A stretch of 64,000 nt of DNA from Macrocystis pyrifera (lineage: Eukaryota; Sar; Phaeophyceae; Laminariales; Laminariaceae). Position 1 is the first letter of the stretch. The number at the start of each line of letters is the position of its first letter. The DNA lies in the NCBI GenBank assembly GCA_031763025.1, contig JASSKH010000028.1, positions 6,583,324 through 6,647,323 of the forward strand, in the 5' to 3' direction. The position numbers were made by a program, and so were the translations under genes. The notes beneath the pieces were generated by a model, which saw nothing but the letters and a program-made list of their open reading frames with translations, searched no databases and was not told where the DNA came from. Shown here piece by piece: positions 1 to 64,000 of the stretch.

Positions 1-1826
1 CGTCTCGTTCATTGCCGCGATGACGCCACCTCGACCTCAAACCGATTGGTGTCCGGTAGTCTTTTCTACTTCGAGTCGTTGAAGAGGGGTCGAAACGTCA
101 TCCGGGGTGACGTAGTACGGGGCGAATTTCTTGAAGAAGCTGTCGAGCACGCATTGCGTCAACCCCGCTGGCAAGTACTTCGACATGTCGCCATGGTCGT
201 GGGGGTTGGCACAGGGCTTGCAGCGTTGAACTGAAACGCGCCGGCGAGTATCATCGCCGGGCATATCGGAAGGGAGATCCAAATACAGGAGCGTGATACC
301 GAGAGGAGATCAACCGCCGAGGAGCAGGGGCCAACTGCGAGGACCTTGTAGGGGCCCGTCCAGCTGAGTGAGAGTTTGGCCTTGAGGACCTTGGCGTCCG
401 TGTCAAGGTTCGCGCCCTGGCGGATGGTGGCCGCCGTATTGCACTCCCACGCCCAGCCGCCAACGGTGAATTTGGGGACTGGACGCAGTGCGTCGGAAAG
501 GGCGGAGTTGCGGCGGTTCACGCGAGCAACAGTGAGGGCGTGGTGTTCACGAACGATATTGTACGTGCGCTGCTGGTGGTCCGTTGCCAAATCACAGTAA
601 GCTAGGTGGTCGCGGGCCAAACTCTGGTGGCCGGCGACTCCAGCACACTCGAAAATCATGAGGGGGAAGCGTGGCAGCCGATCCATATGGACCTCGTTGG
701 GAGCCAAACCCGTGGCGGCGCTGCCGGAATTGTTGTACGCAAATTCGACGTGGGGGAGCTGTTCATCCCAGTTGTTTTGGAGCTCGCTGACGACCATTGC
801 CCGCATCTGGGCCATCGTGTGGTTCACACGTTCCACCCCACCGTTACCGTTTGGGTGATAGGAGTTGGTGGCATTTTTCCGAACCCCGAGAAGCTGATAA
901 ACGGCGTGCGACAGCTTGGAACAGAACTGGAGGCCGTTGCCCAAGAGGATGCTGCGCGGGCATCCCCAGAGGGGAATATACCGTTCGATGAGAATGTTAG
1001 CCGTGCCCTTAGCGGTGAACGCAGCTGATGTGATGGCGTACATGTCGGCTCGGCGGCTGAAACGATCAGTGAAAAGCAAGATGTCGGTATTTCCTCGAGG
1101 CGTCACCGGGAGAGGGCCGAAAAAGTCGGCGCTGACGGTGATGCCGGGCTCTTCTGGCAAAGGCAACGTGATGGTGGGCCACCGGACCGTCTGCGCCGAT
1201 GGTTTTCGTGCTTGACACTTCAAGCAGTTGCGTCATCACCACCGGGTGCAGATGCTCATACCGATCCATCAATGGAAACGTTCGAGCATACGTAGCGCGC
1301 GCGGTTCCCAGGTGGCAGGAAGCTGTGGAATGGCAAGCCTGCATGACCCAGGGGCGTATGAGCAGCGGCGCATAAAGGCGAATAGGCTCGTCGTCCAATA
1401 AACAGGCCATACGACCCAACGCGCGTGCCCGACGCAAGGGGGGGGACGGCTGTCGGACGAGTAGAACGATGCCCGCGTCGGTGGTGTGCAAGTGGCCTTT
1501 GTTAGCCAGGTCCTGAACCTCCGAAAAGGGAGGGCGCTAGTGGGAAGGGAAACAAGACAAAAAGTCGGCGGGCAAAACTTCCGGCCGGCCAAGGGCTATG
1601 TAGCGCATGGCGGCGTTGCACGCGGGTCCGGCCGGTTGTTCCCGAGCCCAGTCGGCGTGCGAATAGTGCGGTGCGGAATCACCGAGCTGAAGTTCGACAG
1701 CTGCGCCGAGGGCATCCAAGTCGGTTGTGGTGACGGGCGGTGCGTCAGTTGGCGGCGGAAGCCGTAAAAAAAGAGGATCCCACGGGCTAGGCGCGGTCGC
1801 GGTCAGACGGTATGGGTAACGTCGCA
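1..1826 (-). mobile_element. Ty3/gypsy retrotransposon fragment, inverted, cut by window edge
   Basis: Read on the minus strand, this matches the region at about 51860-53690 of the complete element further right at both DNA and protein level. The match starts near 1826 with the stretch before integrase, runs through the integrase zinc domain, catalytic core and GPY/F module, and reaches the first residues of the chromodomain (LEVEKTTGHQSV) at base 37. The rest of the element lies outside the window to the left. Beyond 1826 the match stops and an unrelated repeat begins near 1893, so this copy is truncated on its 5' side. Homology is clear by eye; the exact break is accurate to a few bases. 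Confidence 0.85.
37..1600 (-). pseudogene. Integrase, Ty3/gypsy type, degenerate (left copy)
   Basis: Integrase would insert the element's cDNA into the genome. Seen here: a HHCC-type zinc region (about 1200-1330, in broken frames), then an rve core open from 1223 to 159 with the first catalytic Asp in ADFFGPLP and the final Glu in VERVNH. The second catalytic Asp, in the LSDSGLQF motif of the other copy, is Gly here (LLGNGLQF, codon at 939-941). A GPY/F module (LSWTGPYKVL) follows, then a Cys/His-containing linker (CKPCANPHDHGDM). Frames change upstream of 1223. Because one of the three catalytic acids is lost I treat it as a dead copy. Confidence 0.8.
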
Positions 1827-1892
1827 TAACATTTGCCTGTTTCCCTTGGTTCTTAGTCTTCCTACTATTGTAAGTGGTGTGGTTCTTTTTTT

Positions 1893-2345
1893 TATGTCTG
1901 CCGCATCTCCTGCGGGGGGGCACGACAGATTTTTCTTTTCTTTTTCCTTTTCTATTTCGATTTGTTTTTTGTTTGTTTGTTTTTTCGTTTGTTTTTTTTT
2001 ATTTTCTCTCTTTCATATAATGTGTATGTCGTGCTTGTCGTATCCAGTATGATGACATGGCGTTGCCTTACCTACTCTGCAAACTGCATAACAATGTAGT
2101 ATTTCTGTGGCGTAGTTTTGTGACCACAGACCTTGCATCTTTCTATTACGGGGGTCCATAGTTAATGGGACCAATTTTTGTTAGCAAAAATATGTAAATA
2201 TATAGATTTTTATGTATACCATAGGTCCTGTTAACTATGGACCCCCGTAATAGGATTGAAGAATCGGCACGGGCACTGGTTGTGCTGGATGTCGACGGGT
2301 GGAAAGAAGGGTTTAAATTGAAGAACACAGACACTCGACTACTAC
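1893..2345 (+). repeat. Dispersed repeat R1, copy a, split by a MITE
   Basis: This stretch is repeated at 2551-2815 (+), 4680-5032 (-) and 46290-46415 (+). Landmarks are a C/G block (CTCCTGCGGGGG), a long T-rich tract, the words CGTATCCAGTATG and GTGACCACAGA, then AGGATTGAAGAATCGGCACG and a 3' part ending in GAAGAACACA. Copy a carries a 105-bp TIR element at 2146-2250 that the other copies lack. I see no coding capacity and cannot place it in a known class; a solo LTR or a non-autonomous retroposon are both possible. Confidence 0.75.
2146..2250. mobile_element. TA-flanked MITE, copy 1 (105 bp)
   Basis: Terminal inverted repeats TTACGGGGGTCCATAGTTAA and its complement enclose an A/T-rich core, flanked by TA on each side (2144-2145, 2251-2252). 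The related repeat at 2551-2815 has an uninterrupted TCTCTCTAGGATTG at the matching place, which shows that one TA was duplicated on insertion. TA duplication and short TIRs point to Tc1/mariner-type mobilisation. There is no coding capacity. Confidence 0.9.
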
Positions 2346-2550
2346 AGCAAATATCGTAGAGTTCCCCCCGTTCTCGCAACTAATCAACTCGTGGCTACTG
2401 GTTGCTGTCTGGAGTGCTGCCTGCACCGTATGAAACGCACAGTAGATATTCTTGAACACAAAGGAAAACGCGTGCTGCCTGGGGTGTTGTCAGAGTGACG
2501 ACTCGCGGACATGCAGTGAAAAATGAGCAATCGAACAATAAACCACCATT

Positions 2551-2815
2551 CTTTTGTTTTTTATGTTCGCTTCTTTCATTTTCTCTTTTTCACAGAATGT
2601 GTGTGTCGTGTTTGTCGTATCCAGTATGATGACATGGCATTGCATTGTCTATTCTGCTTTACTACACAACAATGTATATCTGTGGCGTAGTTTTGTGACC
2701 ACAGAACTTCTATCTCTCTAGGATTGAAGAATCGGCACGGACACTTTGGCTCTGTGCTGGATGTCGACGGGTAGAAAGAAGGGTTCAATGTGAAGAACAC
2801 ACACATACAAATATC
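2551..2815 (+). repeat. Dispersed repeat R1, copy b (empty site)
   Basis: Same order of landmarks as copy a, from TTTTCTCTTTTTCACAGAAT through GTGACCACAGAACTTC, TCTAGGATTGAAGAATCGG and GTCGACGGGTAGAAAGAAGG, but shorter at its 5' side and without the MITE. It serves as the unoccupied reference for the insertion in copy a. Confidence 0.75.
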
Positions 2816-4170
2816 AACGATCGCTATGTCCCGGACTGTGCCTCACAAAAGGTGCAGCACAGCTATTTTAATAGCTATGATACCACGTCTGTCTTTGATA
2901 ATTACGGGGGTCATCATACAACTCGCCAACACTACTATACAAAGACCAATGATGACGTAACTACCAGGTAAAAGATACTGGTACGGATCCCGCAGTTAAG
3001 AAACTTTCTGTATTATGTTGAGAAAAACAGGCTCAGGTCAGCACAAGCAACAAGAAAATTGGGTTACGAAACACAAAGCTCAATAATGAGACCAACTCTA
3101 AATCCTACCAGGTACTGGTATACAGTATAGGCCCGCCAATAAGAAGGCCCACTGAGAACATATTGCTCACTTTTTGGAGAACGCTAAGAAAATTGGGTAA
3201 AGAAAACGGCTCAGTGGTGAAATCTACACTAAATCCTATATAATAGCCTATGCCCAAGGCTGTTTGAAGATGCGCCCCAATAAGAGTCTCAGGCTTGCCC
3301 AGATTAGGTGTTTCTTGTTGGCGGGCCCATACTGTACAATAGATAGAGTAATATAAAACTACTTGCAGATATCTCGATCTCTGAGCGTGCTCGGTTCGTA
3401 CATCCCTGGCCTCTCAGAGCTCCCACTTGGGAATCGCCTCCTTTTATTACTTGCCGGACCTTTCCAACGGGTCTTTGTTTTCTCCATTTCTCTTGGCACT
3501 TTCAGTCCTTCTTTCCTTTTTAGGGTTAGGCATTATTGGTCTTTGCGAGGAGCGTGGTCGCCGGTTTCGTGGCTAGGCATCGCGTGTGCCTCGAGACACG
3601 AGGGAGGCATGAATGGGCTCTGTCTGGCCTCAATTTCTGGTTTCTGATAGAGCATCTACGAGTTTATAAGGGTCGTTTTGATGAGCAAAATAAACTCAAT
3701 TGGTGCTTATTTTTGCGACCAATCTGAACTATATACAGAGAGACGTACGCAGGCTGAGCACTAACATTGTCGAGCTGGCGAACTACGGCCACGGTGAGCC
3801 CCGGGCCTCACGCGAGGCGGGCGACGGGGCTCACTGTGGCAGAGAGTGAGGGAAGCTTTGCCCGGACCGAATCGGTGGCGAGGTCGGCGCGAGAAGGGCG
3901 GGCGGCGTACGAGGCTGAGACAGAAGCTCTGCTGTTTGGTTTTTTGCTTTCTTTTTTTTTGACCGGCGTAAGGTGTTCCAATCAGGCGGGAAATTATTGC
4001 ACGAGAAGGGACGAGGATGTTTTTTATTTCCGAATTTTTCGGTTTCATTTTCATTGTTTTTGCGGTGCTGCTGTGCCGTGCTGTGCTTTATCTTTCGTAC
4101 ATACGAGTACAGACATATTGAGCATATCGAAAGAAGAAAATAAGCACCTTACCTGGGGTATGTACGTACG
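2816..4170. other. No gene recognised; weak repeats
   Basis: No convincing exon. Two related blocks near 3040-3140 and 3160-3250 share AAGAAAATTGGGT and CTAAATCCTA and resemble a stretch at 62990-63110 (CTCACTTTTTGG followed by AGAAAT), so an old dispersed repeat is likely. TTACGGGGGTCAT at 2903 resembles one MITE terminus without a partner. The palindromic word TACCAGGTA occurs at 2962 and 3106. Confidence 0.4.
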
Positions 4171-4174
4171 TACG

Positions 4175-4404
4175 ACATGTGAGCGAGCGTAGCGGAAAAC
4201 CGCCCGCGACGCGAAGCGTGTGTGGCGTCCGAGCTGTTTTCTCCTGAAGCATGGCGGCGGCAACTACAATCAATCATGAAAAAAAACTATACCAGGTATT
4301 CAATTATGGACCTCTTTCCGCTTCGCATAATTTAGTGTACTTTTCCTTCCTGAGCGAGCGTAGCGGGCGACGTAGACCGCCTGCGGAGCGAAGCGCCTTG
4401 TAGT
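4175..4404. repeat. Pair of GAGCGAGCGTAGCGG / GCGAAGCG blocks
   Basis: Two ~50-bp blocks (4181-4230 and 4352-4404) share TGAGCGAGCGTAGCGG, then CCGCC, then GCGAAGCG, separated by about 120 bp. Each can fold partly on itself. No coding sense; function unknown. Confidence 0.55.
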
Positions 4405-4679
4405 ACATATTAATAGATCAAGTTCGGAATAAAGTAAGACGTCGAGCCTGGACACCAACTTGACGTCGGGCGCCCACTGCTGTACTACACTGCTGCCTCA
4501 AGGCTGCCTCGTGAAAAAACAAAAATAGACAAAAACAGAAAAAAAAATGATGACGGACTGCTGCTCTCGTGATGGTGCGCGCGCCGGCCGTGGGTCTCCG
4601 TGTGCCGTCCTGCTGCCGCGTTCTTCATGGCCGCCTCATTGTATTTAGCCCAATCGGCCCGCTCCTTCGCACGTGTGTG

Positions 4680-5032
4680 TGTATTCTTCACGTTCAACTG
4701 TTCTTTCTACCCATCGACATACAACACAACAACCAGTGTCCGTGCCGATTCTTCAATCCTAAAGAGATGAGATGCAAGTTATGTGGTCACAAAACTACAC
4801 CACAGAGATACCACGTTGCCACGTATGTATGCAGCAAGCACAGCAGTGGACACTGCAATGCCATGTCACCATACTGGATACGAGAGGCACGACATACACA
4901 TTCTATGAAATAGAGAAACGAAAGAAAACAAGGAAACAACGAAAACAAAGATAAATCGAAAGAGAAAAGAAAGAAGAAAACATAGAAGATACAAACTGTC
5001 GAGCCCCCCCGCAGGGGATGTGGCAGACACTT
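4680..5032 (-). repeat. Dispersed repeat R1, copy c (inverted)
   Basis: Reverse-complement copy of the repeat at 1893-2345. It shows CCGTGCCGATTCTTCAATCC, TGTGGTCACAAAACTAC and CATACTGGATACGAGAGGC, followed by a purine-rich tract and the C/G block CCCCCGCAGGGGATGTGGCAG near 5010. No MITE is present at the TA site. Confidence 0.75.
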
Positions 5033-5194
5033 GAAAAGAACGAGCTGGAAAAAAAAGAAAAAGAAGAAAACACCACTACTTGTAAACAGAGTAAGACTAC
5101 TGTAAGAACCAAGGGAAAATAACAGGCAAACCAAAGCACAAAAGCACCCTCCAGGAAGCGGCAGCAGTTTGTGGTACGGGTAACATTGATTGCC

Positions 5195-5290
5195 AGGTTC
5201 TCCCTGCTAGTCCGCCTGGTACCTTGCTACACTGCCTGTCATGTCCGTCCTGCGTTCGTCAACTATGCCCCACCCCTCTCGGCGCCAGAC
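5195..5290 (-). repeat. LINE-A 3' fragment
   Basis: The stretch GTCCGCCTGGTACCTTGC followed by TCGTCAACTATGCCCC repeats, with changes, the 3' coding end of the LINE-A copies at about 5515-5580 and 14070-14130. It is probably the remnant of another copy, lying directly next to the longer one. Confidence 0.55.
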
Positions 5291-5355
5291 AATACGAAAC
5301 AAGCAAAGCAGGCTCGTCATCCACCCACGCCACAAGACTCATTTAATAAGGCTTA

Positions 5356-6645
5356 TCAATTATTATTATAGAAGAAAGGAAAAGCGAAATATATAAAATG
5401 AAAATCACACAGGATCAGCGCAAAGAAAGAAGAAAAAGAAGACGAAGGAAGACCACGTTCGAACCAGCTGCACCAGTTGGCGGCACGAGTAGTATTGGCA
5501 TGTTCTACTTCCAAGTCGGCCTGGTGCCTTGCTACCCTGTCTGCCATCTCCTTCCTACTTTCGTCCACCGCAGTTTGTTTCCCTTCCACTCCTCCCCCCC
5601 CCCCCCCTCCCCGCATTCCCTTGGTCGTTTTTTCTGCCCTCCCCCTGTCTGTTGTTGCCTCCCCTCCCCCCATTCCCTTTTGGACACTACCCACGGCGGA
5701 TGCGCGGCGCTGCCTGCTCAGCTCAGGCTCACATCTTCGTGCCACCTCACCATGAACCGTACGGCTACTTCGAGGATCCCCGGTACCACTTCCCCGCTTT
5801 TTTTTTGCTGCAGTGGACCACAGTGCGGTCTCAACTTCAAACATCAAGGGAGCAAGTTCCGTTGACCCTTCGGTGGCTCGGAACTCTCTAAGCTCTTCGA
5901 CTATGCATCTATGGTCTCGGGTACTCCCCTCCAGCCATCTCGTCTCGAACATTACCCGACTGGGTAATCGCTCCTTGCTTTGCCGTTCCACGCCCCCCGC
6001 AAAGAAAAGCCACCGCTTACGAATGGTCGTTTCGATGCTCGTAACGTGTCATCTTGAAGGCCTTCGCGTACAAGAGGGCGGTATGGTCAGTACGGAGTCA
6101 GCGCTGGAAGCCAATGACTCGCAACAGGACTCGGTAGTGAGCCGTTCGAAGCTTGGCAAAGTGTTCCGTTCTGAGGGCCCACGTCACACACCCGTACAGT
6201 AGGGTCTCCATCACCTCGGCCTTCAGCATTCTTCGGACTTTCAGGCAATATAAGGGGGGTGGTCGTCATATCATACAACTAACTCCGGGCCGAACCGTTT
6301 GAGGCACGCTCGCACGGATCCGTCGGTCGATTTCGAGCGAGAGGTCAGCGTTTTGGCGGATAATGCCGCCTAGGTATAAGAACCGGGCCTTCTGCTTATA
6401 CCTCTGGCCTGCTGCTTCGACGACGAGCGGCGGTGAGAGGGTTGTCTGGTCTGGTGTTTGTAGAAGAAGCATTTCCTCTGTCTTCTTTTCCGACACCGTA
6501 AGGCCTGCTGCTTCAAAGACAGTCTCACGATGACTGTCATCATTTTCGCAAGCCCTTCACCCGACTTCGAGACCATTCCTGCGTCATCGGCGTACTGCAT
6601 GCCCCATCCAGCCGTGCTCTCGTTGTCGCTCCCTTCTTATTTATT
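5356..6645 (-). pseudogene. LINE-A non-LTR retrotransposon, reverse transcriptase C-terminal half
   Basis: Read on the minus strand from 6645: GWGMQYADDAGMVSKS carries the YADD catalytic box of non-LTR reverse transcriptases. After a frame change come FEAAGLTVSEKKTE and ARFLYLGGII (the FKYLG-type motif), then LLYGCVTW and LRTEHFAKLRTAHYRVLLRV, typical of the region after the thumb in endonuclease-RT LINEs. One stop falls near 6110. The last part is open from 5991 to 5356 (MERQSKERLPSRVMF, ATEGST, AVDESRKEMADRVARHQAD). The 5' half with the endonuclease is absent, as in a 5'-truncated copy. Stops and frameshifts mean it is inactive. The family is certain, the clade is not. Confidence 0.85.
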
Positions 6646-8863
6646 TACAGTCGATTCCCAATCTCCCCCGTCCCAAAAACAATAATATTGGTCGGTACTC
6701 GTTTGTGCACTTTTACTTGCGGTGGGTGAGTTCAATCCGTCTCTTACCCGCACGTCGACGCTCTGTCTCCCTCCTCATTCGTCGTCGAATCCAGCCTCCT
6801 GCCGGCGCAGTTAGACTGTGCCGTAGTGCTGTGGTTTGGCCAGCGGTGGCGCCTGCCTCCGCGCACGGACATCCCGATCGAGAATTGCTACTGCTCCGCC
6901 GCTGCTGCCTAAAACAAGACGCGCGAATCGTATTAATAGGTGTTCGTACCTACCTGTTGGGACCACGTACGACCCAACTCTACTGCAACGCCTAAACGTC
7001 GCGACCACACGCAGCAGCAAGAAGGTATTACTTCTTGAGGGTGAGTCCGACCTTATACACCTGCCAGAAAGATCTACCCCACTCGACAAAAACGCCTGAT
7101 AGGGCATATCTCGCAGCATGTCTTGCCGAGGCAGCGAGGGGAACGGTGATCTCATGGAAGATATTTTATAAAAACATGAAATACGTCAGCTGTGTGGATA
7201 CTATAATAATACAGTAGATAGATCTGGTTCGACGACTCCCGTTGTGTAGCAGCAGCAGCAGCCGTGGCGGCGGCACCAGCAGCCGTGGCGGTGGCAGCAG
7301 CTTCTTAGCAGCAGCAGCAGCAGCAAAAGCAGCAAAAGCAGCAAAAGCAACAGCACCGGCGGCGGTAACGCCGGTGTGTACGACGTATGATCGTTTTCAA
7401 TTTCGATTGATATCTTTCTGGCGACCTTGGCTGATGATGAACAACAAACTCTTGACAGTCCCGCGTGTCCGTTTCTGTCTATATTCGTTGATGTGAACGT
7501 TGAAACAAGAGATGCAACGATACGCCATGGAGATCGTGCGTGCCCGAATCTTTATAGTGTTGCTATATATCTTCATAAATAGTTTTCGAATTTTCTTGAT
7601 GATTTGATGATTTCATGGCTACAAAGATCCTTATATTTTATGTTGCCGCTTTATTTTTACCGAAAATTCTTGACGAAGATTGGTTCTTCAACGATTGTTA
7701 AAACACTATTAATACATTATTACCATACATATGAAAGTACCAGGTACCAGGTATCACGTAGAAAAATTACCAGATCTAAAAAGGTCATCAAAATGTTGTG
7801 TCTTTGTGATTTGTTTTGTTCTTTTCGCTCTATTTTTCCGAGCTTAATGTGTCTGCTGTTTGCTGGGGTGGTTGAGGACGGTCGGCAAAATTCAACACCA
7901 ACAAACGAACAAACAAAAAATCAACCAAAACACGTGCTGTTGCTTGCTGCTGTGACAAGACAGCAACGACAAAAAAAGAACCGCGTGTCTGTGGGCTGAC
8001 TGGCTGGGTGGCAGGCACAACACAACAACGATAGGCAGACACACCAAAAACGGCGGCAATTCCTCTCGTATTTCGGCTGGCCCGCTTTTGTTGAGAGAGA
8101 GAAAGAAAGAAAGAGCTGTCTCTACTTCGTACTGTTTTTACTGCTTCGGAGGAAGCACGGACCGCAGCAGCTAGCGCAGCAGCGAACGTGTCGCGTGTGA
8201 GAGGAGACAAGGTGAACACAACAAAAGTGAAGGGAGCTGACAGTAGTGGTAGCTGGAAGGGAGGGGGGGGGAGGGGAGGGGTTGGTCGGGGCAGGCAGTA
8301 GAGGCGCCTGTTTGTTGTGTCCGCATCCAGCGAGAGGGCTGATTCACGGTTTGCCTGGCAGACGGACGAGGACGGCGTGTTTGTCGTTCATACATACTCG
8401 TATTAATAGTGTGTTCTTCTTGTAGTGTTGTTTTGTTGTGTTGGGAGATATTTTTGCCTGTTGTTGCTTCTCTCTGTGATTGAGTGCGTGCGTGCTGTTG
8501 CTCTCCTTCCGTACACAGGCAGACACGCTGCCATGATACTCCCTCCGCACACAGACAAGCGCGCTGCCATGATACCTCTACCCCTCTAGCTCTCTGTGCT
8601 GAGACAGCAGTCATGGTAACTTCTGTAGCAGCATTGGGCCTTTTTCGGGATTTGTCGTCCGAGATTTGAGATTTGTTGTTTCCTTTATTTTTTGCCCTTT
8701 TTTCGCATGCTCAAGGCTCTCAAGTGCTCGGGGAATCGGGAGGGTTTGTCTGGCCGCGCAGCCTCTTCTATGTAGCTTGACGAGCTCGGATCCCATGCAT
8801 ATCCATATCATCTACCTAGTACCTCGTTCGGTGCGCCGGCCGCTTCGCACATGAGATCAAATG
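6646..8863. other. No gene recognised; CAG-rich and AT-rich DNA
   Basis: No exon I would defend. 7235-7350 is a run of CAG/GGC and AGCAAA triplets. 7738-7753 is a tandem TACCAGGTACCAGGTA. ACAGACA and GCTGCCATGATAC words near 8510-8575 form a short imperfect duplication (CAGGCAGACACGCTGCCATG, then CACAGACAAGCGCGCTGCCA). Confidence 0.4.
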
Positions 8864-8884
8864 CCCCCCCCCCCCCCCCCCCCC
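8864..8884. repeat. C21 homopolymer
   Basis: An uninterrupted run of 21 C follows ATGAGATCAAATG. It resembles the poly(C) tails of the LINE-B and SINE elements in this window, but the 40 bases before it do not match their shared 3' end, so its origin is open. Confidence 0.8.
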
Positions 8885-10660
8885 AACCATCGTCATTGTT
8901 GATGCCTGAGCTATTATAATAATACGTACCGTGTCGTATCTCATAGCAGTGCTGTAGGTATCCTATAGAAATAACCTCAAGAAATTTAACCGTCAGCGCG
9001 GTCAAAGTCGCTATGCTATACAAACGTCCGCACCGCAAAAAGAGCAAGCACAGGCAGCAGCACCGCCATCACCACAACGAGCTGGATGTGGTTATTATTT
9101 ATTGATTGCCACAGCTGCTGCTGCTGCCGTTGCGCTCATCAGGGAGATACTGCTGCGTAATCTGGATGATCTGGACGATGATGTCTGTGCCTCTGGATCT
9201 CATCCTCCCGTCCTCCCTGCTTGCTTCGTTCACGTTTTTCTGCCCGTAATTTTTGAATATGTTCCTGATTTCCACTCTAATATTTTTGGTCCCCATATTT
9301 GACCTATTATTACTGCTGTTCGTGCTTTGTACAGTACACTATTGATATGTGGTACCTACTGCTGTACTCGGCATTTTATGTGTACAAAGGTACACTACTG
9401 TTGCGGTAGGATATACCTGGTACCTGGTATACTTCAAACAGATGCTACAGAATACCTTCGGTAATCTTGTTTATACGTACGTGGTACGGCGTAGTATACG
9501 GAGCGGTGGCAATGGTGCGGTGGCGATGATGACACGATCACCAACGATGCGTCCACAGCACCAAGAACAAATAATAATAACCTCGTTATTACATCGTCGG
9601 ATATTTAGGTCCTGTACCACGTACGTATTAATAATAGTAATAATGATGACCGATACGATACAGCAGCAGTAGGTCTCCTTTTTCTTCTATGAACCTGCAC
9701 AGAAGGAGCAGTTCACCCTCGCCGTGGCGTCATCGCAATCGACCCTCGGCTTCACGCTTCAGGTACGAAGCTGTGCTCCTCCTGGTGTAAAGAGTAAAGT
9801 CAGAAGGTCAAGTGCTCACAGGCCCATATTTTATGGCCTTGCTCTTGATCTACAGTCCGTATATACAGACTCATGCTCCGAAGAATCAGTGCATGTCCTG
9901 TAACATCCGGTCTTACGGTCCTTGGGCGTGCGCTGTGGTGGATAGTGGACAGTGCTGGATGCTGCCTGGATGCTTGTTTAGTCAGTAGTACGGGTGTGGC
10001 AGTGCTCGTATACATATCTAGAGAAAGAACGTTTAAAGAACAGATCGAAACGGATCACATCACATCGCGGTTCACTGGTTTAGCGGTACTTGTAGACAGC
10101 AGTGCTGTACAGATTGGCGGTTCCCCGCGACCCGCGCGAATACTCTTGCGCCTCGCATAGACAACGCGAGCGCTGATAATTCACCGCACAAAAACGTGTT
10201 CTCGCCTTGCAGCTGCAGCAGCGACACACCGGGACGTTTGCTGTAGTTTTTATTGCAGAATCATTGTTCTTTGCAGTGCATAATTAAACCACCACCAATG
10301 TCTTTTCCCACGGTCAGTATTTTGTATTTTGAGGTATTTTTTGTTGGCCGGCAGTCGGCGGATAGATCCTTCGATGGCCGACGAAATCGGTCGTTCGTTC
10401 GTCGTTAATGGTGCAACCATGCACCCATGCATGACAGAATTAACAGTAACCCTGCACCTAAGCCTAAGTCTAAGCCTGAGCCAATCAGAGCAACCCCAAG
10501 CCTGACCCCAAGCCAATCACACCAAATCTCGAATAGGTGGTAAGCTCTAACCTTACCCGAAGCCACCCGGCTGTTTTTTTAAACACTCGATTACTGTACG
10601 TACAACAGAGAAGTAGTTTGGATTGTGAGTTTGCACGTTGGAGCTTCTCTCCCCGCCCTC
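8885..10660. other. No gene recognised
   Basis: Intergenic or intronic DNA with short palindromes: 9414-9429 is TACCTGGTACCTGGTA. CTG triplets lie at 9112-9130, and CCTAAGC-type degenerate repeats at 10450-10515. No splice-consistent coding block found. Confidence 0.35.
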
Positions 10661-10786
10661 CCCACGGCGCTTCGCGCTTGGTGCAAGCAATGTTTGCCAG
10701 GTCGGTGAAAACCCGACGTGCTCCGTCCCGGCATTGTAGGGATGCGAGGGTCTACGGTCATACGACTACGGCGCATGACAAAGAGT
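10661..10786 (+). mobile_element. poly(C)-SINE, copy S1, 3' part, fused to LINE-B
   Basis: It matches the 3' third of the full-length SINE at 19888-20413: CGGCGCTTCGCGCTTGGTGC, GGTCGGTGAAAACCCGAC, GTGCTCCGTCCCGGCATTG and ATGCGAGGGTCTA. It stops just before the terminal GAGTAC and C-run and passes directly into LINE-B sequence at about 10787. Confidence 0.85.
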
Positions 10787-11020
10787 CGCTATCCTATTGA
10801 TAGGAGATAGATGGTGGCCACAGGCGGCCAAACAGGAAGGGGACAAGATCAGCAAAAAGTTTCTATGTATTATGTGGAAACAACGTATTGAGCGCCCAAT
10901 TGTTGGAGGTGTCTCTATTAGGAGTAGAAACGGTGCCCCGTCTCGAAAGGGATGCGTGGTCAATGGTCAAAATGATAAAATACAAGAAACAAATGAGTAC
11001 GCCTCCCCCCCCCCCCCCCC
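10787..11020 (+). mobile_element. LINE-B, copy L1, 3' end with poly(C) tail
   Basis: It encodes the last residues of the LINE-B protein, with frame breaks (GDRWWPQAAKQEGDKISKK, IVGGVSIRSRNGAPSRKG), and ends in AAATGAGTACGCCT followed by C16 (11005-11020). Heavily 5'-truncated. The immediate upstream neighbour is the SINE 3' part, giving a chimeric unit. Confidence 0.85.
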
Positions 11021-11969
11021 GCTCCTCCCGCGCCATCCTGACCAATAGCTACCATTAGACACCGTTGACACAATTTGGCCACTAGCCACCCTCGTCTACG
11101 TTCAGCTTGTTTTCGGCCCCGCATACTGATGTACCGTATCACTCGTTCGTGTGATGAGATAGCACAACCCCTGGCATGAATATACCGAGCCGATTTTCTC
11201 CCAAGCTACTGCTGCTGTAGGGGGGCAAACGAAACAAAAACGGCAGAGTCGGGGATATTTCGTCGTCGAGATATTGTCCACACGCGTAGACGCATCGATC
11301 GGCGTTTTTTTTTTTTCACTTTCCCTCGGTTGTCGATGAAATCAGGTTGGGAACTCGTCCGAGGGTGTGTATTATCTCATCACACGTGTGCTGTTCATAT
11401 CATGCGGTACCACCATGCGGTACCAGGCACGACTCGTAGCGTCAGCATGACGACGACGGCGAAGAACACAGCATTACGTACCTGGTACAGTACTAATACT
11501 GTTTTGTACGAGCAGCGTACGAGACTACAGTAGGTTATATCAAGCCTGCGAGACTACGAGACTTCGATTAATATTCTGCTGATATTGTGATGGTGTCTCC
11601 CTCTCCCCCATTATGGCACTAATGTTTGTGACCTCTGCATATCTGCGAAGTGCATACTTATAAGTATCTCTGTACTCGTAGATGATATTTTTGTACCTGA
11701 TACGTAAGAGTTAAGAGATTATATAACTCAACCAGAATAGAGGGACTCATACAATCACAGTAAATGTTAGTGCTCTCCTTCCTTCCTCCTTGCCCCGGCC
11801 TCCTCCCCCCACCCGCCTCCCTTCTGTCCCCGTCCCCCTTCTTCCCTACTGTTGCAACTGGCAACGACAATACCACGGGTCGGTAATTTCCGTCGGCAAC
11901 CTTCAATAACGACGAACAGACAACCACACACAAGCAGACAGACAAACAACAAACGGACCAAGAACAACA
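11021..11969. other. Region upstream of the bestrophin gene
   Basis: No coding block. T-rich patches (11306-11317), CTACTGCTGTAG-type words and TACCTGGTA at 11479. From about 11770 the DNA is pyrimidine-rich, then CAACGAC/ACAGACAA-rich up to the ATG at 11970, plausible as promoter and 5' UTR. I cannot place a transcription start. Confidence 0.35.
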
Positions 11970-14900
11970 ATGAGGCCCAACGATCACTGGAGGCTGCGCC
12001 CCGCGAGCAAGCGCCTCCGGCTCGCCACAGCTCTCTCCCAGGCCGAAGACTCTTTGAGGACCCAAAGCATCGGGCGCGCCCGCGAGTGCTACAACTTCTT
12101 CGCGGACTTCTGGGAGTCGACCCCCCACCCCTTCGCGCAGATGGCCCTCGTCGTGGGCTGGGCGGTGATAGTGGTGACGGTGAACGACGACCGTGTGCTC
12201 GAGGCCGGGTTGACATTGGATGCCGCGGCGGGCAAGGCGGTGACGACAATCCTGGCGTTTCTAATCGTGTTCCGCACGAACCAGTCCTACAATCGCTGGT
12301 GGGAAGGAAGGATTCTGTGGGGGAAGATGCACTGGTGAGTGGGTTGGGGGTGGGGGGTGGAGTGTGGGGCGGGGGGGGGGGAGGGGCGGCAAATGATCGT
12401 ATGTTCGCGTCCTCACCAGAGAGGGTCTCTAGTGAAACCATTATTAGGTTGGTCGTCGCTTTGTTTCTGTTCGGACCGACAGTTCCTGACCGAACTCTAC
12501 CGCCCCGATCGCCACACAGTAGTACAGGCACGTGTTCAGGTATCCCCTAGGAAACAGAAGGGCCATCCATACCTTTTCCGTGTTCCACAATAGAATTTCG
12601 ACTGGTCGTCGATTTTCATCGAATTATGCTGACTTACGTACGCTCTCGCGCTTTCCGCTATTTTTTTTTTTGCATGAAAAGGTCCCCACGAGTGTGTGCG
12701 CTCTCTGATAATTTAACTTACGAAACTGTTTTTTATAGAAATAAGGGCATCCTCCTTAGCCATCGGGATCGCCGGCTTGCTAAGATGTGCCTGAACAGTA
12801 AATAAAAGAGCGATCAGTTGGCACACCAACCAAGCAAGCCTCTGGTTAGGGCCAGGGTTAGAACACCCGGTCGGGGTAGTGTGGCCGCCTTTAGCCGAAA
12901 CCGAAAACCATCTAACGGTCGGGGGAAAAAAAACTTAGAACAGCAATTTCGTGACAATACCCGACCTTATTAGTACAGCAGCGTCATTTCATTCGGGCAC
13001 GTCTGAGGAAGTTCACCTGAACGGGCAGATTTACGCCAGCTGCGCTGGAGCAGATGCGACAGATGAATAAGTGACACGGGGCCGGTCCTAGACGAGGAAA
13101 AACAAACGAAAAAGAAAAAGAAGAGCAGAACGGAACGGAAGAGCGAACGAGTTGCATTTATATATCTTTCAATAAACTAGAAGCAGGACATCTGCTGGAT
13201 ACCTCCTTTCTCACTTTTTTGTTGTTTTCGAGTCCCAGATCACCTAGTGTTGTACGAAATGGGTGTGATATTTACGAAATATGGGTTTACCCAAGGGCGA
13301 AGAGGAACATACGAGGAGCTCGGGGGGTTGGGATGAAGTTCCGATAAAGTTTCTCCGACCGGTTTTGCAAGCGCACGATGGCCGAGGTACGTTGCATGCG
13401 GCTACCACGCGACTTGTCTGCTAACGGCGCGAGCATAGATGGGTAGCGTATGACCAAGGAGTGCCCTCGGCAGAAACCGGGGGACCAGAAAGTGGCGGGT
13501 GCGGTATATTATTCGACAAGAGTGTCACTCAATATTCCAAATGTCTGCCATCGAACAGCGATGGCCGAGACGCAACTTCTACGAGTAGAGCACTCCGGAG
13601 GGAGCGGGTTGGACCACGAGAACGCCCAGCTGTTATGGGTGTCTTGCGTGTGCGGCTAGTGTCCACCCACCGGCGTTGTTGAGCGCTATCGCCGGGGATC
13701 ACTTGGTGTGTTGAGCCATTCTGAAAAAATGCACCGCGTAAAAAATCCACTCGACTTCTTGCTTAGTTTCACGCTTTTTTTGTTCGTGTGTTGTCCCTCG
13801 TTTGGACTCAAGCTGCTGTTTTTGGGCAAAAGAGAAAGTCTGAGCGTTTCTTTCGTTTTTTTCCTTGATAGGACCGGCCCTAATGCAACGAACAAACAAA
13901 CGAAATCAGCAAGAACCGCCGAAAACAGCCTCGCCACCCACCAAGACAGATGATGATTTTTTCATAAGAATAAGAACGAGAAGGAAAAAGAAAAGGAAAA
14001 CCAAACACAGCACAACAGAACCACATCCAAATCAGTTTGCGGTGCGACAGGTTCTACGTACTACTGTAGTCCGCCTGGTATCTTACTACCCTATCTGCCG
14101 TCTCCTTCTTGCTTTCGTCAACCGCAGTTTCCCTACGATTGTTGCCACCCCCCTTTCCATTCCCTTGGGCATCACCCACCACGGATGCGTGACGCTTCCG
14201 CCTTATCCTTGTGCTACATAACCATGAACCGTTCGGCTGCTTCGAGGACCCCCCGGTACCATTCGCCCGCCTCCTTTGCTGCAATGGTCCACGCCGCGCG
14301 CGGTCTCAACTCCAAACACCAATAATGGGTAGTGTTCCATGGACCCCTTGGTGGCTCGGAACACTCTTGAGGTCAACTACAAATAGGAGGCCTTTATGCC
14401 CGAGTCTTCGATACCTGGTACTCGTACAGTAGTCGTCCTTTTGTTTTTTTTGGTCGATGCACACCGCCAGCCCTCGTTGGCAAGTGTGCCTTAGACTTCG
14501 TAGAGTCAGTCGTACAAAGTAAGTTCCTCGTTCGCGAAATGTAATCATCACACTATTTACAACCCCCCCGCTTTGACCAAAGCTAAGCTGCCCCTCTGGT
14601 ACCCCTTTTAAGCCTTTTACAGTCAGTAGGACTGCAGTCCCGTTCTGGGGACAAACCTCTCAGTTCCAAGTAATTTGTCCCCGAAAACATACCACGGAAT
14701 CTTCCACGGACCCCCACGGCATACCATGGGACCCTAACCCTAACCCTAACCCCAACCCTAATGCCGTGGAAGGTCTTGCCGCAGGTCGTGCCACGGCATG
14801 CCGCGCGAAAAAAGACAAATAATGTACATCCCTGCCGAAAACGGGACCTCAGTCCTAACAGCCCTATGAGGGTTAAAAGTATAGCAACCAAAACAAACAT

Positions 14901-17900
14901 AAGTTTGGTGTTTTCAACCGATTGTCTACGGCGTGAGCGCCCATCGGTAGTACGGGTCCGGGCAGGATCATGCTGCGCCCGTCGTGCCGTACGCACATAC
15001 GACTGGCTCCCTGCCTTGTAACTGGGGAGACACCAATCTGTATCCCACCCACCGCAATCACACAGCAGTGAGTGGCCGTTTCTGTATCTGTAGTCGCCAC
15101 TTTTGGTCAATTTTCCCGTTCGATATCCCTAAGGTTTCGGCCACGCCCCAGTGGGGTTACTGGTTTACTGGTATACACCAAGGTACTGACGGGTAGGATT
15201 TAACCTTCCACACATCGGCAAGTTCACATGCAATAGTAGTGGTCCCTCTTTAGCGCGTGTGAGGGCCAGCCAACAAAACCGGCACTATGCCGGCAACGGG
15301 CACTGCTCCGCGCACTATCAATACCACACTGGTGAATCCCGTATCGTTCCAAACAATTCCACCGGCACACTGTAGGGGCAGCCGGGACTGCTCAACCGGC
15401 ACTATAGAGTGACCACTACTGCTGTACCTCCTAAAAACAATAGCCTGTTGTGCAAGTCTCTCTGAACTTAATGATGTGATGGTCCTTGTAGCAGTGGTCA
15501 AAGAAATAGGCATCGATAGGCAATTCCACCCTCCTACGTACGTATTGCAGGGGGCAAATGGTATCGATATGCAATACCCCAAACCTATTGACAGACCAAT
15601 AGGTATATTCAATAGGCTATACAGCAGTACAAGGTTCCCCTCCGGGAGGTGCCGTATTATTAGGGGAGTGGCGCAAGAGCGAAATAATACTCGTATGAAA
15701 CCCTGCACGCTTGTTTAGAAGTAGCACCTGCACCGCGAGGTCGAGGTTGCGCCATAATACTTTGTGACCGGCTGAGTAATAAGGTGCAGCACGTACATAC
15801 ATACTGGTACTACAATATATGTGTTCTCCCAAAATAAATGCTTGGTGCTCAGGGTATAATATCAAGGTTTCACAGAGGTAAATGCTCGAGAACAAATCGT
15901 AGTCCGAGTATTGAGAGTATTAGAGTACTGGCGGCAAAACTACTGCGAGTACTGAGAAGGCCCAAATACTGAGAGTAATGAGAGTGTGAGTAATAGTACC
16001 GAACCCCGAGAACACAGGTAAATATGTACCCGCAGTAGTATCGAAACACGAAATGAATACTTGGGGTAAAGGCAATATGCGCAGTACAGAAGAACCTCGA
16101 GATACTGAGAGCATTCGCAGTACATATGCATATTATTATATCGAAATACTGGCACAGACTGCTATACGTGCTCAAGTTGTCTTCGGCGAAAGTAGTTTGC
16201 TCCAACTCCCACACGAGTGGGACTATCTGGGTGTGTTTTGTGCCGAACGATGGGCCTGAGACTTGTCGACGCGGTGCACAGACGGTTGAAGTTTACTTCA
16301 TACTCGAAGTATACTGGGCATATTCAGGGTATTTCATTACTGCGAGTACTGAGTCTCGCAGAAGAAGCAGCAGTACGAACACCACCAACCTACGAAATAC
16401 TGCTATTAATAGACTAGTACTGGTATACTTGTACCCGCGGCACAGAACCCCGAGACACTTGAAGCATAACAGGCGGTGTCCATGCCAGCATCAGTAGCGA
16501 ACCCCGCATTATTAGTGCGAACCCGAAGAAAGTATACGCAGTATTACGGGGGGTCCATAGTTAATGGGACCAAATTTTTAATAGCAAAATGGGTAAATAT
16601 ATAGTTTTTTTTATCTATACCATAGGTCCTGCCTATTCACTATGGACCCCCGTAATAGTATCTACAGAAAACCTCAAAATACTGCGAGTACTGCTCGCAG
16701 TATCTCGTCGAGTACAAAAACCCCGAAATACTGCGAGTGTACGAAGTACCCACGGTAATAGCGGCAGTATTTTCTCGAACATACCTTGCTTATTTACTCG
16801 CAAGTATTCGGAGTAGCTGTGAAGCGTTGAGGTATGAACGCACGCCACGCGCAAGCGCGTCCACTTTCATATTATACGTTCAGAAAAGCAAGGTGTGGAC
16901 GAATGTACTATTATTATTACTACTATGTGGTACTCGTACTCTGTTGTAGTCCTGGTACAAAAATAGTCAAAAGTGAAATTTAAAAAAAAAAACGTGGATG
17001 GTGCGAGTCGAACCTCGCAAACGAATTTTTTTTCCAGCGCAGTATAAACGTACACGCTAGAACAACAGCAGTGCTCGCACAGCTGGCATGTCGTGTTTTT
17101 TTACGCTATCTAGAGCACTTTGCACGATCTCCTACAGCAGTAGAGTAGCTTGTACACACAGCTACGGCTGCATATTCAGCAGTACTGCTGTAAAATGTAA
17201 CGCGAGGAACGTACGTGTGTGTACTGATCCCCTTTCAGCTGGCTCTACAGAGTAGGATCTATCGGTCAGCAATGTAGGACACACTGCAATGAGAACTACT
17301 ACTATACTGTACTGCTGTAAGTAAGCATGTTCTGTACGAACGCTGCAGTACGAATGAGCCGCAGTACGATCATCCATACGCGCAAGGTGTGCCCACTGCT
17401 GCTGCTGGACAGCAGGGTTGGTTGTGGTGCTGAAGGAAGCTGGAGGTAAGCACGCTCTGCGCACTGCTGTGGGTATTGTTCTCTAGGCGGTAGTCCGTGC
17501 TCCGTGCAACAACCCATAAAAAATGTATCTATGGGATATTTATACGTCATCCTGGGCAGATACGGATACAAATATATATGGCAGACGATGGAATGCGGAC
17601 GGCAGGCTCCGACAAACACAACCAACCACAGGAACACTGCCCATATGGGTGTGTCGAACACGCACGGCGTGTGGGCGGCAGCGTTGGAACGATGGGATCT
17701 GCGCATGTTGTCTGTTTACCTGGTATATGTACAGCTCATGAGAGCCGGGGGGAGAAAACAGAGAGCATGACAATGATGTACCGTACGTACAAAATAAGGC
17801 CTCTTTACTGAAACCAGGGAAATCGTCTTATCCACTCCCGCCGGAATTTTTTTTTAAAGCGCCTGCCACGGCCTTCAGAGTGAACGGATGGCGCCGAGAC

Positions 17901-20900
17901 CTAGACCAATGTGTCCGGCAGGGCTTCCCGTGTCCGTGTATTTAGTGTTTTGCCTCAAAGTGCTCGTGCGAAGAGAAAAGTTGGCAAAAGTACGAAAAAT
18001 TGACAAATATACGTATACATACATACAGGGTGTGTTTTGTACACCAAAGGGTATCCACATCAGAAGTGGAGGGGGCAAGGAACAAGGAGAAGAGCTGGGA
18101 TTTTTTTTTGTTCTGTAACGTATACCTGGTACGTATTTGTTCTGTTATTTGCTCGACTATGTGTGTGTTCCTCCGTACCAGTATAAATGGCATGTTCTTT
18201 GTCATCCATGAGTGGGACCGATTGAGTGCTGCTGCGCATTCTGCATGCATGTGTGTGTTGTAGGTTGCATTATTAATAATAATAGAAGAATGTCGTGACA
18301 TGGAGTTGGGGGATGGGAAAGAAAAATTACAGGAAAACGCGCTGGTGGTTCCAGTCGAGAGATACCACCACGGGAACCTGATCAGGGGGTCACAGCAGGA
18401 TCACAGCTACACGTATACAATATATACTGGGCAGAGGCATACGCAGCAGCATCGGCGCAGCAGTAGTAGCAGCAGCAGCAGCAGCAGTGGTAGCAGGGAA
18501 GGCCAACGGTAGGAGGAAGGGGGAGTATAGGGATACAACAAGTGGCGACATCGATCGCAACCTGTAGAACAGCGCGAACAAGATGGTGAGAGTGTTTCAT
18601 CAACACCTTTTAGGACTGAAACTACAGCAGTAACTAACTGCTGTAGTTTGTCCGCGGTCGCTTGTTTTCGAGGTGTGCCGAGCTAAAAAAAATATTTCGA
18701 AATCTGTCTCAAAATGCTCGTACGATATGTATGAATAGTATCATCTCATATTACCCCTACGTACCGGAATATGTTTACACGCCATACTACTGTATTTGAT
18801 TCGGATTGCTATATCATACCTACAAGGAGTACGTACGACATACATATTTCCCCGTATATCCCAGTTCATTGTACTGCTGTACTTGAATATTTGATATGGT
18901 GCGATGTAAATGAGAAGCGTATACGTATACACTAACATCGGATATCCCTGATATATACCAGGTATTACACCTTTTGTTTTAGCTTTGGGGGGGGGCGGGC
19001 AACAATGCTGGAAATATGATAAATGAGAAGCATATGCGAGTGAGTGTATACAGCTCGAAATACCGTAATTGTGTTGATTTTGTTGTTCCGATTATTTTGC
19101 GTACTGCTGTGCTTGCTCCCTGGGACTGACCTCTCTCTGTTGTTCGCAGTTGATTTTAGCTGCCGGTGCGAATTGCTAATTGAATGCGTTCAGCGCGACC
19201 TTGCTTTATCACAGCAGCGGCAGAAGTGTTACTATTAATAATAGTACACCAGTAAATCCATAAAAAAAATCGGAAGTGCGTGCCGTTATCAACTGGGAGT
19301 TGGGTTGAGTTGAGCCACGATTCAACCGCAACATTATAGACGATCAGACTGGCACAGAGTACTATTTTAATACCAGGCAGGATGTTGTGGTGTACCGGTG
19401 CTTTATTATAGTACGCGGCGACGAGCCAGTGAGAATAACCAACAAGATTGTACCTGATGATTTTTTTTTTTTTTGTGGTCAGGGGTCCGTATGTGATGGT
19501 GCGTCTGATTTATGAGCTGTAAAACAACCGTATCTATATTTGGATACGATGTTGTTACTTGTCGTTTAGATCGTGTGTTCCAGGATACGTACGTAGGGTC
19601 TCTATTCTAACGGTGGGTCGTATCCGTATGCAGAGTAGAACAGCTGCGATCTGATGGGACCTGAGTCGTATTAACGGTGGGTACTTGGGAAAGCTGCAGT
19701 GATTCTGTGACACGTCATCATAGGCGGGGTAGTATAATGGGAAGTTTAGGTACGTAGCATATGATATCCTATACTTGCCGGTACATGGTCATGCTAGAGA
19801 GCATGACCTCCCCCCGCCCTCCCCCCCCCCCCCTCCCCCCCCCCCCCCCCCCCCCCCTTTATATATTATATATACCAGGTATTATATATGGGTTGGGTTG
19901 GCGTCGATTGGCAACGACACTGTAAAACATGCCGCTCACTACGTGAGCTAGACATCCAGGGTACCGTTTTTTTTTTTCTTTTTTTTTTTTTGGCGGTCGC
20001 CCACACAGCTGGTCGTCTAGTTAGATCATTTGTGCGAAGTAAAGAACCTTTACTCTGCACAAAGGAATTGATCGTATCACGTAGTGTTCAAGGTAAGGCA
20101 CCCAAGAGGCAGTTACATAGTACTCCCATTGCTGTCTCTGGAAGTGGCTACACCGGAAATTAAACTAACTCATTGAAGCTGTCATCCATATGCAAGTCCG
20201 CCTCACAAGCGGTTCTTAGCAGGATGCAGCTCACCCTTCATGCGACTCGCCGGACACCTCACGGCGCTTCGCGCTTGGTGCAAGCAATGTCTCCCTGGTC
20301 GGTGAAAACCCGACATGCTCCGTCCCGGCATTGTAGGGATGCGAGGGGCTATGGTCATACGACTACGGCCATGCATGAGATCGAGTACATCTCTCCTATC
20401 GAGTACACCCCCCTCCCACTCTCTCAGCTTGACCCTTCAAGCTCTCTCGCAATTAATATGAGAACATCTATCTTCATTGGACGCGTCCTGATATCGATCA
20501 AGCACTATTATTAGATCAACCCGTTTGTCTTCAGTGGATACCACCGATGGTGGGCACACCTTAATACGTACCAGCAGGTTTGACGGTGTCGTACGGTTGG
20601 CAGCAGGGGGACAGTAGTACTGTATTACAGTAGTATTAGTAGTATGGTTGGCAGCAGGGTTCATTCACAGCTAACAGCAGCATTGCGGCTGGCAATAGGG
20701 GCTTCGTTCCTCCCTCCTCCCCCCCCTCCCCATTCCCCCCCCCCCCCCCCCCCTCCGGCCATATCACACCATGACGACCATGTCAACATTCATATACACG
20801 ATGTTTTTCGCTGCCTTTTTTGTTGTTGTATATATCGTGACGACGACGCCAAAAAAAACGAAACCGAAAAGGTCTTGCGTGGAGCTGACCCAGCAAGCGG

Positions 20901-23336
20901 CTACCTGGATAGACGACCGCCGCCTGGCCCTCCGCGTGATGAACTTCGCCATTACCTTCGCCTACACGGTGAAGCAGATCTTGAGAAGAGAGCGGCTGAA
21001 CGCGGACGATCTAGAGGGAATCATTGACCCGGCCGAGGTATGTTGTACCTGGTATGATAACAGACAGGCACAGGGGCAGGGGAGAGAGAGAGTATCCTAG
21101 GGAGTAGTACCCCTCATGTTTGCCAGATTTATTCAAGGTGCAATGGAGGAGAGGAGGAGGGGAGAAGGAGCTAGAGGAGGGAAGCAAGTAGCAAGCCAGG
21201 AAGCCAGTCAGTCAAATCAGTCGCAAAGGCCAGCTAGCCAGCTGCGTCCCTCGCCCGCTTTCGAAGACCTACTAGTCTACTATGCACTTTAAAGCAAATG
21301 TCAATACTTTCAGGTACATCGTACATAGTATGACCGACGCGGAAGGGGTCAGGGTTCACGTTGTAGGAGCGAAGGCAACGCTCCCTGTTCATCTCTGCCG
21401 AATGCCTCGTGGCGGGCTAAATATGTACCTGGTGCACCAGTACAGAGTTACAGCGAACTGCAGCGATAAAAATCATCCCGTCACCTTTCCCCCTTGTTGC
21501 CCCCTCCCCCCTTCCCCCTGCCCTCTCCTCCTCCTCTTCCCATCCGTCCCCTCACCCACCCTCTACCCCCCCCCCCTCCTCTTGCATCTCCCTCTCTCTC
21601 TTCACCCCTTCCCCCCCGCCTCCCCTCCCCCGACCCCCCCTATTACAGGTGGAGGTAATCAACAGGCTCTCTGTGACGGTGATGCCCTACTACTGCACCG
21701 ACGTTATGAGGCAGTGCATCAAGAAGGGGCTCACAGACAGCCCACAGTCCTTCGGGGCGCAAGCGGTGGCTCGCGGGATAGATATTCCGGTGTCCCAGCT
21801 ATCAGTGCAGTTCGCGGATATGGCGAGAGTCAGGAACACCCCTCAGCCAGACTGCTTCCGCGTGATGCTGCACATGTTTACTGTGATCTATCTGCTGCTG
21901 CTGCCCGTCATCTCGTACGAAGCGCTGCGCCTGTGGGTCATTCCTGAGGGTGAGAACTGAGCAGTGGGCAGTAAGCAGACCTGACGAAACCAATGTTTTA
22001 AGCGATGAGATAACACAAAAGCAGTAAGTTTTTGCAATGTATACGCTGCCATACGTTACATCACCGCAGTATTTAGCATAGCTGCTGCTGTGTTGTTGTA
22101 GTTCTGTAGTAGTAGCTATTAGCGGTAAGCGGTAGCGTTAACGGCAGCGTTAACGGCAGCGGTTAGCGGTGGCGGATAGCGGTAGCGGTTAGCGGTAGCG
22201 GTTAGCGGTAGCGGTTAGCGGTAGCGATGCTGTAGCGCAGGTTATAAAGAGATAAAGAACCGAACCAACAACATTCCAGGGTTTGTTGTCAACGATAATT
22301 AGATGATAAGGCGTTTTGGTCCATATTATGGGGTTGAATAGTCGACTTTGCTGCATAGCAGGTGCTTGGCTTTATCTACATACTAGTAGATTATCGCATG
22401 AGTGGCAATACCAAGTAGGTACTACACGGGACGATCTTGACAGACTGACAGCTGGCACGATCAGACAGCCCTGCTGCTACAGTACTATTTAAAGCAGTTG
22501 CTGACCATTCCCATAAGCGCCCAACAACCAACCGAACTCTCACACGCATTTTCTCTTTGGATGCAATTGCACGCGTGTTTGTGCGCCTCTCTCGCCTTCG
22601 CTTCCCGCCCTGCTCCGTCCCACCGCCCATTTTTCATTGTGGTCGCCCACACGCCACAGTGCTCCTCACATCGTACCTCATGCTGGGGCTGCAGCTGGCA
22701 GCTACCCACCTGGAGGACCCCTTTGGCTACGACCTCAGCGACCTCGAGCTAGACCTGGTATGGAATGATATGGGAGGGCTGGCTGTTGTGTATTCTCTGT
22801 GTGTTTTCTATTGTTTTCTTGTCTGTTTGCTTGTGTGTTTGGTCGACCCATTCTCGCGACGACTTTTGGCCTCGCTCGTTTCGTTTTCGCTCGGTTTGAT
22901 TTCTGTTTCACTTCGGTTTCGCTCCGGCTTCGTTTCGGTTTCACATCGATGTCTCTGCACTTGCGGTTTGTGTAGGTGTGTCCGAGTCCTCGCCCTTACC
23001 CTTTAAAAGTATACGTGCCTGCCCTTTCTGTTTGTTTGTTTGTCTGTGTCTACCACCCCCTCTCTACCCCGCTCTCTCTCCATATATTTCCCTACGTTTC
23101 TCACCACCCTTCGCTGCCGGAACGCAAACGAACAGTTCGTGGACTGCATCGCCACACAGTGCCGTGCGGCCTTCCACGTCGGGGAAAAAGGCGGCCACGA
23201 CCTCACTCTCGACGACGGCGGAGCCAAAGCCAACCTCGCCAACACCGACGCCTCACAGAGGAAGGGAGGAGAGGGAGGGGGCGGGGGGGGGGGGGGGATC
23301 AGGTCCCATAGGAACCAACAGCGACGGCAGCAGTAG
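11970..23336 (+). CDS. Bestrophin-family anion channel (five exons)
   Basis: Predicted membrane chloride/bicarbonate channel of the bestrophin (UPF0187) family. Exons: 11970-12334, 20872-21037, 21649-21949, 22660-22757, 23136-23336; all introns are GT-AG and the phases agree (2, 0, 1, 0). Exon 1 gives the first two membrane helices (ALVVGWAVIVV; TTILAFLIVFRTNQSYNRWW with the family motif NxSYxRWWEGR). Exon 2 continues RRLALRVMNFAITFAYTVKQ. Exon 3 carries MLHMFTVIYLLLLPVISYEA. Exon 4 has LLTSYLMLGLQLAATHLEDP and FGYD, matching the family's EDPFG motif. Exon 5 adds CIATQCRAAF and a Gly-rich tail stopping at 23336. Algal relatives include thylakoid bicarbonate channels, but I see no clear targeting peptide, so location is open. 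An upstream exon is possible. Intron 1 is 8537 bp and full of repeats. Confidence 0.85.
12335..14053. other. Bestrophin intron 1, proximal part
   Basis: It begins with the donor GTGAGT directly after the RWWEG exon. It contains G-rich tracts (G12 near 12370) and A/T-rich unique DNA. I see no exon. Confidence 0.5.
14054..14440 (-). mobile_element. LINE-A fragment in bestrophin intron 1
   Basis: Minus-strand reading gives ATKGSMEHYPLLVFGVETA and ETAVDESKKETADRVVRYQ, matching ATEGSTELAPLMFEVETA and QTAVDESRKEMADRVARHQ of the copy at 5356-6645. DNA words such as ACCATGAACCGT and CGGCTGCTTCGAGGA are also shared. Only the 3' coding end is present and it is disabled. Confidence 0.8.
14441..15879. 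other. Bestrophin intron 1, middle part
   Basis: No exon. It contains an ACTGCAGTCCCGTTCTGGGGACAA block near 14630-14660 that resembles the hairpin element at 46720-46813, the telomere-like block below, and many short palindromes (GGTATCGATATGCAATACC near 15560). Confidence 0.4.
14732..14761. repeat. Interstitial telomere-like repeat (CCCTAA)n
   Basis: Three perfect CCCTAA units, one CCCCAA and a final CCCTAA. The block sits between CCACGGCAT (14714-14722) and its inverse ATGCCGTGG (14761-14769), with a further CCACGGCAT at 14791. TTAGGG-type telomeres occur in many eukaryotes including brown algae. Confidence 0.8.
15880..16810. repeat. Degenerate tandem GAGTACTGAGAG array
   Basis: Words of the type CGAGTACTGAGAGTATT, CCCCGAAATACTGCGAGTAC and AACCTCGAGATACTGAGAG recur at irregular spacing. 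The period is roughly 20-30 bases but strongly decayed. The MITE at 16544-16655 is inserted in it. Confidence 0.6.
16544..16655. mobile_element. TA-flanked MITE, copy 2 (112 bp)
   Basis: TIRs TTACGGGGGGTCCATAG and CTATGGACCCCCGTAA, flanked by TA at 16542-16543 and 16656-16657, with a core like copy 1 (GGTAAATATATAG, CATAGGTCCT). The right arm is slightly altered (GCCTATTCAC in place of GTTAAC). Confidence 0.88.
16981..17045 (-). other. Possible Pol III B-box with T-run terminator
   Basis: On the minus strand GCGAGGTTCGACTCGC forms a perfect T-arm-like hairpin containing a near-consensus B-box, followed by ACCATCCACG and then T11. A tRNA would need GGATGGT at its 5' side; I do not find it within 200 bases, and the A-box is poor. 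It may be a tRNA-derived fragment rather than a tRNA. Confidence 0.25.
17046..19887. other. Bestrophin intron 1, distal part
   Basis: No exon recognised. Frequent ACTGCTGTA words, CAG runs (18450-18493), palindromes TACCTGGTA at 17717 and 18123 and TACCAGGTA at 18956 and 19873, and a long C-rich stretch at 19809-19857. Confidence 0.4.
19888..20413 (+). mobile_element. poly(C)-SINE, copy S2, full length
   Basis: About 525 bp. It starts GGGTTGGGTTGGCGTCGATTG, has an internal T-rich tract (19968-19991), then GTTAGATCATTTGTGCG, GGCACCCAAGAGGCAGTTAC, CACCTCACGGCGCTTCGCGC, GGTCGGTGAAAACCCGAC and a 3' end ATCGAGTACACCCCCC. The last ~75 bp resemble the 3' end of LINE-B. The short C-run is decayed. 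It lies inside bestrophin intron 1, sense to the gene. No ORF and no clear Pol III boxes, so the source RNA is unknown. Confidence 0.85.
20414..20871. other. Bestrophin intron 1, last part
   Basis: Two GTTGGCAGCAGGG blocks (20598 and 20647) surround ACAGTAGTA words. A C-rich tract (20716-20756) precedes an A-rich stretch and an unusual, purine-rich acceptor (ACCGAAAAG) before exon 2. The acceptor was chosen because it restores Trp across the junction and keeps the family alignment. Confidence 0.5.
22120..22226. repeat. Tandem AGCGGTAGCGGTT array
   Basis: A roughly 13-bp unit AGCGGTAGCGGTT is repeated about three times cleanly, with degenerate variants (TAACGGCAGCG) before it. It lies in the intron between bestrophin exons 3 and 4. 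Confidence 0.85.
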
Positions 23337-23531
23337 AAGAGGAGGCCGTCGTGGTGGCTGCGGCGGCGGGGGGGGGGAGGACGGAGAGGGAGAGGAAGAG
23401 GAGGGGGGGGGGGGAGCAGTGCGGGTCGTAGTGGAGGTGCTGATAAGGGTGGGGGAGGCGGTTGCGGTGAGGGTAGCCCCTCAGCGGGGTGGCAAACCTC
23501 GCCGTCTCTCGCCGCCAGCGCGCCGCCCTCG

Positions 23532-24365
23532 GTGAGCCCGAGCGGTAGCGCTATGTGCAGCGAGACTTCTTTCAGGGAGAGTGGCGGAGGTGGAGGTGCG
23601 GGTGTGGTTGTGGGCGGCCGGGCGCCCCCCACGCCGCCCCAGAAACAACAGACCCCGGTGAGGGGCTACGTGCCCGGCGATCATGAAGCAGCGGCGGCGG
23701 CAGCAGCAGTGGCGGCAAGAACAACAGCAGCAGGAGCAAGAACAGTAGTAGTAAGAGCACCTTCAAGATCCCCAGCAAGATCACCAGCATCAACAGCCGC
23801 AGCAGCAGCAGCGAGAACAGGAGGTGGAACGGGAGCATCAAGAGGAGGACCCCCTCCTTCCTCCGGCTCTGGTCCCCCGTTCACCGTCGTCCCCGAGTTC
23901 TGCGTCCCGCCGTCTCCAGACCCGTCAACCTATTCCGTCCCGTCGAACATTTCCGTCGGCACGGACCGTGGTCGAACCAGGGAACGTGGCACGGAACGGC
24001 CCTCGTCCGGGAAGAAGAGCTCTTCCTCTACTAACGGCGACAACAGCAGCCGCGGCGGCGGCGGCACCGGCGGAGGAGGAAGCAGCGGCGGCGGCGGCGG
24101 CGGCGGTGGCGGCTCTTTAGTAAGGAGGCTCTCGATTCGGTACCGCGCCCAAGAGGACGAAGCGCCGCGGAGACGGTCTAAATCGAGGCCTGGGAGGGGC
24201 AAGGCTCCGCTGGTGGGGCCGGAAGTGAGCGTGGGGGCGGCGGGAGGAGGGGGGGGCGGGCTGGGGGATGACGAGCTGTTCGCGAACCCGACCCCTCCTG
24301 ACCTTAAGCAGTACCAGTTCGAGCACAGAAGAGGAGCCGCCGCGATGCACGCGGAGGTCGTGTGA
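23532..24365 (+). CDS. Gly/Ala/Ser-rich ORF, possible bestrophin C-terminal extension
   Basis: It stays open for 277 codons in the same frame as bestrophin exon 5 but after an intervening stop at 23334. Composition is low-complexity (poly-Ala, poly-Gly, Ser/Arg-rich) with some ordinary stretches (VVPEFCVPPSPDPSTYSVPS, LVRRLSIRYRAQEDEAPRR, PDLKQYQFEHRRGAAAMHAE) before a stop at 24365. Long G-runs at 23277-23298 and 23368-23416 could hide length errors or polymorphism; one base either way would join exon 5 to other open frames. It could also be non-coding. The first codon given is GTG and is not a claimed start. Confidence 0.35.
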   Translation: MSPSGSAMCSETSFRESGGGGGAGVVVGGRAPPTPPQKQQTPVRGYVPGDHEAAAAAAAVAARTTAAGARTVVVRAPSRSPARSPASTAAAAAARTGGGTGASRGGPPPSSGSGPPFTVVPEFCVPPSPDPSTYSVPSNISVGTDRGRTRERGTERPSSGKKSSSSTNGDNSSRGGGGTGGGGSSGGGGGGGGGSLVRRLSIRYRAQEDEAPRRRSKSRPGRGKAPLVGPEVSVGAAGGGGGGLGDDELFANPTPPDLKQYQFEHRRGAAAMHAEVV

Positions 24366-25808
24366 GTGAACGATGATAACGAGGAGAGGGAAGGGGGGGG
24401 TGGTGGGGGGGAGAGAGAGATGACCGAGGATGGAACAACAGTTCATGGGCGGGGTGTCGCACTTACAGGTTACAACCCCGGTACAAATTTATTCGGGGGC
24501 AGGGCGAGGGGGTGGGGTGGGGGGTGCTGAGATAAGGCGCTCGGCGACTTTTGAGCTGCAAAGCCGCAAAAAGGGTACAAAAGCACGGACATACGTAACG
24601 ACCCTGGTAACACGGGTCCACAGACCGAGAGGCGTTAGCCTGACGCGCCGATGGGTGGGTGGGTGGGTAATTGAGTGAGAGGATGGGTGGGTGCGTGAAT
24701 GCATGAACAGTGGTTGTCATGCCCATACAGTAGGAGCGTCGTCTCTAATGCCGGCGCCCCTGTTGTTGGATGGGTGAGTGGGTGGATGGGTGGGTAGATG
24801 GGTGGGTAGATGGGTGGGTACCAACAGTGACTACGCTCCGCATTTCTCGGGTTTGGTCGGACGAGACACGAAAGCTGGAGGCGGTCGGTCGTTCCGAGCC
24901 GCGGGGAGGGGGGAGGGGGAGAGATATAGTTCGAAGAGGCCCGCAAAGCGAAAAAGAGGAGATCCCTGAGATTCTGAAGGAGATGGAGGTGGTGCTGGGG
25001 CTGGTGCTGTGCGCACCAGTCTTCCCAAATAAACGGGGACGGCCTTTTCCGGCTGAGGCGGGGGGTAGGGGGGGCGTCGGGTTTTGTTACTCTCACGTCT
25101 TGGGTGGTGGGCGTCCGCTACTATCGCTCGGTTACATCCCTGGGCGTGGCCGTGTGAGGCGTATGCTGTATGATCTGGTCGGAACTTGTTCATTCCGTCG
25201 CGGCGGCGGCAGCAGCGGTAGCGGTAGCAGTAGCAGCAGCAGTAGCGGCGGCGGCGGCGGCGGGGACGGTGCCCCTCCCGAGGGACACATACGACCCGTG
25301 CAGCTTGTTATTCTCTGCTGGTGGGCTTTTATAGAGTATCTACCAACTGCATTTAGTCGTATCCCGAACTTCTTGTTTCCTTTTTGCTTCGTCGTCGAGA
25401 TTTTCCTTCGCGGAGACAAACGGTCGCGGGATACTGGAAGTCTCTCTCTTTCATTCCGTTCGCTCCCTGTCGGCCTGTCTTTCTATCTGTCGGTCGATCG
25501 GACTGCCAAGTCAGTCGGTCAGTTGGCATGTCCATCGGCAGGTCGGTCGATTGATGGGTCGGTTTGTCATAATGTCTGCCTGTCGGTCGGTCGGTAGGTA
25601 TGTATATCTGTCAGTCTGTCTGTCTTGACTGTGTGTCTGTCCGTCGGTACGGTTTGACGGTCGGTCGGTCTGTCTGGCTTGCCCGTTTCCGACTCCCGTC
25701 GCATTTAGGAGAAGGAGTGTATGCATGTGCGAGGCAAGCAACTATAGGGGTGGACCCTGTCCTCAGCAATCATGATCATCGTCCATCACCGCTAGGTGGA
25801 GGAGGGGC
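24366..25808. repeat. Gene-free, simple-sequence region (GGGT/GGAT and TCGG types)
   Basis: 24650-24830 consists of repeated TGGGTGGG/TGGATGGG; 25200-25265 of GGCGGCAGCAG; 25440-25690 of GGTCGGTCGG and CTGTCTGTC words. Long ORFs here are consequences of the repeat composition. No exon supported. Confidence 0.6.
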
Positions 25809-26135
25809 GGGGGGGGGGGGGGGGGGGGGGGGGGGGTGTATTGATGTCATGCATGGCCGTAGTCGTACGACCATAGACCGCCGCATCCCTACGATGCCGG
25901 GACGGAACACGCCGGGTTTTCATCAACCAGTCAGACATTGTTAGCACCAAGCGCGAAGCGCTTTGAGGTGTCCGGCGAATCGCATGAAGGATGAGCTGCA
26001 TCCCTCTATAAGCCGCCTGTGAGGCGGACTCGCATATGGATGACATCGTCGATGAGTTAAATTCGTTTCCGGTGTGGCCACTTCCAGAGACAGCAATGGG
26101 GGTACTATGTAACTGCCTCTTGGGTGCCTTACCAT
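25809..26135 (-). mobile_element. poly(C)-SINE, copy S3, 5'-truncated
   Basis: In plus orientation: G28 (25809-25836), then TGTATTGATGTCATGCATGG, the ACCGGGTTTTCA-type hairpin region, CGCGAAGCGC, CCGCCTGTGAGGCGG and GTGGCCACTTCCAGAGACAG, ending in GGGTGCCTTACCATA. On the minus strand it therefore ends in poly(C). Copy S4 follows immediately. Confidence 0.88.
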
Positions 26136-26154
26136 AAACAATACGTGATAGGAT

Positions 26155-26465
26155 GGGGGGGGGGGAGTGTACTCATGCCATGCATGGCCGTAGTTGTACG
26201 ACCGTAGACCCTCGCATCTCTACAATGCCGGGACGGAGCACGTCGGGTTTTCACCGACCAGGCAGACATTAATTGCACCAAGCGCGAAGCGCCGTGAGGT
26301 GTTGGGCGAGTCGCATGAAGGGTGAGCTGCCTCCTGCTAAGAACCGCCTGTGAGGCGGACTTGCAAACGGAGGACAGCTTCGACTGAATTGATTTTTAGC
26401 TGGTGTGGCCACTTCCAGAGGCAGCCATGGGTATACTACGTATCTGCCTCGTGGGTGCCTTACCG
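26155..26465 (-). mobile_element. poly(C)-SINE, copy S4, 5'-truncated
   Basis: G11 (26155-26165), then AGTGTACTCATGCCATGCAT and the same order of landmarks as S3, ending in CTCGTGGGTGCCTTACC. S3 and S4 lie head to tail, the G-run of S4 abutting the 5' end of S3's sequence. Confidence 0.88.
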
Positions 26466-28221
26466 GGAGAGGGGCGGGAGGGTTAGTGCGAGTACATACG
26501 GTATCCCATTTCATTTTTTCAGTTTTTATTTTCGTTTTTGCTTGTGTTCGTACACCAGACATTTTTCTCGGTTCTCGGCGCCGCTTGCCTCTCTTCTTTC
26601 GCGGCCCCCGGTCCTCTCGAGCGTAGAACTTTTGTATTCTCAGGAGAAAGAAAAGAGACAGCGGAGGTGCGTGCGTGAGTCGAGAGATGAGAAGACAGCA
26701 TGCCCCCCCCCCCCCCTCCTCCCCTCTTCCCCTCCTCGCCCACAAAGTTTATTATTTTCGCGCGCGCATGTGTGTATACGTGCGTGTGTGCGTGCGTGCG
26801 TGTGTGTTTTTGTATTTGTTCCTCTCAGTGTCCGTTCTGCGGTCAGTCCGTGACCGTAACGTTTTTTTGTTGTGTGTGAGTCGTTGTTGGCCCGCGCGGC
26901 CCCGCCCCCCTTGGCCGCATCGCATTGTAGTTTGGAGGGATCGGATCTATAATAGTAGTCAGGCGGGTACAGGTTTGGTTATTTTTCGCTGCTTGCTTAA
27001 TTTCTTGAATGTGTGCGGCTCGGCTCGGAATCTGAGCATGTAGTCGTGCGTAGTCCGGACGTAGTTCTATGGACACTTCCGCGAAATACGGTATAGTTCA
27101 GAACAATTTTCGGAAGCATTCGTTCCTGGATCTTTCTGAAACTCGTCTTTCTGTTCTTGCGGCTGTTGAGGGTATCGGCAGCAAAGAGCTTGAAGCAGTA
27201 ATAGTGAGCATTCATTGTATGAATGGGTAGGAGGCATGTTGTGTGTGTGTTTTTAGTATAGTTATAGTCATATCTGCCGTGCTTGTGAGGCGTGAGCGTT
27301 GCTCAACAGCTGGGACAAGTCGCTTTTTTTTTGCCAGTTGTGGCACAGTAAAACTCTTCCAGCAGTGAATTAAGCACCTTGTGATACCCTGTAGCCACCT
27401 GTGGATCCGTCCGGCCCGGGGTCGGTGTTCGCGAGATTGTGAGGCGTTCTCCCCAGGGGAAGCGTAGACAGTTGTAAGTCTAACCCTAAATCCCCCTCGG
27501 AGAAGACGTAGATTGAGATTTGGACGGAGAAAGAAGAGTTTGGCTGCTCGTTCTTCTGCTTTGTTTGGAAGGCTTTGCCTTTCCTTTTTTTTATACGGAA
27601 TAATAGCTGGTCTGCCTCCTACTTTTAAGGTCTGTCTCGCCTTGCCTCTCATCTTTGCCTATTTGCCGTGTTGTGTTTTTCGAGAGAGCTTGTCTGCCTT
27701 TTCTTCTTTCAAGGGCCTTGCCTTGCGTTGGCTTGCCTTGGCTTGCCTGGTGTTTGTGACGGAGGGTCTTGCTTGCTTGTTCTGCTTTATTTTCGCTAAA
27801 AACGACCCTTCCTAATTTTGACGAAGAATGTGCTTCCCTACAGCTATTCCTTCAGCTGGTATGATGTCAAGGGCCATCATGCCTTTATTTTAAAAAAAAT
27901 ATTATTATGCGTTCCAAGTAAATCCGTACTCGTACACGATATGTAGCGTAGCGCGTTGATCCAAGAGCTTGACATTAAATTGCTTTGATTGGACACCTTT
28001 TTTCTTTTCTCTTCTTTCGGTTTAGTCTTCGACCCCCCCTCCCCCCCCCACCCCCCTCCATCCACCACTGGCGTTGATAGTCTCTCAAGGATGAACGATG
28101 GTTGGCGCGGTGCTCACGTTCTTTTCTTCTTGTTTTGTGTCAGTGGTAGATTACTATCAGGCACTACTTACTGTGGTTTTTGTTGTTTGACGGAGTGCGC
28201 CGAGTGCACGGGGCGCACGAG

Positions 28222-28253
<32 letters not shown>

Positions 28254-30535
28254 GAGGAGCAGCGTATGACCGATGTGGCGGTGGTAGCGGCAGCGGCGGT
28301 GGGGAATGTTTCAGCACACAAGCATTCATTTGTTATGCGGATGGATGTTGTACGGACGTTCGCGTTTCCCCTCCTCGTCAGCCAGACGCTTCTCCATACG
28401 AATGGGTACACGGGCTTCCCTCGCAGTATGCCAACTATTAATGGTAGCCGCGGGGCGTTGGTTGGTCCCTGTAGTGGTATGTAGCGCTGCTGCTATATAC
28501 GCTGCTTCTGACAATAGTGTCTACTTCGGTGTAATATACGCACGTACTATTTATACTAGTAAATAATAGCGGTGCCCTGAGGGTTGTTGTTGTGGGCGGA
28601 GCCGGGAAGGGAGAGGGACCTGCCTGTTCTCGAAATGGCCGGCTCTATTTTTGTTTTTCCGAACTTACGTTATCATTATGTACACATGCAGGCGTAAAAA
28701 TATGCATGCATGCGCGGCATGTGTGAGCGATGGCTACAGCGAGGGCGTTGGTCACCAATACTATTCGGTTTTTGTTTCTGCTTTTTGCTGTTCTGTTGAT
28801 TTGGTGTTTCGAGTTTGAATTTTGCTGTTCTTTTTGATTTGGAACTCGGCTTTAGATTTTGAGTTTGATTTGGAGCTCGAGTTTTCCATTATGTTGGTGT
28901 TTGGTAGTGGTCGTTGTTCGCTGCTGCTGTTGCTGTTGTTGCTTCGCGTTGTTGTTATCGTTACGTAGCAAAAATAGTAGTATATTCCTGTTCGCCGCTT
29001 TGCGTTGTGATGTTGCCCTGCGGCGCGGCCAGTGTTTGTTGTAGTCTATGACTATGATAGTGATGCAGAATGCTTTTCGGTAAAAAAAACAAAATCGCTC
29101 GAGCATACCGCGGTCATGTTGGTTGAGTTTGCGCACTGATTTCATTTCATGTGTCCGCCTTCTTCGTCTCGCGTCGCGTATTTTTAGGTGGAAAGTGTCC
29201 TGCTTCCCAGCCGAATTTGATTTTCGATGTTTTTCGGATGTTCCTATTAATAGGGCTCAAGCACCTTTGTGTGACCACGGACTCCTTGATGTAAGAGTTC
29301 TTACTGCGAGAACAACAGCAGCAACAGACAGACTTAGCCAACGTTGTGTGGCTCAGTCCTGTCGAGGGCTCGGGCTTGTGACCCCCATGGGTCCGCTGGA
29401 TGTGGACTGGGTTTTCGATGAATAATTGATTTTGGTACAACTTCCTAGACAAGTTTCGCACGGCTTTCAACGGCGTTCTTTCTACGTGTTTACATATAAT
29501 CTCTCTCTTTATCAATCGTATGACGCCACTGCCATACGTAGTATAGTAGGTCGACTGTGGGTGGTGATATTGGTGCTGCTGCTCGGTTTGTTTCCGTTGT
29601 TTTTACGTCCATTCCATGATCGATGACGGTTCGTCCCGCAAAGATTATGGCGTTCGTTCGTTCCATGATATGCTACGTTGGTTCGTGGGTTCGTCTATTC
29701 ACTCGACAGTTCATTTGTCCAATTGCTCGTTCGTTCGGTAGTTCGTTCATTTCTTCCATGAATGGTTATTTCGTTCGTTCGTCCATCGTTCGTTTTTACC
29801 AAGTAGTAGGAACGATGATTTCGTTCATAATATTTCGTTCGTTCTTGCGTTCCTCGGATTTCGTTCGTCCGTTCAATCAAAAATGATTATTTTCGCTTCG
29901 ACGATATCGTTTTTTTTTGTCGTTCCATGATAAAACTTGTATACCGTATAGGCATATGCGTCTGGTTCTGTGTATTCGTCCGTTGGTTAGCTTCTTATAT
30001 TTCGGGCTTGCGCGTCGCAGGAGAAAGAAGTCCAGAAGACGCGGGCACATCTCTGGTGCCAAATAACACTAATCTGTACAACAGCAGTAGCAGCCCGCCC
30101 TGATAGACCGCATGCACGTGTGTATGCAGATGATATTGTACTGGAGCACGTGCAAGACTCGGGAACACCGATTCAGCGCTAAGTAGAGCATACGGAACCT
30201 CAAAACCCAATCCCACGCCTCTAATTAGCCTGTGTGAGGCTACGACGCCTCGCGAGGCAACGCTCAAAAATAACAAAAATGAAAGAAACGAAACCTACAC
30301 CCTCGGCTACCCTCGAGCTGGGACTGGAAAACGCGAAACACTGAGGTTACCCCGCCACATATATGCATCCACAGCGATGGGCGGGGGGGCGGGGCTAAAA
30401 TACGGGGCTAAAATAACGAATGTCCGTCGAATGAGGCCGAAGAAAAACCCGCAGTGGATATTATGCCGCACTAATAATAGTTAATGTTTGAGCGGCCATC
30501 GCCCCCGACGAAGAAACGGAGGGAGGAGAGGGGAG
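26466..30535. other. No gene recognised; simple repeats
   Basis: About 4 kb with no exon I can defend. GTGCGTGCGTGTG runs (26765-26810), C-rich tracts (26702-26716, 28033-28060), CAG runs (28220-28258) and a TTCGTTCG-rich block (29640-29880). CTGCTGTTG runs at 28921-28945 are matched by long but meaningless ORFs. Confidence 0.45.
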
Positions 30536-30710
30536 GTGTACTCATGTCATACATGGTCGTAATCGTATGACCTATGAGACTGTTGCATCCCTACGTTACC
30601 GGGACGAAGCACGTCAGGTTTTCACTGACCAGACAGACAGTGGCCGAACTAAGCGCAGGTCGCCGTGAGGTGTTCGGCGAGTCGCATAGAGGGTGAGTTG
30701 CATCGTACCA
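30536..30710 (-). mobile_element. poly(C)-SINE, copy S5, diverged 3' part
   Basis: GTGTACTCATGTCATACATGG, CATCCCTACGTTACCGGGAC, CAGGTTTTCACTGACC, GTCGCCGTGAGGTGTTCGGC and GAGTCGCATAGAGGGTGAG. More diverged than the other copies; the G-run is reduced to short GGGGAGG pieces. Confidence 0.8.
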
Positions 30711-32305
30711 GGGGAGTGGGGGATCGGCAGGATTGTATTTACAAGAAACTATACTGAACAAAACACGTACGCGTGTTTGACTCTGCCCCCGAGAGTCCTT
30801 ACGCCCTACCAGGTTTGACCAGGTAGTAGGTGCGAACTTATTGTCATACTGACCACGTAATAGGTGCCAACCTCAACCTACTGTAGAGGTCTCTAAAAGC
30901 AACATGTTTTCCCCCAAACGGTATCCTAGTGTTACTGCGGCACAGGTGGGCAGCCAGATGCGCAGGTGGTTGACTGCGACCCCAACACACGGCCCCACAT
31001 ACTGTCACCTGGCACCCTGCTCCCCGCTACTACACACTGCATTTTGCCAGCTCCCACCCTTTCGTAACTCAGATCCCTCTGTTGAGAGTATGGTCACATA
31101 GCAGGCATCCCTCCCCCCCTCCCTCCACTTCATACAGGTGCGTGCCTTCGTCTTCATCGCGAACCTAGTTCATTATTGGTTCTTTCCCTCGCCGACTCGC
31201 GTCAAATTACGGAGTGGGCTGGCTTGGCAGTGGCGTTCAGCGTTGTCTTTTGCACGTCGTCCTACTGTCAGCGCATGCTGTGTTCGGCGTACATTGGGCG
31301 GAAACATAAGGAACGTTTATACATCAATATGAAGACCAAGCGGTCTTTATGCTTCGTCCAGAGCGGTACTTCGTGCATGCACCTATCTTTTCTGAGGAGA
31401 CGTGCTATGCACGATAAGTACGGGGGTATGTACTGTAGCATTTTTCCGGCCAAGATATGTCTGACAGACCGGGTCCCTCAACCCAATATCGCTGGAAAAC
31501 TGAAGAGAGTACCGCAATATTTTTTCGTGCTATTATACCAATATATTATACCTATACAAGCTTCGGGATTGGTCATCAGGTTGTGCACGTTCAGCTTTCC
31601 TCAAAATCAGGTTTTCGTCGAGGCATGGAGAGCTCCCTATACTATAATCAAGTGAGGGGCCTCGGAAAAAATGAGGTGCTAGCCCTACAAGGCAAACACG
31701 AGTCTGAGGGGGCTCTGTATCTCACCCAAAGAACTGAAAAAAATGAAACCAAGACGAACAATCCTGTGGCCTACTACCAACCGTAGGCACGCGCCACGAA
31801 AACTGTTGTAGAAAAACCTAACGCTCTCATTGACGATAAGGCGTGCCTTCTTTTGGGTAGTTCTTAAGTGCCCTTAAGGAGCCCCGTCGGTCAGAAATAC
31901 TAGCCTCATAAGGCAAAAAAAAGTACTAGCCCTTTCACAGCACGGGTCACTACTGAGCCATGCCACGGTTACATTTTTATATAGAGAGGGGGTACCTTTT
32001 TCGAGGGGTATCCTGTTTGAGGAGGATCCTTTTTTTTTCCCGGGCATTCCTGTACAGCACGACGAGCTCTGAACCGAACATTCACCCCAATCAAGTGCTA
32101 CCTCTGTAGTAGCACGGGTCACAACTGAATCATGCCAGGGGGTGTGTACCTTATTTGAAGGGATACCTTTACCAGCGGGATTGCTACTGTCGCACCAGGA
32201 CCTCTGCACTGGACCTCAATCCGAAAAACGACTCTCGAGAAAGAAATATACTACGCGCAACCCGACGAGCAATCCCACGGGCCAAGCACACAACGAACAC
32301 AAATG

Positions 32306-32312
<7 letters not shown>
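30711..32312. other. No gene recognised
   Basis: Short direct repeats such as TAGCACGGGTCAC (about 32111) and CAGCACGGGTCACTACTGA (about 31938) lie in related ~90-bp blocks (31930-32010 and 32105-32180, both with GGGGGT and GGTACCTT or TACCTT). No exon supported. Confidence 0.4.
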
Positions 32313-32400
<88 letters not shown>

Positions 32401-32406
32401 GCTACT
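32313..32406. repeat. (ACT)n microsatellite
   Basis: About 29 uninterrupted ACT/CTA/TAC units, then TGCTACTGCT. Any frame gives a homopolymer of Thr, Tyr, Leu, Ser or Val; no coding claim. 32407-33050 continues as ACC/CCG triplet-rich low-complexity DNA. Confidence 0.95.
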
Positions 32407-33059
32407 GCTTCTACGAAAGCAGCACCACGGTCTCGACGCCCCCCCCCCCCCTTTCGTTGCTGCCGCCACCGTCACTACCACCACCACTACCGCCGCCACC
32501 AAACCTGTCGCCGACCACAACGTGATCGACCAAAACACGCGAAGAGTCCAACACCGTCGCCATATGCGTGTCCGTAAACTTGATGCCGGTGGAAAGACAC
32601 AAGCGGTAGTCGCTATCGTTCACCACGCCGGGCACCGCCACCTCCACCGCCCGCGGCCTCACCCTCCCGACAGACGAACGCGCCCGCATACCCGCCGGAA
32701 GCCCACGACTACCACCGCCGCCGCCGCCGCCGCCACCCACCACCACTACCACCACCATCATCCCCACCCCCACCACTACCACGACTACCTCCATAGCCAC
32801 CACCGCCACCGCCAACACTACCACCGCCGCTGCCGCCTCCACTACCACCGCCACCCTCCGTGCCAACGCCCCCACCTTCCGGTTGTAAGAAAGCCTCCAT
32901 CTCCGTAACAACACCCGGCAGTAGCAGGGAGGAAGGTTCGCATTTACTGCTTGTTTTGGGCGGCCAGCCCCAATACGTGTGCTTCGCCCCGAACCGCTGG
33001 CTGTGCCTCGGAGCACCGGACGCGGCTACGGTAAGTCCGTGGGGCTCCACCCAAAAATC

Positions 33060-34884
33060 AGGGGAGTTGCTAGAGCAGGTGAGGTCGGCGAGGCGAAGAG
33101 GGGACGGGGGTCGGGGCGAAGAGAGCGACGAGAGCGGCTCCCCTAGCGCCCACGACGAGCAGGAGGGGAGCTTGCGGATGTCCCAGGTTTCGATGTGCTT
33201 GTTTCTGGGAGGGCGGGGGGGGGGGAGAGGTGGGGAGGGGGGGGTACTCGATGTCATGCATGGCCGTAGTCGTATTACCATAGACCCTCGCATTCCTACA
33301 ATGCCGGGACGGAGCAGGCCGGGTTTTCACCGACCAGGCAGTTCTTTTCGTTCCATTGATATGGGCAGGGATGAGAAAACTTGCTTCCGCAAGCCGTCAG
33401 CGGCAACTTGAACCTCAACGTGTAAAATGGCCGAAACGTACTCGATTTTAAACCCTAACCCAAGCCCCAACCCTGACCATATACCACAATAATGCGAGTA
33501 AACCCCCCCTGGGGCGCTACGATTTTGCAGGTGTAAAAAGACGCCCCGGGGCGTTTACTGTGATACCGGGGGCGTTTTCTGAAGAAAGATCTTGGGGCTT
33601 TTGGTCCCCGGGGCGATACGAAAAAACAGGAAAAAAAGCGCACACCTTTCACACGCACACAGCAACAGCAAGCCAGCAGCAGGTGTTGATCATGTCGCAA
33701 CCCAGTAGCACCGACAAGGCACCCATCACCGACAAAAGCACAGACGAGCAAACAAACTCTTGGGGAAGCTTGCGTCGTCCTGGTGAAGCGGCGCCCACGG
33801 GGGAAGGCGCGCCGGCCCCAGTTCCCTCGCCCGTTGCTGGTACAACGCGGACCAGTCCCTCGCGTTTACCCTCCGACATTTGAACTGCAGCGTTCAGTTG
33901 CGCCGAAGGGGCGGCACTCCTACTCGACAGCGACGAAGCTCAGGGTGATCGACTACACCCGCCTCCGCTGCGACGACGGCGGCCTCGTGGGAAACCGTGG
34001 AGCGGCGACCGGGTTGGGACAGGGGCTGTGTCCGCGTCTGACTTTGTCTGTCTTGCTGTTGTTGCGCAAAACTTGACCATCCCATATCCCAGGCATGAAT
34101 TTTCCTATGAAAAGCACGCCTTTGCCTGCTTCGGAAACAGCTCCATCTCCCGCACTCAAAAGACTTGCCAGCTCGGCCCCGAGACGTTCACCCAAAAAAA
34201 TTATAGGGGGGGCGTTTACTGTGAGGCCGGGGCGTCTTTCGCATTTTTTGTTTTGACCGGGGGCGTTTTTACTCCTGATTTTGCCCGTGAGGGGGGCGTT
34301 TACTCCCATTATTGCGGTAACGCTAACTCCGAGCGCCTGCAAAAAACTCGGAAAAGTACGTGATCTGATATGAACCATATTTAGTCGAAACTGGCTCGAG
34401 TCGTAAAAACAGCACGTACAGCGGTATACGTTGTCAAAATTCCTCCTCTTCACATCCCGTACGAGGCCATGTTCTGAAATATCCCGGGAGGGATGAAGAT
34501 GAAATCACGACTACCAACGATTCGTCGTGGTTGGACCAAATCGTAAAAAAACAACGAATCGCCAACCTCTGAAATAACCCCCCCCCCCCAACCGAGGAAC
34601 GGGATGTGTTAGAAGAGGAGATGAGGAAAATAGACGAATGTGACATGGAGGAGTTTGATACAATGAATAGCAGCGAGAAAACGATCGCTATCCTAGGAGA
34701 TAGATGGTGGCCACAGGAGGCCAAACAGGAAGGGGATAAGATTAGCAAAAAGTTTCTATGTAATTTATGGAAACAACGTAATGAGCGCCCAATTGTTGGA
34801 GGTGTCTCTATTTGGAGTAGGAACGGTGCTCCGTCTATGCGTGGTCAATGGTCAAATGAGTAAGGCAAGCAACAAATGAGTACG

Positions 34885-34933
<49 letters not shown>

Positions 34934-37233
34934 CCGCGGATATACATTTTTTTGTACCCCCGCTTTTCTTGTCAGTATGTACGTAAGTAGGTGAAATACA
35001 GGTACCCGTAAAATCCCGCTCACCTTCCGTACGAGGCCATGAGCAGGGGGCCCGCAGACCGCACCCTCTCGAGCCACCTGTGCTTCGTCAGGAAGCCCCC
35101 GACCATCCCCTCGGCCTCCTGGCAGCGCCCGTCGTATAGGGCCAAGGCGCCTCCGCTGAAGCCCACCGCGAAAAGCTCGCCACTGCTGCTGCTGCTGAGG
35201 CCGAACGGCATCCCCGCCGAGGTTAGCGGGGCCGTGCTTACCGCAGCCCCGCCGCGGGCGGTTGGCGGGAATTTGACGCCCTGCCGCCACCGCCGCCGCG
35301 TGTATGTTGCAATGGGGGGGTGGGGGAGGGAGGGGACGGGGGGGGGGGGGGGGGGTGTACTCATTGTCATGCATGACCGTAGTCGTATGACCACAGACCC
35401 TCGCATCCCTACAATGCCGGGACGGAGCACGTCGGGCTTTCACCGACCAGGCAGGCATACGAAGCGCGAAGCGCCGTGAGGTGTTGGGCGAGTCGCATGA
35501 AGGGTGAGCTGCATCCTACTAAGAACCGCTTTGGAGGCGGATTTTCTTGCTTATGGACGACAGCATCAATGAATTGATTTATTTCCTGGTGTGGCCACTT
35601 CCAGAGACAGCAATGGGTTTACTATGTAGCTGCCTCGTGGGTGCCTCATCATACACACACTATGTGATACGATCATCCCCCTTGTGCGGAGCAAAGGTTC
35701 TCCCCGCACAAAAAATGAACTAACTGGATCGCCAGCCGTCGTAACCGCCAAAAAAAAAAAAAAAAACGGTACCCTGGCTGTCTAGCTCACGGAGTGAGAT
35801 TTATTTTCTTGTGTGGCCACTTCTAGAGACAGCAATGGGCTTACTATGTAACTGCCTCGTGGGTGCCTCACCATATACGCACTACGTGACACAATCATCC
35901 CCCTTGTGCGGAGCAAAGGTTTTCCCCGCACGAAAATGACCAAACTCGACCGCCAGCCGTGGTAACCGCCAAAACAAAAAAAAAACCCCGGTACCCTAGC
36001 TGTCTAGCTCACGCAGTGAGAGGCATGTTTCACAGTGTCGTCACCAACCGATGCCAACCGGGGGGGGGGGGGGGGGGAAGGGGAGGAAGGCTGTGCTTTG
36101 ATATTTGATGTTATCTGGGGGGGGGGGGGGGGGGTCCTAAAACCGAGGAATCGCTGGGATGTCAATTCGCGTGCGACGCCATTTTTTTATGTACCTATAC
36201 CTAGGTCGTGACATGACAACAGTTTATCGTCGGGTTGTACTTTTCGTGTTTCTCAGGGTCAAGGCTATGTATGGGTGGGGTTCATACATAGCTCCTCGAA
36301 TGAGCAGATTCAGGAAAATGGTAGGCGCACCTCAATCGCAGCATGCTTCCGCGTATGTAGCAAGTGCTCTTGCCGCCATTTGACGCGTGCTTCTGTGTAG
36401 ACGCACGATAGGGGTACGTGCTACTGTATAGTATTCTGAGGCTCGTTCCTCGCTTAGGGGGGCTCCGTACCTCTCACCCCAAAAAAATGACGTTTAGATA
36501 AAAACGTGTACGGTCATTTTTAACCCGATGAGCTATATCCCCGCGGCCTCTACCGTAGGTGCTCATCGAAAACAAAAAAAATGCAACTAAAAACTAATGG
36601 GAAAGGTTTTTCGGGCAGTTCCTCCTCGGTTGGGGAGCTCCGGCGGTCACAAGTATTACCTCGTAAGGCCAAAAAGTGCTCTAAGACATGCCCTATCGTA
36701 GCACGCGTATTGCCCCTTTTACTACCGCACCGCACTGCACAGAAACCTCAACAATATACCAATTCCAAGTGATTTGTCCCCACATCGGGAATTGCGGTCC
36801 CTAAAGCCTCAAGGGGTCACAGTTATGACCCAACTCTCACAAAAAAACGTCACGAAAAGTTAGGTCGAGTTCTCACGCCGAGGCTCCCGTCGCCAAGCTT
36901 CATGCTCCGCACCGACGCCCGCGCGTGGCAGTCGACGAGAAACAGGTGACCTCCCCGGGTTCCCTCGAGGTTGGGCTGCCACCCCGACGGTGGCCGGCAC
37001 AAGACGCCTAGCCTCGACCCTGCAGGGCAGCCGCCCTCAAAGCTCGCCACTATCTACATTTAGAGAGGACGAGAGAGAGAGGTAGCACACCGGTGACATG
37101 TTGTCGTTGTTGTTGTTGTTATTATTGATGATGCTGTTAATATTGATGTTTCTTGTAGTTGGGAGTTTTTATTGTTGGGGAAGGGGGGGGGGGGGGGGGG
37201 GGGGGTGGGGGGGGGGGGTGGAGGGGCAGGGAA

Positions 37234-37267
<34 letters not shown>

Positions 37268-40200
37268 ACTCATTTGCTGCTTGCCTTGGTCGTTTGACCA
37301 TTGACCACGCATCCCTTACGAGACGGAGCACCGTTCCTACTCCTAATAGAGACACCACCATCAATTGGGCGCTACTTACGTTGTTTCCGTATAATACATA
37401 CAAACTTTTCGCTAATCTTATCCCCTTCCTGTTTGGCCGCCTGTGGCCACCATCTATCTCCTAGGATAGCGATCGTTTTCTCGCCGCTATCTAGGGTATC
37501 AAGCTCCTCCATGTCACATTCCGTCTATTTCCCTTCTCTCCTCTTCTAACACATCCCGTTCCTCCTTGTAAATTGCACATTCTCCTACCATGTGAGATGT
37601 ACTCTCTATTTTGCCACACGGGCACATCTGTGCATCTACTTCCTCCTCCCGGCTACTGGTATATCTCTTTCTTCTTTCTGGCAGGTCCAGGCCACCTACA
37701 CAAAAGCGCAGTTTCAGAGTTTTCGCGAAGTCCATTGGGCCGTGCAAATACGTTTTCATTCCTATCCCTTCGCTCAATCCCCCGTATACCTGGTATCTCT
37801 TAAGTGTTTTCCCGATTCCACCTTGATTCTTAGCGCTAGCCTTTCCCTTCTTTCTACCCTTTCTTCTGCTTCTGCCTTGTACCTCCCAAACTTCCCGCCG
37901 GACGTCACCTTTTCTTGGTTTCCGCCTATATCCTTCCATACTTTCTCAACTACGCCATCCCACCTTATTCCAGCTCGCCCTTTTGTTACTTTCTCCCATA
38001 CAGCTTTATCAGCTCTGGCTGGCAATATCTTGTTAGGCATGTTCCTTACTATATATTGCCGTTTCAACTTTCTCATGTCTATTTGTCTTGAGTGGGTGCA
38101 TTCTTAGTTCTGCTCTTAATACTGTATTACTAGTCGTACTTGAGCATCTTTGTATGTTTTTAGTTGCTGTCATATGTACTGTTTCCAACTGATTTACGAG
38201 TTTCGCGTTCCCTTCCCATACTTGTCCTGCATATATATTCTAGCTTTGGTACTATTAATATCACATTCATCAGGATACATCTCAATTAATCCCAGTGTCA
38301 AGGTGCGAGTCTGTTAGGATCGCATCCATCTGGCCTACGTGTTCTCTACGCGTTCCTCTTACTTTATAGCTAATGTGTGTCCCAAGAGCAGCCTTTTGAG
38401 ATCTCTACGCCAAGGTACGTATACTGGTCTACGGGCGGCAATTCGTCTTCTCCGCACTTCCAACTGAAATTTATGGTGTTCACCTTATCTTCGATACAAA
38501 CAACTACTGCGCGTTTCTCGACGTTCGCCGTCACCATCCATTTCCTAATGTAATCTAGCGCCTTCTCTATTTGTTTGTTTTGGGAGGGTAGGATGGGCAG
38601 GGCGGGAAATATGTGTGTGCCGGGGGTAGAAGGGGGGGGGGGGAGAGAGAGAGACGGGGGAAGAGAGAGAGTTGAGCAGTGTTCCTTCAGCGCTGTGGAT
38701 CGATCGTTAATACCGAGCGCTGCTGACTTTTATACGGGTAACAAAATTGGTGATACTTGCTCAATCTCTTCCACAATATCGCAATACAACCTTCGTACTT
38801 ACCAGGTACCTACTACTGTGCATCTACGATGTTACACCTCATCACTTTATCACTACATTACATGTTTTTTCGAACACCACTTTGGACGGAAATGTAAGGA
38901 TCGTTGGCGTATAAATATCAGTACTCAATGGTCAATACGTTTCTGTCCAAATTGCAGTGCATTAGCACCTGTCTGACGGCGACTTGGGTCCCCGAGGGGC
39001 TCGCAAGCGCCAGGATGGGATCCGAAATATTGCGGCCTCTCCTGTCAGCGCTATTGCCGGTGCCAAATTGGTGCTTCAGGGAGAAGGGGGGGGGGAGGGA
39101 AGAGGAGAGGGAGGGAGGGAGGGAGGGAGGAGCCCCAATGAATAGAAGGTTCGAAAGTCGAGTGTGAGGGAGAAGAGGCCTGCGCAGGGACAGATCAAAC
39201 AGATCATATATAGATAGATCATCGATTCCCACGCCATGGTCTAGATCCTTCAGGGCACAGATAGGTAAATCCCTCATCTGTACGACCTAAAACTCACGTG
39301 GCCGGGCGGGAGCCGTACGTTATCTGCATATCCTGTGGGCTACATCTGAAATAAGCAGATCTTGCGCAACAACTCATGACGGCAAATCTAGATGATCCAG
39401 ATGAGCTATCTGTAGACGATATAGATGATATAGATGATCTATCTGTAGATTATCTATCTGCAGATGATCTGGAGGATCTAGACGACCTGTCCCATGTGTG
39501 GAAGAGCTTCGACCGCAGACAACATAATATGCCGAGACGGGATGGGGGGGGGGAGGAGGGAGTCGTGTTTTGTACGTCGGCAGAGGGTGTAGGGCAAGTA
39601 CAGGATGAAAGCGAAAGTATGCTGTTTGCCAACTGCCCAAAACATTTTTTTTTTTAAGACGGAGAAATGTGATTACCAATGGTCGACATTCGAAGAAGTT
39701 GTTCGGAAAGTGATCACGTGTGTGGTGCGGCTTATGGCATCGCCTGTCGCGACGTGGATAGTTGCACGTTTGAGCCGCATAGGGGGGGGGGGGGGGGGTA
39801 CTCGTGATCATGCATGGCCGTAGTCGTATGGCGATAGACCCTCGCATCCCTACAATGCCGGGACGGAGCACGTCGGGTTTTCACCGACCAGGAAGCATTG
39901 CTTGCACCAAGCGCGCAGCGCCGTGAGGTGTCCGGCGAGTCGCATGAAGGGTGAGCTCAATCCCACTAAGAACCGCTTTAGAGGCGGATTTTCTTGCTTT
40001 TGGATGACAGCATCAATGAATTGCTCTAATTTCTGGTGTCTGGTGTGTCACTTCCAGAGACAGCAATGGGTTTACTCTGTAGCTGCCTCGTGGGTGCCTC
40101 AACATATACACACTACGTGATACGCTCACCCTCCTTGTGCGGAGTACAGGTTCTCCCCGCACAAATATGATCTAACTTGACCGCCAGCCGTGGTAACCGC

Positions 40201-40781
40201 CAAAATAAAACAAACGAAAAAAAAAAAAACGGTACTCTGGCTGTCTGTCTAGCTCACGCAGTGACAGGCGTGTTTTACAGCGTCGTCGCCAACTGACGAC
40301 AACCCAACCAATGTACGAGCTGGGGCGGGGGGGGGGGGGGGGGGGGTACTTATATCATGCATGGCCGTAGGGAGAGGGAGCTACAGAGAAAAAAGGGGGG
40401 GCGGGCGGGGGATGGAGAAGAGATACAGAGATGCACGCAACGCTGGGGGGTAAAGAGGGAGACGAGGAGGGAGAGGGAAATTGATAAAAGGGGTGCGGGG
40501 GGGGTCGTGAAAGGGTGCATCTGACTCACGATGTAGATGCGCCCCGTCGAGGTACCGAAGAAGCACCGATCCTCGTCCTCCGAAAACCTCGCCTCAGTCA
40601 CGCAGGCGGAAGCGAGATCGACCCCTCGCAGGTTGCCGTCTCGGGGCTGTTGGTGCTGATCGTGATGGTGATAGTGGTGGGGTCTGTCCGGACTTGGCGA
40701 GACATTGTAGTACCAGGCAGTGTCGGCTGTGCAGATCACAACCCGGGACGGACCGACGTCCATCCCCGATATGTTTAAACT
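33060..40781 (-). CDS. WD40-repeat protein (seven exons, 5' and 3' ends unresolved)
   Basis: Exons on the minus strand: 40781-40530, 39632-39487, 39345-39298, 39041-38969, 37053-36877, 35280-35024 and 33204 to about 33060. Every junction is GT-AG and the phases agree (0, 2, 2, 0, 0, 2). Beta-propeller signs: SGMDVGPSRVVICTADTAWY, EDRCFFGTSTGRIYI, ISDPILALASPSGTQVAV, GHLFLVDCHARASVRSM, GELFAVGFSGGALALYD, and across the last junction LLMASYGR joined to NKHIETWDIRKL, a textbook WD-repeat end. WD40 propellers are scaffolds for protein complexes; the particular family is not recognised. The first known exon starts with an acceptor, so 5' exons lie above 40784. The 3' end of exon 7 is uncertain because the frame runs into Ser/Pro-rich and Gly-rich DNA. 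The introns hold most LINE-B, SINE and G-tracts of this region. Confidence 0.75.
33241..33341 (-). mobile_element. poly(C)-SINE, copy S6, 3' end only
   Basis: A G-run, then GGTACTCGATGTCATGCATG, TACAATGCCGGGACGGAGCA and GGTTTTCACCGACCAGGCAG. It stops after about 100 bp. Lies in the intron just upstream of WD40 exon 7. Confidence 0.88.
33484..34317 (+). mobile_element. 834-bp TA-flanked DNA transposon with pogo-like HTH
   Basis: The left end CCACAATAATGCGAGTAAAC and the right end GTTTACTCCCATTATTGCGG are inverted repeats; over 27 bp they differ at 3 positions. TA lies on both sides (33482-33483 and 34318-34319). GGGGCGTTTACTGTGA occurs twice inside (about 33550 and 34209), possible transposase-binding repeats near the ends. 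The coding part is described separately. The element sits in the WD40 intron between exons 6 and 7. Confidence 0.75.
33692..34055 (+). pseudogene. Pogo/CENP-B-like helix-turn-helix fragment
   Basis: It opens with MSQPSSTDKAPITDKS at 33692, is rich in Pro/Ala/Thr up to a stop near 33880, and continues one frame over as RHSYSTATKLRVIDYTRLRC and GNRGAATGLG. The pattern YSxxxKLRVIxY...GNRxAAxxLG is that of the N-terminal DNA-binding HTH of pogo-like (Tc1/mariner superfamily) transposases. The DDE catalytic domain is absent, so the element cannot move by itself. Similarity is by pattern recognition only. Confidence 0.55.
34578..34931 (+). mobile_element. LINE-B, copy L2, with C47 tail
   Basis: A 5'-truncated copy starting at about 34592 after a C-run of about 12 (34578-34589). 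It encodes the C-terminal end of the LINE-B protein (DVLEEEMRKIDECDMEEFD, KTIAILGDRWWPQEAKQEG, RNERPIVGGVSIWSRNGAPS) and ends AACAAATGAGTACG followed by 47 C (34885-34931). Antisense to the WD40 gene, in its intron between exons 6 and 7. Confidence 0.9.
35338..36077 (-). mobile_element. poly(C)-SINE, copy S7, with internal duplication
   Basis: G19 (35338-35356), the usual 3' landmarks, then a segment (GTGTGGCCACTTC..., GGGTGCCTCA..., CCTTGTGCGGAGCAAAGGTT, CCGCCAGCCGT, poly(A), GGTACCCTGGCTGTCTAGCTC) that occurs twice in tandem (about 35580-35790 and 35800-36020). The 5' end is bounded by another G-run (36060-36077). In the WD40 intron between exons 5 and 6, sense to the gene. Confidence 0.9.
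36117..36134. repeat. G18 homopolymer
   Basis: A further G-run 40 bases beyond the SINE S7 boundary, after TTTGATGTTATCT. It has no recognisable SINE or LINE-B end beside it. The following 36135-36870 is unique intron DNA of the WD40 gene, without another exon that I can see. Confidence 0.8.
37183..38578 (-). mobile_element. LINE-B, copy L3, longest, reverse transcriptase 3' half
   Basis: The 3' end lies at 37267 beside G33 (37234-37266), i.e. a poly(C) tail on the minus strand, with more G-runs outward to 37183. From the 5' side the minus strand reads ALDYIRKWMVTANVEKRAVV and LPPVDQYTYLGVEISKGCSW (the YLG motif after the RT palm), later VRNMPNKILPARADKAVWEK, GGKFGRYKAEAEERVERRER, MKTYLHGPMDFAKTLKLRF, and a zinc-binding CPCGKIESTSHMVGEC typical of LINE ORF2 C-termini. 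Stops and frameshifts disable it. 5'-truncated near 38578. Inside the WD40 intron between exons 4 and 5, sense to the gene. Confidence 0.88.
39782..40346 (-). mobile_element. poly(C)-SINE, copy S8, full length
   Basis: G17 (39782-39798), then TACTCGTGATCATGCATGG, all landmarks of S2 in inverse order, a poly(A) stretch at 40219-40230, and the 5' end CGACAACCCAACCAATGTAC, bounded by G20 (40327-40346). In the WD40 intron between exons 1 and 2. G-runs on both sides. Confidence 0.9.
40347..40371 (-). mobile_element. poly(C)-SINE, copy S9, 25-bp stub
   Basis: TACTTATATCATGCATGGCC follows G20 directly and then breaks off. It is the terminal 3' stub of a copy, sharing its G-run with the 5' boundary of S8. 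Confidence 0.75.
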
Positions 40782-40844
40782 CTGAAAGCGGAAAGGAATG
40801 GAACGGGGGGGGGGGGGTTAGGTACGAGGGGAAGGGGGAGGTGT

Positions 40845-41272
40845 GTGTTGATGTCATGCATGGCCGTAGTCGTATGACCATAGGCCCTCGCATCCCTACA
40901 ATGCCGGGACGGAACACGTCGGGTTTTCGCCGACCAGGCAGACATTGCTTGCTGGCACCAAGCGCGAAGCGCCGTGAGGAGTTGGGCGAGTCTCATGAAG
41001 GGTGAGCTGCATCGTACCAAGAGTCGCTCGTGAGGCAGACTTTCTTGCACAGGGACAGCATCTATTGAATTGTTTTGTTTTCTGGTGTGGCCACTTCCAG
41101 AGACAACAATGGACATACTATGTGACTCCCTCGCGGGTGCCTTACCATATACACCACGAGTACTGCACGTGATACAATAATTCCCCTTGTGCGGCAATAA
41201 GGTTCTGCACCCCGCACAAATGATCTAACTCGGCCGCCAGCCACGGTGACTGCCAAAGGACAAAGGGGGGGT
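40845..41272 (-). mobile_element. poly(C)-SINE, copy S10
   Basis: Preceded by G-rich DNA (G13 at about 40805-40817, then GGGGAAGGGGGAGG). Landmarks TTGATGTCATGCATGGCCG, TACAATGCCGGGACGGAACA, GGCACCAAGCGCGAAGCGCC, GTGTGGCCACTTCCAGAGAC, CCCCTTGTGCGGCAATAAGG and CGCCAGCCACGGTGAC, ending at a G7 run (41266-41272). Just upstream of the first known WD40 exon. Confidence 0.88.
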
Positions 41273-41354
41273 GTACTCCATAGGAGAGATGTACTCGATC
41301 TCATGCATGGCTGTAGTCTTGTGACCATAGACCCTCGGACAAAGGGGGGGGGGG
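41273..41354 (-). mobile_element. poly(C)-SINE, copy S11, short stub between G-runs
   Basis: GTGTACTCCATAGGAGAGAT precedes a second TGTACTCGATCTCATGCATG and CATAGACCCTCGGACAAA, then G13 (41342-41354). Only the last ~60 bp of the SINE are present, squeezed between two G-runs. Confidence 0.8.
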
Positions 41355-42450
41355 GAAAGGGTTCTGCATTCCTGATGCGGGTCTTGGTCGCTACAGCTGG
41401 ACCTTAAAAGGGCTCACACTTGTATGATCGGGTATCATACCTTGGTACCCCGGCGTGGTACAACCAAAGTACGAGCACTACAACTGCTGTGTGACGCTAG
41501 CTGTGACCACTGACGTCGCTAATATTGCTAGTACTTAATACTGCAGCAAGATTATATAGCTCTTGCTAAGAACTCACGCAGCAGGATATTTGCAACTGCC
41601 ATCAACTTGTGTGCGTGATGGGCGGCCTATATATGGCGTGCATCCAAGATGCTTCAGGCAGGCAACTCGAAACGGGTCCCTGTTTTTTCGGCGCCCGGCA
41701 ATAAAACAGAAACTCACAGCATTCGCTCGCAACGACCTGGTGAACTATATATTTACTGAACAAGCAGAGGCATGGTTGATATTCGATGCTTGATGTTTCG
41801 TTGATTCACCTTTCTACCGCCGATGACCGTGAGCTGAGCACGGGTAGCATGTCGAGACTGATGGCGTCGCCATTCCCCGTCAGAGAGCGTCAACCCCGGA
41901 GGGGGGGGGGGGGGGGGGGGGGGAAACACGGAAACGATTGAAACAAACGAAAACAAGCAACGACGGGACGATCTCGGATGCTGGATGTTGGAAATCGGAT
42001 ATCGAATGTCGAATATCAAGTTTTGGATGTAGGATATTGGATATCGGATGTTGAATGTCGGATAGTGGTAGGGTATTAGATATCGGATGGCAGACATCGG
42101 ATGCCGGTGAGATCGAGCAACACAGATCGGGGAAGCAGGTCGGCAAACAGGGACGGACAAGGGATATTGGGACTGCAAAAATGAGACAGCGAACACATTG
42201 TGAGCGATAATAATATGGTGGGAGCCGCGTGCGTATATGGTGGACGGGTTTGGGGGGGTCGTTTCGGCGAGACAAGCAAGGGTGGGTTGGGGGCGTCTGT
42301 TTCGCCGCTACAGTGCGATAAACATGGAATACGTGGCTGCAGAAGCGAGGCGCTCTGCCGGATTTTGAGCTATGTAAACGCAAGGTGGGCGAGCGCTGGC
42401 CCACAACTGCCTGGCCTGTCATGTGGAGTGATACATACGTGCTGCCTCAG
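41355..42450. repeat. Gene-free stretch with decayed GGATATCGGATGTTG repeat
   Basis: No exon recognised. G23 at 41901-41923. 41974-42115 is a decayed tandem of GGATATCGGATGTTG-like units (GATATCGAATGTCGAATATC, GGATATTGGATATCGGATG). Further 5' exons of the WD40 gene may lie here but I cannot identify them. Confidence 0.5.
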
Positions 42451-43000
42451 ATGAAAAACAGCCCCACCGTCATCGGCGTCAACAAACGAAACTTCACCTT
42501 CAAGCGGAACCAGGTGCTGCTCACCGCCGACTGCCTTTCATCGGTTTACAGGAGTCAGAGGGCAAACCTTAAGGGGATTCCCGCTTCTGTCCACTCAACT
42601 ATCACGCACTCCCATTCGGCCTGCGCTCATACCTGCCATAGTTGCCACGACCCGTAGACACAACCACAGGGAACACGAAACACTCCAACCAACGAGTTAC
42701 TCCCCCCTAAAAATGGCCGCCCACCTTTTGTTACCTTGGTAACAGATTTCAGCACCACTCCCTATTTTTCTTTTTTTTTTCCTCCCGCTCAGTAAAATCG
42801 TCCCCGACATACGTAAACCTCCCGGTAGTTCCATGGACACCGCCGCCGCCTACGTCGTGCTTTCCCGTGCGACGTGCCTCGACGGCATCTACCTGCTCTT
42901 CCTCATCACGCTGTACGACCCCGCCTGGCCTCGCAACGACGACATCGTCGCCTTCATCGGGTATTTTGAACGTTTCGAGCAATCAACCCTCAACCGTGGA
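42451..43000 (+). pseudogene. PIF1-like helicase C-terminal remnant
   Basis: Two blocks joined by a probable intron. The first (from the acceptor at 42450) reads FKRNQVLLTADCLSSVYRSQ, resembling the PIF1 segment with pattern PLTxAxxxTxHKSQGxTL; the Lys and Gly of that motif are Arg here. The second (acceptor CGCTCAG, exon from 42793) reads KIVPDIRKPPGSSMDTAAAY and VVLSRATCLDGIYLLF, the terminal YVALSRA motif. PIF1-like helicases unwind DNA and are also carried by Helitrons. Walker motifs are not in the window, so only the C-terminal end is seen. After about 43000 the frame changes repeatedly. Likely a broken copy. Confidence 0.55.
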
Positions 43001-44340
43001 CCCGTCCACGTTCACGCCTGCCACAGCATTCCTGCACCAGGACGACGGCAGCGACGACGGCCCACGGCGACGGCCGCCGCATCGGAAGCGAAAGCGAACA
43101 GCGCAACATGGCACCGGTGCAACCCTACGCTCGCCCCACCGAATGCTCAACAAAGACAATTGACTGTTTCTTCTATCCTTCTACAGCAATGGCACCTGCA
43201 GCGCAAGATGCCCAACCGCTGCCTGATTCGTCGAAGTGTACCCCCGCCGGGGAAGCTTTCTTCGCTTCTCTCCAACTTTTGCGCGAGACCAAGTCCGACG
43301 GGTCTTCTGTACAAGAGCATGTACTGGTGAGGATAACGATAAATTTTCCTCGTACGTGCCCACCATTTTCTGTCCTGTCATTCATGTCGCCAACCGCTAC
43401 TGTGCATCCACCAAAACACTCCCATCCGCTACACTTAGTATACCTTAAATCTTGCCGGCTTCAACACGCCCCCTCTTAGAATAATATATCTCCGTCAGTT
43501 TAACCACCAACCGATCGCCACCTTGTATATCCTCTTATATTCAGCTCGCCGCCGTGCATGCGCGAAACAGCAGCCTTTCGAACACAAGCTTGCTTGGGGT
43601 AGGTTCTCAGATGGGCGCTATAGCTCCTGTCTTCGCTAGGCGTTGCCCGCACCAGATGGTGGACTCCTTGCCGGAAAACGTCGACGACCTACACCTCCGC
43701 GCCATGCATGCTCGACGTTCAATCGGCGGCCTTGACTGGAGGTATGGCATCAACTGCCCACACGACACTCATCACCAACGCTAGTACGCCTGACCAGTCA
43801 GCGAGGATTCGAGACGCCATCGAAATTACCATTCCACACCGCGCACTCGGCGTCTGTCGGTGGAAATGTGGCATAAGTCTTCAATTCGGGACAACCTTCC
43901 GACTTGTCGATCTCAAGGCGATCACTCTGTGCCGATATTGCGCGGCGAATGTCACCGATACCATGTGTGACTGGACTTTACTGCACCTTGGGTGCCAGAA
44001 AACGCCCCTATAGAGTCTTCTTCCGATCCACCGGGGCCTTTCAATCACACGGACTACGCTACGCATTGCAACTCCTTCAGGTTAGGACGCGGAAGCCACG
44101 CATCCGGCGAATCCATCAGGACGGGCAGAACCCGAAATATCACTTCTTCCGGAGTACCCCGACAGTCCTTCCGGGCGAAACAGGGGCGGTTGGGTCTACG
44201 ACCACCCAGGGCAGGCAGGGGACATGAGTTCGTCAGGACGACTGGAAACCTAGTTTTTTTATCAACGATCGTTCAGGGCGGAACTCCTCTAAGACGGCTG
44301 AAACCCTGGAGGTTGCACGCTTAGAAGTTCCGGCGGGCGG
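43001..44340 (+). other. Coding-like but unassigned stretch
   Basis: High-GC DNA with short open pieces in alternating frames: ATAFLHQDDGSDDGPRRRPP (about 43010), GEAFFASLQLLRETKSDGSS (about 43250), LPENVDDLHLRAMHARRSIG (about 43670) and LGVCRWKCGISLQFGTTFRL (about 43850). Composition suggests former coding sequence, perhaps part of a transposable element, but I recognise no domain. It ends at the G17 tail of LINE-B copy L4. Confidence 0.35.
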
Positions 44341-44341
44341 A

Positions 44342-45010
44342 GGGGGGGGGGGGGGGGGCGTACTCATTTGTTGCTTGCCTTACTCATTTGACCATTGACC
44401 ACGTATCCCTTTCGAGACGGAGCACCGTTCCTACTCCTAATAGAGACACCTCCAACAATTGGGAGCTCATTACGTTGTTTCCATAAATTACATAGAAACT
44501 TCTTGCTAATCTTTTCCCCTTCCTGTTTGGCCTCCTGTGGCCACCATCTATCTCCTAGGATAGCGATCGTTTTCTCGCTGCTATTCATTGTATCAAACTC
44601 CTCCATGTCACATTCGTCTATTTTCCTCATCTCCTCTTCTAACACATCCCGTTCCTCCTTGTATATTTCACATTCTCCTACTATGTGAGTTCTACTCTCT
44701 ATTGCTTTGCCACACGGGCACATCTGTGCGTCTACTTCCTCCTCTTCCCGGCTACTGGCGTACCTCTTTCTTCTTTCTGGCAGGTCCAGGTCCCCTACAC
44801 GAAAGCGCAGTTTCAGCGTTTTCGCGAAGTCCATTGGGCCATGCAAATACGTTTTCATTCCTATTCCTTCCCTCAATCCCCCGTATATCTCCAAGTTTTT
44901 TTTCCGATTCCACCTTGTTTCTTAGCGCTAGCCTTTCCCTTCTTTCTATCCTTTCTTCTACTTCTGCCTTGTACCTCCCAAACTTCCCGGCGGACATCAT
45001 CTCTACTTGG
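44342..45010 (-). mobile_element. LINE-B, copy L4, with poly(C) tail
   Basis: Minus-strand reading opens at 44894 for 176 codons: MEIYGGLREGIGMKTYLHGP, FAKTLKLRFRVGDLDLPERR, the zinc motif CPCGKAIESRTHIVGEC, EKTIAILGDRWWPQEAKQEG and SIRSRNGAPSRKGYVVNGQ, stop at about 44364, then GAGTACG and 17 C on that strand (44342-44358). A further part up to 45010 (SAGKFGRYKAEVEERIERRE) is in another frame. 5'-truncated, next to another G-run at about 45020-45030. Best preserved copy of this C-terminal region. Confidence 0.9.
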
Positions 45011-46289
45011 TGGCGGGCGGGGGGGGGGGGTGAATAACGCGTCTGGTCTAGAACAGGGGCTGGTTGCCTCCGTTCGTCCATTTGTTGGTCTTGCTCCGAA
45101 ATCATGGTGGTTTACGTGGCGGCCAGGGGGGTCGGGGGTACGGAAGTGATGAAGGCGGTACTATTATCAGAGACAGTGAGCAGGTCACAGACCATGCGGA
45201 AATGCTGCTATTCCTGTGGTGGTTTCATTCTGAATCCAGTATAGGAGCTGTCCTGACGACGTTCGGTTGTTTACTGCTTCGTTTCGGTTTTTCGTTTTTT
45301 GATCTTGCCTTGTTCTGGTTCACTCAATTTCGCTTTGTCGGTACCTCTTCCCTCTTCCTGTACGTTGTCTGGTTTGCTGGCCGAAGAGAAGCTAATGTTA
45401 GGTGTGTCCGCAACGGGGACGCCCCTTGCCTTTAGCAATTAGTGTTGGTTTTCGACAAGCAATCAATAGCGCCCCACATGTCTGATAGGTCCTGCCCCAA
45501 GTAAAGTGGGCATATTCTTCCTTTCTACGCCTATTTTTTTCCTTCTGGTATGTCCGGAGGGTGGTATGGAGGTTTTCATAGCGGTATGGGCACCCCTCTG
45601 TCATCAGAGACGGTTAAGAAGGTGACAGACCATGGGGCAATGCTCCTGTTCCTATTGTAGTTGCATTCGGAGCCCAATCCGGGCGTTGCACATTTCGGTT
45701 ACCACGCCTTGTTGTTTGCTGCTTTCTGTTGCATCCACGACAAATCTGGTCGGACACCTAAGTTGATCATCTTCATTCACCTCTTTCGTCGACCCCCACA
45801 AAAAAAATATCAGAAGCACAAGCATGGTGACTGAACAAGTCGGCGTGCAAATCAGGTCAATATCATACCAGGTACCAGTACGTAACATCTGAGCAATACA
45901 GTTGCGTATGATACGCCATACACTCTATGCCATACAGTGTATAAATTATTAATAGGAGACCGTGGCTTGACTCCTTGACAAACCGCCCCCCCGCACTAAA
46001 ACCAGTATCTTGAGGCCAAAAGAGGCTTTGGCTCGTCCCAAAAAGACCGGTCTCCTATATTATACCAGGTACCACTCTGTACGGAACTAGAAGTCTATAA
46101 GTACCGTTTAGAAACTAATATGAAGACCAAACGGTCCTCACATTTCCGATCACAGTAGTTGCACCAGGCAACTGGCACCTGGTAGCATGTTTGTCATGCA
46201 CAGTATACTGCAAGTACTACTGTAGTTGACTGTTACGCCCATGTCATGTTGTTACGATATTACGTCTTTATCGAGACTGGAGCTGTGGT
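45011..46289. other. No gene recognised; ~100-bp diverged duplication
   Basis: 45160-45260 and 45595-45695 share TCAGAGAC, CACAGACCATG, GGAAATGCTGCTATTCCTGT (GGCAATGCTCCTGTTCCTAT in the second) and a following CATTC-GA-CCA-TC pattern, a diverged direct duplication. TACCAGGTA at 45866 and 46063. No exon supported. Confidence 0.4.
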
Positions 46290-46415
46290 TTGCACGGTAC
46301 CACAGAGCTTGAACCTTCCTCTCTAGGATGAAGAATCGGCACGGACACCGGGCGTGGCTGGATGTCGACGGGTACAAAGAACGGTTTAATGTGAACAGCA
46401 CACACGCACACACTT
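46290..46415 (+). repeat. Dispersed repeat R1, copy d, 3' part
   Basis: TACCACAGAGCTTGAACC, TCTCTAGGATGAAGAATCGG, GGATGTCGACGGGTACAAAG and GTGAACAGCACACACG correspond to the 3' half of R1. The TA site used by the MITE in copy a is present and empty. Confidence 0.65.
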
Positions 46416-46719
46416 TAAGCCGAAACATGCGAGGAAGCTACCCAATCCAACACCTATGGGACCGGTGTGCCTTTTTCAACACGATTTGTTAGACTCTATA
46501 TTCGTCGCCCACGGTATTGTGTATCGGGAATATTATACTTCAGTAGGAACGATACGAGGTACGATTACGGCTCACATTTTATTTCTCAAAGCTCGATTGT
46601 TGGTCACAGGTGAAACATACAGAGCTTCTTCAAGTGAGGAGGAGCCTCGTAATACTCAGGTACGTACCGATATTACCGTAAAACGCGCCTCTGGCCTGTC
46701 CGGGGAGCGATCGGCCCTC

Positions 46720-46813
46720 AACCCTTTCAAGACTGCAGTCCTGGTTTGGGGACAAACTACTTAAACTTTGAGTGGATGTGCCCAAAAACGGGACTGCAGT
46801 TCTAAAAGGGTTA
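46720..46813. mobile_element. 94-bp foldback element (AACCCTTT...AAAGGGTT)
   Basis: AACCCTTTCAAGACTGCAGTCC at the left and GGACTGCAGTTCTAAAAGGGTT at the right are inverted repeats with few mismatches, enclosing TTTGGGGACAAACTACTTAA. Related pieces occur near 14630 and 36765 (TTTGTCCCC with GGACTGCAG or GGGAATTGCGGTCCC). Non-coding; a MITE-like element is the simplest reading. Confidence 0.6.
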
Positions 46814-47638
46814 GGAGCCGCGCTAAGGCGGCCAATGGAGGGTTGCATTGCACTTTTGAGCCCAAAAGTTTCTCGCTCGAGGGGGCTCCTCAGCTCTCAA
46901 AACTACCCACTACATCGTTGAATCCGATGTGCAATTTTTCAGTATCCCTAAAACAGTCCATGGGGTTTTGTATCGAGGTTATATTTTTTTCTCACAATCG
47001 GTCGTTGGGTGAGGTGTATATGCTTTTGTTGTAGTGTTCCTCAAGTGGGATCTTGAGAAAAAAAGACGCCATATTATCCCTATTAGTTGGCGGAAAGCGC
47101 GAGAGCGTGGGTTAACAACACCCAATGAAAATCGACGAGTAGTGGGAATGCTGAACCTTATGCGACCTGAAAATAAAGGCACATGCCGGGGGGGGGGGGG
47201 AAACGACGACACCTTTGACCACGGCTTTTCGTCCAGAAGCTGGAAAGTAAAAGTGATGATAAAAAAAGAAGATAGAAAAAAAGAAGAAACAAGGTAGAAT
47301 GCATTCATGACCTTCTTACCGCCGTGGGCCTGTGGGACGAGGTAGCAAATATAGTGCGTTTCAGTCGCGGCTTCCGCCAGCCGTTGAGTGAAGCGTACGC
47401 GCGCTGGTGGCCACCGGCCCTGGCGTTGACCCTGCGCCATCTCCGGTGACACAGGATTTTCCACTGTCTGTCCTCTTCGGCAGCCTTCATTGCCACAACC
47501 CACCAGCAGGCGGCAAGCAGCAGGCAGCAAGAGGCAACCAGTTTGCAAACAGCAGACAGAGTCAGTGTTCCAGATAGATGAACATATACAAAGTACCGAT
47601 ATACCAGGTATAATAGTGAACAATGCGAGCGCGGAGCG
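46814..47638. other. No firm gene; possible minus-strand exon near 47320-47420
   Basis: G13 at 47188-47200. On the minus strand 47420-47320 reads RFTQRLAEAATETHYICYLV and PQAHGGKK before a lysine-rich break, which has ordinary codon composition, but I find no supporting neighbour exon. Confidence 0.25.
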
Positions 47639-47642
47639 CCAG

Positions 47643-47918
47643 TGTTATGATACTGCCTTGAATGAGACTGAAAGCCCGGAAATTACCTGGGTTCAAGTAT
47701 TGGGATGGTATTTGTAGTACTTGGGAGGCGTTTCGTAGATGAAAAACCAGGGGTTTTCCCAGCGAGGCACGAGCTCGCTCTTAGTCTCCGCGAGCACGAA
47801 AGGAATAAAGCTGCTCTCTTGTTATCTCTGAGCAAACAACACGCGTGAGTACCAACGATTACCGACTTAATAGGCAAACCTGTCCAGGGTACAAAGTGTC
47901 CCGACCTTGATCTTAACA
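47643..47918 (+). repeat. 5' LTR
   Basis: 276 bp, starting TGTTATGATACTGCC and ending GATCTTAACA, i.e. TG...CA termini. It aligns with 54808-55070 over its whole length (shared AAAGCCCGG, AATTACCTGGGTTCAAGT, AGCGAGGCACGAGCTCGCTC, ACCGACTTAATAG and GTGTCCCGACCTTGATCTTA). It should hold the promoter; no TATA box is evident. Confidence 0.92.
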
Positions 47919-47920
47919 AG

Positions 47921-47938
47921 TGGCGTCGTTGTCAAGGC
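47921..47938 (+). promoter_or_regulatory. Candidate tRNA primer-binding site
   Basis: TGGCGTCGTTGTCAAGGC starts two bases after the LTR. Beginning with TGG, it could pair with the CCA end of a tRNA primer. The tRNA is not identified. Confidence 0.45.
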
Positions 47939-47957
47939 CTCCGCATCTGATATTCTC

Positions 47958-49362
47958 ATGATGTGCAACGATGGCAGCCATGAAGGCCTTAGTTCTACCG
48001 ATTGGACCCTCGGTTGGGAGTACCCCCTCCAGAAATCCTTCGCTTGTGCCATCACGCCTGACAAGCCCACGACCGCCCCCGTTACTACCTTGATGGATGA
48101 TTTTTTTGGACAGGTGTCGTGCGCCCTCGCAGCCGGAGCGACGGGACCGGAGGCGTTCACTCTCCTCCTGAGGTTACTGAGCAACCACTTCGACCGCACC
48201 GACACGGGGGGCAGCTACACCAAGTTGCATAATTTTGGCGTGCCTAGAGGGATCCCCTTTTGCGATTTTAGCCGTGCATTTCGAGGGGTGGTATCGGCAG
48301 CGACGGGGACTGAGTGTGTTTTGGCATCGGGGGTGGAGGTTGTTTTGGAGGTGGTTCGGATAGCAGTTAACGAGCAGTACCCCAGGTTGATGCCCACGCT
48401 GTACCCGGAAGTTTTAGCTACGGAATCAAAGTCATTCGGCACTTTCGGACGCCATGTGGTTGGCTTTGGAGACTTTCGCGAATAATAAGACACCTGCCAT
48501 CAACGGCGAAAAATATTTTTTTTGGCCTGCTTCTTCGACGGGTGTGCGGTCATCCGCCCCGTCGGGGCCCCGGCCCGCCAGTAACGGTCGTGGCCAGGGC
48601 CGGACGCTTCCCCAGCCGCCTTCATGGCAGACCGGGTCGCGCAATAATCGGCTTGTCATGAATGTGAACAAATTCATCCCTGACTGCCTCGACCCGTGGC
48701 TTGACACCTCTTCCAACTACTGGCCCCTAGAAGAACACCACTACGCTGAAGTTCACGCTGTCTGCATGTCCATCCACACCGAGGATCCTCCCCTCAGGAG
48801 CGGCCTACATTTATCGTCCGCTCGCGCGGCCGCTCTCAGCAAAAACCGAGGTCACTGCTTGAACAGCCACGAAGACCCACACTCCCTCAGACAGTGTAGA
48901 CACCCCTTTCAAAAACTTAGCGGCATTTTGAACCCCGACCTCGGAACGCTCGGCGACGACGGCGAGGCGTTCCACCGTTGGCAAGAACGCATGATCAGAC
49001 ACCGCCGCGAGCACGAATCACGACCGAACAAACACAACCAGAAGAAACAAAAGCGTCGTTCCGGCCACTCGGGCAGCACCACGGCCAAGGTCAACAGCAC
49101 AGACAAGGTGACGACCACAGCACACAAGCGGAACGAGGACACCAACAGTCTCACTCCGGCCATCACGGTGGTGGCTCGACCGCCCCTGCCTTATCCGCCC
49201 CAGCTCTCGCCTCGGGGATTTCCTACGGTGCTTCGCATAACTCGGGCGGAAACCGGAACGGACGCAAGCCAGGCACCTTCCGCGCTGGTAGCTGACAGGT
49301 CGACGGCGGTTCGGCCCCTCCTGCCCGTCTGCCGCCAGCATTGCCGGGAGAAAAAACATTGA
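47958..49362 (+). pseudogene. gag: Gag-like polyprotein with altered zinc knuckle
   Basis: The first ATG in frame after the LTR is at 47958. The frame reads TPDKPTTAPVTTLMDDFFGQ, TGPEAFTLLLRLLSNHFDRT and VAVNEQYPRL-like helical sequence, and shifts near 48450 into a second open stretch (48454-49362). That one contains KFIPDCLDPWLD, SGLHLSSARAAALSKNRGHC and NSHEDPHSLRQCRHPF, then a Lys/Arg/His-rich tail. The knuckle C-LN-S-HEDP-H-SLRQ-C matches CX2CX4HX4C except that the second Cys is Ser (codon 48865-48867). Gag would form the particle and bind RNA. Assignment rests on position and the knuckle; the capsid part has no motif I recognise. Confidence 0.6.
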
Positions 49363-50350
49363 TTTCACAAGACACTCGCGTCCCAGGCTCGTTCAGCGCT
49401 CAGCGCCAACCTGCCCCGCTCTCGCCCCGCGCGTTGCCCCGTACTTCGGACCGACGCAGCGACTCAGCCCCTCTGGCTTCACCAGGGATCCTCCTGGCGC
49501 CTTCCACGGCATCGGGAGCCCGCGCCCCAAACGCCGCTCCCCCCAACCTGGGCGAGAGCAGGCGCGTCAAAAGCCGTCCTCTCGAACGACGCACCGCGCA
49601 GCACCACGAGTGTCGCGCCGGCGCGTCGTTTTTTTCAGCAAAGGTGTCCCCCTCCTTCACCTCCCGGCCATGCGGTGGCGGTCGGTTTGAGGTGCGGGAA
49701 GGCCCACACCGAAACCCCGATATCTCGGTTGAAGCTCGATTTGGTGTTCCTCGCAATAACGGTGGCCGCTGCACCTTTTTTCCTATCAAAGAGAAGTAAA
49801 CAAGATTAGCTACCTCGTCCCCCATCTCCACCAGGTCTACAGGACGGAAACCCTCTCCGGTGGACCCTTTGTTGCCCCTCACCCGAGCACCGTTCTTGAA
49901 GCCGTCTATAGGGTCTTCCGGCCCTCTTTCGTCTTCGCGCACGCCACTCCACGTGCGCAGCGCTCCTTCGGCTCCAGTGGAACAGGAGAAACCTGACACT
50001 GCCCGTCGAGCCTATGGTGACTCCACGGCCTCCGGTCAGATCAGCCGGACAGCATACCCATTCAATTCGGAAGAATCGCAGCTCTCGTCAAGCAGAACAG
50101 GCTCAGAGCCCTCTTCCCCCTTTGGTCTAGGACAGAGATCATAGGGCGCAGTAAGAGAACCTTCTGGCGATTTTTTGCCTACGGGAAATAGTGACACAGA
50201 GCCAGTATACGTGGAACCGGACTCGCCTCGTGCACCAGGGGCTCAGTGTTCTCAGAGAAGTACACCCCCCCACACACACACACCGCAGCTGCGGCCACCG
50301 ACGACTCGGCACCGTCGGTCTTTGACTCTACTCTCAAGTATTCAACAGAG
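49363..50350 (+). other. Low-complexity linker between gag and NADAR
   Basis: Pro/Ser/Arg-rich open pieces in alternating frames (PRTSDRRSDSAPLASPG, SSGPLSSSRTPLHVRSAPSA). They would fit a disordered linker of a polyprotein, broken by frameshifts. No domain recognised. Confidence 0.4.
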
Positions 50351-50860
50351 CGGGTGGTACTGTTCTGGCAGCCCCCCTTCTATTTTTCGCAGTGATCCCC
50401 CTTGCCTTTCGTCGTTGACGATGTGACATATTCCTGCGCGGAGCGGTTTATGATGGCTGAAAAGGCTCGCATTTTTCAGGACCACGACGCAGCGGCGCGG
50501 AGTATGGCCTCGCCAGACCCTCGCGAGCACAAACGCCTCGGTCGAGGCGTGTTTCACTTCGATTGCGCTATCTTGGACCGCGCTCGGGAAGACGCCGTCC
50601 TTATTTTAGTCAAAATCACGCAGAACCCGGCTATGAAGCAGCACCTATTGAGCACTGGCACCAAACGTTTGGCTGAAGCCAGCCCTTTCAACCCCGTGTC
50701 CGGCATAGGTCTCCGGGCAGACGACCCCGAGGATCGAGACCCCTCTCAGTCGCGAGGGAAAATTTTGCTTGGGAAGCTCTTTCCGCCGTTCGCGACACCC
50801 TCCGCACAAGTGAGGCCAGGTTGGCACACCCCGCCTCCTTTCATCAATTTTGCACTCTGA
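50351..50860 (+). pseudogene. NADAR (YbiA-like, DUF1768) domain inside the retrotransposon
   Basis: NADAR proteins act on ADP-ribose-type nucleotides; bacterial YbiA is an N-glycosidase of riboflavin intermediates. Reading from 50351: RVVLFWQPPFYFSQ, a TGA at 50393, then SPLPFVVDDVTYSCAERFMM, AEKARIFQDHDAAARSM, HKRLGRGVFHFDCAILDRAR, QNPAMKQHLLSTGTKRLAEA, SPFNPVSGIGLRADDP and RGKILLGKLF. This follows the family pattern closely: FW...S.WSP.PF, Y.CAEQFMM.EKA, K.LGR, QNP.MK..LL.TG...L.EA, WGIGL, W.GKNLLGK. Conserved Trp positions are changed to a stop, Leu, Ser and Ser, so this copy is not functional. It lies between gag and protease in the same orientation, which suggests a former part of the polyprotein. 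The identification is by motif only but the order of motifs is complete. Confidence 0.8.
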
Positions 50861-51029
50861 CCACGCCTGACAGAATTCATGAGATTTCACCAGCGCCGCC
50901 CCGCCCGTTGGCCGTGGCTCGCGCATGCCCAGGTCCTCCCTTGGAGTTGTCGACCTGTTCTTCTGACACGCCCGCTGATCACAGCCCCGAGATTTTGGCT
51001 GTCGCCCCTAGTGTCGACCCCTCCCTCGC

Positions 51030-51335
51030 GCTGCCAGAACACGGCCCCTGCCTCGTCGGGGGCATCATTACTCTCGACGACGCCTCTTCGACAGCTAAAA
51101 TCACGATTCACAGCGGGGCTGGCGTTTTTTTTTTACACCTTTTGGTTGCGTGGCGCTTCTTGACACTGGCTCCCCACAGACTTTCATCCGAGCCTGCGGG
51201 CTTCGCACTCGCTCTTCGCCGACCCCTGGTGTCGGTTTGAGTGGGCTAATGCCCCACACCGAAAGTGCCGTCTTGGGTCGGCTGCCTTTCACCTCTTGGA
51301 TTTTCGCAATTTTCGCGCACATGGGCCACGTATGA
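51030..51335 (+). pseudogene. Retrotransposon aspartic protease
   Basis: The active-site motif ALLDTGSPQTFI lies at 51153-51188 (catalytic Asp codon 51162-51164). The preceding strand (PCLVGGIITLDDASSTAKIT) is in another frame, with the change at a T9 run near 51125. Retroviral-type proteases cut the polyprotein as dimers. The downstream half is not clearly conserved (GVGLSGLMPHTESAVLGRLP). Confidence 0.7.
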
Positions 51336-51339
51336 GGAT

Positions 51340-52035
51340 TGATGACCTCTCTGCTCCTTCGGGGAGATTCGTCGCTCGTGTATCTGCTTCCGTCGCCACC
51401 GTCGATCGCCGTCCTGGCTTGAGGGTTTTTTCACCCGCCACCAACTCCGCGTTCGCTTCGGTTTTTGTCGTACCCTCCGGAGGCGACCAGGGCTCTGCAG
51501 AAGCCCTCGCTGCAGCGATGATTGTCGCCCAGTGCGCTCCTCTCCCGATGAGCACTTTACAGGCGGAAGATTCCGCCGTGATCGCTGATCCGGCCGCGTC
51601 TACCCCTTCGCCGCCTGGCAACCCAGCGCCTCTGCACGTCTTGTCGCCTTCAAGCCGCATCTCCACTCGGACGCGCCGACGAACAGCCGCTGCCGCTGGC
51701 ACCGTGCCGCCTGCTGTTGATTATGGCTTCGGGCCCGGCGGGCCTCTAGACCATCCGTCTGGCGTCCTATCACCCCGCCGCGAGCCCCACGGCCGCGACC
51801 GCCCGCACCGGTCGCTATGGCCCCGGCTCCTACCGCCTCGTCGATCTCGAGGGTACCCATCCCGTCCGACCGCGACCGCGCGGAGCCCGTGGGAACTCCT
51901 CTTTTACGGCTTCCGCCGCCAACTGACGCACCACCCGTCACCACGACCGACTTGGACGCCCTCGACGCAGCTGCCGAACTTCAGTTCGGTGATTCCGCAG
52001 CGCGCTATTCGCATGCCGACTGGGCTCGGGAATAA
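51340..52035 (+). other. Junction where RT and RNase H are missing
   Basis: An Ala/Pro/Ser-rich open frame (51296-52075) without any reverse transcriptase motif. From about 51860 it matches the left copy (LRLPPPTDAPPVTTTDLDAL, GDSAARYSHADWARE), a stretch that normally precedes integrase. The loss therefore lies upstream of 51860. Confidence 0.6.
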
Positions 52036-53530
52036 CAGGCCGAGCCCGGGTGCAACGCCGCCATGCGCTACATAACCCTTGGCCGGCCGGAAGTTTTTTC
52101 CCGCCCACTTTTTGTCGGGTTTCCCTTCCCACCAGCGCCCTCCCTTTTCGGAGGTTTAGGACCTGGCTAACAAAGGCCGCTTGCACACCACCGACGCGGG
52201 CACCGTTCTACTCGATCGACAGCCGTCCTTCCCCCTTGCGTCGGACACGCAACGCCCGGTGGGTCGTACGGCCTGTTTATTGAACGACGAGCCTATACGC
52301 ATTTATGCGCCGCTGTTCATGCGCCCGTGGGTCATGCAGGCTTGCCATTCCACAGCTTCCTGCCACCTAGGAACCGCGCGCACCCTACGCATGCTCGAAC
52401 GCTTCTACTGGTGGATCGGTATGAGCATCTGCACCAGGTGGTGGTTGAGCAACTGCTTGAAGTGCCAAGCACGGAAAACGTCGCGGCCGACGGTCCGGTG
52501 GCCCACCATCACGTTGTCTTTGTCAGAAGGACCCGGCATTGCCGTCAGCATCGACTATTTTGGTCCTCTCCCGGTGACGGCCCGAGGAAATACCTGCATC
52601 TTGCTTTTCACTGATCGTTTCAGCTGCCGAGCCGACATGTACGCCGTCACAGAGGCAGAGTTCACCGCTGAGGGCACGGCTGACATTCTCATCAACCGAT
52701 ATATTCCCCTCTGGGGGTGCCCGCGCAACATCCTCTCAGACAGCGGCCTCCAGTTCTGCTCCAACCTTTTGCACGCCGTTTATCAGCTTCTCAGGCTTCG
52801 AAAAATTGCCGCCAGCTCTTACCACCCAAGCACCAACGGCGAGGTGGAACGTGTAAACCACACGATGGCCCAGATGCTGGCAATGGTCGTCAACGAGCTC
52901 TAAAACAACTTGGATGAACAGCCTCCTCATGTCAAATTTGCGTACAACAATTCCGTCAGCGCCGTCACGGGTTTGGCTGCCAACAAGGTCCATATGGGTC
53001 GGCTGCCACGCCTCCCTCTCACGAGTTTCGAGCGTGCTGGAGTCGCCGGCCACCAGAGTTTGGTCCGCGACCACCTCGGCTACTGCGACGTGGCGACGGA
53101 CCGCCAGCAGCCTGAGTACGATATCGTTCGCGAACACCACGCTCTCACAGTTGCTCGCGTGAACCACCGCAACTTCGCCCTCTCTGATGCTCTGCGTCCA
53201 GTCCCCAAATTTGACGTTGGCGGCTGGGCGTGGGTGTACAATACGGCGGCCACCATCCGCCAGGGCGCGAAACCAGACACGGACGCCAAGGTCCTCAAGG
53301 CCAAACTCTCACTCAACTGGACGGGTCCCTACAAAGTTCTCGCAGTTGGCCCCTGCTCCGAAAGGACACCCCGGATGGATCTCCTCTCGAAGCAAAGCTC
53401 CTGTATTTGGATCTTCCTTCCGATATGCCCGGCGCTGACGCTCGCCGGCGCGTATCAGTTCAACGCTGCAAGCTCTGTGCCAACCCCCACGACCGTGTCG
53501 ACATGCCGAAGTATTTGCCGGCGGGGTTGA
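52036..53530 (+). pseudogene. pol: Integrase with DD35E core and GPY/F module
   Basis: Zinc domain: ACHSTASCHLGTARTLRML then WLSNCLKCQARK (HHCC). Core: VSIDYFGPLP (first Asp codon 52553-52555), NILSDSGLQFCSN (second Asp 52739-52741), GEVERVNHTMAQ (Glu 52847-52849), exactly 35 residues between the second Asp and the Glu. A TAA at 52901 interrupts it where the left copy has Gln. Then DEQPPHVKFAYNNS, REHHALTVARVNHRN and LSLNWTGPYKVLAVGP, the GPY/F module of Ty3/gypsy integrases. After this the frame changes again, with a Cys/His linker (RCKLCANPHDRVDMPKYLPA). Catalytic residues intact, reading frame broken. Confidence 0.88.
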
Positions 53531-53611
53531 CGCAATACGTGCTCAACAACTTCTCCAACAAAACCCCCCGTTCCATGCCACCCAGGACGACGTCTCGACC
53601 CCTCTTCAACG

Positions 53612-53772
53612 ACTCGAAGTGGAAAATATTACCGGACACCAATCGGTTAGAGGTCGAGGTGGCGTCATCGCGATGATGTACGAGACGCACTGGACAGGAC
53701 TATCCCGTCCATCCTGGGAACGGGAAGTGGACCTTCAGCTTTTTCGCCACGAAATTTTGGGCTACTGGGCCG
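53612..53772 (+). pseudogene. Chromodomain at the integrase C-terminus
   Basis: RLEVEVASSR is cut by a frame change; the adjoining frame gives ENITGHQSVRGRGG, then IAMMYETHWTGLSRPSWERE and VDLQLFRHEILGYW. This follows the chromodomain pattern of Ty3/gypsy chromoviruses: EVEKIxxH, VxWKGL, WExExDL, IxxYW. Chromodomains in integrases guide insertion to marked chromatin. The left copy keeps its first residues in frame (QRLEVEKTTGHQSV). Confidence 0.75.
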
Positions 53773-54206
53773 GAACCCCGAACCAGCACCGCCTAACCAA
53801 CCGCCTGTACCGCCGAATGAGAATCGGCGCGGCACAACTGGAGCTTTCTCGGAAAAACGGCGAGCGGTTTCTGGCACTCGACTATGGCTGCGTATCGCAC
53901 GCCGATTGGCTTTGCCGATACTGCAACACTGTGTTTCCCAACGGGGCCCACTTTTGGTGCAAGGGCGACGAGGGTCTGTGGTGGCTCGGGAAAATCAGAG
54001 CGACTACGCCAACGGATGGAGTATATTTGGTTCGATTTTCAACGACCCGGGACCGTTTTAGCTTCCTCGTTCTCCGGCGCGCTACGCGACTTCGACGAGA
54101 GCTGCACGAAGTTCTAGGGTGTCTGCAAATTCACTTGGCTAGCGCGTGTGCACAGGGGGTCCAGCGTAACGTAGATGAAGCTCGAGGCGCCACCATGGAT
54201 AGCTGA
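53773..54206 (+). pseudogene. C-terminal Tudor-like tail
   Basis: After the chromodomain come RMRIGAAQLELSRKNGERFL, GAHFWCKGDEGLWWLGKIRA and TDGVYLVRF; the best continuation is in another frame (NDPGPF, a stop, then LPRSPARYATST). WLGKI...DGxYxVRFxxDPGP resembles the barrel of Tudor/Agenet-type readers. If right, the element carried two reader-like modules after its integrase. Inference from pattern only. Confidence 0.45.
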
Positions 54207-54807
54207 CTTTCGCTTCTCGGTTGCACTCAATACTTTTTTTTCTTGTCGTTTTCCCGGACTTTGGGGGGTGGTTTTTCTACTTCTTCACGTTTTCCGAGTT
54301 TTCGGGTCGGGGGATTTTCTGCTCGGTGTGTTTCTGGTTTATTTTTCTTGGGGTGGGTTGGGGATGTTTTTGGCGTTTTTTGTCCAGCTTGCCCCCCCGC
54401 TCAGTATCGGGGCTGGTCTGGGTAATCGGGCCACTCATTTGTGGCACAGGACACGTTTCCAGAACTGTGGGCTGGGTTTGGGTGGTGCTTGGCGTATTCC
54501 ATGTTATTTTTCTTCTCGTTTTGGGATTCACTTTTCGCTTTTCCATGAAACTTCCTCGGCCTCCCCCCCGTTGCGGGTGGCATGGCGATGGCTGTTGTTG
54601 ACGATTTGTTCCTGCCCATTAGGGCTAGGCCTTTCTTTCTTTCTTTCTTTCTTTTGAAGTACCTTGTCGGCTTCGTTGCCTCGCCGTTCAGAGGTGTGGG
54701 AGTGGGTTTTGAGGAGCCGCATGTTCGACTCATGTTTTAGTTCGTTGAATCGGGGTTTCTACGAATTTCCCATAGTTCTGCATATACTGCTCATCAGAGT
54801 GCGCTAG
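54207..54807 (+). other. Non-coding 3' region of the retrotransposon
   Basis: T/G-rich DNA (GGGGATTTTCTGCTCGG, GGGGTGGGTTGGGGATG) and a TTTC microsatellite at 54628-54652. No domain. I do not see a clear purine tract directly before the 3' LTR; the preceding bases are TCATCAGAGTGCGCTAG. Confidence 0.5.
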
Positions 54808-55070
54808 TGCTACGATACTGCCTCGAATGAAGCTGAAAGCCCGGTAATTACCTGGGTTCAAGTGTTGGGATCGTATTTATAGTACGTTTTGTAGATGGAA
54901 CACTAGGGGTTTTCCTAGCGAGGCACGAGCTCGCTCTCTCCGCGTGCACGAAAGGAAAAACGCTACCCTTCTTTTATCTCTAAGCAAACTACACACGTGA
55001 GTACCAACGAGTACCGACTTAATAGCCAAAACAGTCCAGGGATACAAGTGTCCCGACCTTGATCTTAACA
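54808..55070 (+). repeat. 3' LTR
   Basis: 263 bp, TGCTACGATACTGCC to GATCTTAACA. It differs from the 5' LTR by many substitutions and a few small deletions (for example 9 bp after TTTATAGTA). CCAG follows it, matching the CCAG before the 5' LTR. Confidence 0.92.
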
Positions 55071-55074
55071 CCAG

Positions 55075-55786
55075 CCCTTTTTGGTCATGATTTCCGAAGG
55101 GAAGAAAAAGAAGGCTCTACATATACTGTAGAAACAGCAGCAGTATGACAGGACGTTACTGCTGCTGTGTAATCGGTTGACGGTACTCTGTGCCCCTTGA
55201 CGCGTCAAGGACAGCCGTCAAGGTACTGCACACACTAGAAATATTATATGATATCTAAAGAGGCCTTGACGGGTCAAAAATATAATATACTGTACCGTCA
55301 ACCACCATCAATAATATAGTAGGAGGAGACGTGGAAACCTCTCGTCCAAAAAGGTAAGCATACCACTCTACTACTCCGAGCCGAAATGTAAGGACCGTGG
55401 GGGTATTAGCATGCCGATAGCCGAACGGCCCTTACGTTTCCATTTCCGTCCGGAGAGGTACCATCGACAACGTGGAAAAGCAAAAAGCCGGGATGTTGGT
55501 GTCTTTTACCGCGCCTAATATGCTCTGTGAATGGCAGACCGCGGTTTGACCCCTTGACTGACCGCCCCTAACTATTAATAGTACGGTTATACCACTATGA
55601 ACCGAAATATAACGACCGTTTACATTTGATTTTAATATAAAAACGGTCCTTACCTGGTACCTGGTACAGCATTATCAAGACCAAAATATGCCTATACTTG
55701 ACGCGTCAACATTACCGGTCTTCGTTACGCGGCGAGCGCCGACGTACTTTAAAAAAAAAATGTTTTTACGTGTACCCATCACCTAT
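55075..55786. other. No gene recognised
   Basis: AT-rich with several AACGGTCCTTAC / GTAAGGACCGT words (55390, 55430, 55610, 55645) and the tandem TACCTGGTACCTGGTA at 55651-55666. No exon. Confidence 0.4.
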
Positions 55787-56059
55787 CAGGGTTGCGAACC
55801 GAAAACGAAAAATGGGTCGGTCGGTTTTTCGGTTTCGGTTTTTCACCGAAAGTCGATCGGTTTCGGTCGGGGTTTTTAAAGCAAACCGAAACCGAAAATA
55901 ACGAAAAACACGAAAAAAAAAAAACCGGAAACGTCGGTCGGTTTCGGTCGTTTTTTTGCAAATAAATAAATAAAAAAAGATCGGTTTGCGGTTTGCAAAA
56001 AAACGAAAGAAAATTACCCTAAAAAAAACACGCCTTTCGGTTTTCGGTTCACAACCCTG
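55787..56059. mobile_element. 273-bp hAT-like MITE
   Basis: It begins CAGGGTTGCGAACCGAAAAC and ends GTTTTCGGTTCACAACCCTG in plus orientation (with TT in place of one G position), i.e. inverted repeats of about 20 bp beginning CAGGGTTG, a typical hAT terminus. The interior is made of GGTTTCGGTCGG and AACCGAAACCG words, partly palindromic. The expected 8-bp target duplication is not conserved (TCACCTAT / TCTATGAT). No coding capacity. Confidence 0.65.
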
Positions 56060-58080
56060 TCTATGATATATACGTAGAAAACAGGGCGGTGGAATCGTAT
56101 CATGTGATACGGCCATACCACCAGACCGACAGTACTCTCCTGCTGCTGTGTACGTACTGCTGCTGCTTTACCCTAAGTACGAGTACTGCTGCTGCACGAT
56201 TGCTGATGCTATTTCTACTCGTACAAAGTAAAATCACGATTCATGTGATACGTACGTACTCGTATTATACGTATTGACTCGTAGTCGAGATTTTATAAAT
56301 TTTTGATGGTCGAGATTATAATCATGACTACGGGGACATTTAGGAGCCACCCCCGGATTTCGCATTTCAGGCCTCGCGCTTGGAGTTGGAGCAATGATAT
56401 AGCATAGGGGTATAGGGTGAGGCTCAGGAGTTAGGATAGCTGTCGATATTTAGGGCCACGTGACATACACCTACGATTAGACTATTAGGGTGTATTCCCC
56501 ACGAAAGAAGCTGCTGCAGGGCTGCGCTATCGTTGCATGCTGGTCTGTGGGAGTTGGTCGGTGGGTGAGACACAACAGAAGGGTGCGGCGAGAAAATGCG
56601 AAACGAATATACTGCTGTTACAGCAGTAGTACTTCGAAGTATCAACATCAATCAGGAAACGCTGACGTAAGAACCCAGGGCCAGCAGCGAATACATCCAG
56701 GGAGGAGAAGGAGGGCATCCAAGGCTATTCGGTGTTATAAGACTGTTGAATGTACTGCTGCAGATGCTGCTACTACTGCTGTAGGTATAATGCCGTACCT
56801 CGCGAAAGGATGTGCAGACCATGCAGCATGTGGCCACGCTCTGGGCAGGCAGGAACTCGAGCCAGTGAGTTGCAGAAGAAAACAGCCCCCTCATCAGCGA
56901 AAAGCTCTCGCCAGCAGCCTCCACCATATTGGCGTGGGGAACACTGTGAGATGAAAGAGAGGTGTCGTTGACCGTGGCCAATGGATGAGTGGATGAACGG
57001 GTGAGGGTGGTGAGAAGAGGCGAGACGACGAGAGACGAGAGAGTGCAGCGCCAGTGTTCCATCGCGCCATCGTCATCGATCATCAAAGGTCTGTAGGAGC
57101 GGCGTAACTTGTACCGTCTCAGCTGTCGGTTATTTCTGTATGTATGTGTGGAGGTTTCGAGTTTTGAGTTTCGAGTTTCGGGTTGCGGGGTTCTCAGTCC
57201 TGATCAAGGCCATCAACGCCGAGGAGAACGTAACTATGTTGTTGTTTCAGTTGCTGTGGCAGCTAGCGGCACGTTGACGGCAGATGATGAGAGATCGTTT
57301 TTTTTTTAATCGTTTTGGGCCCAATGCGACCAAGTTCTCCTCTTCTACGTGTGCGGTTGCTTTCTTCGTATTTTCGTACTCGTAGTCTGAGATCCCAGTT
57401 TACAGATTATTATCATTTTTTAAAATAATACTCGTATTAATAATAGTAAATTGTTGTTCGAAATGAGTTTTCGGCTTCTATTCGGCAGTTATGGGCATGG
57501 TGCATGACGCAGGGCGCATGGTCCAGGGCCTCAAAAGGCACCGATGTGCCGATGTGGCCATGTGCAGGCCAGGCCGTCTATCATGAACTACTGCTCGTTT
57601 GTACCTGCTCCGATCAGGCGCTGACGACGACAACATCATCACGTCTTTTCGACAGAATTCCCGGGACATTGGTGAAGCGCCCCTCCCGGCGTTAGAATGC
57701 CCGTTACGTAGGATGCCTGCATACGGCTAGCTGTTGTTGCGAGGTTGTTGGTGTCGTCGTCGTTGCTACTGCAGATGATAATGTCTTACTTGGATTGGTG
57801 TGTGGTGTTGAGGACACCCCGTCGTGGGACGTTTCGGTACTATTCTTGGCTTTCGGTGGCTTGAGCGGAGGGGGCTGGGCGCCACAACGGGCGAAGTCGT
57901 CTCGCAATCATTGGTTCGCTCGCTCGCGCCGTCGCTCCATCGCTCAAGCCTTCGCTCGATCGCGATCGTGCCATCGCTCCGTTCGCTCTCGCTGTCACTT
58001 CGTGGATTGATCTCGCGTGGCTGCTACCGTACAGTCAGTACCCAAGGTACTGGTAGTAATTAATCGTTGGATACATACTA
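56060..58080. other. No firm gene
   Basis: ACTGCTGCTG words (56140-56200, 56745-56790). A short plus-strand exon-like piece near 57200-57231 (acceptor GGTTCTCAG, LIKAINAEEN, donor GTAACT) has good splice context but no partner. CGCTCGATCGC-type repeats at 57915-57985. Confidence 0.3.
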
Positions 58081-58185
58081 TTACGGGGGTCCATAGATAA
58101 TAGGACCTATGGTATACATAGAAACCAATATATTTACCTATTATTACTATCAATATTTGGTCCTATTTACTATGGTCCCCCGTAA
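58081..58185. mobile_element. TA-flanked MITE, copy 3 (105 bp)
   Basis: TTACGGGGGTCCATAGATAA to CTATGGTCCCCCGTAA, TA at 58079-58080 and 58186-58187. Its core is inverted relative to copies 1, 2 and 4 (GGTATACATAGAAACC). Confidence 0.88.
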
Positions 58186-59134
58186 TACAAGTAGTACCTG
58201 TACTGTGCTGCTTGGCGTATACAGCAGTACTAGTCGTACCACACAAACAGTTACAGCGAGGTCGTGTTGATCGCCCTGTCATCAAGCATCCGCGGCCTTC
58301 GGCCGTTCTCATCGATCGCCCCGTCGATCGCTCGGTCGGTCGGTCGGTCGGTCGGTCGGTCGGTCGGTGATTCGTCGTCGGCCTTGGGCTGCCTTCGTCA
58401 TTCGCGCCATCGCTGCTATTATTACGCAGATCCCCGTTGTGTTGGTACCACAGACAGTATGCCGTATCAAAGCAGCGTGTGTTATATATCCACATTACAG
58501 GTGTGATATAAATGAAGTAGTCATGGGCTCTAGATATCGAGAATATCGTCTGCAGTTTTGTGGTCTCAGAACTACGAGAATAGTCCAAAGAATGGATCAT
58601 TACTGCGGATATTCCGTTAGTCGAGAGTAACGTTCCTTCAGGGACGTTCTTTGAAGGCGGATAGCCCCTTAGACGAGAATAGTGATGTTAATGGAGATAG
58701 GCCCATCAAATGAGAAGATCTTCCACTACCAGGAGAACGATCGGTAGGCATAGGAAAAAAAATTATAGGAGTACATCAGATAAGAGGAATTTAAGACAGC
58801 TTGTGGCGGGGGTGGGACGTGTATATCTGGGTGTCGAGTCCCCCCCCTCCCTACCTCTCACTTCTCTACCAGAGCACCTCCTTAGCTCTCGCCACCAATA
58901 AAGATCTTAACCACAAGAAGCGAAGCACTGCTTGCCAGCTGCCCGATACACCTGCGTCCCGTACCCTTACCTCGGCCATCACTTCACATAGTGTATGCAC
59001 TATAGATGACCAGGGGGGGGGGGGGGGAGACCCCTGGCTGCTTCCTAAGAAGAGCGATAGTTGTGTCTTGTTTTTTGTCGATGCCGCTTTATCGGCATGT
59101 TTACTCTAACACCTACCCCATGTACGAGTACCTA
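58186..59134. other. No gene recognised; (GGTC)n and G15
   Basis: 58332-58367 is a run of GGTC units; G15 at 59013-59027. No exon supported. Confidence 0.4.
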
Positions 59135-59239
59135 TTACGGGGGTCCATAGTTAACAGGACCAAATATTGTTAGTAAAAATATCTAAATATGTAGGTTTTT
59201 ATGTATGCCATAGGTCCTGTTAACTATAGACCCCCGTAA
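59135..59239. mobile_element. TA-flanked MITE, copy 4 (105 bp)
   Basis: TTACGGGGGTCCATAGTTAA to TTAACTATAGACCCCCGTAA, TA at 59133-59134 and 59240-59241. Very close to copy 1, including GTAGGTTTTTATGTATGCCA. Confidence 0.9.
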
Positions 59240-60491
59240 TAGTATGCTTCACAGCAATACTACTGGCAGAGCCTACTACTGCTGTGTATACCAGCGTCAC
59301 ACAACGGATGTATACGTGCACGTCCCTTGGTCAACGCTTTGTCAGGGCAAACAGGATATATACCAGTAGAGAGAGACAGACAGACAGAGAAGCAAGCACA
59401 CGGCCAATACACAGCAGTGTGTGCACTACAGCAGCACCGATCCCGGAGGACGAGTGAAACACAGATTAGGTGGTGGCGCTCGGCTATAACATTCCTCGCC
59501 ATGGACCGATCTGCCGATCGATGAAGATGTCACAGGAATATCTAAGTAAAAACAGGATCAATACGTTCTCATATCCACACGACAATCCGGGCCCCAGAGC
59601 CTTCATGGCAAGGCAAATGCACACCATCACGCTCGAGAAGCACTCGCGATCTATCTCTATGACGCGTAAATCCCCCCCAAGTCACCTTTTGTTATTCCAC
59701 ACGGCCTCTCGTGAGAAGGTATCTGGCCTCATAAAAAAGGAACACAGCGCACGGAAAAGGCACCGTCGTCGATGCTTTGGGGCATGGCGTATGTAGACGT
59801 CCATCGACGGGGGGAGATTCACGAGCGAACGCTGTTCTTTCTCTCCGGCCTTCGAGAGAAATGAGTTTTGTATTTTCACGCGCCGTATTTTTGAGCCCCC
59901 CCACCCCACCCCGACTGTTTCGAGCTCGTCGACAAAATAGTAGCGCTTGCTTGTTTGGAGCAGGCTGGCGTGAGGGGCTACCACTATACCTGATACTGCC
60001 ACCACTGAGATTTTAAAGCTAAACTTTTCCCAGTATAGTTGTGCTCAGGCGTGTTTTGGTAGTCTCGCCAGCATCGCTAGGATATGTTGCCGTCCCTAGG
60101 CTTGCGACCCCCCCCCCCATTCACCCCTCCCCCGAAAAAAAACAAACTAGAACGACGGAATAAAAAAGGGAAACACACACGAAGAGGAGGGCAAAAAAAA
60201 AAAACGCACCGAATATTCCAAACCTCTGGTGTTGTTCTTTTATAGATGTATACGATACCACAGTGCCCCCCTTTCGTATTCAGTGCCGGTAATAATACCA
60301 CCTTAAGCAACGCCGAAAAGGCTGTATGCGGTGACGGTGACGATGGCGGTGGGTGCAGCGGCGGCAGCGCCCCCCTGACCCCGCGATTTCTTGTTGCGCC
60401 CGTTTCCAAAAGACTGCGATCCGGTCGTCTCGCGCGCCCGACGACGGGTAAGGGAGGGCGGCCTTTTGTCGCCTACTCCTGCTGTACTACG
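59240..60491. other. No firm gene; two exon-like pieces (+)
   Basis: A plus-strand open piece near 59535-59650 (SYPHDNPGPRAFMARQMHTI) has ordinary composition. 60246-60448 is bounded by a good acceptor (TTCTTTTATAG) and donor (GTAAGG) and reads FSAGNNTTLSNAEKAVCGDG and PRFLVAPVSKRLRS. Neither is linked to a gene with confidence. Confidence 0.3.
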
Positions 60492-60876
60492 TCACACTGC
60501 AACCATCGTCAAAGCAAAACGGAAACGAGCTCGCCGGCCTTTTGTGGTACTGCCACCACCGGCAAGAGCGACACACGCACGTGCAGGGAGGATGTTTAGG
60601 GAGGGAGAGAGGTACCGAGGGAAGGAAGAAAGGAGGGAGGGAGGGAGGGGGGGGGAGGGAGGGAGAGTGGTAGGTTCCGGGGAGGGGGGTAATTCGATAA
60701 TGCAGTGGTCATCCAATGCAGCTATCACTAAGAAATCTTCCAGCATGCCGTGTTGCTTGATGTTGTCGAGCTCCCGTTGCCGGTGTTTCAACAGCAAACC
60801 GTGCGATTTCCGAACGTAGTCGGTATGAGATTCACCCTTTTGTACTATTACGAGGGGGGGGCATTCCGCACCAAAT
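60492..60876 (-). CDS. Unidentified minus-strand coding block (last exon?)
   Basis: The minus-strand frame from about 60876 reads FGAECPPLVIVQKGESHTDY, VRKSHGLLLKHRQRELDNIK, QHGMLEDFLVIAALDDHCII, then a Pro/Ser-rich tail to a stop at 60492. The first 60 residues have the balanced composition and amphipathic spacing of a real protein, unlike most ORFs here. A C8 run lies at its start, so the true reading upstream is uncertain. No family recognised. The block 61190-61370 may be its upstream exon. Confidence 0.4.
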
Positions 60877-61063
60877 CAGAAACTGCGATGGCCTCGAATC
60901 CAGATATTCCCCAATGTGTGTACAACCGTATTTGGTTATGATGTCTGCTACAGCTCTATCTTCCCCCCAAAATATTAATTATACTCCAAAAATGTATCCC
61001 CCACTAATTCCCAATTAACTTGTCCCTAAAAAGGTGTGCTCAGGTCTAAAAAGGGGCCAATTA

Positions 61064-61187
61064 TTACGGGGGACCTTACAGTAGTGAATAGGAACAAATA
61101 TTGGTTGTAAAAAATGGGGAAAAAAAATGGGGAAATATAGAGGTTATTGTGTATACCGCAGGTCCTATTTACTATGGTCGTCCGTAA
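61064..61187. mobile_element. TA-flanked MITE, copy 5 (124 bp)
   Basis: TTACGGGGGACCTTACAGTA to CTATGGTCGTCCGTAA, TA at 61062-61063 and 61188-61189. Longer core (AAAAATGGGGAAAAAAAATG). It lies directly beside the 3' end of the coding block at 61190. Confidence 0.85.
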
Positions 61188-61189
61188 TA

Positions 61190-61370
61190 TGTAGCGGGGT
61201 AACCGAAAGCGGTGGAACATCGTATTCGTATGAAGAGTAGGTCAACGCGATCGTCTGACCGACAGCTTGCGTGATATAATACGCCCTGCTCGGGACGAAT
61301 GGGGAACCATCAGCCGCTAACCAGGCCCGAAACGCCTTGACACCGTACGACACGCCTACGTATGCACTAC
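61190..61370 (-). CDS. Unidentified minus-strand exon
   Basis: Reads GVSYGVKAFRAWLAADGSPF, VPSRAYYITQAVGQTIALTY and SSYEYDVPPLS on the minus strand, preceded by a plausible acceptor (ATACGTAG). The donor is weak (TTTCG then GTTACC) and MITE copy 5 starts a few bases further. Composition looks like a folded protein; no family recognised. Confidence 0.4.
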
Positions 61371-62493
61371 GAGTACAGTACGTGTTACATTCGTTTCGTT
61401 TTGTGGTGTATGCCTACCAGACGGGAGATCAGTAATTTTAATCTTGTTGGTACCAGGTGTCTGTTTGTTTGTTTGTTTTTCGGGGAAAAGAAATATTAAA
61501 CGTACTACTGCTGCTGCTGTACATACTACTGTACGTACGGGGGTGGTTCGTAATTGAGCAGTCGTTTCTCCGGGGAGACCGAACACTAGAGGCAAAACGA
61601 TGTTTGTAGTTGTATGTACCTGGCATGTTCCACAGAACACACTAAAAAAAAAAACACCAAAGCTGTACTGTACGCACACCGCAGACTCAAAATCACGTTT
61701 GTTTGGGGTGAACAAAGTAGTCCCGCCCGACGTGATATTTTGAACGTCCCCACGCGCAATCTTCTACACATACATATGAGGTATTATCCAGTCCGGACTT
61801 TTTTTCGCGACGTACATAAAAACAAAACTCTGTTATTGGACTTGACCAACCGCTGTAACGAATCACTTGGGCGAAGCCATACACTCCGACAATCATCCGT
61901 CGCCATTGACAAAAGACACAGGGGCCGACATCGGACGAGCGAGGTCGCGCGACTCCTACAGGAAGGGAGGAAACGTATCGCGCTTTCTCGCTTTCTGTCT
62001 CTCTATCTCTCTCGTGCACGCGCGCCACGCCCATGTCTGCTCTTTATTCTTACGCTGGGATTTGAGTGTGAGTAGTGCAGCTTTTTCACGAAGAAATTTA
62101 TCGCCAGCGCGCCCCCTCGGCGATCTTCGTACGTCAGGCATCGTCCGGTACTGCTTCGTCAAAAACATGACAGAACGTAAACATTTACATTGGAATCGGA
62201 GGTGGAGAGGGAGGGAGCGGGATGCGGGGTTGAGGGAGTAAAAACTTCGAAAGGAGGAGGGGGGAGGGAAGAGGAGGAGCTCTGTGCAAGTCCTATCGCA
62301 TCCGCCGTCGTTCACGCCATGCGCAAAACTGCTTTGAATGTATACGAGTAGCTATATCGTAAGAGGAACGGTCCATCACATTGCTCATCCTCGGAAGAGC
62401 AGAAGGATATGCCACCCGCACTTGCCACCTGCACAGCAGCAATCGCCCCAACCGTAACCGAAACTGTAACCGCGTGTGGCGGGGTCCTCCCAG
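61371..62493. other. No gene recognised
   Basis: CTGCTGCTG words near 61508, TTTGTTTGTTTG at 61462-61480. Long ORFs around 61614-62315 overlap on both strands and lack domain signs. Confidence 0.35.
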
Positions 62494-64000
62494 ATTGAGT
62501 CAAGCTGACGGTTCATTTACCAAGGATTACCGGCGTTCTGGCAAGTCGGCCTCTCAGAAGGCGCTCGAGGCAGTTTTGGACGCTTCGGAATATGATACTA
62601 CTATTGTCAAGATCTTAAAGTATGTTTCCTCCAACCATGCACGTGCAGCTGAAATTTAGCACCAGTATCGATCCTTCACAGCCAGCAGGAAGAACAAAGC
62701 CCAACAGGAAACCACCGAACGAAAGCGAAGTTACTAGTTCGACATTGATAGGTATACGACTGATACTCGGCGTGACAGCACAGAGATACACATGCATGCA
62801 ACCCTATCACCCTTCCCTCGGCCCTCCTCGTCGCCTACTCTACTGTGCGGGGCACAGCGGGCCTCGCCGAAGGAGCACCTGAAGTACTGCAATACCTGGT
62901 ACCTGGTATGCGACGTGTCTTGCTACGCCGCGGAGAAAACGCTATCCGGTACTGTGTGAGGTACTGTATGGGCCCACACGTATGGGAAACGAAGACCCAC
63001 GAAGAAAACTGAGGCTCACTTTTTGGGCGACGCCCAAGAAATTATTATTGAGAAATCATGCTCAGCGCTGAGCGCCACACTAAACCCTGCGGGCATAATG
63101 AGATCAAGATAGTATATCTATATATATATATATATATCGCTAGGAGTAAACTAGCGTAGCAGGATGTCTCTAGTCATCGTCAACTTCTGTGCACGTTGGT
63201 TCAGACTTTTGGAGAAAATGGAGAGTCGTATGTTCCAGGTACGAATCACGGTCGGCGGTCGTACGTACCCCCTTAGTCGCATATTTGACTTCAGCAGGTC
63301 GTGTACGGGGTCCTGCATGTTTTAGGCGACTCGAAATAGTATAGCCTACGACTGGAAATAATGAAATAATATAGCCTATGGCTGAAAATAATGAAGCAAT
63401 ATAGCCTATGGCCAAGGTCGGTGTCACAGCTCAGAGAAGGCGTTTCTGGTTGGTGCGTCCTTTCTGTAGTTGTATGGATTCCCGAAGCGAGAAACGGCTG
63501 TTATTATTGTGTACACGTATTCGTAGCGAACTATTAATAGTTACAGCTCGTACGTACCAGGTAGTATATTTCGAGTGGTACCAGGTGCTTGTAGTAGTAA
63601 CACTCACATTTTTTTTCCCGTCCGGTGTTTTTGCCTCCTTCACTTTTTTCACCCGAGCTGCAAGGCAGAAAGAAGCAACGGTAGCATCAACAGCAACACC
63701 AGCATCAATAGCAGCAGCAGCACAGACATTCATGTACATCAACAAGCTCCAGAAGTAAGTCGCGTATTTGCAAAACGATTTTCGATGCCACACTGCAGTA
63801 TTAATCTGACACCATTGCTCAGGAATCTGCACGTCGACTCGATGAACACACATAGTCACGTTATTTAGGCACGGGGTTGGTTTATCTCGACGTCTGCCTT
63901 TCTTCCTGTCTGTCCATCGGCGTGTCTGTCCATGCAGAACGCTCGGTGGATGGCCAAAGCGTGAAAAACGTTGTTTTTTCTCGCGCAGAGCTCTGTGTTT
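62494..64000 (+). CDS. Unidentified plus-strand gene, exons running off the window
   Basis: Exon 62494-62619 has a good acceptor (GGTCCTCCCAG) and donor (GTATGT) and reads SQADGSFTKDYRRSGKSASQ and KALEAVLDASEYDTTIVKIL, a likely helical segment. A second piece ends at 63754 with the donor GTAAGT (AQTFMYINKLQ). A strong acceptor TTGTTTTTTCTCGCGCAG ends at 63988, so a further exon begins at 63989; its phase fits the 63754 donor (Lys across the junction). The link between 62619 and the piece ending at 63754 is not settled in phase. Function unknown. Confidence 0.35.

What the first reader, a model, noticed from the sequence alone, without database searches (positions are those of the whole stretch)
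50351..50860. NADAR domain carried by a chromodomain LTR retrotransposon
Between gag and protease of the element at 47639-55074 lies a complete run of NADAR (YbiA/DUF1768) motifs: FW, SP-PFVVD, Y-CAERFMMAEKA, K-LGR, QNPAMK, LLSTG, LAEA, GIGLRADDP, RGK-LLGK. NADAR proteins are known to handle ADP-ribose or riboflavin intermediates, chemistry tied to NAD metabolism and defence. A mobile element bringing this domain in its polyprotein might counter a host ADP-ribose-based defence or modify its own RNA or protein; that part is inference. This copy is dead (a stop and Ser/Leu at conserved Trp positions), but it implies an active ancestor that kept the domain. I am not aware of a description of this arrangement, though I cannot search.
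Basis: partly seen in the sequence, partly recalled or inferred. Interest (0 to 1): 0.88.

Follow-up and report, generated by a model that had tools for sequence, protein, structure and literature searches.

The report
Kelp retrotransposon carrying a NADAR domain
A dead jumping-gene copy in what looks like the giant kelp genome carries an enzyme domain that bacteria use to strip ADP-ribose off DNA; its relatives keep most of that domain's active site, an arrangement already reported from another brown alga but without a known function.

Summary
Window 50360-50857 encodes a NADAR domain (PF08719, E=1.3e-25) in a dead Ty3/Gypsy element at 47643-55070: gag, NADAR, protease motif, integrase; most of protease, RT and RNase H are deleted. 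It is not a one-off: all 150 scored of 1264 candidates pass the cut-off, and 17 of 20 copies sampled by RT show NADAR at the expected place. Other copies join NADAR and RT in one open frame. Between subfamilies omega is 0.11; among decayed copies like this one it is 0.82, not distinguishable from 1. Key active-site residues of the solved NADAR 8bau are kept in 21-24 of 24 element domains; Tyr84 is Phe and Asp86 varies. The arrangement is published: Dinatale et al. 2025 report a YbiA-family NADAR at the Pol N-terminus of one Ectocarpus Gypsy lineage (PMC12477816). So this is a kelp member of a known lineage; the kelp census, selection contrast and active-site audit are additions. Most likely the domain is an active hydrolase carried in the particle; its substrate is unproven.

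The parts
47643..47918 (+). 5' LTR, 276 bp
   Evidence: pairs with the 3' LTR, K2P 0.138 over 263 aligned sites; CCAG on the outer side of both LTRs
47931..49098 (+). gag remnant, broken frames; decayed zinc-knuckle-like CLNSHEDPHSLRQC at about 48856-48897
   Evidence: 38-44% identity to the 656-aa ORF upstream of Pol in L010, which has CLNCNGTDHSMKTC; window knuckle read by eye from the translation
49675..50333 (+). N-terminal Pol segment ahead of NADAR
   Evidence: tblastn to residues 3-232 of the open Pol frame in L009, 76-84% identity
50360..50857 (+). NADAR (YbiA/DUF1768) domain, decayed: stop at 50393-50395, frameshift near the C-terminal end, W89L, D130N, W133S in 8bau numbering
   Evidence: PF08719 E=1.3e-25
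51150..51191 (+). start of the aspartic protease: VALLDTGSPQTF with DTGS at 51162-51173, truncated at the deletion junction
   Evidence: a like motif follows NADAR in 14 of 15 Pol proteins checked there
51184..51191 (+). deletion junction: about 2.34 kb with the rest of protease, RT and RNase H absent
   Evidence: blastn to L026, 51191 joins 4830 and 51184 joins 7170
52091..53711 (+). integrase (H2C2 zinc domain and rve core) and following region, broken frames
   Evidence: Integrase_H2C2 1.3e-12 and rve 2.4e-4; 77-85% identity to the L022 integrase ORF
53616..53747 (+). possible C-terminal chromodomain
   Evidence: PF00385 E=0.084, 13.3 bits, below cut-off; two of three other copies scanned are also weak, 0.044 and 0.093
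54808..55070 (+). 3' LTR, 263 bp

Best explanation
This is an old, inactivated copy of a brown-algal Ty3/Gypsy lineage that long ago took up a YbiA-type NADAR domain at the N-terminus of Pol, between gag and protease. Shown: the domain's place, its in-frame fusion with RT in other copies, purifying selection between subfamilies against near-neutral decay in dead copies, retention of most of the active site, and confinement to one RT clade in the proteins examined. Inferred: the domain is a working hydrolase of ADP-ribose-type N-glycosidic adducts; as part of Gag-Pol it is packaged into the particle and probably freed by the protease; there it most likely cleans guanine adducts off the element's RNA or cDNA, in the way the dUTPase of betaretroviruses, which I recall as lying in the same gag-to-protease slot, keeps uracil out.
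For: Domain. Abundance: 1264 candidates, 150 of 150 scored over the cut-off. In frame with RT: L009 1696-aa frame (NADAR 233-382, RT 886-1043, RNase H 1140-1242) and L010; L033, L034, L035; Ectocarpus P0001. NADAR, then DTGS/DSGS, then RT in 14 of 15 Pol proteins. RT-picked kelp copies: 17 of 20 with NADAR at the expected place, one of these only about 28 residues; a further one has NADAR just beyond the piece fetched. RT-picked public proteins: of the 120 listed of 238, NADAR in 14 of 17 with at least 650 aa ahead of RT in the close group (49 proteins; one of the 14, P0138, has only a 27-residue piece) against 0 of 20 such in the distant group (71 proteins). Close RTs form one clade, SH-aLRT 99.9. 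Selection: omega 0.110 against 0.823; lnL gap to omega=1 of 101.9 against 1.3. Active site: E43 23/24, K50 24/24, K75 24/24, R79 24/24, W89 23/24, R93 21/24, E125 24/24, D130 24/24, W133 24/24, sites taken from Schuller et al. 2023. Structure model of a metagenomic relative: 8bau E=1.1e-7, YbiA 2b3w 1.1e-4. In the part of Cihlova et al. that I read, the four E. coli and phage NADAR types and a myxobacterial one all hydrolysed guanine-ADP-ribose in vitro.
Against: I found no biochemical test of an element NADAR. D86 of 8bau is not kept and Y84 is Phe in 24 of 24; partial domains (9 of the 24 NADAR-positive close proteins) were not in the site count. Synonymous sites are saturated between subfamilies, so omega 0.11 is imprecise although omega=1 is clearly rejected; kappa was held at three set values in the omega=1 fits. 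The subfamily representatives were picked for NADAR score and open frame. Three of 17 long close proteins show no NADAR (P0131, P0151, P0153); P0140 and P0153 branch outside the rest of the RT clade, so the gain may postdate its base. Two of 20 kelp copies (L130, L140) have none shown. No guanine-modifying ART was found: DarT 0; other ART classes were not searched. YbiA and phage NADARs did not rescue E. coli from DarT1 toxicity despite in vitro activity. Changing the E43 equivalent to Ala had only a minor effect in vitro, though it abolished rescue.
Confidence: 0.62

Rival explanations
1. The domain is kept as a structural or nucleic-acid-binding part of Gag-Pol, not for catalysis.
For: NADAR aa identity between subfamilies (47-57%) is close to that of the linker and protease stretch (50-64%) and below RT (73-86%), so the constraint is moderate. 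Binding residues would be kept with or without turnover.
Against: The equivalents of E43, K50 and E125 matter for hydrolysis or rescue in E. coli C7 NADAR mutants and are kept in 23-24 of 24 element domains.
Confidence: 0.2
2. The domain counters a host defence that ADP-ribosylates retroelement nucleic acid or particle protein.
For: NADARs act as antitoxins to DarT1 and YarT and occur in 60 viral contig loci. Element NADARs change faster than RT at the protein level, as a conflict would predict.
Against: No DarT. One partial PARP match is all that was seen. Fast change is shared by the linker and protease, so it is not specific. No kelp defence of this kind is known to me.
Confidence: 0.25
3. 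It changes host NAD or riboflavin metabolism in favour of the element, as free YbiA acts on riboflavin intermediates.
For: The E125 class is that of YbiA, and YbiA cleaves riboflavin intermediates.
Against: A domain fused into Gag-Pol ahead of the protease is expected in particles rather than in bulk cytosol (inference). No metabolic link was tested.
Confidence: 0.1
4. A chance one-off insertion of a NADAR gene into one element copy.
For: None after the genome search.
Confidence: 0.01

Closest known systems
NADAR-carrying Gypsy lineage of Ectocarpus (for example Gypsy-12_Ec32; Dinatale et al. 2025, PMC12477816)
   Same: [quoted passage not shown] The L009 RT is 73% identical to the RT of Ectocarpus P0001, which carries NADAR.
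   Different: Found here in a genome matching Macrocystis pyrifera, in four kelp subfamilies (A, B, C, D) with NADARs 47-59% identical between them; the window copy is dead and lacks RT. I could not compare with the published consensus letters.
Tx1 LINEs of the Pacific oyster with NADAR-like ORF1 (same paper, passage read)
   Same: NADAR-type domain in a retrotransposon protein.
   Different: Non-LTR element, ORF1 rather than Pol; called divergent there; not compared here.
Phytophthora nicotianae NADAR (8bau) and E. coli YbiA (2b3w)
   Same: Same family by sequence and by the model of a relative; most ADP-ribose-contacting residues kept.
   Different: Free-standing proteins; 26% and 19% identity in the structural match; Y84 is Phe and D86 varies in elements.
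DarT1-associated NADAR antitoxin
   Same: The equivalents of its Glu88, Lys95 and Lys115 (E43, K50, K75 in 8bau numbering) are kept.
   Different: Elements have Glu at position 125 as in YbiA types, where DarT1-linked NADARs use Asp; no DarT in the genome.
dUTPase of betaretroviruses (recalled, not from a call)
   Same: An extra nucleotide-sanitising-type enzyme domain between gag and protease.
   Different: Unrelated fold and chemistry; an analogy only.

Membership tests
NADAR (PF08719) | Profile match above the curated cut-off | tested here: met
   91 bits against 35.1 in the window; 150 of 150 scored genome hits over the cut-off
NADAR, YbiA subfamily | Glutamate at the position of 8bau E125 | tested here: met
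   24 of 24 element domains, 28 of 28 kelp copies, and the window copy; the 24 and the 28 overlap
NADAR hydrolase | Removes ADP-ribose from guanine | not testable with these tools
   needs protein
Ty3/Gypsy LTR retrotransposon | LTR pair with target-site duplication | tested here: met
   LTRs 47643-47918 and 54808-55070, CCAG on both outer sides
Ty3/Gypsy LTR retrotransposon | Pol order protease, RT, RNase H, integrase | tested here: met
   met in related copies and P0001; the window copy has lost most of protease, RT and RNase H
NADAR-Gypsy lineage of Dinatale et al. [quoted passage not shown]
   no comparison with the published consensus
Chromodomain-bearing Gypsy | Chromodomain above the Pfam cut-off at the integrase C-terminus | tested here: inconclusive
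   E 0.084 in the window; 0.044 and 0.093 in two of three other copies; all under the cut-off of 25.1 bits
Chromovirus (classical clade) | RT inside the chromovirus clade | not tested
   Dinatale et al. state that the Ectocarpus chromodomain lineages are not related to chromoviruses
DarT-NADAR toxin-antitoxin system | A DarT partner gene | tested here: not met
   PF14487 0 matches in the genome

The most novel reading that the evidence does not exclude
The NADAR domain is a particle-borne repair enzyme that removes ADP-ribose from guanines in the retroelement's RNA or cDNA. Its long upkeep would mean that brown algae mark or damage retroelement nucleic acid by ADP-ribosylation, a defence layer not yet described in a multicellular eukaryote as far as I know (recall, not searched). 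The strong divergence of subfamily B and D NADARs against their RTs could reflect that conflict, or replacement of the module.
Probability: 0.2. Interest if true: 0.85.

Novelty: new member of a known kind. Interest (0 to 1): 0.42.

Why it matters
Retroelements rarely carry extra enzyme domains, and the known ones point to the chemical threats their genomes meet. A NADAR kept across deeply split subfamilies, with most of its active site intact, makes ADP-ribosylation of nucleic acid in brown algae a testable idea. The arrangement was already in print in 2025 without a function. The selection and active-site evidence here says that the domain works for the element rather than being a passenger, so one enzyme assay would be informative.

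Tried and rejected
One-off insertion: rejected. Chance motif run: rejected. Module swap between subfamilies B and D (NADAR 50% against RT 86% aa identity): fourfold sites are saturated, with no NADAR-RT difference (p=0.56); forcing the RT-defined clade A+B+C+D with P0001 and P0124 on the NADAR tree gives p-AU 0.049, borderline, so left open. Single origin of all element NADARs: the best trees do not show it (0% of bootstrap trees for the rows labelled element, where nearby metagenome rows bore another label), yet holding element and those rows together is not rejected (p-AU 0.32 and 0.42). The backbone is unresolved, so the donor cannot be named. Viral donor: 60 viral loci have NADARs at 35-55% identity and none has this RT in the stretch held; the three named bacterial hits are at 53-55%, so viruses are no closer. 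Kelp free-standing NADAR gene: none recognised among the best hits listed; the one odd candidate, L040, is a subfamily A copy with a short internal duplication. DarT writer: none. The structure model was built on the metagenomic relative P0002, whose C-terminal end looks out of frame; mean pLDDT 68.7, with blocks at residues 51-130 at 91-98; the 8bau match has rmsd 9.6.

Limits: kelp copies were picked by NADAR score; I fetched 20 long loci out of the 150 hits, mainly those with long open frames. The RT sample comes from the 103 copies most like the L009 RT, out of 4306 candidates. In one search, 17 of the 71 distant proteins were offered, and rows with a short RT match were dropped; 65 rows were kept (45 of 49 close proteins, 4 of 6 kelp copies, 16 distant), and the program warned of long branches, among them the one leading to the NADAR clade. 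In one search, 23 rows labelled prokaryote or metagenome were chosen by hand from the 120 listed of 536 hits; three of them are named bacteria and the rest unnamed. In one search the 20 best of 60 viral NADARs were used and P0121 was dropped; P0121 was also dropped.

Full report
Observation. The window frame 50396-50857 matches the Pfam NADAR model PF08719 at E=1.3e-25 (91 bits, cut-off 35.1). The start of the domain continues upstream in the same frame to about 50360, across a stop at 50393-50395. Against the open related copy L026 the domain has one stop, a 6-nt and a 1-nt deletion, and it carries W89L, D130N and W133S in 8bau numbering. The element is bounded by LTRs 47643-47918 and 54808-55070 with CCAG on both outer sides; the LTRs differ by K2P 0.138, so the copy is old. 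Gag remnants at 47931-49098 are 38-44% identical to the ORF upstream of Pol in L010, which has a CCHC knuckle. The protease motif DTGS lies at 51162-51173. Just after it, at 51184-51191, about 2.34 kb of the related copies is missing, which removes the rest of protease, RT and RNase H. Integrase follows. The chromodomain is a hint only (E 0.084 in the window; 0.044 and 0.093 in two of three other copies).

Organism. The genome has 537,376,219 bases in 223 contigs. The Macrocystis pyrifera assembly paper gives 537 Mb, 223 contigs, a largest contig of 26 Mb and an N50 of 13,669,674 (PMC10498591, passages read). Here C189 is 26.5 Mb and C196 is exactly 13,669,674 bases. I infer giant kelp.

Not a one-off. 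The NADAR model gives 1264 first-look candidates in this genome, of which 150 were scored and all 150 pass the cut-off. The window's own NADAR DNA gives 476 candidates and 40 scored matches, itself included; the nearest other copy is 88% identical. To avoid picking by NADAR, I searched with RT (4306 candidates, 103 scored), took every fifth row (20 of 103) and fetched 451 bases where NADAR should lie. Seventeen of 20 have it, one of them (L131) only an end piece of about 28 residues. Of the three without, L133 has a NADAR match just beyond the piece fetched (listed); L130 and L140 remain unshown.

Architecture in less decayed copies. L009 has one open frame of 1696 aa with NADAR 233-382, RT 886-1043 and RNase H 1140-1242; L010 is alike. 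L034 and L035 also join NADAR, RT and RNase H, and L033 joins NADAR and RT. In 14 of 15 Pol proteins checked, an aspartic-protease motif lies between NADAR and RT (P0136 has none). Ectocarpus P0001 has NADAR, RT, RNase H and integrase in one protein.

Association with one RT clade. The L009 RT search gave 238 proteins, 120 of them listed. Of these, 49 are close (54-76% identity) and 71 distant (45% or less). A NADAR profile built here finds the domain in 24 of the 49 and in 14 of the 17 that have at least 650 aa ahead of RT (P0138 with a 27-residue piece only). It finds it in 0 of the 71, of which 20 have that much sequence ahead of RT. The three long close proteins without NADAR are P0131, P0151 and P0153. 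On the RT tree 45 close proteins and 4 kelp copies (49 of 65 rows) are one side of a branch (SH-aLRT 99.9), with a long-branch warning. P0140 and P0153, neither with NADAR shown, fall outside a 47-row group in both halves of which carriers lie. So the domain was gained at or soon after the base of this clade.

Selection. Between five kelp copies of four subfamilies (NADAR 47-59% identical across subfamilies) omega is 0.110; for RT (four copies) it is 0.021 and for the linker with protease 0.088. Fixing omega at 1 costs 101.9 log-likelihood units for NADAR, the best of three set kappa values. Fourfold sites are saturated (27-41% identity over NADAR, linker and RT), so the exact value is soft. 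Among the window, 20 copies picked by DNA similarity to it and one reference copy, omega is 0.82, and omega 1 costs only 1.3 units. So dead copies drift, while the lineages that gave rise to new copies kept the domain. The representatives of the between-subfamily set were picked for open frames, which omits post-insertion decay.

Active site. Sites were taken from Schuller et al. 2023 (PMC11543638; section on guanine ADPr hydrolysis and the first part of the discussion read) and mapped with 8bau. Element domains (15 public proteins with a nearly whole domain and 9 kelp rows) keep E43 23/24, K50 24/24, K75 24/24, G78 23/24, R79 24/24, V81 23/24, W89 23/24, R93 21/24, E125 24/24, D130 24/24 and W133 24/24; Y84 is Phe in 24/24 and D86 varies. 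Nine close proteins with partial domains were left out. E125 marks the YbiA subfamily in that paper. A model of the metagenomic relative P0002 matches 8bau (E=1.1e-7) and YbiA (1.1e-4) and nothing else at E 0.001 or better.

Origin. Element NADARs do not come out as one clade in the best trees, but one clade is not rejected (p-AU 0.32; 0.42). Four free-standing NADAR proteins (P0018, P0055, P0063, P0033; three named as Ectocarpus or Pylaiella, one unnamed from EukProt) form a clade at 100/99, but the backbone is unresolved with or without viral sequences. The published suggestion of horizontal transfer from bacteria therefore remains open, and a stramenopile or viral source is not excluded.

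What it does. In the part of Cihlova et al. 2024 read (PMC11125620, first part of the results), the NADARs tested hydrolysed guanine-ADP-ribose in vitro, although YbiA and phage types did not protect E. coli from DarT1. The conserved site makes an active hydrolase the best reading of the element domain. Its place ahead of the protease suggests delivery in Gag-Pol particles (inference). I therefore favour a particle-borne cleaning enzyme for guanine adducts on element nucleic acid, with a host defence as one possible source of these adducts. No writer enzyme was identified: DarT 0 matches, one partial PARP match, other ARTs not searched.

Known or new. Dinatale et al. 2025 (PMC12477816; [quoted passage not shown] They name Gypsy-12_Ec32 both for this and for a putative chromodomain, note NADAR-like ORF1 in oyster Tx1 LINEs, and suggest processing of RNA intermediates. 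Searches for other reports showed no other description of NADAR in a retroelement among the titles and abstracts listed: 20 of 104 papers; 40 of 4,215; 15 of 3,515; 12 of 1,457. De Souza and Aravind 2012 (recalled) is not held, so I could not check it. The kelp copies are new members; the selection contrast, site audit and RT-sampled census are additions to what I saw of that paper. Its supplements were not open to me.

Noticed in passing
window 1-1770, minus strand: A second, 5'-truncated copy of the same lineage (integrase part 75-85% identical to L022 and L009) runs off the left edge of the window; no NADAR or RT part of it was matched in the window.
   Followed up: partly
protein P0171: A Gypsy polyprotein whose RT groups next to the NADAR clade (43% identity; long branches) is annotated with a C5 DNA methylase (PF00145) and a chromodomain (PF00385).
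   Followed up: no
proteins P0018, P0055, P0063: Ectocarpus and Pylaiella have short free-standing NADAR proteins with a shared Cys/His-rich N-terminus. None was recognised among the kelp hits listed. They might relate to the Ectocarpus stress protein Esi0017_0056 (PMC7922944, passages read), which I could not compare.
   Followed up: partly
L010 (subfamily B) and L035 (subfamily D): Their NADARs are 50% identical while their RTs are 86% identical; the NADAR tree borderline rejects the RT grouping (p-AU 0.049).
   Followed up: partly
L061-L120: Sixty IMG/VR contig loci, on contigs up to 608 kb, encode NADARs of 35-55% identity; none has this RT in the stretch held.
   Followed up: partly
window 26001-30000: The strongest AT skew of the window (-0.24 and -0.31).
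   Followed up: no
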